A stretch of DNA of 28,222 nt from a virus, in IMG/VR virus record IMGVR_UViG_3300031278_000008, positions 1 to 28,222 of that record. One strand, written 5' to 3'. The notes under the pieces are model-generated. The model did not search any database and was not told where the DNA came from. It worked only from the letters and a program-made list of their open reading frames with translations. The stretch's first letter is position 1, and every line of letters begins with the position of its first letter. Both the position numbers and the translations under genes were made by a program. Positions 1 through 28,222 of the stretch are shown one piece after another.

Positions 1-113
1 TCCACACGGTCAAGGCTGTACACCTGTCCCCAACAAAGAACAGGTAGGAATAAAGCAAATAGCATAATTAACGCTATTAAGATCAATATTTTTTCAATGT
101 TTTTTTCTTTCAT
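1..113 (-). CDS. Secreted or membrane-anchored protein, N-terminal part (cut by window edge)
   Basis: The gene runs off the left end, so only 37 codons are visible. They encode a charged start (MKEKNIEK), a long hydrophobic stretch and then LCWGQVYSL, which looks like a Sec signal peptide with cleavage before Gln, the usual Bacteroidota style. The start ATG overlaps the stop of the preceding small gene as ATGA, which supports translational coupling. An in-frame ATG eight codons upstream (METKKSNP) is an alternative start. It is the last visible gene of the tail operon. The function is unknown; the signal peptide is the only feature that can be seen. Confidence 0.55.
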   Translation of the reverse strand, partial: MKEKNIEKILILIALIMLFALFLPVLCWGQVYSLDRV

Positions 114-247
114 TGGATTTGATTTTTTCGTTTCCATTCTTCATGCCATTTTTGTAAGGCTTTCTTCTCTGCTTCTACGTCCCTCTCGTGCAGGAATGTA
201 TAACTTAATTCCGCCTCTATACGCCCTATTTTGTCTATCTTACCCAT
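110..247 (-). CDS. Small charged helical protein (45 aa), unknown
   Basis: This 45-codon frame starts MGKIDKIGRIEAEL and ends WKRKNQIQ. It is rich in Glu, Lys and Arg and should be mostly alpha-helical. It overlaps the end of the upstream 50-aa frame by 13 bp in the -1 frame and shares ATGA with the next gene. The upstream peptide ends in DDNNPEW and this one continues with a similar acidic-helical character. The two could therefore be one roughly 90-aa protein broken by a frameshift rather than two genes. No family is recognised. Confidence 0.4.
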   Translation of the reverse strand: MGKIDKIGRIEAELSYTFLHERDVEAEKKALQKWHEEWKRKNQIQ

Positions 248-387
248 TCAGGATTATTGTCATCAACAAACTCGTAAATCAACTGATCAAACTCTAAAAT
301 GTTAGCAAGCTGTTGTTTATCGGGGGTGTTGTCTCTCACCATACCTCCGTGGCCACTGTTTGTCAAAAGAAAAATAGGTTTTTTCAT
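235..387 (-). CDS. Small hypothetical protein (50 aa), possibly the first half of a frame-broken gene
   Basis: The 50-codon frame begins MKKPIFLLTNSGHGG after an A-rich leader and ends PEWVR. The GHGG near the start recalls the beginning of amidase_3 proteins, but none of the rest of that fold follows, so amidase is not claimed. Its end overlaps the next frame (110-247) by 13 bases in the -1 register, and the two sequences read well as a single helical protein. It belongs to the leftward tail operon. Confidence 0.4.
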   Translation of the reverse strand: MKKPIFLLTNSGHGGMVRDNTPDKQQLANILEFDQLIYEFVDDNNPEWVR

Positions 388-400
388 TTTTATATAGATT

Positions 401-639
401 TTATTGGGGTGGGGATTCTACTTCTGTTGTTGATAATTTGTATGATCTCAATCCTGCATCTTCACATGCTACATAAATAAATGTACCATCACCCCAAACG
501 TTGTAATATTGTCCACCCCGTTACCATTTAGCCTGGGGGTATAGTTTAACCTTCCCGCCTTGCCCCTAAATAAATAAGTTGACTGTCCAACAACAATAGC
601 CGGTATAAAAAGTAATATGTATATTAGTTTCTTTATCAT
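401..639 (-). pseudogene. Small secreted protein gene broken by a -1 frameshift at GGGG
   Basis: The first frame starts at 639 with MIKKLIYILLFIPAIVVGQS, a clear signal peptide with a G-Q cleavage site, but stops at 469. The sensible continuation is in the -1 frame from about position 516. It reads QYYNVWGDGTFIYVACEDAG and runs on to a stop at 401. The switch falls on a run of four G (plus-strand CCCC at 516-519); one more G there would restore a 79-aa protein. This may be a real decay mutation or a homopolymer sequencing error. The mature part is short and beta-like, and the function is unknown. Confidence 0.5.
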
Positions 640-654
640 GATTTATAATTTATA

Positions 655-2721
655 TTATAATGGTGACTCCTCTTCTGCTTTAGTAGGAGCTCTACCAGGT
701 AAATAATACCAATCAGTTCCATCAGAATACACTTCATAAATTTTCCCCGTACCATCTGTATCCAAAATTTCAAAAATAACATCTTCTGGCACATCTACAG
801 GACTTCCTATTATTGATGCTATTTCTGGCAGTATAGGGGCATCGTCAGTCAACGACCCTTCATACATTCTAATAATATGATAACCATCTATATAAATATC
901 TGATGCAGAAGCGTTATATAAAGAAAGTCTTCTAACTTTCACCCAAGCATTTAATTGTAAACTATCTTTATCAAAATCTCCCCATATTAAAGCACCCTCT
1001 CTACCAGCATTACTATTTTCAATAATAAGTTGATCATTAGCAGTTGCATATGTATCATCATTCCCAGCATTATAACCGATAAATACATTTCCAGTACGTG
1101 TGGTTAATGATGCTGCATTGCCTCCTGCATTTCTACCGATAAATACAGACTTATCAATACTACCCGAATCACTAAGTGCATCATCACCAATCACTACACT
1201 ATTATCAACATCACTACTTGCAACCGTCGGTTTTATATTACTGCCAATTACTACTGAACCTGTTATTGGTGCTGCTCCCATGGTTAATGATCCGATAATA
1301 ACTGCATTTTCTCTTGTTACATTGTTAGTAGAACTACCTTCACCTATCCATATAGTATTAGAATGACCTTGATTATTTTGATTTCCGATTGTGATACTTT
1401 TTTTTGTTCCATTTGTACGAAATTTTGATGAGTTAAAATCATAATCAAAAGCATCCCCTTCAATTGTTAATGATGAACCGTTATAGGTGAAGGCTGAACT
1501 TGTAGTCAATGAATCTCCGTCTTTCATGTATACAACATAATCGGCTGCCGGCGTGCCTGACATTGGTAATGAACCACTATTTGCTGATACTAATTGTCTT
1601 ACGGTGTCTATTGTTGCCATTGTGTCTGTTGATGTTCTTATGTATGGAGCATCCCAAACGAAGTAAGTGCTGGTCAATCCTTCACCAATAGCAGCATTAT
1701 CACCAAATACAATACCATAGTTTGTTTCCGTGTCTGTTATGGTAGAGTAATTATTACCCCAATTGAATTTCAATCCATCTGGTTCGCCGTCACTTGTGAA
1801 TACAACGTTATTTACACCTCTTGACGTTATATATTCCCTTTGTCCATCTGTGTTGCCGACCTGAAAAACATCAGTATATGTGGTATCTGCACCAAAATTA
1901 TATCCGTCATTATCGCCTGACATCATGAATGTACGCCACGAAGTGTTATAAAATTTTAATGTGCTATCAACAGAGCTATGATACAATCCACCAATATAAT
2001 TGATCTCTGGTGATGAAAGAGCCCCAAAAAATAACTGTCCTCCAAGTTCTAACCTTCCATTAAGTTGTAAGTCTTCGTAAAACAATACGCTACCGCCTTG
2101 AACCTGAAATGAATATGTACCAGATGAACCTAATCCCCCGCCAATATTAAGCGTATAATTATCCGATGCTGGTGAAAGTTCTGTACCGGATAAGTCCCAA
2201 TATGATTCTTGATTAAGCAAATCTGATAATGTCGTGGATCTATTGTAAACATCCTTGAATGTCAAGTGACCGTCGTACATTCCCGAAGTACCGATACATA
2301 CATAATCAGAAGCGTTTGTGAAATGTAAATTTCCTGTGAATAATCCACTCCCAACAACTGTGAAGTCCATGCTATAATCATCAAAACCTTGTGATCCGAT
2401 TATTACCTTATCTGTAACTTGTGTTGGGTAGATAAAAGAATATTCTGCACTTCTTGACCATGTACCTTCACCTCCAATCTCTGATCGAAGTTGTGACGTA
2501 CTATCCCCTATCATTATACGCAATATATCTGCCGTATCAGTAAGTGGAATAAGCATTGTTTCACCAGTCATCTTTTTAGATGTCACCCCTTGATCTATCG
2601 AATAGAATATATCTGTTTTTTCAAATCCCGTGTCTTCCGTAAGTCTAGATACTTTAGTGCTCTGCGCTACCAAACCAATGGTAATGACAACCCCTATAAA
2701 AATTATAACTAATCGTTTCAT
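655..2721 (-). CDS. Tail fibre or adhesin-like protein with signal peptide and YadA-head-like repeats
   Basis: This 688-aa protein starts with a signal peptide (MKRLVIIFIG..GLVAQS). The long middle is Gly/Ser/Thr/Asp rich with beta-type repeats. Roughly residues 460-600 carry repeated SVVIGS, SVVIGDDA, SVFIGRNAGG and NVFIGYNAG units, then NDQLIIENS and ALIWGDF. That order is known from YadA-head-like stalks in Bacteroidota adhesins and phage fibres, and suggests a trimeric receptor-binding fibre. No C-terminal S74 chaperone is seen; the last part is a small acidic domain ending in EEESPL. The gene lies downstream of the tail hub gene and shares ATGA with the 153-aa gene before it. A signal peptide on a fibre is unusual for a virion protein. 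Confidence 0.65.
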   Translation of the reverse strand: MKRLVIIFIGVVITIGLVAQSTKVSRLTEDTGFEKTDIFYSIDQGVTSKKMTGETMLIPLTDTADILRIMIGDSTSQLRSEIGGEGTWSRSAEYSFIYPTQVTDKVIIGSQGFDDYSMDFTVVGSGLFTGNLHFTNASDYVCIGTSGMYDGHLTFKDVYNRSTTLSDLLNQESYWDLSGTELSPASDNYTLNIGGGLGSSGTYSFQVQGGSVLFYEDLQLNGRLELGGQLFFGALSSPEINYIGGLYHSSVDSTLKFYNTSWRTFMMSGDNDGYNFGADTTYTDVFQVGNTDGQREYITSRGVNNVVFTSDGEPDGLKFNWGNNYSTITDTETNYGIVFGDNAAIGEGLTSTYFVWDAPYIRTSTDTMATIDTVRQLVSANSGSLPMSGTPAADYVVYMKDGDSLTTSSAFTYNGSSLTIEGDAFDYDFNSSKFRTNGTKKSITIGNQNNQGHSNTIWIGEGSSTNNVTRENAVIIGSLTMGAAPITGSVVIGSNIKPTVASSDVDNSVVIGDDALSDSGSIDKSVFIGRNAGGNAASLTTRTGNVFIGYNAGNDDTYATANDQLIIENSNAGREGALIWGDFDKDSLQLNAWVKVRRLSLYNASASDIYIDGYHIIRMYEGSLTDDAPILPEIASIIGSPVDVPEDVIFEILDTDGTGKIYEVYSDGTDWYYLPGRAPTKAEEESPL

Positions 2722-3179
2722 TTCATTATTTTATATTTAATATATCTTCCTGATGTCGTGCTTCCCCCATTAGATAACAGTATCCAGAAGTACCGCGAAT
2801 CGCTCGATGCATCTGTTATCTCAAAACTCACTGTTGCATAAGTTCCAGGGTTATTCCCCCCGTTGATATACTTTTCATTCGTAGTCACGTCTAATGTATA
2901 AGGCAATACCGTTTCTGCCAAAGAAGAATAAATATCCGGGGCATAATCAAAGGCAGATTCACCAAGTGCCAACGAATCTGTATTGCCATCAAGGTCTGAA
3001 TAATCAAACTGGACATAAAAACTGCCATATAATCCATGTTCGACATGATCATAAACAATTGCTGTGTCATACCCCGTTCCTGTTAATGATCCTACATCTA
3101 CACTATCATAGACTATAAGTGCCTGTCCGCGTGCTACCATCGTGATGGCTAATCCTAAAAAAATAAGTACGTTTTTCAT
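2718..3179 (-). CDS. Secreted protein of unknown function in the tail operon (153 aa)
   Basis: The N-terminus MKNVLIFLGLAITMVARGQ is a signal peptide ending in G-Q. The mature 130 residues are Tyr, Asp, Ser and Thr rich with alternating beta-type patterning (for example GSFYVQFDYSDLDG) and end in RYIKYKIMK. In style it resembles the 191-aa secreted protein next to the capsid gene: both have a short signal, Asp/Thr-rich strands and a final RYxKxKI or RYIKI strand. They may be paralogues. It sits between the tail hub and fibre genes and overlaps the fibre gene by ATGA. An appendage or surface-display role is inferred from position only. Confidence 0.55.
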   Translation of the reverse strand: MKNVLIFLGLAITMVARGQALIVYDSVDVGSLTGTGYDTAIVYDHVEHGLYGSFYVQFDYSDLDGNTDSLALGESAFDYAPDIYSSLAETVLPYTLDVTTNEKYINGGNNPGTYATVSFEITDASSDSRYFWILLSNGGSTTSGRYIKYKIMK

Positions 3180-3196
3180 TTTTCTGTTTATTTATG

Positions 3197-5230
3197 TTAT
3201 TTCTTTTCTATATGTTCGGGTGTTTCAGTATCCATTATATCACCATCTTCAAGTAAGATATAATCTTCACTTCTGTATAATTCGATTAAATTAACATCCC
3301 ATGTATCATGTTTGAGCGAATATGTCGCTTCATCAATAATATAATAGATATTATTCATTTCAAATAGCTTACCAAATTCAAGGTGCGCCATTAATATGCC
3401 CCGTAGTTTGTAATTTGGCTTTGAATAGTATTCCGCCAATTCATTAAGAATTATTTCAAGGATCTCCTTTCCTTCTGTCCGTCCCCTTCTCGCCCATCTT
3501 TTTGTTGTGAAATAATCATCACCTGACTTGTAAAGTAAAATATTACGGTATGGTAATTCACTAATATTATAATTAACAGTATACCCCTCACGTGACGGTA
3601 AGGCTGGAATCGAATCGCCGAACATCGCATCAAGGGAATATATCTTATTATTATTCGTCGTATTAATGACCGAGTATTCCCCTGAATCCGTCATCCTATT
3701 GATTGTCTGTGTTAATTTTATTCCATCATCGGGAATGTTAACATGCTTGTATCCTACAACGCTGGTACATGTCAGCTGAAACAATCTCACCCTATAATCT
3801 TTCGTTCCGGATGGTTCAGTATCTGTCGTTTTGATTGTTCTTGTTATTCCTATTGTTTCGTTGAATGATTCACCCAGCTCCGTGCCAACGGGGCTATCAT
3901 CATTACTTTTACTAAACGCATAAGCTGCTGTACGTGTCGTTGTCCAGTATTTTTCGTCAGGATCGAAATACATGACTCCCCCGCTGCTGTATACCCTTAT
4001 AAATTCGATTAAAAATGTTCCACCGATAAGATTTTCGCCTGTCACTTTTGGGAAATATATATCCCCTCTTAGTTCAAGAGTATAGACATCAATTTGCCGG
4101 AATCTTTCCAGAGCAAGGTCACCAAGGCTAAAATCAGCACTGGTATTTTGATATGCCGGTGCTGCGCTCCTGATCCTTAATCCATCATCTGTATATGATG
4201 AATCCTGCAACCCGATCTCCCATCCGTCGGGTAGTTCATTATCTTCAAGCCATGTGTATTTTGTCCACTGTGAATTAACCAAGTTGTCAATCTTACCCCT
4301 GTCGTGGGTTATATTGACCTCCCGCGCGGCATCTTTGTACTCGCGAAAAACACCTGTCCAGAACCTGTTCAACGAAGCCCGCGCAACGTTAGCTGCTGTA
4401 TGAGATACGATCGGTTTGGATATATGTTTATTATAAATAAAAACGGTATTCATATAAGTAAAACCCGCGTTATATGTACGCCTGTAATAACCTGCTGTAA
4501 GCTCCGGGATCCTCTCTATATACCAGTACCCCCCCCATTGGTAGATACGAGCATTTAACCCTTTTAATATGCCCTCCAAAACCTCGTAACAATTAAGATA
4601 ATCACCGTCGTTCCAGGCGAATATGTCATCAAGATAAGCCTGATTTAATGGTGTATCATAAGGTGTCGAATCCATATTCTCCTCATATACATTAAAATTC
4701 TCACGTAGTTGAAGATTATGCCATGTATATTGTAATACCCGGTAAAGAATAATCATAAGTGTTGTCTTCCCGTAGTACCATTTGCAAGATCCCCTAACTT
4801 TGCGTCTATACCTAATTTCGCGTTTATAATCAATATTTTTCAATAATCCCAACCCATCGGATGCTTTTAGCTTGAAATGATAAGGATAATTACAATGCAT
4901 CTGCGAATATTCTCCCGGCAATAAAAACCCTCTCCATATCTCGGATGTATCCACTTTCAAGATAGCAAGGTATTCACGTTCTGAAAACTTCGCAAAATCA
5001 ATATAAGCATCAACGGTCTTGGACATCACTTCTATTGTCAGGTTACTCCCATGTATAGGAGCATAAGGATTGTCACGTTCAGAAGATAGGAATTGCAACC
5101 TCAGCGGATCGCCTGAACCAGTAAGTGTCGTAGAACTTCCAGAATAGCCGTCTTTATATATCTCGCATGACACAGCTTTATTTAAAAAGGTCTGCGCAAT
5201 ATCTATCGTATATATCTTACCGTATGCCAT
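3197..5230 (-). CDS. Tail hub or baseplate-type protein
   Basis: This is a 677-aa protein directly after the tape measure, the position of distal tail or tail-hub proteins in siphoviruses. The first 130 residues (MAYGKIYTIDIAQTFLNK..GDPLRLQFLSSERD..HGSNLTIEV) match the usual opening of Bacteroidota phage baseplate proteins, including a WRGFLLPGEYS strand and KLKASDGLGLLKNI. Residues 190-260 hold a Trp/Tyr-rich segment with DYLNCYEVLEGILKGLNARI. The remainder is long beta-rich sequence with no signal peptide, ending EHIEKK. It starts one base into the stop of the tape measure gene. It probably closes the tail tip and carries the fibres. The family assignment rests on position and style rather than on a catalytic motif. 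Confidence 0.6.
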   Translation of the reverse strand: MAYGKIYTIDIAQTFLNKAVSCEIYKDGYSGSSTTLTGSGDPLRLQFLSSERDNPYAPIHGSNLTIEVMSKTVDAYIDFAKFSEREYLAILKVDTSEIWRGFLLPGEYSQMHCNYPYHFKLKASDGLGLLKNIDYKREIRYRRKVRGSCKWYYGKTTLMIILYRVLQYTWHNLQLRENFNVYEENMDSTPYDTPLNQAYLDDIFAWNDGDYLNCYEVLEGILKGLNARIYQWGGYWYIERIPELTAGYYRRTYNAGFTYMNTVFIYNKHISKPIVSHTAANVARASLNRFWTGVFREYKDAAREVNITHDRGKIDNLVNSQWTKYTWLEDNELPDGWEIGLQDSSYTDDGLRIRSAAPAYQNTSADFSLGDLALERFRQIDVYTLELRGDIYFPKVTGENLIGGTFLIEFIRVYSSGGVMYFDPDEKYWTTTRTAAYAFSKSNDDSPVGTELGESFNETIGITRTIKTTDTEPSGTKDYRVRLFQLTCTSVVGYKHVNIPDDGIKLTQTINRMTDSGEYSVINTTNNNKIYSLDAMFGDSIPALPSREGYTVNYNISELPYRNILLYKSGDDYFTTKRWARRGRTEGKEILEIILNELAEYYSKPNYKLRGILMAHLEFGKLFEMNNIYYIIDEATYSLKHDTWDVNLIELYRSEDYILLEDGDIMDTETPEHIEKK

Positions 5231-6873
5231 TATGTTAGCTTGTTTCTTCTATCGTTAGCTCGATTATAAGTAATAAGTATATGATCATCCATAAGTTTTG
5301 TTGATAATGTACCGCCCATCTTCCCGTACATCTCAGAAGGTACTATCATTTCCCGTTTACCGGGATTGTCTCCTATCATTGCCAATGTCGGCCCTCGAAC
5401 CTCTCCCCCTTGTGCGAATGAAGGAATCATCTGACCGAGTAATTGTGCTATCATGTTCAACGGTGGTGGTAGAAACATGCTTAGTGATCCAAATATACCT
5501 CCAAGCGCACCTTTCATATCTCCTTCTTGAAGTGAACGGAAAGCATTAGCCAGCCCGTATGCTACCTGATTAAGTTTACTACCGGCGGCTTCACCAAGAA
5601 CATTACCAGCATTCTCAGCGGCTTTTTTTAGTGCCGGTTCAACATTATCGGTTAAATCTTGTGATATAACACCTGACTTACCAGATATCGAAGGTAATGT
5701 TTCAGCTTTCCTTTTGCCACCAGACATGCCTCCCGATATACCTTGTTCAATAGCCTTGCCTGCTTCTTCACCTTGTTTTCTTAGAGCATCAATATCTATC
5801 AGCTCTATCTCACCTTTTGCTGCCCGTGCGATACTATCCTTCCACGCCTTACCTAAATCAGTTGCTGTTATCTTTATCTTTTGTAAGATTACCTGATTAG
5901 CGTCGTTTAATGTAGTTTCAAGCCCGGCAAGAAAACCTTTCTTCCAATTTTTCGGATTAAAAACATAACCAACTGTTTTTCCAAGTGCCGCGAAACCATT
6001 AATTAAAAATTGAATAACAATCTTACCAGTACTAAAAAGTGATTTTAAGATAAGGGCAATAAATTCTACGTTAATTCGGAAAAATTGTGACTTATTGTAT
6101 AGCCTTATCCATTCGTTAGTATATTCTGCTATTTTAATTTTTCCTTTTGAGAATAATTTAACAGCTTTTTTAGCACCCCGGATTATTACATCGAATACCT
6201 TTGTCACTATAGGGGCGAGTCCTTCGCCTATTCCCTCTTTAATGTCACTCCATTGGTTTTTTAATATTTGTAAAGGCCCTGTACCTACTTTTGCCGCTGC
6301 CTTTGCCTGTCCTTCAAATGCTTTACTTAATCCGTTGACTAATGATTCAAGCCTCTCGGTACTTCCTACTGCTCCCTCAACCTGAATACCATATCTTGAT
6401 AATGCATTTGTTGATGACCCTAATGTCTTAGCCACAAGATCGGCAGCAACATTTAATTGCATTCCTTTAGCGGTAGCCAAATCCTGAACAAGGGGGATAA
6501 TTTTTTTAATATGTTTTTCTTCTTTTACAAAAGCAGCGATCAATGCCTGTGCCTGTATCGTTTCCTCATCGCCAAACAAAGTAACCTTTTGTAATTCTTG
6601 AGCCTGCCTAATTAAATTCTGTTGTGCTGATTTACGCCCTTTCAACGCAACAAGCAAGCTCTGTTCAGCCTTAGCCTGTACGTCATATAGCTTCATCGTC
6701 TCGGATGCAAACTTGGTTATCTTCTGCACAGCAAAAGCAGCAGCAATGATACCACCGATCTTCTTAACCGACTTACCAAAATTATTAATATGACGCTGAC
6801 TATCCTTAAGTCCTTTTTTAAGCTTTTTATTGTCAGCGTTAATATTAACCCTTATGTCTTTATCTCGTGCCAT
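5230..6873 (-). CDS. Tail tape measure protein
   Basis: The protein has 547 aa. Lys-rich helical sequence opens it, followed by a PhageMin_Tail-type region at about residues 50-220. That region contains TMKLYDVQAKAEQSLLVAL, a TLFGDEETIQAQAL segment, an LSRYGIQVEG segment and GPLQILKNQWSDIKEGIG. Hydrophobic stretches follow near residues 265-300, typical of tape measures that enter the membrane. Ala/Gly-rich helices come next, and the C-terminus contains FAQGGEVRGPTLAMIGDNPG, a common tape measure ending. At about 1.5 A per residue, the length suggests a tail near 80 nm. It lies between the chaperone frames and the tail hub, with one-base overlaps on both sides. Confidence 0.85.
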   Translation of the reverse strand: MARDKDIRVNINADNKKLKKGLKDSQRHINNFGKSVKKIGGIIAAAFAVQKITKFASETMKLYDVQAKAEQSLLVALKGRKSAQQNLIRQAQELQKVTLFGDEETIQAQALIAAFVKEEKHIKKIIPLVQDLATAKGMQLNVAADLVAKTLGSSTNALSRYGIQVEGAVGSTERLESLVNGLSKAFEGQAKAAAKVGTGPLQILKNQWSDIKEGIGEGLAPIVTKVFDVIIRGAKKAVKLFSKGKIKIAEYTNEWIRLYNKSQFFRINVEFIALILKSLFSTGKIVIQFLINGFAALGKTVGYVFNPKNWKKGFLAGLETTLNDANQVILQKIKITATDLGKAWKDSIARAAKGEIELIDIDALRKQGEEAGKAIEQGISGGMSGGKRKAETLPSISGKSGVISQDLTDNVEPALKKAAENAGNVLGEAAGSKLNQVAYGLANAFRSLQEGDMKGALGGIFGSLSMFLPPPLNMIAQLLGQMIPSFAQGGEVRGPTLAMIGDNPGKREMIVPSEMYGKMGGTLSTKLMDDHILITYNRANDRRNKLT

Positions 6874-7136
6874 CAGTTTTTAAGTTTATCCCCTCCCCAT
6901 GCTTTATAGGCATTTAACTTATGCAATATTTCTTTTTTGTGTTCCAAAGTATCGACTTCAAGATTATCAAAATCACCTGGTAGTTCCATAACCATTCTCA
7001 TGTCTTTACTGGACCATGCACTGATCAATGCCCTCGTGTGTCTCCATTTTTCCAGTCCCCTATGTTCATAGCCTTTAGCTAATCTTCCGTATTCACCCCA
7101 AGTCATTGAATAGAAATTATCTTTTTTTATTCCCAT
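6873..7136 (-). CDS. Tail assembly chaperone, downstream (T-like) part
   Basis: Read alone this is 87 aa, beginning MGIKKDNFYSMTWGEYGR. The same frame is open upstream of the ATG to the A10 run at 7175-7184, where a -1 shift from the 7172-7540 frame would add KITFDSIVDHALGV before MGIKK. This arrangement (first chaperone frame, slippery run, second frame with a DF-x-MTWGEY type motif, then tape measure) is the classical lambda G/GT layout. The fusion would guide assembly around the tape measure. The short form starting at 7136 may not be made independently. It overlaps the tape measure start by one base. Confidence 0.7.
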   Translation of the reverse strand: MGIKKDNFYSMTWGEYGRLAKGYEHRGLEKWRHTRALISAWSSKDMRMVMELPGDFDNLEVDTLEHKKEILHKLNAYKAWGGDKLKN

Positions 7137-7171
7137 TACCCCGAGTGCATGATCAACTATGGAATCAAATG

Positions 7172-7540
7172 TTATTTTTTTTTTGACTCTTTATCAATGA
7201 TCGTCTCTATTGTCTCTCCGCCAATCTGTGACTGCTTAAAAGACTGTTCAAGAGCAAGATATTCCCTATACTTAAGATTTAGAATAAATTTCTTTATCGC
7301 TCCCTCAGAATAAGGAATAACTTCACGCCCATTGCGCCACTTGATGTTATTATGCTTTACATCATACGAGTAAGCAGCACAATAATAGATGACATCCATC
7401 AATTTGTCACCCAGCTGGTTTATTTCATCAAGGCTCACCTTTGTATACTTAGTGAGTTTTTCCCACATGAGCATATCAAACGAAAAACCTTGTTCTCTCA
7501 TAAACCCAGCGTTGAATACTATTGTTTTCCCATCTATCAT
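7172..7540 (-). CDS. Tail assembly chaperone, upstream (G-like) part
   Basis: From ATG 7540 this encodes 122 aa (MIDGKTIVFNAGFMREQG...). That start shares ATGA with the tail tube stop and is preferred to the longer frame from 7600, which would overlap the tube gene by 64 bases. The protein is helical and has SLDEINQLGDKLMDVIYYC, resembling the N-terminal part of tail chaperones. It ends ESKKK at TAA directly after ten A, the slippery run that would let some ribosomes move into the 6873-7136 frame. The position, immediately after the tail tube and before the tape measure, fits the G gene. Confidence 0.7.
   Translation of the reverse strand: MIDGKTIVFNAGFMREQGFSFDMLMWEKLTKYTKVSLDEINQLGDKLMDVIYYCAAYSYDVKHNNIKWRNGREVIPYSEGAIKKFILNLKYREYLALEQSFKQSQIGGETIETIIDKESKKK
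7175..7184 (-). promoter_or_regulatory. A10 slippery run for -1 frameshift in the tail chaperone
   Basis: On the coding strand, ten A lie between TCA and the TAA stop of the first chaperone frame. Slipping back one base reads AAA AAA AAA ATA ACA and continues open into the second chaperone gene with no stop. The codon-register arithmetic (starts at 7540 and 7136) requires exactly a -1 change. Confidence 0.65.
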
Positions 7541-7938
7541 GCCGTAGTCGTGTACGTTCCCTCGGTTAATGCTCCTGTTTTTTGTAATGTAGCAGTCCAT
7601 ACAACACTGTCATTTTTTGGTGCTGACAGATTAAGATTACTAACTAATACATTACAAGAAAACCTCCGGCTTCCATCAGACAATTTACCGAACAATGCCG
7701 CCACTGGTGTACGTGCATCCCCAGCAGTTTTCAGCTCGGAAAAAGAATAGGTATCACTGGCGCCCAGCTTACCCTCGACCGATATAGTCCCATCTCCTTC
7801 ACCGGCTTCATACTCCTTGTTCTGTGACGAATCATCAGTTGTTGCATCAATCATGTCCCATGTTAGATCCATACTCGCGCTTGTTCTGCCTGTTACTACT
7901 GTACCCCCTAATCTTAGGGCAAATGCATATCCATCCAT
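7537..7938 (-). CDS. Major tail tube protein
   Basis: The 133-aa protein (MDGYAFALRLGGTVVTGRTS) has the pattern of TP901-1-like tail tubes. This includes an early RLGG..V.GRTSASMDLTWDMID strand pair, an EGDGTISVEGKL strand, FSELKTAGDARTPVAALFG, and a C-terminal strand with a WTATLQKTG motif followed by a Thr-rich end. It precedes the two chaperone frames and the tape measure, as expected. It follows the glycosyltransferase gene with a four-base gap, making it a plausible acceptor for that enzyme (inference). Confidence 0.8.
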   Translation of the reverse strand: MDGYAFALRLGGTVVTGRTSASMDLTWDMIDATTDDSSQNKEYEAGEGDGTISVEGKLGASDTYSFSELKTAGDARTPVAALFGKLSDGSRRFSCNVLVSNLNLSAPKNDSVVWTATLQKTGALTEGTYTTTA

Positions 7939-7942
7939 TATT

Positions 7943-8845
7943 TTAAAATTTAAGTGTTAATTTTTTTATTGAATTTAAATAGTTCCTCTCTGCTTTCATC
8001 CTGCCGAGATTATTAACCCACATTAATAATGCAAGTTTCCATCCCGTCATTTTGCTATATTCATAAATCCTGTCAACCTCGTTCGGAAACAGGATGTATA
8101 ACATATACATCTTATTGTAGATCGTATGTGTCGGACTTGCCGGATAGTGTTGTTTGGTTTTTATTTTTTTCTCTCCTTCGTAATAATCACCGCGAAAAAT
8201 ATTCCCGATTTCTACATCTTTCATAACCCTGCATTTACCGCCTGCAAGTTTTGTTTTGAGTGCCAAAAAGGCATCGGCGCTGCCCCATGAATATAAACCT
8301 TTAAGCCCGTGTATTTTATTCCACCATTTTTTTGTCATCGCTGTTGAAGCCCCAAGACACACGTCCACGATCCCATCTTCAGGATAGTCAGTGTTCCATT
8401 TGTTATTGAAAAACTTTAATTTACTATGGGAATCATATATAGCAAGTGATGATCCATACTTACGAGGCTTATCATCGGTTATTTCCTCATCTCCATAGCT
8501 CAGATAAACGCAAGTAGCACACACAAGCCCTTCGGGGTACTTATTGAGATGATCAATATATTTGTCCAGCCATCCTTCTGTAAACCTCATACGTGCATTA
8601 AGAATCAATATAGCTTCATATTTAGCTTTCTCAACACCCTCATGAACAGATACCGGACGCCCCTGTGTTATCTCGTGGTGTATTGTTGTCACACCGGGAA
8701 TCTTTTCCCATGTGTCCGATCCATCATTAATTACGATAATCTCATACTTGCCTTTCGGAACAGTATCCTGTATGCTCTGAACAGTCTTAATCATCTGTTC
8801 ACCCTCGTTAACAGATGGTATTATTATGCTAATCTTCTGATACAT
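7943..8845 (-). CDS. GT2/GT27-like glycosyltransferase embedded in the tail operon
   Basis: This 300-aa enzyme opens with the GT-A start KISIIIPSVNEGEQM and has YEIIVINDGSD (nucleotide-sugar binding). It also has YSWGSADAFLALKTKLAGG followed by GNIFRGDY, which parallel the WGxExxExxxRxWxCGG..VGHxFR block of polypeptide GalNAc-transferase-type proteins. The metal-binding DxH is replaced by NAR in LILNARMRFTEGWL, so metal use, or activity itself, is uncertain. There is no signal peptide or clear membrane anchor. The gene sits between the tail terminator candidate (16 bp overlap) and the tail tube gene. By analogy with virion-glycosylating phages it may glycosylate a tail or capsid protein, but host-surface modification is also possible. 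Confidence 0.75.
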   Translation of the reverse strand: MYQKISIIIPSVNEGEQMIKTVQSIQDTVPKGKYEIIVINDGSDTWEKIPGVTTIHHEITQGRPVSVHEGVEKAKYEAILILNARMRFTEGWLDKYIDHLNKYPEGLVCATCVYLSYGDEEITDDKPRKYGSSLAIYDSHSKLKFFNNKWNTDYPEDGIVDVCLGASTAMTKKWWNKIHGLKGLYSWGSADAFLALKTKLAGGKCRVMKDVEIGNIFRGDYYEGEKKIKTKQHYPASPTHTIYNKMYMLYILFPNEVDRIYEYSKMTGWKLALLMWVNNLGRMKAERNYLNSIKKLTLKF

Positions 8846-9254
8846 TGAATTTTATTAATAGTTCTTTAATTTTGTATATTCCTTCATTATCGATTCTCTC
8901 CTCATAATTGCGCATGAAAGAAAGAAACGGGGTAACATCCCAGCTAAACCCGCTTATTGTCAGCTCTTTTTTTATTATCAATTGCAAAAGTGAGCTTGAA
9001 ATATCGAATAATATATCATTATATCCCTGTTGCATATAAGGACCTACACGTATCTCGATCCTTAATGTACATTCCGAATCGAAACTATCACCTGTAATAT
9101 CGTCATTCGATTCAAGATAATCCAATAGTACATAGTTCCTTTTTTTCACTTCTGCCCGTGATCTTATGATATGCACATTTTTGCTGTCGTACTTCAAATT
9201 ACCATTTAAAGCAGTGTGAAAAGCATCATATATCGCTTTGCTGGGGTCTTTCAT
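8829..9254 (-). CDS. Tail completion or tail terminator candidate
   Basis: This 141-aa protein follows the gp10-like gene by ATGA. It starts MKDPSKAIYDAFHTALNG and has the alternating helix/strand pattern of DUF3168-type tail completion proteins: an N-terminal helix, VHIIRSRAEV, NYVLLDYLESNDD, LRIEIRVGPYMQQGYNDI, a long helix and a final strand LIKFNVSED. Gene order (connector, gp10-like, this gene, tail tube) matches the slot of the tail terminator. Sequence similarity is weak, so the call rests mainly on order and length. Confidence 0.55.
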   Translation of the reverse strand: MKDPSKAIYDAFHTALNGNLKYDSKNVHIIRSRAEVKKRNYVLLDYLESNDDITGDSFDSECTLRIEIRVGPYMQQGYNDILFDISSSLLQLIIKKELTISGFSWDVTPFLSFMRNYEERIDNEGIYKIKELLIKFNVSED

Positions 9255-9727
9255 AATAATTTATATATCCTTTGTGCAAAAAATTCATGTTCATCTTTAG
9301 CCGCTGGCTCCATATATGGTTCCGGTCGTGTTCCTGGGTGATGGACTTCCTTAGTAAAGACTTCTTTCCCTGATGTTATCCTACCAGTCTTAAGTGATCC
9401 TGCTGTCCCAACATTAAAAGCGAGAAAACGTGCCCGTACAGGTTTGATAACATGGGGTCTTGTACCTTCCTCGATAAAGACTGCTGCCTTGTGAGTGCTT
9501 CGAACAGTCCCTGTAAAATCTTTTACTGATCGTGATATCTGTCCTGCTACCGCACTACGTGAGCCCATGAAGTCATTTTTCTTAACGTTCATCTTAGCTT
9601 TACGCTCGACATTAATAGTAGTTCTCTCAATCTCTTTCTTGATCTTCGTCTGCGTTTCTTTAGAATACTTGTCTACCTGCCGATTAAAACGCTGCATCTC
9701 TACCGTTGTGATCTCAATATTTACCAT
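9251..9727 (-). CDS. HK97 gp10-like head-tail protein
   Basis: This is a 158-aa basic protein with an N-terminal helix, VERKAKMNVKKNDF, then GQISRSVKDFTGTVRSTHKAAVFIEEGTRPHVIKP. The EEGTRPHVIKP block with a later HHPGTRPEPYMEPA block is diagnostic of the HK97 gp10 / minor head-tail completion family. It acts at the head-tail junction during assembly. It overlaps the upstream connector by 14 bp and the downstream gene by ATGA. Confidence 0.85.
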   Translation of the reverse strand: MVNIEITTVEMQRFNRQVDKYSKETQTKIKKEIERTTINVERKAKMNVKKNDFMGSRSAVAGQISRSVKDFTGTVRSTHKAAVFIEEGTRPHVIKPVRARFLAFNVGTAGSLKTGRITSGKEVFTKEVHHPGTRPEPYMEPAAKDEHEFFAQRIYKLL

Positions 9728-10319
9728 ATAAATCTAATATTCTTCTTACCTCACTGCTCAGGTAAGGTATCCAATTACCTTTTGAATGCCACCAATCGAC
9801 AACCAATTTAGCCATCGCCTGCCTGAGAACTTCGGGTAAACTTTCGTTTCCGGGAGCCCCGTAACCAGCAATATACTCAACTTGTATAGAATCATCTTTT
9901 TCATTTGTCCCTACGCTGGTACTGAAGACTTTTGGTATGCTTATTTCAACTTTCTTATTCCCAAAAGTATAATAACCGATGTCTTCCGTTAGTGCCGTTT
10001 CCGTCCCATCTGCTGATATGCTTTTTACTGACGTTATCGAGCTTATGGGCATAGACGGCAAAGGAATCACTCGTTCATAATAATCAACATCATCGGGTAA
10101 GTATGTTGCTACGAGTGTTTTCTGTGCAAAACACATCTGTGTATATTTTTCACACCATTCGCGAGCAGCGGTAGCCATCTTCTCGATAATAGCCTGATCA
10201 TCGCCCGTAATATTGTCCGTAAGTTCTTTGAGATACTGATTAATGTATTGCTCTCCTCCATCGGTCAATACTTCGAGCAGCGGTTCACTGGGAACGTCGG
10301 TTTTAATATACTGATCCAT
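9714..10319 (-). CDS. Head-tail connector (gp6-like adaptor)
   Basis: This 201-aa protein has acidic N-terminal helices (ADGTETAL and EKMATAAREWCEKYTQ regions) and a strand pair LVATYLPDD. A middle segment reads VIPLPSMPISSITSVKSIS, followed by IQVEYIAGYG and a C-terminal helix LPEVLRQAMAKLVVDWW. This is the usual pattern of DNA-packaging / head-tail connector proteins of the gp6 family. Its ATG directly abuts the TAA of the 50-aa Lys-rich gene. It docks on the portal ring after packaging. Confidence 0.8.
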   Translation of the reverse strand: MDQYIKTDVPSEPLLEVLTDGGEQYINQYLKELTDNITGDDQAIIEKMATAAREWCEKYTQMCFAQKTLVATYLPDDVDYYERVIPLPSMPISSITSVKSISADGTETALTEDIGYYTFGNKKVEISIPKVFSTSVGTNEKDDSIQVEYIAGYGAPGNESLPEVLRQAMAKLVVDWWHSKGNWIPYLSSEVRRILDLYGKY

Positions 10320-10472
10320 TTACTTGGTTTTTCTCTTTTGTACCGTCTTATCTTCTTTTGTCGCTGGCTTAACTTTATCTTCTTTTTTTGCAAATCTCTT
10401 GGCATCCCATTCGGCAGCCATGATCTTTATTTCTTTGCCTGTTTTTTTTTCAATTACTTTGATATATTTCAT
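10320..10472 (-). CDS. Small Lys-rich protein (50 aa) between capsid and connector genes
   Basis: Reading from ATG 10472 gives MKYIKVIEKKTGKEIKIMAAE and then WDAKRFAKK with a strongly charged Lys/Glu tail, ending at TAA 10320. The next gene starts at the following base (TAAATG). Genes of this kind (a short strand-turn-strand and a basic tail) are common between the capsid and connector genes in Bacteroidota phages. The precise role is unknown; head stabilisation or DNA contact is only a guess. It lies just downstream of the 10489-10508 hairpin. Confidence 0.6.
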   Translation of the reverse strand: MKYIKVIEKKTGKEIKIMAAEWDAKRFAKKEDKVKPATKEDKTVQKRKTK

Positions 10473-10488
10473 AACTTAATATTTTAAA

Positions 10489-10508
10489 GTAGGGGCCGAA
10501 GCCCCTAC
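10489..10508 (-). terminator. Intrinsic terminator with UUCG tetraloop
   Basis: On the coding strand, GTAGGGGC, TTCG, GCCCCTAC forms a perfect 8-bp stem closed as C(UUCG)G, an exceptionally stable tetraloop. It is followed by TTTAAAAT. It sits between the secreted protein gene and the 50-aa gene. It could reduce transcription after the highly expressed capsid genes or protect their mRNA 3' end. Confidence 0.65.
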
Positions 10509-10517
10509 CGGTTAAAT

Positions 10518-11093
10518 TTATGGCCCGATAACAATATCAGAAATCTTTATTCCTGCCAGTTGAAGTTCGCAACGTGAAGAAGCTCCGCCTCCCGTGAGCA
10601 GGATTTTAATGTACCGATAATCAACACCCGGCAGATTTACTATCCTTGTATTTGTTACCGACGAATATGTTATCGTGTCTGAGTAGAATATAGAATCATC
10701 ATCAGCCACCCCGGCCGTATAACTCGAATAAGTTTCCGTCACCGAATAAGTATCGTGAACATTTACATTAAAAGCCGTATCGGCTGATCCCGCGAAAGTT
10801 ACCGAGCTACCTATGTTTGTATAAGTTGTCCCGTCGTATGATCCCTGCGGTTGAATAGTTACCGATTCATCACCTCCACCAGTCAACGTATCAATATCAA
10901 GATGATAGCTGATCGTATAATAATCCCTGTCCGGGATCATGAATACTGCATCAGTTGTTGCTACTCCATTGATAGTATCCGAAGCAGTGCCGGTATATAA
11001 AGCATAGGTCTGTCCCCTACGGAGAATTTTGTCCTGCGCGGTTGCCAGTGCTACACTGGCTATGACCGCAATTACTAACATTATATACCTCAT
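10518..11093 (-). CDS. Secreted beta-rich protein next to the capsid gene
   Basis: The 191-aa protein starts MRYIMLVIAVIASVALATAQ, a textbook Bacteroidota-style signal peptide ending A-Q. The mature part is acidic and rich in Thr, Ser, Asp and Tyr. It contains a TIQPQGSYDGTTYTNIG block, a repeated TYS..SSYT pattern, and a final VDYRYIKILLTGGG strand, resembling phage proteins with Ig-like or jelly-roll decoration folds. It overlaps the end of the capsid gene as ATGA, so it is probably co-expressed at high level. The signal peptide argues that at least some product leaves the cytoplasm. Decoration protein versus host-surface protein cannot be decided from sequence. Confidence 0.6.
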   Translation of the reverse strand: MRYIMLVIAVIASVALATAQDKILRRGQTYALYTGTASDTINGVATTDAVFMIPDRDYYTISYHLDIDTLTGGGDESVTIQPQGSYDGTTYTNIGSSVTFAGSADTAFNVNVHDTYSVTETYSSYTAGVADDDSIFYSDTITYSSVTNTRIVNLPGVDYRYIKILLTGGGASSRCELQLAGIKISDIVIGP

Positions 11094-12385
11094 GATCCTG
11101 TGCTTAACAATGATTTTACATTGGCAAATGTACCGGTCGCGAAAGCATAGGTATTCACATTCTTAATAACCAAACAGCCCCTCCACGTTGCCGTGAAAGT
11201 CACCTGATCATAGATAGGATCGTTACTATTCTGATCCCACAGCTGAATATTAATACCCCTGCGGGTGTACAATTTCCCCTGGTTGAAATCACCGGTTAGG
11301 AATGATCCTGCATCAATCCTTTGTGATGTCAACACGGGAACACCGAAAATCCTAATCATACCATTCGTGTCAATAGTGACACCTCGCATCTTCAAAGCGC
11401 TCTCGTTCGTTGATTCTTTAAGTGACAGTACGTTAAACAGATCAACCGGGTTAATAATGTGAGCTGTCGGGACAAACCCGGTAGCTTTACTGTTCGATGT
11501 ATTTCCCAGCTGAACTTTTAACGCTGCTACTCTTAGCGCATCAATAATGTTAGCACCTGTCACAGCATCAACCCCGGAAGGTAATGCTGACAAGGTTTTA
11601 GCTGCATTATAAGAACCACCACCAAGCAATCCATACATGACGTTATTCATTCCATCACCGTCAAAAAGATCGGTATCAACCTTGTGGGGGATGTTGTATT
11701 GAAGGACGTCCATAACCTCAGACCGAATAAAATCCGTGTCTTCAAGCTTTTCCCTTGCTACCACAATATAATCCGATATTTTTTCAACTGGAATCTTATA
11801 AGACGTCCATTCAATATCAGAATCCCCGAATACAGCACCCTCGGCAGTGTTTTTCGTACCGGTGGTTTCAGCTGTACGTTCAACCCAATCAACATAATCA
11901 GATTTCCCAACTACTCCCTGGCGAAACATATTCATTAACATCACAGGCCGCCTCGGATCAATACCAATCAGCGGGTCACGCTGTGAAGGAATGATCTTTG
12001 AGTTAGCCTCGGTAAATGAATTCGAGGAAGTGATTGTATCTGCCTTCAAATCAAACTGTCCCATCTTGGATTTCTCAGTCTTGAAATTATTAAAGCTGTC
12101 GGACTCAAAGAAAGCATCCCACTGGTCATCAACACTCAGTGATTTATCTTTCTTAGCGACCGCATCAGCGATCTTGCCCTCCAATTCATCAAGATGCTCC
12201 TGCATCTTCTCGGCATATTCTTTATCTGACTTATGCTCATCTGCAAGTCTGGATAAATCCTTACGGAAATCATCCTGCATCTTGACAAGCTTGTCAGCAT
12301 CTGCCTTTTTTTCTGTTAGCTCATTAAGATCATCGAATCTTTTGTTCAGATCATCAGTGAGCTGTTTTACTTCGTCTTTCGTCAT
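11090..12385 (-). CDS. HK97-fold major capsid protein with scaffolding delta domain
   Basis: The protein has 431 aa. Residues 1-100 are a coiled coil rich in Lys, Asp and Glu (the delta or scaffolding domain). From about residue 110 the HK97 fold begins (PLIGIDPRRPVML..GVVGKSDYVDWVER), with AEGAVFGDSDIEWTSYKI, IVVAREKLEDTDFI and a C-terminal IFGVPVLTSQRID. The junction near residues 105-125 is the likely protease cut site. It forms the icosahedral shell. It follows the prohead protease by ATGA, the canonical order. Confidence 0.92.
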   Translation of the reverse strand: MTKDEVKQLTDDLNKRFDDLNELTEKKADADKLVKMQDDFRKDLSRLADEHKSDKEYAEKMQEHLDELEGKIADAVAKKDKSLSVDDQWDAFFESDSFNNFKTEKSKMGQFDLKADTITSSNSFTEANSKIIPSQRDPLIGIDPRRPVMLMNMFRQGVVGKSDYVDWVERTAETTGTKNTAEGAVFGDSDIEWTSYKIPVEKISDYIVVAREKLEDTDFIRSEVMDVLQYNIPHKVDTDLFDGDGMNNVMYGLLGGGSYNAAKTLSALPSGVDAVTGANIIDALRVAALKVQLGNTSNSKATGFVPTAHIINPVDLFNVLSLKESTNESALKMRGVTIDTNGMIRIFGVPVLTSQRIDAGSFLTGDFNQGKLYTRRGINIQLWDQNSNDPIYDQVTFTATWRGCLVIKNVNTYAFATGTFANVKSLLSTGS

Positions 12386-13236
12386 TTTAAAAGTTTTAAA
12401 TTATTCCTTAGATAATTCATCGGCTCATCATCATGAGTGGATACACCCGGCTCATCAACAACGAGTGATTTATATAGTTCTTGTATTTGTCTCAGTTCAA
12501 TCTCCATTCTCATATAAGTATCATCTGTTAGATCACCTACTTTCAATGCTTTCAACAACTTATCCATACGATCATTGATAGCATCAATCCTTTCCTCTTT
12601 GTTCATGCTTTTCATCCCTGTACCAATAGCGTCATCATTAGCGGCAAAGGTTACCGTACTACCTTCGTATAGATAAATCTCTGTTAGCTTGTAATATTCA
12701 ATATCTTGCGTTCCTTCTTTGTATACTTTCTCTTCTTTTATTGGTATGTAACCTATTGAATGTCTATCATATACACCCTCGGCGTAAAGTTTAAGGGTAT
12801 CTGTTCCAAAGCTCGTGGGTACAATCTTCGTTTCAAAATACAAACCGTAATTATCTTCTTTAAGTGTTCGTGGTTTACCAAGTGGTTGATAAATATCATG
12901 TTGTAATAGGTGATAAATCTCATTCTTACCTTTCGGCCCCCGGTCGCTGATAGTTTTTTTAAAGGCTCCAGGAACAATCATGTCTTTATCTTTATCAACA
13001 TTATTGAACGCTGAAAAATAGCCGGTGACTATTCCTGACTTGACATCAACATCCGATATCTCTGATATTAATGTTTTAGTTTTATAATTTTTCATCTCTT
13101 TATTGTTTTCGTTCCATTTGTCGATACAAATAGCCACGGCCTCATCTTCCGGGCGCCCCTCATCCCTAAGGAAAGAAACACATCGGGATATATATTCATT
13201 TCGCTGTTCATCGTATGTCGGTATTGGTATTGGCAT
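12382..13236 (-). CDS. HK97-type prohead maturation protease with C-terminal scaffold-like helix
   Basis: The protein has 284 aa. Residues 1-40 are a short conserved module (PTYDEQRNEYISRCVSFL) found at the N-terminus of several Bacteroidota phage head proteins. Residues 50-200 are the S78-type serine protease: VTGYFSAFNNVDKDKDMIVPGAF, LLQHD with the likely catalytic His, and RHSIGYIP with the likely catalytic Ser. The last 70 residues are helical and charged. It cleaves the capsid delta domain during maturation. It shares one base with the lipoprotein gene upstream and ATGA with the capsid gene. Confidence 0.88.
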   Translation of the reverse strand: MPIPIPTYDEQRNEYISRCVSFLRDEGRPEDEAVAICIDKWNENNKEMKNYKTKTLISEISDVDVKSGIVTGYFSAFNNVDKDKDMIVPGAFKKTISDRGPKGKNEIYHLLQHDIYQPLGKPRTLKEDNYGLYFETKIVPTSFGTDTLKLYAEGVYDRHSIGYIPIKEEKVYKEGTQDIEYYKLTEIYLYEGSTVTFAANDDAIGTGMKSMNKEERIDAINDRMDKLLKALKVGDLTDDTYMRMEIELRQIQELYKSLVVDEPGVSTHDDEPMNYLRNNLKLLK

Positions 13237-13547
13237 TATTCCAATATTATTTCAAAACATGTTAACCTATCTTTATAAGATTCAGGAAAAAATCTTTTCC
13301 ATTCGTCCCCGTCTTTGTATTCGTAGTCAAGTATAGATATGTTTTGCAATTCAATAATCCATACTAAATGATCGTTATAAACAGCATAATCATATCCAAG
13401 TTCAATTCCAGCTTCAAAAAATAACTGTTGAGCTTGTTCAACCTGCTTCTCAGTATCAAACACAAGATAATCAGTCACAAAAATAGGTTGTTTCTGTACC
13501 ACGCATCCAAAAAGGATAATTATTAATATTAAACTAAATCGGTTCAT
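13236..13547 (-). CDS. Small lipoprotein inside the head operon
   Basis: The 103-aa protein starts MNRFSLILIIILFGC, a type II signal peptide with lipobox L-F-G-C and lipidated Cys15. The residues after Cys (VVQKQP) lack the acidic run used for surface export in Bacteroidota, so a periplasm-facing location is likely. The mature part is Asp, Glu, Tyr and Phe rich with two strand-like segments. It lies between the MuF-like gene (14 bp overlap) and the protease, where no structural role is known for a lipoprotein. Phage lipoproteins elsewhere block superinfecting phages or form spanins; superinfection exclusion is a hypothesis from analogy only. Confidence 0.7.
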   Translation of the reverse strand: MNRFSLILIIILFGCVVQKQPIFVTDYLVFDTEKQVEQAQQLFFEAGIELGYDYAVYNDHLVWIIELQNISILDYEYKDGDEWKRFFPESYKDRLTCFEIILE

Positions 13548-14295
13548 AAGCTATTGTACATCTACAATTAATAACATTCTCTGCGCCACCGGCAGGATCA
13601 CCGGGGTATTGCATCATAGTACCCCCGACATTAAAAGCCTCACCTTTATGTGGCGATTGACTTTCCAGATCCATGAGCGTATGCCGTTCCTCAGTACTTG
13701 CTACCCCGTAGGGTGCTGTTATCCACCTTTTCACTACCGGGATGCTTATCTCATCTTCAGCTAAGTGAGTCGCCTTGTTGCTCGCTGTCATCACTTCAGT
13801 GTGAGCTATTCGTAGAGCCCTCCAATCTTCGACCTTACCAAGTCGGAATTTAAGTTCTTTGATTAACTTCCTTTTAACTCCCCCGATGCTCACGGCTCCA
13901 CCTTCAAAATCTATTGCCAGCACATCCCGGAGCGTGTCAAGCGTTAATTTTTTTGTTGTCCCGGCAACCCATGTTATCCGTTCACCGGCTACCTGAGTAA
14001 CATATTGTTCCATCTCTTCCATCCATAAATCTTCTTGTAATCCTTTCTTTGCTAAATCTCTCGTGGCTTTCTTCCGAAATCTCAATCCTACTTTCCTATA
14101 TAGATCAATATATATTGCGGTCATCTTCTCGTTATCAATAAGATTATCAATCGAATATTCGATATTCTCATAACCTGACTGTTCGATAAAATCATATACA
14201 GGTTTTACCTGTGACTTAAGGGCGGTCTTTGCCTTCCGACCGTAATACCCATTATATCCCTTACGCATTGATTCTATTTGTTCCCAATAAGTCAA
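13534..14295 (-). CDS. MuF-like head morphogenesis protein
   Basis: This 253-aa protein follows the portal gene by ATGA. The C-terminal half has RIAHTEVMTASNKAT, KRWITAPYGVASTEERHTLM and finally ENVINCRCTIAYEP. These match the conserved hTEv...W.....d.R..H and NPxCxC-type pattern of Mu F / SPP1 gp7 minor head proteins. The N-terminal half is helical and basic. A few copies are expected inside the prohead near the portal. No toxin domain is fused to it. Confidence 0.85.
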   Translation of the reverse strand: MTYWEQIESMRKGYNGYYGRKAKTALKSQVKPVYDFIEQSGYENIEYSIDNLIDNEKMTAIYIDLYRKVGLRFRKKATRDLAKKGLQEDLWMEEMEQYVTQVAGERITWVAGTTKKLTLDTLRDVLAIDFEGGAVSIGGVKRKLIKELKFRLGKVEDWRALRIAHTEVMTASNKATHLAEDEISIPVVKRWITAPYGVASTEERHTLMDLESQSPHKGEAFNVGGTMMQYPGDPAGGAENVINCRCTIAYEPI

Positions 14296-15554
14296 TATTT
14301 CATATTTTTATCAATATTTGGAAAACTTATCTGCGGTTCGTTAATCATATCTTCAAGTGTCATACCTTCAATGTCTATCTCATCAAGATTCATATTCAAT
14401 GCATTGTTAATAATGTTCCGTGCTTCATCCCTGCCTATAAGTTTATTGTTTACCAATGTTCCTAAAGCCGTGGCCAGTTTAGACATATCTCCCCTTAAGG
14501 ATTCTACACCTGAATAATCGGCTTTGTACTCGATGCCAAAAGGTTTCCATATCTTGTTCAACCCGGCTGTATATCTCTCTACATCTGGCATTACCCTTTT
14601 TTTGTATATGGCCTTGTCAGCTTCCAACATGTTATTGTATGTCGATGCTGACGTATCGTTGAATGCTTGCAAAGGAACAGCCCATATATTACATAAAACC
14701 CGCATCCCGTCTTTACTATTCTCGATGATTTGCAAATCTTTAAGATTATCATACCCGACCTTAATATACCTTAAATCCCCCATCGTGAATAAAGGAATCT
14801 TCCCTTTACTTGCCCGGCGCCATTTCTTCCGCATATCGGATTCTTGCATTTGAGATGTTTTTTTGTCGTACTCCTCAGATATCTTTGTTAATATCCCCGG
14901 TTGTATACCATGCTTAAGCACGTCGCTCGTGATTTCATAACCGGCATTCTGGGATGTAATAACCATTGCTGCTACCTTAAGGGGAGATATCCCCATGAAG
15001 TTAGCACCATTCTCATACGTGAGATTCGGGAACAAACGAGAATGCCATACATCTGTGGGATCATATTCATACCTGTCATCAATGTCCAACACATATCGAC
15101 CTACCGGCTGCCTCCATCCCCCGGAAATGATCTCTACATTTTGCGTCGGCATGATATCAAAGGATAAGCGACGACCGGCATTATTACCCCCCTTAATCAC
15201 TGGCGTATAAATTATTGAATTACCAGTTATAAGCGAGAACATTTCCCAATTGTATTTGAATTCGTGATAAGTAATATCAGCAGCATTGTCGGCAAAATAT
15301 TCTTCCATCGGGTCTTCTATCTCCTTATCATTCTGATATGGGATGATTGATATCCGTGAAAACAATCCGGCAATATGATTAGATATAGAAAAAACATCCG
15401 GGTTTGATTCATAACCGTACTTAATATAATTACTCCCTAATTCATCACGGCTCAACTTAAAGCCAGGCGCCAAGAACCCGTACAACGATTTATACAGATC
15501 ATTATTAACGTTTACTTGTTGGTTTTTACGTTTAAATATATTTAATATGCTCAT
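14292..15554 (-). CDS. Portal protein (HK97 type)
   Basis: The 420-aa protein begins MSILNIFKRKNQQVN and has the portal core pattern: NPDVFSISNHIAGLFSRISI, DPMEEYFADNAADITYHEFK, GNSIIYTPVIKGG, and DPTDVWHSRLFPN. It continues with the stem region (PLKVAAMVITSQNAGYEITS..LKHG), the crown helix and a C-terminal NALNMNLDEIDI. It forms the dodecameric DNA channel and docks the terminase. It shares ATGA with the terminase and the MuF-like gene. Confidence 0.9.
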   Translation of the reverse strand: MSILNIFKRKNQQVNVNNDLYKSLYGFLAPGFKLSRDELGSNYIKYGYESNPDVFSISNHIAGLFSRISIIPYQNDKEIEDPMEEYFADNAADITYHEFKYNWEMFSLITGNSIIYTPVIKGGNNAGRRLSFDIMPTQNVEIISGGWRQPVGRYVLDIDDRYEYDPTDVWHSRLFPNLTYENGANFMGISPLKVAAMVITSQNAGYEITSDVLKHGIQPGILTKISEEYDKKTSQMQESDMRKKWRRASKGKIPLFTMGDLRYIKVGYDNLKDLQIIENSKDGMRVLCNIWAVPLQAFNDTSASTYNNMLEADKAIYKKRVMPDVERYTAGLNKIWKPFGIEYKADYSGVESLRGDMSKLATALGTLVNNKLIGRDEARNIINNALNMNLDEIDIEGMTLEDMINEPQISFPNIDKNMKY

Positions 15555-16585
15555 ACCCAGATGTTTGTATCATTTTTAGGCTGTAATTTCAGCTCTGTAA
15601 CTCCATAGACCATAGCATCTATCCTGTTGGGTGAAAAGTTTTTTTCTGCTGGCAGCCATGTTGTCTGCTCCTCTTCAAGTTCCGGGAATCTGCCTACATG
15701 TTTAACCTCGTTCTGCTCATATAAACCAACAACAGGTTCAGCTCTTAACTGCTTACCTTTGAAAGCTCGTACTTCTTTGAAATATACAGTATCATCAATT
15801 GCCTTGATATTGGACTTCACAAGATCACCTCCCTGGTTAACTTCACCAATCATTGTATTGGCTTCCCACTTATGGTAGGCATAGATAGCTTTCTTTGCCC
15901 AGGTTGCCGGTGAATAAATCCCGCTTAAGTCCTCAAGAACATAACACCGGTTATCATCACCCAATCCAACAACGATTATGCCTGTCTCGTCAGATTCTTT
16001 GTTAGTGCTTACTGCCGGGTCAATAGCAATGACTATTTTATTAAGGATTGGATAAGTATCCGTCCGGCATTTCTCTATCAGGCCATAACTCCACAATGCC
16101 CCTTCGATATCTGCGACAAACTCACCCAGTAAAAACCTTCTCCTCTGTCTTTCAGGTAATGATTCCAGTGTTTGATCAATGTACCCGCTCGGTAAGTTCT
16201 CTTCATTATGAACGGGATTCATGAGCATTGATGCGTATAGGTTTTCATCTATTGTCATGTTTGTTTTTGGATCCTTTTTCTCGATAAACAATCTATGTGT
16301 CCAATGTACTGGTGAGGGAGGATTACAGTCAAAATACGCCTTGTTGACCAGCCCGGAATTTTCTGCTAATCTTGTATACCCGGTAATAACAGAATCGTAT
16401 GTTATCTGTGAAACCTCGTTATAGTAAATCGTTGAATATTCATTACCCAGGACCTTTTCGGTACGTTCTTTGTCATCAAGGCCACCAAGCCATATCTGGC
16501 TACCGTTCGGAAATTCGTAGAACCAGTCTGATTTGTTTTCAATTATATATTTTTCTATACCCAACATCTGCGCTATCTTTGGCAT
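15551..16585 (-). CDS. terL: Terminase large subunit, C-terminal part (rest of ATPase plus nuclease)
   Basis: From ATG 16585 this frame encodes 344 aa. It contains a Walker B-like STIYYNEVSQI, then the RNase H-fold nuclease with Asp in VIAIDPAVST, Glu in MIGEVNQGGD and Asp in SPNRIDAMVYG. The frame is open upstream of the ATG. It reads RHAIFRFRFNHAKTSLWYDT back to the A9 run at 16648-16656, which is the conserved segment expected between Walker A and Walker B. The true protein is therefore the -1 fusion with 16573-16809, about 415 aa from ATG 16797. It cuts and translocates DNA through the portal. Confidence 0.9.
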   Translation of the reverse strand: MPKIAQMLGIEKYIIENKSDWFYEFPNGSQIWLGGLDDKERTEKVLGNEYSTIYYNEVSQITYDSVITGYTRLAENSGLVNKAYFDCNPPSPVHWTHRLFIEKKDPKTNMTIDENLYASMLMNPVHNEENLPSGYIDQTLESLPERQRRRFLLGEFVADIEGALWSYGLIEKCRTDTYPILNKIVIAIDPAVSTNKESDETGIIVVGLGDDNRCYVLEDLSGIYSPATWAKKAIYAYHKWEANTMIGEVNQGGDLVKSNIKAIDDTVYFKEVRAFKGKQLRAEPVVGLYEQNEVKHVGRFPELEEEQTTWLPAEKNFSPNRIDAMVYGVTELKLQPKNDTNIWV

Positions 16586-16809
16586 GGTATCATACCATAA
16601 TGAAGTCTTTGCGTGATTAAACCTAAACCTGAAAATAGCGTGCCTGCTTTTTTTTTAATCGAACGGATAAAAAGTGAATAAATGAAGATAGCTGTTTTCC
16701 CACTCCTGCTTCCCCCATACAACATTATCCGTCGTGCAGGTCCCGCAAGTAATTTAATTGCTTCCTGTTGTTTTTCTGTCTTTTTAAAGCTTGCCATCAA
16801 GTTCCTCAA
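16573..16809 (-). CDS. terL: Terminase large subunit, N-terminal part (Walker A), separated by a -1 frameshift
   Basis: The likely start is ATG 16797 (MASFKKTEKQQEAIKLL). Residues 28-35 are the Walker A GGSRSGKT. After the run of AAA Lys codons this frame continues with unrelated residues (AGTLFSGLGLITQ) and stops at 16573. Reading -1 at A9 instead gives SRHAIFRFRFNHAK, the proper terminase continuation. Possible explanations are one missing A in the sequence, a real mutation, or polymerase or ribosome slippage on A9. It overlaps the small subunit gene. Confidence 0.85.
   Translation of the reverse strand: MRNLMASFKKTEKQQEAIKLLAGPARRIMLYGGSRSGKTAIFIYSLFIRSIKKKAGTLFSGLGLITQRLHYGMIPCQR
16648..16656 (-). 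other. A9 run where the terminase reading frame breaks
   Basis: Nine A on the coding strand follow ATT. Frame 0 leads to an early stop; slipping back one base, or adding one A, gives the conserved terminase sequence. The sign of the shift (-1) is the same as at the tail chaperone A10 run. Confidence 0.7.
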
Positions 16810-17131
16810 TCTGTAATGTTAACGAATGTCCTATCTCCTGCTTTTCAACATAACCTCTTTTCTTTCCCTTGGTTTTCAAATAAAAGATAATCGCTGTTGT
16901 ATCGCCTTTTTCAATCTGCTTATGTAATTTGCTTTCTGCAAAATCAATCGGGATATCTTCTATTGCCTCTACTTCTGCCTTGAATTTCTCATCGTCCTTT
17001 ATCCAGATATAATATTGTTTTCGGGATATTCCAGCCTGCTCACATGCAGTTGTAACAATACCCAGTGTATTTTTGAGTGCAGCTATTAATTGTTTTTTTT
17101 TAGCGTGTAAATTCGTATTAGTCCGCCTCAT
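16784..17131 (-). CDS. terS: Terminase small subunit
   Basis: The 115-aa protein has an N-terminal HTH (LGIVTTACEQAGISRKQYYIWIK), the DNA-recognition domain usual in phage small terminases. An oligomerisation helix pair follows, and then DTTAIIFYLKTKGKKRGY, a very common ending motif for this family. It recognises the packaging site and recruits the large subunit, whose gene overlaps its 3' end. The ORF starts MRRTNTN after an A-rich leader. Upstream lies a 130-bp non-coding stretch holding a hairpin. Confidence 0.88.
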   Translation of the reverse strand: MRRTNTNLHAKKKQLIAALKNTLGIVTTACEQAGISRKQYYIWIKDDEKFKAEVEAIEDIPIDFAESKLHKQIEKGDTTAIIFYLKTKGKKRGYVEKQEIGHSLTLQIEELDGKL

Positions 17132-17181
17132 CCTGCTTATATTTGATTATTTCGCTTATCCATGTATCTGAAAAGTCATAA

Positions 17182-17207
17182 GCCCGTCCATACCGGAATG
17201 AACGGGC
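17182..17207. other. Hairpin upstream of terS, possibly an IS200/IS605-type end or a packaging-site element
   Basis: GCCCGT and ACGGGC form a 6-bp perfect stem around a 14-nt loop that itself holds a CCGG core. There is no long T run on either side, so a terminator is not favoured. It lies in the 132-bp gap between terS and the TnpB scrap. It could be a subterminal hairpin of the decayed insertion sequence or part of a pac/cos region. The rest of the gap (17132-17263) is AT-rich and shows no clear gene or promoter. Confidence 0.4.
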
Positions 17208-17263
17208 ATTTAAAAATTTCACCTAACTATTAACCAACCCATATCTAATCAAAAAAACTCAAA

Positions 17264-17461
17264 TTAACTGGCTAATATTACAAAATTATTTTCATAAATG
17301 CAAGTTTTTAGCAAAGTTTTTTCGTTTGAATATTTCTCTTTACGTTCATTTAGAAACCTGTTGAATACAAACCTACAATGCCCAAAATGTTTACTCAACA
17401 AGGATTCATGTTCCTTTGTTGGGTAAATTCTGAATTTATATGATTTGTATACATTCTTCAT
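17264..17461 (-). pseudogene. TnpB (IS200/IS605 OrfB) N-terminal remnant
   Basis: The first 50 residues read MKNVYKSYKFRIYPTKEHES, LLSKHFGHCRFVFNRFLNERKEKY. This is the conserved N-terminal helix-turn-helix of TnpB-family proteins (KFRIYPTxEQ, HFGxxRFVxNxxL). The frame ends at 65 aa against about 370-400 in full-length proteins, and no RuvC domain follows. A remnant left by insertion and deletion is the simplest explanation. The neighbouring hairpin at 17182-17207 may belong to the same event. A regulatory or RNA-guided role is not supported because the nuclease is gone. Confidence 0.75.
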
Positions 17462-17465
17462 TTTA

Positions 17466-17696
17466 TTATAAATTTAATTTTTTATAAAAGCTTTTTCTCT
17501 TGTCGATGCATGCAAAATTAATCATTCCTTCCTGCTTTAGCACATAAAGTTTCCGCCTGATAGTATCATCAAAAGTATACCTGTACCGGCTCGGTAGCAT
17601 TTGTTTCGTTACGGCAATTAATTCCCACATATAAAATGTTGTTGATGGGATTGCCAAGTAAGCATTTAAAGTTTGTTTTTTTACTGTTGTTTTCAT
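17466..17696 (-). CDS. Small hypothetical protein, possibly winged-helix-like (76 aa)
   Basis: The start ATG shares four bases (ATGA) with the stop of the glycosyltransferase C-terminal frame, so it is in the same transcript. The protein is basic and Tyr-rich: LNAYLAIPSTTFYMWELIAVT, then YRYTFDDTIRRKLYVLKQEGMINF and a Lys-rich end. The sequence TIRRKLYVLKQEGMINFACID resembles the recognition helix plus wing of a winged-helix domain, suggesting DNA binding, but no family is recognised. Confidence 0.55.
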   Translation of the reverse strand: MKTTVKKQTLNAYLAIPSTTFYMWELIAVTKQMLPSRYRYTFDDTIRRKLYVLKQEGMINFACIDKRKSFYKKLNL

Positions 17697-18088
17697 GGTA
17701 TATAATTTAGAACCTGGTTTACTGTTGGTCTAAATAAAAAAGTAACATTTTTTTCATTACAATGAGAAGCTCTTGTTATTGATTCACTCTTTTGGAATAT
17801 TATTATCATTTGATGGTTATAAAAATTTGCTATATGTGACAGCCCGGTTTCTCCACCAATGAATAAATCTGATTCTTTAATTATTTTAACAGCCTCCGAA
17901 ATTGTTGTTTCCCCGAATAAATCAACAATACCATCAACAGCTATATTATCCCAATAATAATATCCCTCGGAGGAAGTACCTAAACATATTACCATATTAT
18001 CAGTAATCAATTCTTTAATAAGCTCTTTCCATTGTGTCCACATCCGGGAGGTATCGTTTATCCCTATCGGAGCCATCGTAATTTTCAT
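17693..18088 (-). CDS. GT9-like glycosyltransferase, C-terminal (nucleotide-sugar) half
   Basis: The 131-aa frame begins MKITMAPIGINDTSRMWTQW and contains VDLFGETTISEAVKIIKESD, LFIGGETGLSHIAN. These match the second Rossmann domain of the heptosyltransferase family: start strand, a LxGxTsLxE-type segment, then a gnDSGxxHlA-type binding loop with ETGLSH in place of DSGxxH. The N-terminal half is encoded by the overlapping frame 18015-18557, in a +1 relation. A start codon at the overlap would allow two coupled polypeptides. A single GT-B protein broken by one extra A in ATTAAAAATG is equally possible. The donor and acceptor are unknown. Confidence 0.65.
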   Translation of the reverse strand: MKITMAPIGINDTSRMWTQWKELIKELITDNMVICLGTSSEGYYYWDNIAVDGIVDLFGETTISEAVKIIKESDLFIGGETGLSHIANFYNHQMIIIFQKSESITRASHCNEKNVTFLFRPTVNQVLNYIP

Positions 18089-18557
18089 TTTTAATCGGTT
18101 TTAAAAGATTATTATTTGATAGTATTTCATCATCGCAGATATCAAAAGGAATATGATAATTGAATATCTTACGCCACTTTGTACATTGATCACCATAGTG
18201 CCCTATCCGGTGTTCAAATTGATGTTTTATGATAAATTCTATTTGCCATTTTCTTTGGTTGAGAAAATTACAAATGCATACATGATTAAAAGCAGGAGGT
18301 TCTTTGTTTATATGCCAAATTTGGGCATGAGGGTATAATGTTTTTATCGCCTCCTCTCTGAATGGTTCTGATATCAAACATACCGGTTTAACAAAGAAAT
18401 TAATCACTGGTTTCATATTAGCAATATTCCCGATACCCATGTCCATGAAAATTACAGGACTTGGTAAGTTAATATATTGTAGTATACTTCCGCAATATAA
18501 GTTAAACCAAGCTTTTAATAAAATACGATCCCTGTTTATTTCCTCAAAGACGTTCAT
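18015..18557 (-). CDS. GT9-like glycosyltransferase, N-terminal half
   Basis: This frame encodes 180 aa. VIFMDMGIGNIANMKPVINF and VKPVCLISEPFREEAIKTLYP, followed by HRIGHYGD, resemble the first Rossmann domain of GT9 enzymes (a GxGDxxxxxPxxxxL-like loop and an RIG motif). The last roughly 25 residues (NYDGSDRDKRYLPDVDTMER) are read in the frame that overlaps the C-terminal half and look out of place. The gene overlaps the radical SAM gene by 14 bp, so both are probably translated together. The acceptor is unknown. Confidence 0.6.
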   Translation of the reverse strand: MNVFEEINRDRILLKAWFNLYCGSILQYINLPSPVIFMDMGIGNIANMKPVINFFVKPVCLISEPFREEAIKTLYPHAQIWHINKEPPAFNHVCICNFLNQRKWQIEFIIKHQFEHRIGHYGDQCTKWRKIFNYHIPFDICDDEILSNNNLLKPIKNENYDGSDRDKRYLPDVDTMERAY

Positions 18558-19140
18558 AAGGTAATTTTTGGCTTATTAATTCATAACAATTAATATTAAT
18601 CCTGAGGTTTGGAGATATTCTCAGACATTTAATATCATAATTATCGTTGTTTTGAATCGGTTCCATCCTTTTTACAACAGAATAAGGTAATATTTTATAA
18701 TCAATCTCATCCACATTAACCTGATATTTATTTTTTAAAAGATTATAATTTCGTTCAAATAATTCTCTTTTAACTGCATGATGATACGTTGATTGTATCT
18801 TTACCCTGTGGCATCTTGGAACTTGCAATAACACGTCTGGTTTAGACAAGTTAGTGAAAATATTAACAAAATACCCCTGTGAAAGTAACCATTTCACTAT
18901 TCTTACAAAATCATTATGCATCGTTGGTTCTCCTCCTGATACATATACTTCCTTAATTTTACAAGGAAAACGCTTAAAAAATCTTACCCATGATAAAAAA
19001 CCAACCTCCTTAAATACAGGCATTTTTCCTTCGACATATTTTTGTAAACAATAAGGACAATTATAATTACATCTCATTGTTAGACTAATCTGTATCACTA
19101 CTCCTTTTTTTAGTTTCTTTAGTTTCCAATATAATTTCAT
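18544..19140 (-). CDS. Short radical SAM protein
   Basis: The 198-aa protein has the radical SAM cluster motif CNYNCPYC (Cys24, Cys28, Cys31) and the SAM-binding GGEP at residues 69-72 (YVSGGEPTMH). A partial TIM-barrel follows (VNIFTNLSKP, KIQSTYHH). There is no SPASM domain, but Cys residues occur near the C-terminus (IKCLRISP..INCYE). It is short for the family yet appears complete. It lies between a two-helix membrane protein and the split GT9 gene with overlaps on both sides, so it probably acts in the same pathway. Candidate roles are modification of a nucleotide, sugar or peptide; the substrate cannot be told from sequence. Confidence 0.8.
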   Translation of the reverse strand: MKLYWKLKKLKKGVVIQISLTMRCNYNCPYCLQKYVEGKMPVFKEVGFLSWVRFFKRFPCKIKEVYVSGGEPTMHNDFVRIVKWLLSQGYFVNIFTNLSKPDVLLQVPRCHRVKIQSTYHHAVKRELFERNYNLLKNKYQVNVDEIDYKILPYSVVKRMEPIQNNDNYDIKCLRISPNLRININCYELISQKLPYERL

Positions 19141-19411
19141 ATAGCTTATTTATTTTGTTATTAATATTAGTAATATTTGGGTCTTGTGAATTCAAATATC
19201 TTTTTGTCTCTTTGAAAAAACCATACTGTTTCTCGATGAACCCGATAAATATAAATCCTATTATAGTCATCGGAATGATCCATGAATAATGAATCCTATT
19301 AACATCGAATTGCTCGAAAAATATAACCCCTATCAATATTGATTGGATTAAACTGACATATTCCCGCCCCCTTCGATAATGATTTAATATTCTTACTATT
19401 TTTTGTTTCAT
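19085..19411 (-). CDS. Two-helix membrane protein with C-terminal coiled coil (holin candidate)
   Basis: The 108-aa protein has a basic N-terminus (MKQKIVRILNHYRRGREY) and two hydrophobic segments, about residues 20-35 (SLIQSILIGVIFFEQF) and 43-60 (WIIPMTIIGFIFIGFIE). A charged helical tail follows. Size and topology fit a holin, but no endolysin is visible in the window, and the gene neighbours are a radical SAM enzyme and glycosyltransferases. It could equally be a membrane anchor for that pathway. The 3' end overlaps the radical SAM gene by 56 bp. Confidence 0.5.
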   Translation of the reverse strand: MKQKIVRILNHYRRGREYVSLIQSILIGVIFFEQFDVNRIHYSWIIPMTIIGFIFIGFIEKQYGFFKETKRYLNSQDPNITNINNKINKLYEIILETKETKKRSSDTD

Positions 19412-19417
19412 TTTGTT

Positions 19418-19438
19418 TTATTTTTAATGTTTATTGAT
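19418..19438. repeat. 21-bp exact direct copy of 26101-26121
   Basis: These 21 bases are identical and in the same orientation to the start of the diverged repeat copy at 26101. They lie exactly where the truncated ASCH-like reading frame loses its family character. The match is AT-rich, so some caution is due. Confidence 0.45.
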
Positions 19439-19480
19439 TTTTTCGGCGTACTCCGGCTTTATTGATAATAATACTTTCAT
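19424..19480 (-). pseudogene. ASCH-domain protein remnant (first about 15 codons)
   Basis: An 18-codon frame reads MKVLLSIKPEYAEKINKH and stops. The first 15 residues are the typical opening of ASCH-domain proteins (MKVLLSIKPE.AEKI). Nothing after it continues the domain, and the break coincides with the 21-bp sequence repeated at 26101. It is interpreted as a 5' scrap of a lost gene, with the initiation region perhaps still used. It is too short to be certain. Confidence 0.45.
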
Positions 19481-19487
19481 TATTTAT

Positions 19488-20282
19488 TTAAAATGGTAAA
19501 TTGTTTTCAGTCGCTGATTCAACAATTACTGGTATTCCATTGTTATCAATTCTAAATGAAAATTCTGGGAAATCAATATCCCGCATAAATTCAGGTGCTA
19601 CTATACTTGTATTATTTTCAGTTTTTCTAACAGAGATAACAGTCTCAGACTTATTAACTATCTCGGTTCCTATATGTCCCCTGGCAGTATTGTCGGACTT
19701 ATTGAAATGCAATACATTGGATATATGCATCTTTTTTTCGTGTGTCCACTTCATTAATTTCGATGTGATCATTGTCGCCTGTTCGGCATTATTAATGTCT
19801 GATATAAGATCACGGATACCGTCGATAGCCATGAATAATAAATTTTTTTCATTGCTAATATAATCTTCCAACATCTGCAATCGCTCTGACGGGGAGTAAG
19901 GACGCAAACAAAACAAACGCACGTGTGATGGTTGTTCTGTAAGATTATTCATCTTCATTACCCGGTCGAGAATCCGTTTTGCTCTCCATTCATCCTGTTC
20001 GGTATCTACATATACCGCCTTCCCTTCTCCGATTGCATGAAATCTGTTAACCATAGTTGAAAGAAAAGGGGCAAAAAACATGGTCATAGCGAATGTTTTT
20101 CTTGACTTTGCCTTGCCAAGAATAGTTGATATATTTTCCAGGGTGAACAGATTATAAGACACACTCCCAACTGCAAATCTAAGGCATACAGGGGGTGGTG
20201 TCAACTTTTGGTTGTATCTTACCTCAGCATTTTTGATGTCCAGCTTTCGTTTTTCTTGTTCGATAGGGTCTAAGGTGTACAT
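19488..20282 (-). CDS. RecA-like AAA ATPase (RepA/DnaB-type replicative helicase candidate)
   Basis: The protein has 264 aa. Walker A lies at residues 56-63 (GKAKSRKT) with Arg in place of the usual second Gly. This is followed by AVYVDTEQDEWRAKRIL, a Walker B strand LLFMAIDGIRDL and HISNVLHFNKSD, the strand order of AAA_25 / RepA-type hexameric ATPases. The downstream sequence (GTEIVNKSETVISVRK) also fits. It overlaps the upstream 140-aa gene by 13 bp and lies in the replication block with the replisome-organiser-like gene. It is probably the phage helicase or a recombination ATPase. The N-terminal primase domain is absent. Confidence 0.75.
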   Translation of the reverse strand: MYTLDPIEQEKRKLDIKNAEVRYNQKLTPPPVCLRFAVGSVSYNLFTLENISTILGKAKSRKTFAMTMFFAPFLSTMVNRFHAIGEGKAVYVDTEQDEWRAKRILDRVMKMNNLTEQPSHVRLFCLRPYSPSERLQMLEDYISNEKNLLFMAIDGIRDLISDINNAEQATMITSKLMKWTHEKKMHISNVLHFNKSDNTARGHIGTEIVNKSETVISVRKTENNTSIVAPEFMRDIDFPEFSFRIDNNGIPVIVESATENNLPF

Positions 20283-20692
20283 ATCTTGTAGTTTTTCATT
20301 TCTTCAAAATCTTTCGGTTCTCGGTCATTCATCATTACATACGTGCTATACATATCCTGAATTCGATACAGATCGTTAATTGTAGTGTGACGTCTGAGAC
20401 TTTTTCTATTTTTAATTATGAAATTCATCGCGTTTTTGTGTAGAGCGAATAAATCTAACATTTCAAGCCCTAATGCCCTGAGAATTATCGCCTGTTGTTC
20501 AAGTGTATCTGTATATTCATTGGCAGTGAGCGTATATGTCCCGGCTTTTAGTTTTGTGTTTTGATTTTCCTGGATGTTTAAATATTTAATTATCTCATCG
20601 AGTAGTGACTGAGCATAACGACGCTGTTTAGGACTCGCCTTTTCAGTTATTGTATCGAGTAAATCCCGGAATGTTTTTAATTTTTCTTTCAT
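20270..20692 (-). CDS. Hypothetical helical protein in the replication operon (140 aa)
   Basis: The protein is almost wholly alpha-helical (MKEKLKTFRDLLDTITEKA, QRRYAQSLLDEIIKYLNI, LEQQAIILRALGLEMLDLF). It ends with DREPKDFEEMKNYKIC just before overlapping the ATPase start by 13 bp. The position between the replisome organiser and the helicase suggests a loader or accessory factor, but there is no motif to prove this. Confidence 0.55.
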   Translation of the reverse strand: MKEKLKTFRDLLDTITEKASPKQRRYAQSLLDEIIKYLNIQENQNTKLKAGTYTLTANEYTDTLEQQAIILRALGLEMLDLFALHKNAMNFIIKNRKSLRRHTTINDLYRIQDMYSTYVMMNDREPKDFEEMKNYKICTP

Positions 20693-20724
20693 GGGTTTAA
20701 TTTGTAAGGCATTTTATTTCTTGA

Positions 20725-21501
20725 TTATGATACTAACCAATTATTTAAAGTCCTATAAAAAGATGTATATTTTTTGTTTAAATCTACTTTGTTTTCCATC
20801 GCATTTACTTTTTCCTGGATGCTAATCTTGTTTAATTTTGCTTTGTTCCTTAATCTGCAAAAGTTATCAAATGTTATCTGGTTTTTCATCTTAAGTACTT
20901 TTTCGTATGCAGGATCGCCGTTTTCTCCAAATAGTGTATTTACGAATGAAAGATAATATTTGTATTCTTTGTGATTATTGTCGGCATTTTCTATCTCTTT
21001 TTTATAAAAATTTTTAACTGATGTATTTATATTATTTGTTTCCTTTTCTATTTCCTTTTCTATTTCTATTTCTATTTCATATTTACCGAGACATTCCCCA
21101 ATCATTCCGAACGCTTCCGAACTGTTTGCAAACCCTTCCGAATGGTTTCCTAATATATTGTTCTTTAATTCATTAGGCAAATTGTTAAATTCACGAGCTA
21201 CTGCAATTCTCATGTTTGTATTTAAACGTTGATTTTTTAACCAGTTGGGTAAAATGATATAATTTTGTAAAAAATATGCTTTTCGATTTTTTCCAAATCG
21301 TTCAAAACTTTTCCGAATGGTTTCTAAATTTAATCCAGTATCAAAAGTAATTCTTTTTTCAGTTATTTCATATACTCCCAGTAAATTAGTTAAGGGATTT
21401 GTTAATAAATATAAAAATAATAATTTTTCACTGGGGGTTAAATCTTGTACAAAAGAATCATCCCAAAATTTAGTATTTACCGACCGTAATTTATCACTCA
21501 T
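20725..21501 (-). CDS. Replisome-organiser-like protein with N-terminal winged helix
   Basis: The 258-aa protein starts MSDKLRSVNTKFWDDSFVQD, LTPSEKLLFLYLLTNPLTNL, LGVYEIT. This is the N-terminal winged-helix pattern of phage replisome organisers and DnaD-like initiators (tkFW.D.fv..L...ekllFLYLLTN....GiYe). A low-complexity linker follows (YEIEIEIEKEIEKE, coded by simple repeats at about 21043-21085), then a helical C-terminal domain. It probably binds the phage origin and recruits the helicase encoded just downstream. An origin inside this gene or the upstream leader is possible but not visible. Confidence 0.75.
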   Translation of the reverse strand: MSDKLRSVNTKFWDDSFVQDLTPSEKLLFLYLLTNPLTNLLGVYEITEKRITFDTGLNLETIRKSFERFGKNRKAYFLQNYIILPNWLKNQRLNTNMRIAVAREFNNLPNELKNNILGNHSEGFANSSEAFGMIGECLGKYEIEIEIEKEIEKETNNINTSVKNFYKKEIENADNNHKEYKYYLSFVNTLFGENGDPAYEKVLKMKNQITFDNFCRLRNKAKLNKISIQEKVNAMENKVDLNKKYTSFYRTLNNWLVS

Positions 21502-21538
21502 AATCTTGTATATATTTGTACACTACATAGGAAAAAAA

Positions 21539-21697
21539 TTATCTATGTAATGATTTTATCACAAAAATTTCACTTTCTTTCCATTTATGGTTTTTAAGTC
21601 TCGAATCTAATGTTACCCTTGTTATTCCAAGTTTATCCGATAACCATACTTTAGAATTTAATAGTATTAATGCTTTTGCTTTATCTGTTATGTTCAT
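21539..21697 (-). CDS. Small HTH DNA-binding protein (52 aa)
   Basis: From ATG 21697 the peptide reads MNITDKAKALILLNSKVWLS and then DKLGITRVTLDSRLKNHKWK. LSDKLGITRVTLDSRLKNHKW is a helix-turn-helix, with the recognition helix starting at the second Thr. Similar short HTH proteins occur ahead of replication genes in Bacteroidota phages and may regulate them. It is the first gene after the promoter and hairpin leader at 21719-21812, and the replisome gene begins 37 bases downstream. Confidence 0.65.
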   Translation of the reverse strand: MNITDKAKALILLNSKVWLSDKLGITRVTLDSRLKNHKWKESEIFVIKSLHR

Positions 21698-21718
21698 TTT
21701 GACACAAATTGAATTCTG

Positions 21719-21741
21719 AAAAACCCGCCATTTCTGACGGG
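21719..21741 (-). terminator. Intrinsic terminator or attenuator in the leader of the replication genes
   Basis: On the minus strand CCCGTC, loop AGAAAT, GGCGGG forms a 6-bp stem with one G-U pair and is directly followed by TTTTT. It lies downstream of the putative promoter at 21779-21812 and upstream of the HTH gene. It could end the upstream early transcript or attenuate the replication transcript. Confidence 0.55.
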
Positions 21742-21778
21742 AAAAGCTCTAAAAGCCGACGGATTTATATAATCAAAT

Positions 21779-21812
21779 CAAATATAATGCTTTTTTTTTT
21801 GGAAAAAACAAA
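21779..21812 (-). promoter_or_regulatory. Bacteroidota-type promoter for the replication block
   Basis: The minus strand has TATATTTG (a perfect TAnnTTTG -7 box, 21786-21779), with TTTG at 21812-21809 and a 22-base spacer holding ten A. The spacing is slightly longer than the usual 19-21. The surrounding gap 21698-21908 has no convincing gene; a 21-codon frame at 21836-21901 was not accepted. Confidence 0.45.
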
Positions 21813-21908
21813 CGTTTTACATAAAAAATATTACATTACATTTCAAACTCCTCCTCACTCAAACCTAAACTTCCGACTACCTTAACACCCCTGTACTTCA
21901 TATTAAGG

Positions 21909-22085
21909 TTATATATCTTTTTCAATATGATTATATATTAATTGCATTACCCAGGCATTTTCAAATTCGTACATACCACATACCGCACATGCATCGTCAA
22001 GTGTGTCATAATATTTAATTTTACCTTCTTCATTTTTCATGTAGTCCATGTTCCGAAGGTCTATTATCACAAATTGTCCTTTCAT
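21909..22085 (-). CDS. Small conserved-type phage protein (58 aa)
   Basis: ATG 22085 opens MKGQFVIIDLRNMDYMKNEE, followed by GKIKYYDTLDDACAVCGMYE and FENAWVMQLIYNHIEKDI. It looks like a folded alpha/beta protein with two Cys in ACAVCGMYE. This pattern, a strand VIIDLRNMDY, a turn, then an acidic helix and W-V strand, is familiar from small early Bacteroidota phage proteins. The function is unknown. Between this gene and the DnaA-like gene (22086-22198) only a 23-codon frame is seen, with no confident feature. Confidence 0.6.
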   Translation of the reverse strand: MKGQFVIIDLRNMDYMKNEEGKIKYYDTLDDACAVCGMYEFENAWVMQLIYNHIEKDI

Positions 22086-22198
22086 AAAAATTACTTTTTG
22101 TTCCTCGCATATGATATAAAAAAATCATTATATTCTCTGTATATTTCATCTATTTCTTGCATAAATTTGTAAGGTTTTATTTTAAGTTCATAATTTTT

Positions 22199-22573
22199 TC
22201 ACAGTCCCAGCAAAACATTTCCCAGATCACTTGCACGCACATTCTCGTAATCTTTAAAAACTTCTTTCATTGCCCCCGATCTGTTTTGTACATTTTTATA
22301 ATCGTTTTCGATCTTTTCGTATGTGTGTCTGAATTTTTTGTCCGTGTCCCTTAAGTTTCCTATTGTCTTTATTGCATGATTGATGGTTGTACGATCTTGA
22401 TTAAATATTCCATTGAATTTACTCGGATCCAAACCATCAACCTTATTTCTTACAGTATAGTATATCTGCCGGGTGAGGACAACCTCCCTTTTACGTGTTT
22501 TCTCTCCTATTTGTTTTTTATCGGCTCTTGTGTATTCTATGATTCGATTAATTAACCAGTCGTGTTTTTTCAT
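22199..22573 (-). CDS. DnaA C-terminal-like DNA-binding protein
   Basis: This 124-aa protein matches the DnaA domain IV pattern: RKREVVLTRQIYYTVRNKV followed by GIFNQDRTTINHAIKTIGNL. In DnaA the RxxVxxRQxA and DHSTVxHAxxxI motifs read DnaA boxes. The ATPase domains of DnaA are absent. Stand-alone versions in phages may bind DnaA boxes to start phage replication or to divert the host initiator. It follows a 74-base gap from the ninG-like gene, and its upstream leader includes a 23-bp tandem repeat. Confidence 0.75.
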   Translation of the reverse strand: MKKHDWLINRIIEYTRADKKQIGEKTRKREVVLTRQIYYTVRNKVDGLDPSKFNGIFNQDRTTINHAIKTIGNLRDTDKKFRHTYEKIENDYKNVQNRSGAMKEVFKDYENVRASDLGNVLLGL

Positions 22574-22600
22574 GATTGTTTGTTTTAAGTGGTGATTTGT

Positions 22601-22646
22601 ATCATCGGTTAATGGTATTTTGAATCATCGGTTAATGGTATTTTGA
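22601..22646. repeat. 23-bp tandem duplication
   Basis: Two perfect copies of a 23-base unit beginning ATCATCGGTTAATGG lie end to end, followed by a partial ATCAT, between the ninG-like stop (22648) and the DnaA-C-like start. It is a simple local duplication with no obvious function. Confidence 0.8.
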
Positions 22647-22647
22647 A

Positions 22648-23046
22648 TCATTTATACGTTTCAATTATAGAAATCAAATGAATACGATCCCATTTGAATA
22701 GTGTTCTTTTATTGTGTGCTGCAATGTCATCCAACTTATTGACATTCACTTCTCCTATTTTCTTAATAAGATTACGCCGATAACTAATTAAATGATCCCC
22801 GGAAAAATAATTACAATGGATGCATTCACCGTTCACGTTGTGTTCGTTAAACCTAAGCATTGGATATTGCCCTGCTGGATAAAAATGACCAGCTTGCAGG
22901 GATTTAAATTGCCCGCATGATATACAAGGTCGATTTTTGTCCCGGCGTCTTATATAGGCATTAAAACGCTTTGTAGCGGCTTTTAATAATTGCGATACTG
23001 TTTTGCTTTTGTATTTTTGTATTGTCGACGCTTTCAGTTCTTGCAT
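22648..23046 (-). CDS. ninG: NinG/Rap-like recombination nuclease
   Basis: This 132-aa protein has an N-terminal Lys-rich helix, CISC (Cys41, Cys44) and AGHFYPAGQYPMLRFNEHNV. ECIHC (Cys75, Cys78) and SYRRNLIKKIG complete the signature of NinG / lambda Rap Holliday-junction endonucleases. The zinc is bound by the two CxxC pairs, and His54 lies in the conserved GHFYPAG turn. It resolves branched recombination intermediates, fitting the annealing protein and exonuclease encoded upstream. Its start overlaps a 50-aa gene by 13 bp. Confidence 0.88.
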   Translation of the reverse strand: MQELKASTIQKYKSKTVSQLLKAATKRFNAYIRRRDKNRPCISCGQFKSLQAGHFYPAGQYPMLRFNEHNVNGECIHCNYFSGDHLISYRRNLIKKIGEVNVNKLDDIAAHNKRTLFKWDRIHLISIIETYK

Positions 23047-23186
23047 GGTGGTTTGTGTTTTCTTGGGTATACGTTCGATTCAGAAGTTAGTCTGTCTGTT
23101 TCTTTGCTCGATTCGTATAGCATCCGCCCTAATACCCATACCCGGATTTGCATTATTTCGCGGTTGTAGTCTATCTGGTGTTCCAT
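23034..23186 (-). CDS. Small hypothetical protein (50 aa)
   Basis: ATG 23186 opens MEHQIDYNREIMQIRVWVLG and runs through RMLYESSKETDRLTSESNVY to a stop overlapping the start of the ninG-like gene by 13 bp. It appears amphipathic and helical. No family is recognised; the overlap and reasonable codon use argue that it is real. Confidence 0.45.
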   Translation of the reverse strand: MEHQIDYNREIMQIRVWVLGRMLYESSKETDRLTSESNVYPRKHKPPCKN

Positions 23187-23216
23187 GTCTGTAATTTAAG
23201 TTCCTTATATTACCTG

Positions 23217-23414
23217 TTATGCCATTGTATGAAAATGTTCTTCATATTCTTTTTTTGTGATCTCCTGTGCAAACAAGATTATTCGATCGTACCCACGAGT
23301 TCGCCAGAATAAAGCATATTCAAAAGGCGTCTGATTAATCAATGTATGCCCGTAAGTTGATTGACCTTTTTCATTGTGGTCTAAAAAACTGATGTAATAA
23401 TAATTTTCTTTCAT
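23217..23414 (-). CDS. Small hypothetical protein (65 aa)
   Basis: The ATG at 23414 (MKENYYYISFLDHNEKGQST) after TAAAACC is preferred, because this A-rich leader resembles those of neighbouring genes. A longer frame from 23483 would add 23 residues. The protein has a strand YYYISF, THTLIN and a helix FEYALFWRTRGYD, then IILFAQEITKKEYEEH. It looks like a compact alpha/beta fold of unknown function. Confidence 0.55.
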   Translation of the reverse strand: MKENYYYISFLDHNEKGQSTYGHTLINQTPFEYALFWRTRGYDRIILFAQEITKKEYEEHFHTMA

Positions 23415-23516
23415 GGTTTTATAATTTCGTATATTTTCAGCAACTTCTTGACTTAAACCCCATCCAATGTATCCCATGCACATAAAATTTTAAATGTTGA
23501 GCCATTTTTATATAGT

Positions 23517-23948
23517 TTAGTTCATAAAGTTTAAAATCTCGAGCTCAAAATCATACTGATCCACACCGGTGACAAAATGTTTTAAGATAAAATCCAGTGT
23601 TTTATTGTATACCTCTTTAAATTCATCCTCATCCATATCAGCGAATGAAATAGACTTAGGAATAAAATTTTCTCTACCTGTCAGACCTACCATCACCTCG
23701 GCGCTACCTATACAAATCTGGATGTACTTACGTAGGTAATCTTTATCCCGGAACCGGTCCGGGATGTTTTCCGGCATGTGATAAATTGTTGTTTTTAGTA
23801 ATGCAAAATATTTGCGAAGAAACATATAATTACGCTGCTTCCATACCTCGCATTTTATAACGTCATCTTCCGCCAGTTTCATGACGGCCTTAATCGAATC
23901 TTCATTAACTGGTTCCCAGGTCTTTGCTCTTAGAAAAAATGGTTCCAT
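23517..23948 (-). CDS. DUF1367 family phage protein
   Basis: The 143-aa protein shows DVIKCEVWKQRNYMFLRKYF, then ALLKTTIYHMPEN, RDKDYLRKYIQICIG and PKSISFADMDEDEFKEVYNK. This is the pattern of DUF1367 (RNxxFHRKFFALL.., SISFAKMDEDEFEELY). The family is common next to NinG and other recombination genes in lambdoid and Bacteroidota phages, but its activity is unknown. It is overlapped by 44 bp by the small membrane protein frame. Confidence 0.8.
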   Translation of the reverse strand: MEPFFLRAKTWEPVNEDSIKAVMKLAEDDVIKCEVWKQRNYMFLRKYFALLKTTIYHMPENIPDRFRDKDYLRKYIQICIGSAEVMVGLTGRENFIPKSISFADMDEDEFKEVYNKTLDFILKHFVTGVDQYDFELEILNFMN

Positions 23949-24060
23949 AGCTTTTTTGTATTAGTTTAAATATCGCTCTCAAAAAGATATACGGCGATAA
24001 AATTAACAAAAAAAGGAAAATAATTACTGCTGCCAATGGGTGAAATTCACGGTATCTCAT
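23905..24060 (-). CDS. Small membrane protein (51 aa, single helix)
   Basis: ATG 24060 shares ATGA with the exonuclease stop, which strongly suggests coupled translation. The peptide MRYREFHPLAAVIIFLFLLI continues LSPYIFLRAIFKLIQKS, a single membrane helix with a basic tail. It overlaps the DUF1367 gene by 44 bp. The function is unknown; small membrane proteins in phage early regions often alter host processes or exclude other phages. Confidence 0.55.
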   Translation of the reverse strand: MRYREFHPLAAVIIFLFLLILSPYIFLRAIFKLIQKSYGTIFSKSKDLGTS

Positions 24061-24863
24061 AAGGATTCTATTAGGTGGTTAATATATTTCCCACACAACA
24101 TAACTCGATCTTTGATAGCTTGTATATCCTGATCATTTCTTTCAATATCATATATTTTGATCTTAAGTTCATCAGGCACATCTTTGTAGGTTAATTTACG
24201 ATGAAACTCATTGTAGGTTTCCATATCCAGCTCGCCGTACCCGTTATAATAACAATAGTTACGTGCTTCTCTTTCGATGAGATGCTGCGGGGTATCTGAG
24301 AGGACGTATATTAGTTTTCCCTTAGGCTTTTTGTAAAGATTCATATATCCTTGTAATTGCCAATAATACATAATGTTAGGTATTTTATTTTCAAAAGTCG
24401 GGAAAGTTTCCCATGACCAACTATTTTTAATATCAATGACCAAATTCGGTACGTCAATATCGTTTGTGCCAGTCATGAAATCATCTTCTGCCTTGTTTTC
24501 GTTCTTAAATAACAATCCTATACCTAACATTTCACCGACAAAGTCAATGGACTCATCTTCCATTATCAATCCTTTGTCTGTATATTTTGAGGTAAATTCT
24601 AATTTTCGTTTATAAAGTTTAGATTTCAACCAGTCACGGCAATAGCTTTTCGCTGTCTCTGATAGTTCAGGGTTGTCTCTCTTGTAAGTAAGCTCGTTAA
24701 GTCTTTCGGTTTGCTTTTCTGTCAACTTATCTTTTGATTTCAAGTTATCTATTTCCAGGAATTGTTTTTCGGTTACGGATCCTTTTGCATTAGTCATTAT
24801 ATGACCGATAGCTGAACATCGAATCTTAAATGCTGGAATCGAGTAATTTTTCTTTGTTTTCAT
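24057..24863 (-). CDS. PD-(D/E)xK exonuclease (YqaJ/Cas4-like) for recombination
   Basis: This 268-aa protein has DKGLIMEDESIDFVGEMLG, TGTNDIDVPNLVIDIKNSWS and WQLQGYMNLYKKPKGKLIYV. The Glu of the first block, the Asp of TGTNDID and the IDIK motif give the restriction-like nuclease active site; QLQGYM corresponds to the Q-x-x-x-Y motif of lambda-exonuclease/YqaJ-type enzymes. It overlaps the annealing protein gene by 38 bp, the typical two-component (exonuclease plus annealing protein) phage recombination arrangement. It probably resects DNA ends for the partner. Confidence 0.82.
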   Translation of the reverse strand: MKTKKNYSIPAFKIRCSAIGHIMTNAKGSVTEKQFLEIDNLKSKDKLTEKQTERLNELTYKRDNPELSETAKSYCRDWLKSKLYKRKLEFTSKYTDKGLIMEDESIDFVGEMLGIGLLFKNENKAEDDFMTGTNDIDVPNLVIDIKNSWSWETFPTFENKIPNIMYYWQLQGYMNLYKKPKGKLIYVLSDTPQHLIEREARNYCYYNGYGELDMETYNEFHRKLTYKDVPDELKIKIYDIERNDQDIQAIKDRVMLCGKYINHLIESL

Positions 24864-25434
24864 CTGTTAGGTTGTATTTTTTTTCTATCTGTTCGATTGT
24901 ATAACCGTTCTTTAGTGCCTGAATGGCTTGCGTCCACTTTTCGGTATCCGGCAAAAGATCAGGTTTATTCGTTTTTTCTTCAACCTGAGGAATCTCATCG
25001 AAGGTTTTTTCTTCCTTCTGCCACAGTTTTAGTCCGAGACCAGTGTTAACTGCTATACATTTTACAAGGCCTCGCTGTTGTGCTTTATGAATTTGTAATT
25101 GGTTAGGATCACTTACTACCCGGTTACCGTCAATGACGGGATAATAATAATGGTACTTTTTATCATCAAGGATAAGATTGATAAGAACGAACGGGTTGCG
25201 ATCATTATTGTAGAATGCAGGGTATCCGTTTTCGTTGACTGCGAAATCAACAACTACATTTTCAGCTCCATTTTCATAAAGCAGGAATATAGCCATTGAC
25301 CACTCGATGTAATCCAGCCAGAATTTTTGCGGTAGTTTTTCTAATCGACCTTTGTCGTTTTTTTTGAATGTCGGTTTTTTTTGTACATATCTTGATATAT
25401 CAAGATTGTACAGCTCTTTGAATGATTTTAACAT
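24826..25434 (-). CDS. DUF1071/Sak3-like single-strand annealing protein
   Basis: The 202-aa protein carries FWLDYIEWSMAIFLLYENGA, VVVDFAVNENGYPAFYNND and YYYPVIDGNRVVSDPNQLQI. HKAQQRGLVKCIAVNTGLGL then follows, matching the Sak3/DUF1071 pattern (YLSWAxAW..., LPVMDGxNxA, IxxAxxRCLVKxIAxxGLGL). The C-terminal 60 residues form an acidic linker and small helix-turn-helix-like end (TIEQIEKKYNLTDENKEKLL). Partnered with the exonuclease downstream, it would anneal complementary strands during replication-linked recombination. Confidence 0.8.
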   Translation of the reverse strand: MLKSFKELYNLDISRYVQKKPTFKKNDKGRLEKLPQKFWLDYIEWSMAIFLLYENGAENVVVDFAVNENGYPAFYNNDRNPFVLINLILDDKKYHYYYPVIDGNRVVSDPNQLQIHKAQQRGLVKCIAVNTGLGLKLWQKEEKTFDEIPQVEEKTNKPDLLPDTEKWTQAIQALKNGYTIEQIEKKYNLTDENKEKLLDSSI

Positions 25435-25474
25435 GGTTTTTATTTTATATTTTTCAACAATATTTCCTTACATA

Positions 25475-25636
25475 TTAATTCGCGGTATCTTTTTTCAGGG
25501 ATACATACCATCTTTTCACCTTTGTTTTTATCAAATTTGAAAAAAAAAACCAAGTGAAAATGATAGACACTACAATGATAATTGCCAGCGAAATCACAAT
25601 ACTGGCTAATAATGATAAGTTAGTTGCCGGTTCCAT
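25475..25636 (-). CDS. Small single-helix membrane protein (53 aa)
   Basis: ATG 25636 gives MEPATNLSLLASIVISLAII, then IVVSIIFTWFFFSNLIKTKV and a basic tail ending TAN. One long hydrophobic helix with an outside N-terminus and a positively charged inside C-terminus is expected. It lies between the 48-aa gene and the annealing protein gene. The W-F-F-F is coded by a T10 run, so its frame depends on an exact homopolymer count. Confidence 0.55.
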   Translation of the reverse strand: MEPATNLSLLASIVISLAIIIVVSIIFTWFFFSNLIKTKVKRWYVSLKKDTAN

Positions 25637-25680
25637 GATTTAAGTTTTTGATTTGATTGTCAATGTTAAATATTTTCATG

Positions 25681-25827
25681 TCAATGATCCATATCCTGGC
25701 TTTTTCCATTAATAATTCCTTTTCTAATGAGTTTAGCTTGCTCTTTGCGCGATATGCTGATAGTATATTCATAATTGGGTTTTTTTTGATCGTAAAAACA
25801 ATAATATAAGGTGTCGAATAAATCCAT
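25681..25827 (-). CDS. Small hypothetical protein (48 aa)
   Basis: ATG 25827 begins two bases after the stop of the upstream gene and reads MDLFDTLYYCFYDQKKPNYE, then YTISISRKEQAKLIRKGIIN. It has an aromatic N-terminal part and a basic amphipathic helix. The tight spacing supports it being a gene; the function is unknown. Confidence 0.5.
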   Translation of the reverse strand: MDLFDTLYYCFYDQKKPNYEYTISISRKEQAKLIRKGIINGKSQDMDH

Positions 25828-25829
25828 AA

Positions 25830-26042
25830 TTATCCGTATATTTGTTTCTCTATTTCTTCTAATGATTCTCCATAATCTTGTATGCCGAAATATTTATTAG
25901 TAAAATCAATAGCAAATTTTATAACTGATTCTTTTCTTCGATTTCCGGCAATTATTGTCTCATTATTACGAATCATTTTTGCTCGTAATTCACTGATATT
26001 TGCTTCAGTTTCATTATCAAATCTTGGTATGTTTCTTATCAT
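25830..26042 (-). CDS. Small hypothetical protein (70 aa)
   Basis: ATG 26042 (MIRNIPRFDNETEANISEL) is preferred over 26063, which only adds MHIKIII. The protein is helical and charged, with RKESVIKFAIDFTNKYFGIQ and an acidic C-terminus SLEEIEKQIYG. The SVIKFAIDFTNKYFG helix recalls ribbon-helix-helix or antitoxin-like proteins, but no strand motif is clear. It is the first minus-strand gene after the plus-strand island, and its upstream region is the diverged repeat copy, so its promoter may have been displaced. Confidence 0.5.
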   Translation of the reverse strand: MIRNIPRFDNETEANISELRAKMIRNNETIIAGNRRKESVIKFAIDFTNKYFGIQDYGESLEEIEKQIYG

Positions 26043-26100
26043 TATGATTATTTTTATATGCAAATATAAGCATTTTTATTAGAATACAAAACGTAATTGC

Positions 26101-26195
26101 TTATTTTTAATGTTTATTGATATATATATTGTTATGTACTGGCGCATTTTCAGGCACGTAGCATGCTACGAAGCAAGGTAATTTTATTATTTTTT
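26101..26195 (+). repeat. Diverged third copy of the island repeat (copy A, same orientation as right arm)
   Basis: Three blocks match the right arm (27572-27699) in the same order and spacing. They are a TTTTTnnTGTTTAT-like start near 26104-26118, GTTATGTAC-nn-GCGCA at 26131-26146 (27601-27616 in the right arm), and a 16-base AT block at 26180-26195 (27649-27664). The middle is replaced by sequence with a 14-bp palindrome. Offsets between the last two blocks are 49 and 48 bases. Confidence 0.55.
26157..26170. repeat. 14-bp perfect palindrome CGTAGCATGCTACG
   Basis: A perfect inverted repeat with no loop lies inside the diverged repeat copy and upstream of the plus-strand promoter. It could be an operator or recombination site; no protein is assigned. 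Confidence 0.5.
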
Positions 26196-26237
26196 AGGGT
26201 GGGGTTTTCTTTGTCTTATTTAGAATTGAAATAAATA

Positions 26238-26292
26238 ACACAAATGTGTGAAAATAATTGTTAAAATACTTGCATATCTCACACAAATGCGT
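26238..26292 (+). promoter_or_regulatory. Pair of operator-like palindromes around the island promoter
   Basis: ACACA-AA-TGTGT (26238-26249) is a perfect 12-bp palindrome with a two-base centre. ACACA-AA-TGCGT (26281-26292) differs by one base. Their spacing of 43 bases is about four helical turns, and the second site lies between the -33 and -7 boxes, where a repressor would block transcription. Confidence 0.5.
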
Positions 26293-26300
26293 TATCTTTA
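26270..26300 (+). promoter_or_regulatory. Bacteroidota-type promoter of the plus-strand island
   Basis: TTG at 26270-26272, a 20-base spacer and TATCTTTA at 26293-26300 (TAnnTTTG with one mismatch). It lies 26 bases before ATG 26327 and is oriented to drive the plus-strand genes. The remaining divergent region 26043-26326 holds the diverged repeat copy and no gene. Confidence 0.55.
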
Positions 26301-26326
26301 CTTCATAATAATTAATAATTAATATT

Positions 26327-26686
26327 ATGAAAACAGTAGAATTTACAAGCAAAAAAGGAACAAAACTGCAAGGAACAGTTAAGAAAATTTCTGACAATAC
26401 ATTATTAACTGTAACAGTTGATGGAATTACCTCCGATTTTTTCGGCATTCCTAATGGATTGAAAACTTTTGATTATAATGGTCAAAAAGCTGTTATTGAA
26501 CTTTCAGATGAAGAAAAAAACAAAGTATATTCTGCAATGTGGCCGGAAAATACCGTAATTGAAGTTTTGAAAGAATGGACTACTGTAGAATGTGTAATTT
26601 CTGGTGAAGACATGGTTAAATATCAGACAGTTAAAATGTTAGACGGAAGTGTAAAAACTATAGAAAAATACAGGAGGGAATTATAA
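26327..26686 (+). CDS. Hypothetical beta-rich protein of the plus-strand island (119 aa)
   Basis: The protein starts MKTVEFTSKKGTKLQGTVKK and is built of short strands (TLLTVTVDGITSDFFGIP, NGQKAVIELSDEEKN), ending KTIEKYRREL. It is Lys/Thr/Val rich with no Cys pairs or signal peptide. The next gene begins within its stop (TAATG). It is on the opposite strand to nearly all others and has its own promoter, so it probably arrived with the island. No family is recognised. Confidence 0.65.
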   Translation: MKTVEFTSKKGTKLQGTVKKISDNTLLTVTVDGITSDFFGIPNGLKTFDYNGQKAVIELSDEEKNKVYSAMWPENTVIEVLKEWTTVECVISGEDMVKYQTVKMLDGSVKTIEKYRREL

Positions 26687-26973
26687 TGAAAACATATGAA
26701 TTTTGCGAAAATTGTGGTAAAAAAACTCATCATGTAGATAAAATATGCCGAAACTGTGGTTTTGATTCAGATTACATTATTAATTGGGGGGCATTAAGCA
26801 GATTGTTAACAGGCTCACGCCAAACTGTGAGAAGAAATTCAATACCTAAAATTCACCAGGCTGTTGTAAATGATTTGCTAAAAGCTATGGATAAGGTTAT
26901 TTCTAAACGGCTTGATAAAGCCGAAGCGGGTGGGCAAAAAAATAATAAAATTTCTCCCACTGAACTCGATTAA
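26686..26973 (+). CDS. Zinc-ribbon protein whose C-terminus is encoded by the repeat arm
   Basis: The protein has 95 aa. Residues 7-24 carry CENC..CRNC (Cys7, Cys10, Cys21, Cys24), a four-Cys zinc ribbon. The middle contains GALSRLLTGSRQTVRRNSIP and a basic amphipathic helix LLKAMDKVISKRLDK. An AGGAGGG Shine-Dalgarno site lies seven bases before ATG, which is rare in this window. From about residue 73 the codons lie in the left inverted-repeat arm (26903 onward), and the same last residues (EAGGQKNNKISPTELD) are encoded on the minus strand by the right arm. The native C-terminus was therefore probably replaced or extended by the element. Confidence 0.65.
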   Translation: MKTYEFCENCGKKTHHVDKICRNCGFDSDYIINWGALSRLLTGSRQTVRRNSIPKIHQAVVNDLLKAMDKVISKRLDKAEAGGQKNNKISPTELD

Positions 26974-27029
26974 ATGTAATTGGTTGCGCTTGTACATAAC
27001 GGACAGCGGTATGAACAGTAAAAAGTAAA
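26903..27029 (+). repeat. Left arm of the long inverted repeat (copy B)
   Basis: These 127 bases are the reverse complement of 27572-27699. The core 26921-27012 (92 bases) is identical. Two transitions occur on the inner side, and changes on the outer side lie in a hairpin (26908-26923: CGGCTT, GATA, AAGCCG). The arm holds the last codons of the zinc-ribbon gene and ends six bases before the methyltransferase ATG. Confidence 0.9.
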
Positions 27030-27035
27030 ATAGGG

Positions 27036-27560
27036 ATGGAAATAACTCGAAAATGGGCAATGCCCTCAAGACATACATTTAAGATTGAACCAATACGCAA
27101 ACTTGTATATAAATATGTGAGCGATGGCATAGGGTGGATTGACCCTTTCTGTGGGGAAAACAGCCCTGCTGAAATAACAAATGATATTAACCCAAACAAA
27201 CCCGCTAAATTTCATTTACATGCAGAAGATTTTGTTAAAGGGCTGTTTGGGGAATATAATGGAATATTATTTGATCCGCCATATAGTACCAGGCAGACAA
27301 AAGAATGCTATGAGAGTGCTGGGATTGAGTTTCAACAAAAAGACTCACAAGATGCAGTACATTACGGTAAAGTAAAAGACCTGGTAAAAGATAAAATACT
27401 CCCGGGTGGGATTGCTATAAGTTGCGGGTGGAATAGTTCTGGATTTGGGAAAAAACGAGGCTTTGAATTGATAGAAATATTGTTAGTTAATCATGGAGGA
27501 AATGGACACCACGATACAATTATTACAGTTGAAAGAAAAGTGCAAAGTTCGCTGTTTTAG
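27036..27560 (+). CDS. DPPY-type DNA methyltransferase inside the inverted repeat
   Basis: The protein has 174 aa. The N-terminal RKWAMPSRHTFKIEPI, IDPFCG (residues 35-40, the AdoMet-loop position), EITNDINP and catalytic DPPYST (residues 80-85) are typical of small phage adenine- or cytosine-amino methyltransferases with a WAMPxxxTFxIxPI start. The later CGWNSSGFGKKRGFELIEIL and HDTIITVE are the closing strands. It is the only gene in the spacer: the ATG lies 6 bases after the left arm and the stop 12 bases before the right arm. A Shine-Dalgarno site is absent; the A-rich inner edge of the left arm forms the leader. It may protect phage DNA from host restriction; the target sequence is unknown. 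Confidence 0.85.
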   Translation: MEITRKWAMPSRHTFKIEPIRKLVYKYVSDGIGWIDPFCGENSPAEITNDINPNKPAKFHLHAEDFVKGLFGEYNGILFDPPYSTRQTKECYESAGIEFQQKDSQDAVHYGKVKDLVKDKILPGGIAISCGWNSSGFGKKRGFELIEILLVNHGGNGHHDTIITVERKVQSSLF

Positions 27561-27571
27561 TGCGCGTTGGC

Positions 27572-27699
27572 TTTACTTTTTATTGTTTATACCGCTGTCC
27601 GTTATGTACAAGCGCAACCAATTACATTTAATCGAGTTCAGTGGGAGAAATTTTATTATTTTTTTGCCCACCCGCTTCGGTTTTTTCAAAACCGTTTAG
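27572..27699 (-). repeat. Right arm of the long inverted repeat (copy C)
   Basis: The arm is 128 bases, the reverse complement of 26903-27029. The outer end carries the hairpin CGGTTTT, TTC, AAAACCG (27678-27694), where the left arm has CGGCTT/AAGCCG. The changed pair is compensatory. It ends seven bases before the stop of the minus-strand gene 27707-27970. Confidence 0.9.
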
Positions 27700-27706
27700 G
27701 TCAGTT

Positions 27707-27970
27707 TTAAAGCCCATCCCATCGCTTTGCTTGGGTGGGTAGTTTATAATACCTATCACTCGGATCATCACCTGTTTGTCTGCAAAAATCAACTTCATTT
27801 AAAACACAATCCCAGCAAATCAACGTACCTTCTTTTGTTTCAACCATATCTTCTATAAGATACCAATTTCCACATTCAGCGCACTTGATTAATTCCGAGG
27901 TCAGATTATCATTCCACGGTGCATTAATACTGTCATCTGTTACTCCTGGGGGTAGATTATAATTTGCCAT
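27707..27970 (-). CDS. Zinc-ribbon protein in the early operon (87 aa)
   Basis: The chosen start is ATG 27970 (MANYNLPPGVTDDSINAPWN); ATG 27976 would add MT. After the DDSINAPWND segment, common at the start of small Bacteroidota phage proteins, come CAEC and CWDC (two CxxC pairs about 22 residues apart) forming a zinc ribbon. An acidic tail with DDPSDRYYKLP closes it. The start overlaps the preceding gene by 14 bases. The right arm of the plus-strand island lies seven bases past its stop. DNA or protein binding is likely; the partner is unknown. Confidence 0.65.
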   Translation of the reverse strand: MANYNLPPGVTDDSINAPWNDNLTSELIKCAECGNWYLIEDMVETKEGTLICWDCVLNEVDFCRQTGDDPSDRYYKLPTQAKRWDGL

Positions 27971-28103
27971 TGTCATATTCTTTTTTGATTAGATACCTGA
28001 TTAATGTTGTCATGTTGCTAAGGTTTAATTTCTCTTGCAACTTATCCGCCATTTTTATTGTCTGGCGGTCGAATTTGAAGTTTTTTCTTATCTTGTTTTT
28101 CAT
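27957..28103 (-). CDS. Ribbon-helix-helix-like small protein (48 aa)
   Basis: ATG 28103 (MKNKIRKNFKFDRQTIKMAD) is preferred because the longer frame from 28202 overlaps a better coding frame. NFKFDRQTIKMADKLQEKLN followed by SNMTTLIRYLIKKEY is a strand plus two helices with the N-x-T-x-L-I-R pattern of ribbon-helix-helix repressors. It overlaps the next gene by 14 bases. A regulator of the early operon is plausible. Confidence 0.6.
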   Translation of the reverse strand: MKNKIRKNFKFDRQTIKMADKLQEKLNLSNMTTLIRYLIKKEYDNGKL

Positions 28104-28122
28104 GAATTTTATGTTTTTATGT

Positions 28123-28222
28123 TTAAACTTTTTCTTTATAAATAACTTTAGCTTTGGTTCCTGAGTGTAATCTCCATGTTTCTCCATCAAATGAAGGAAC
28201 AATTCCCTGTTTCCATAGATCA
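28123..28222 (-). CDS. Early-operon protein, C-terminal end only (cut by window edge)
   Basis: The last 32 residues of a gene that starts outside the window are visible: LWKQGIVPSFDGETWRLHSG, then TKAKVIYKEKV and TAA. The frame has better composition than the overlapping one starting at 28202. This looks like a beta-rich C-terminus; no family is named. Confidence 0.5.
   Translation of the reverse strand, partial: DLWKQGIVPSFDGETWRLHSGTKAKVIYKEKV

Follow-up and report, generated by a model that had tools for sequence, protein, structure and literature searches.

Two tail-to-tail cassette ends, probably of integron type, enclose a methyltransferase gene in a tailed-phage record

Integron cassettes are usually regarded as promoterless genes. 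Phage morons are accessory units that carry their own promoter and are not defined by common recombination-type ends. Clusters of attC sites lacking an integrase (CALINs) have been reported in phages (Qi et al. 2023, PMC9892861); Polaribacter phage P12002L contains methyltransferase (MTase) genes together with oppositely directed attC sites, one of which is active with IntI1 (PMC9892861).

The window analysed here is the whole of an IMG/VR record of 28,222 bp, derived from a tailed phage with genes for a major head protein, portal, large terminase, tape measure and exonuclease; a terminase-family search with PF03354 was uninformative. Near its right end, two inverted arms flank an MTase gene. 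Like the P12002L CALIN, this is a Bacteroidota phage locus in which an MTase lies among attC-type sites pointing in opposite directions, the cluster has no reported integrase, and cassette starts are complementary to their own ends. In contrast to P12002L, the window has long conserved ends, an extra inner inverted block and its own double-operator promoter with a regulator, and its MTase lies between two inverted ends rather than in a closed cassette of its own. With integron cassettes (attC, R''-L''-L'-R') the units share start/end complementarity, a palindromic site after the gene and, in the related contig G011, an array in one direction, but most R boxes depart from GTTRRRY, promoters and regulators lie inside the cassettes, and no IntI was found. 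With phage morons they share the placement of an accessory unit with its own promoter between phage genes. The layout recurs in an isolate, Nonlabens phage P12024L, whose locus P12024L_53/_52 (JQ823123) comprises a cargo gene and a regulator homologue preceded by two palindromic operators 42 bp apart, and ends carrying a 17-bp inverted block. The end and operator sequences there have diverged from those of the window, and P12024L has neither the MTase nor the arm duplication; the match in layout points to Bacteroidota hosts.

We consider it likely that the arms are two right-hand ends of an integron-type (attC-like) phage cassette, standing tail to tail with the MTase in the gap, and that these ends mediate the gain and shuffling of genes.

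The inverted repeat and the cassette to its left

The only long inverted repeat of the window, far beyond chance, joins 26903-27030 to 27572-27699 with 95% identity over 128 columns and one 1-bp indel, so that the 127/128-bp repeat described in the original prediction is real. The spacing between the arms is ~542 bp. Six bases (27030-27035) separate the left arm from the MTase start, as had been predicted, and the distance from the MTase stop to the right arm, given earlier as 12 bases, is 11. The features of the locus are as follows.

26131..26145, plus strand: left (start) core GTTATGTACTGGCGC, complementary to the right core of the cassette; same start in relatives G006-G010
26178..26195, plus strand: inner left block GTAATTTTATTATTTTTT, which repeats the inner right block in inverted form
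26236..26294, plus strand: two palindromic operator-like sites, TAACACAAATGTGTGA at 26236 and TCACACAAATGCGTTA at 26279; conserved in relatives L015, L016 and L021
26327..26686, plus strand: cassette cargo gene, 119 aa, function unassigned
26686..26973, plus strand: small putative regulator with a zinc-ribbon-like start and a INWGELSRLLSGSRQTVRR-type domain, phrog_34662
26903..27030, plus strand: left arm, the right-hand (3') end of the cassette
27036..27560, plus strand: DNA methyltransferase gene, 174 aa; phrog_11619, DPPY motif, Rossmann MTase fold model
27572..27699, minus strand: right arm, repeating the right-hand cassette end in inverse orientation; its hairpin allele CGGTTTTGAAAAAACCG is non-coding and also present in L015
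27707..27976, minus strand: convergent small zinc-ribbon-like gene, its stop 7 bp outside the right arm
27957..28202, minus strand: convergent small gene upstream of 27976-27707; its frame continues past the end of the record

In the unit 26131-27001, whose left end is 26131-26195 and whose right end is 26903-27001, the left arm represents the native right end. The arm consists, in this order, of the hairpin CGGCTTGATAAAGCCG, an A-rich block, the regulator stop codon, the core GCGCTTGTACATAAC (26986-27000) and the 5' half of an attC-like palindrome, and the final ~22 codons of the putative regulator fall inside it. A gene tail is indeed present on both sides of the MTase, as originally noted; the claim that both arms encode the same peptide end holds for the left arm, where the ORF 26686-26973 ends in EAGGQKNNKISPTELD followed by the stop, and fails for the right arm, where only a spurious frame exists. 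The right arm is read on the minus strand, and two cassette right ends therefore stand tail to tail; a left end belonging to the right arm, if any, would fall past the record end at 28222.

The two operator-like sites are exactly 43 bp apart, and the second abuts a -7-like TATCTTTA. The small regulator probably represses its cassette promoter through these operators. The regulators match HTH models weakly, a structure model of the one in the window scores poorly (pLDDT 56), and no relatives of the regulator were found in GTDB genomes.

The MTase matches phrog_11619 at E=1e-34, its DPPY is invariant across 11 relatives, and its structure model (pLDDT 81) retrieves Rossmann methyltransferases with Foldseek, including M.TaqI and CamA; both motifs and fold are those of the class. 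The gene starts 62 bases downstream of the regulator stop and is probably transcribed from the cassette promoter at ~26240-26310 by read-through of the left arm, with a probable role in modifying phage DNA against host restriction. The arms are absent from 12 MTase loci, which lie in ordinary phage contexts, and an association of the arms with this MTase family was rejected on that ground. Elsewhere in the window, between packaging and early genes, a radical SAM protein gene with a weak QueE-like match occupies 18544-19140 (minus).

Arm-type ends and operator pairs in other phages

Relatives of the arm were sought through the neighbouring gene (26686-26973), an arm-core 18-mer and a 5' core pattern. 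The arm core occurs outside the window in 8 IMG/VR records (7 distinct sequences), which are uncultured phage contigs; at the DNA level no real match was obtained in isolated phages or plasmids, nor did an arm 23-mer match any GTDB genome. The arm is thus not confined to the window and adjoins different genes in other phages, an outcome that the original prediction had named as support for a cassette. In each relative, arm-type sequence of 60-70 bp closes small genes, which belong to at least three unrelated types: the INWGELSR type, the ELKKELGLSNKEIAEFF type and a third.

The most informative relative, L015 (IMGVR 3300025000_000176), comes from a 44.8-kb phage contig and carries arm sequence after an orthologue of 26686-26973, with a second copy in direct orientation after a different gene (PAPS-reductase-like, judged by eye). 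The peptide EKNNKITPTELD is out of frame in this second copy and preceded by a stop in G007; because the arm DNA has been kept twice out of reading frame, it is conserved as DNA, the peptide being a by-product. The arm element folds well (z -4.1), its base-pair covariation is weak and Rfam returned no match, and we rejected its identification as a known RNA.

Most arm-type copies are preceded, 0.6-1.2 kb upstream, by an inverted 18-19-bp block, as seen when the element is compared with the relative contigs. In five relatives, the left end at this distance from the arm core reads GTTATGTAyctGGCGC plus GTAATTTTATTATTTTTTT, and the common left end can be written as CGT-GTTATGTAyctGGCGCATTAT, then ~30 bp, then GTAATTTTATTATTTTTTT.

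Pairs of operator-like sites spaced 42-43 bp apart were the best-scoring pairs in 11 of the 12 units examined, the exception being L023; among the weaker cases, the match is poor in G010 and the first site degenerate in G013. The operator sequence tracks the regulator type encoded by the gene at the operon end: TAACACAAWTGTGTGA accompanies the INWGELSR type, TAAGTATATACTTA the ELKKELG type, and other palindromes the variants. Such pairs precede small-gene operons at L015 5429, at L016 346 and 1604, in G006-G009 and at L069 1636. At L023 5001-6476, in another phage contig, a regulator homologue and a gene resembling a tyrosine integrase face each other with their 3' ends.

A sister of L015, 99.9% identical to it, is L021 (3300024999_000259). 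Comparison of L021 2564-2700 with L015 6049-7738 reveals a ~1.55 kb deletion starting within the cassette end, a diverged allele just ahead of the deletion and a 106-bp tandem duplication upstream. The loss in L021 from within the cassette end onward indicates that the slot varies.

Geometry of the cassette ends

In the window, the start at 26131-26145 (GTTATGTACTGGCGC) is complementary to the end at 26986-27000 (GCGCTTGTACATAAC) of the same cassette. Looser scans for palindromes and pairs were noisy, and the stricter test of start/end pairs was decisive: in G011 it returned 15 pairs on one strand and 1 on the other, with at most 3 in shuffles. This contig (IMGVR_UViG_3300031578_000046), from a tailed phage, holds ~12 integron-like cassettes in one direction at 12474-6493 (minus), the arm-type unit being the last in the array; no tyrosine recombinase was found in the contig.

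In L015, a closed palindrome, ACATAACGTTGAGTATAAACCG-TCGTTTTAATG-CGGTTTATACTGTGTTAGGC, comes after the arm-type end; its R' box is GTTAGGC, giving a candidate attC-like site at 6238-6300. The next cassette has matching ends, starting with GTTAGGCTTCG and ending with GAAGCCTAAC. The MTase genes of P12002L show the same start/end geometry, with an attC that shares its build and the TCGTTTTAATG spacer with the L015 site. Folding of the best closed palindromes is only moderate (z about -2.4 to -2.7), and one does not fold. Most core boxes deviate from GTTRRRY, e.g. GTTATGT in the window unit, against the canonical GTTAGGC of the next L015 cassette. At the window locus itself, only the 5' attC-like half adjoins 27001, with its complement on the far side of the MTase, within the right arm.

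Within the 28,222-bp record no transposase was recognised and no Phage_integrase match to a tyrosine recombinase or intI was obtained, which agrees with the original prediction of a unit devoid of either. Tyrosine recombinases in G008, G009 and G013 are Xer-like and fall below the integron-integrase cut-off, so that they were rejected as integron integrases. The one in G009 (11378-12184, minus) adjoins a short run of attC-like cassettes and is a candidate for a recombinase acting in trans.

Mosaic arms, competing origins and the proposed mechanism

In their outer hairpins, left arm and L015 copy 1 are identical (19/19), as are right arm and L015 copy 2 (19/19), whereas the two arms agree with each other at only 13/19 positions. 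In the core the relation is reversed, with 59/59 identities between the arms and only 49-51/59 between each arm and L015. As judged from these comparisons, the arm flanks are two old alleles, and the core was homogenised later, which indicates that ends of this type have exchanged sequence.

A rival reading places the MTase on an invertible segment, with homologous or site-specific recombination between the arms flipping the gene between the plus-strand and the convergent minus-strand operons and thereby switching its expression. The 128-bp arms with their long identical core, the convergent operons on either side and the homogenisation itself fit such a switch. We nevertheless regard it as unlikely: no inverted or empty form was seen among the records found, which include no near-identical second record, the record has no tyrosine recombinase, the two ends in L015 are direct repeats around other genes, and homogenisation can arise by gene conversion without inversion.

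A fold-back inverted duplication, in which replication snapped back at the attC-like hairpin to produce an inverted second cassette end with the MTase caught in the loop, would account for the arms meeting at the L''/L' halves of the attC-like palindrome and for a left arm that belongs natively with the regulator gene, as it does in L015. This origin is improbable given that the right arm has, in its outer hairpin, the other L015 allele and not a copy of the left one, so that it is at least partly older than a local copy.

A non-autonomous, MITE-like transposon that captured the MTase, with the arms as its terminal inverted repeats, was part of the original prediction. Its general idea of a cassette without a recombinase of its own is retained here, and the tight boxing of the gene by inverted repeats would suit transposon ends; these are nevertheless highly improbable, since neither the outer nor the inner borders show a target-site duplication, the flanks of the two arms differ, relatives of the MTase occupy ordinary phage contexts that lack arms, and the arm sequence, where it recurs, marks one end of a directional cassette whose left end is different. 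Finally, an assembly artefact in the form of a chimeric palindrome might be suspected in a metagenome-derived record with the locus near the contig end, yet it is very unlikely because hairpin and inner positions are not the same in the two arms and the right-arm allele is present independently in L015.

Under the favoured interpretation, with the arms as cassette right-hand ends, the left arm would close the complete cassette 26131-27001, comprising a promoter under operator control together with the cargo and small-regulator genes, and the inverted right arm would stand behind the convergent operon to its right. The MTase would fill the place of the attC-like 3' halves, each arm retaining the 5' half only. 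The cassette promoter would drive both the cargo gene and the MTase under control of the two operators, probably through the cassette's own regulator. The ends would act as DNA sites at which a trans-acting recombinase, which we infer to be integron-like or Xer-like, brings about the gain, loss and shuffling of accessory genes, and they could double as homology for exchange between ends.

What is new here is a cassette family with built-in operators and a regulator. Tentatively, it may represent a family of self-regulated mobile cassettes in Bacteroidota phages, defined by attC-like ends with an inner inverted block and operators spaced 42-43 bp apart, in which each cassette encodes a repressor of its own operators and can be shuffled without cross-talk, while paired inverted ends trap genes, e.g. 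an anti-restriction MTase, and exchange sequence. The operator/regulator pairs yield directly testable predictions. If this picture is correct, a portable, self-limiting expression unit would be circulating among Bacteroidota phages and would offer them a route to collect anti-restriction genes.
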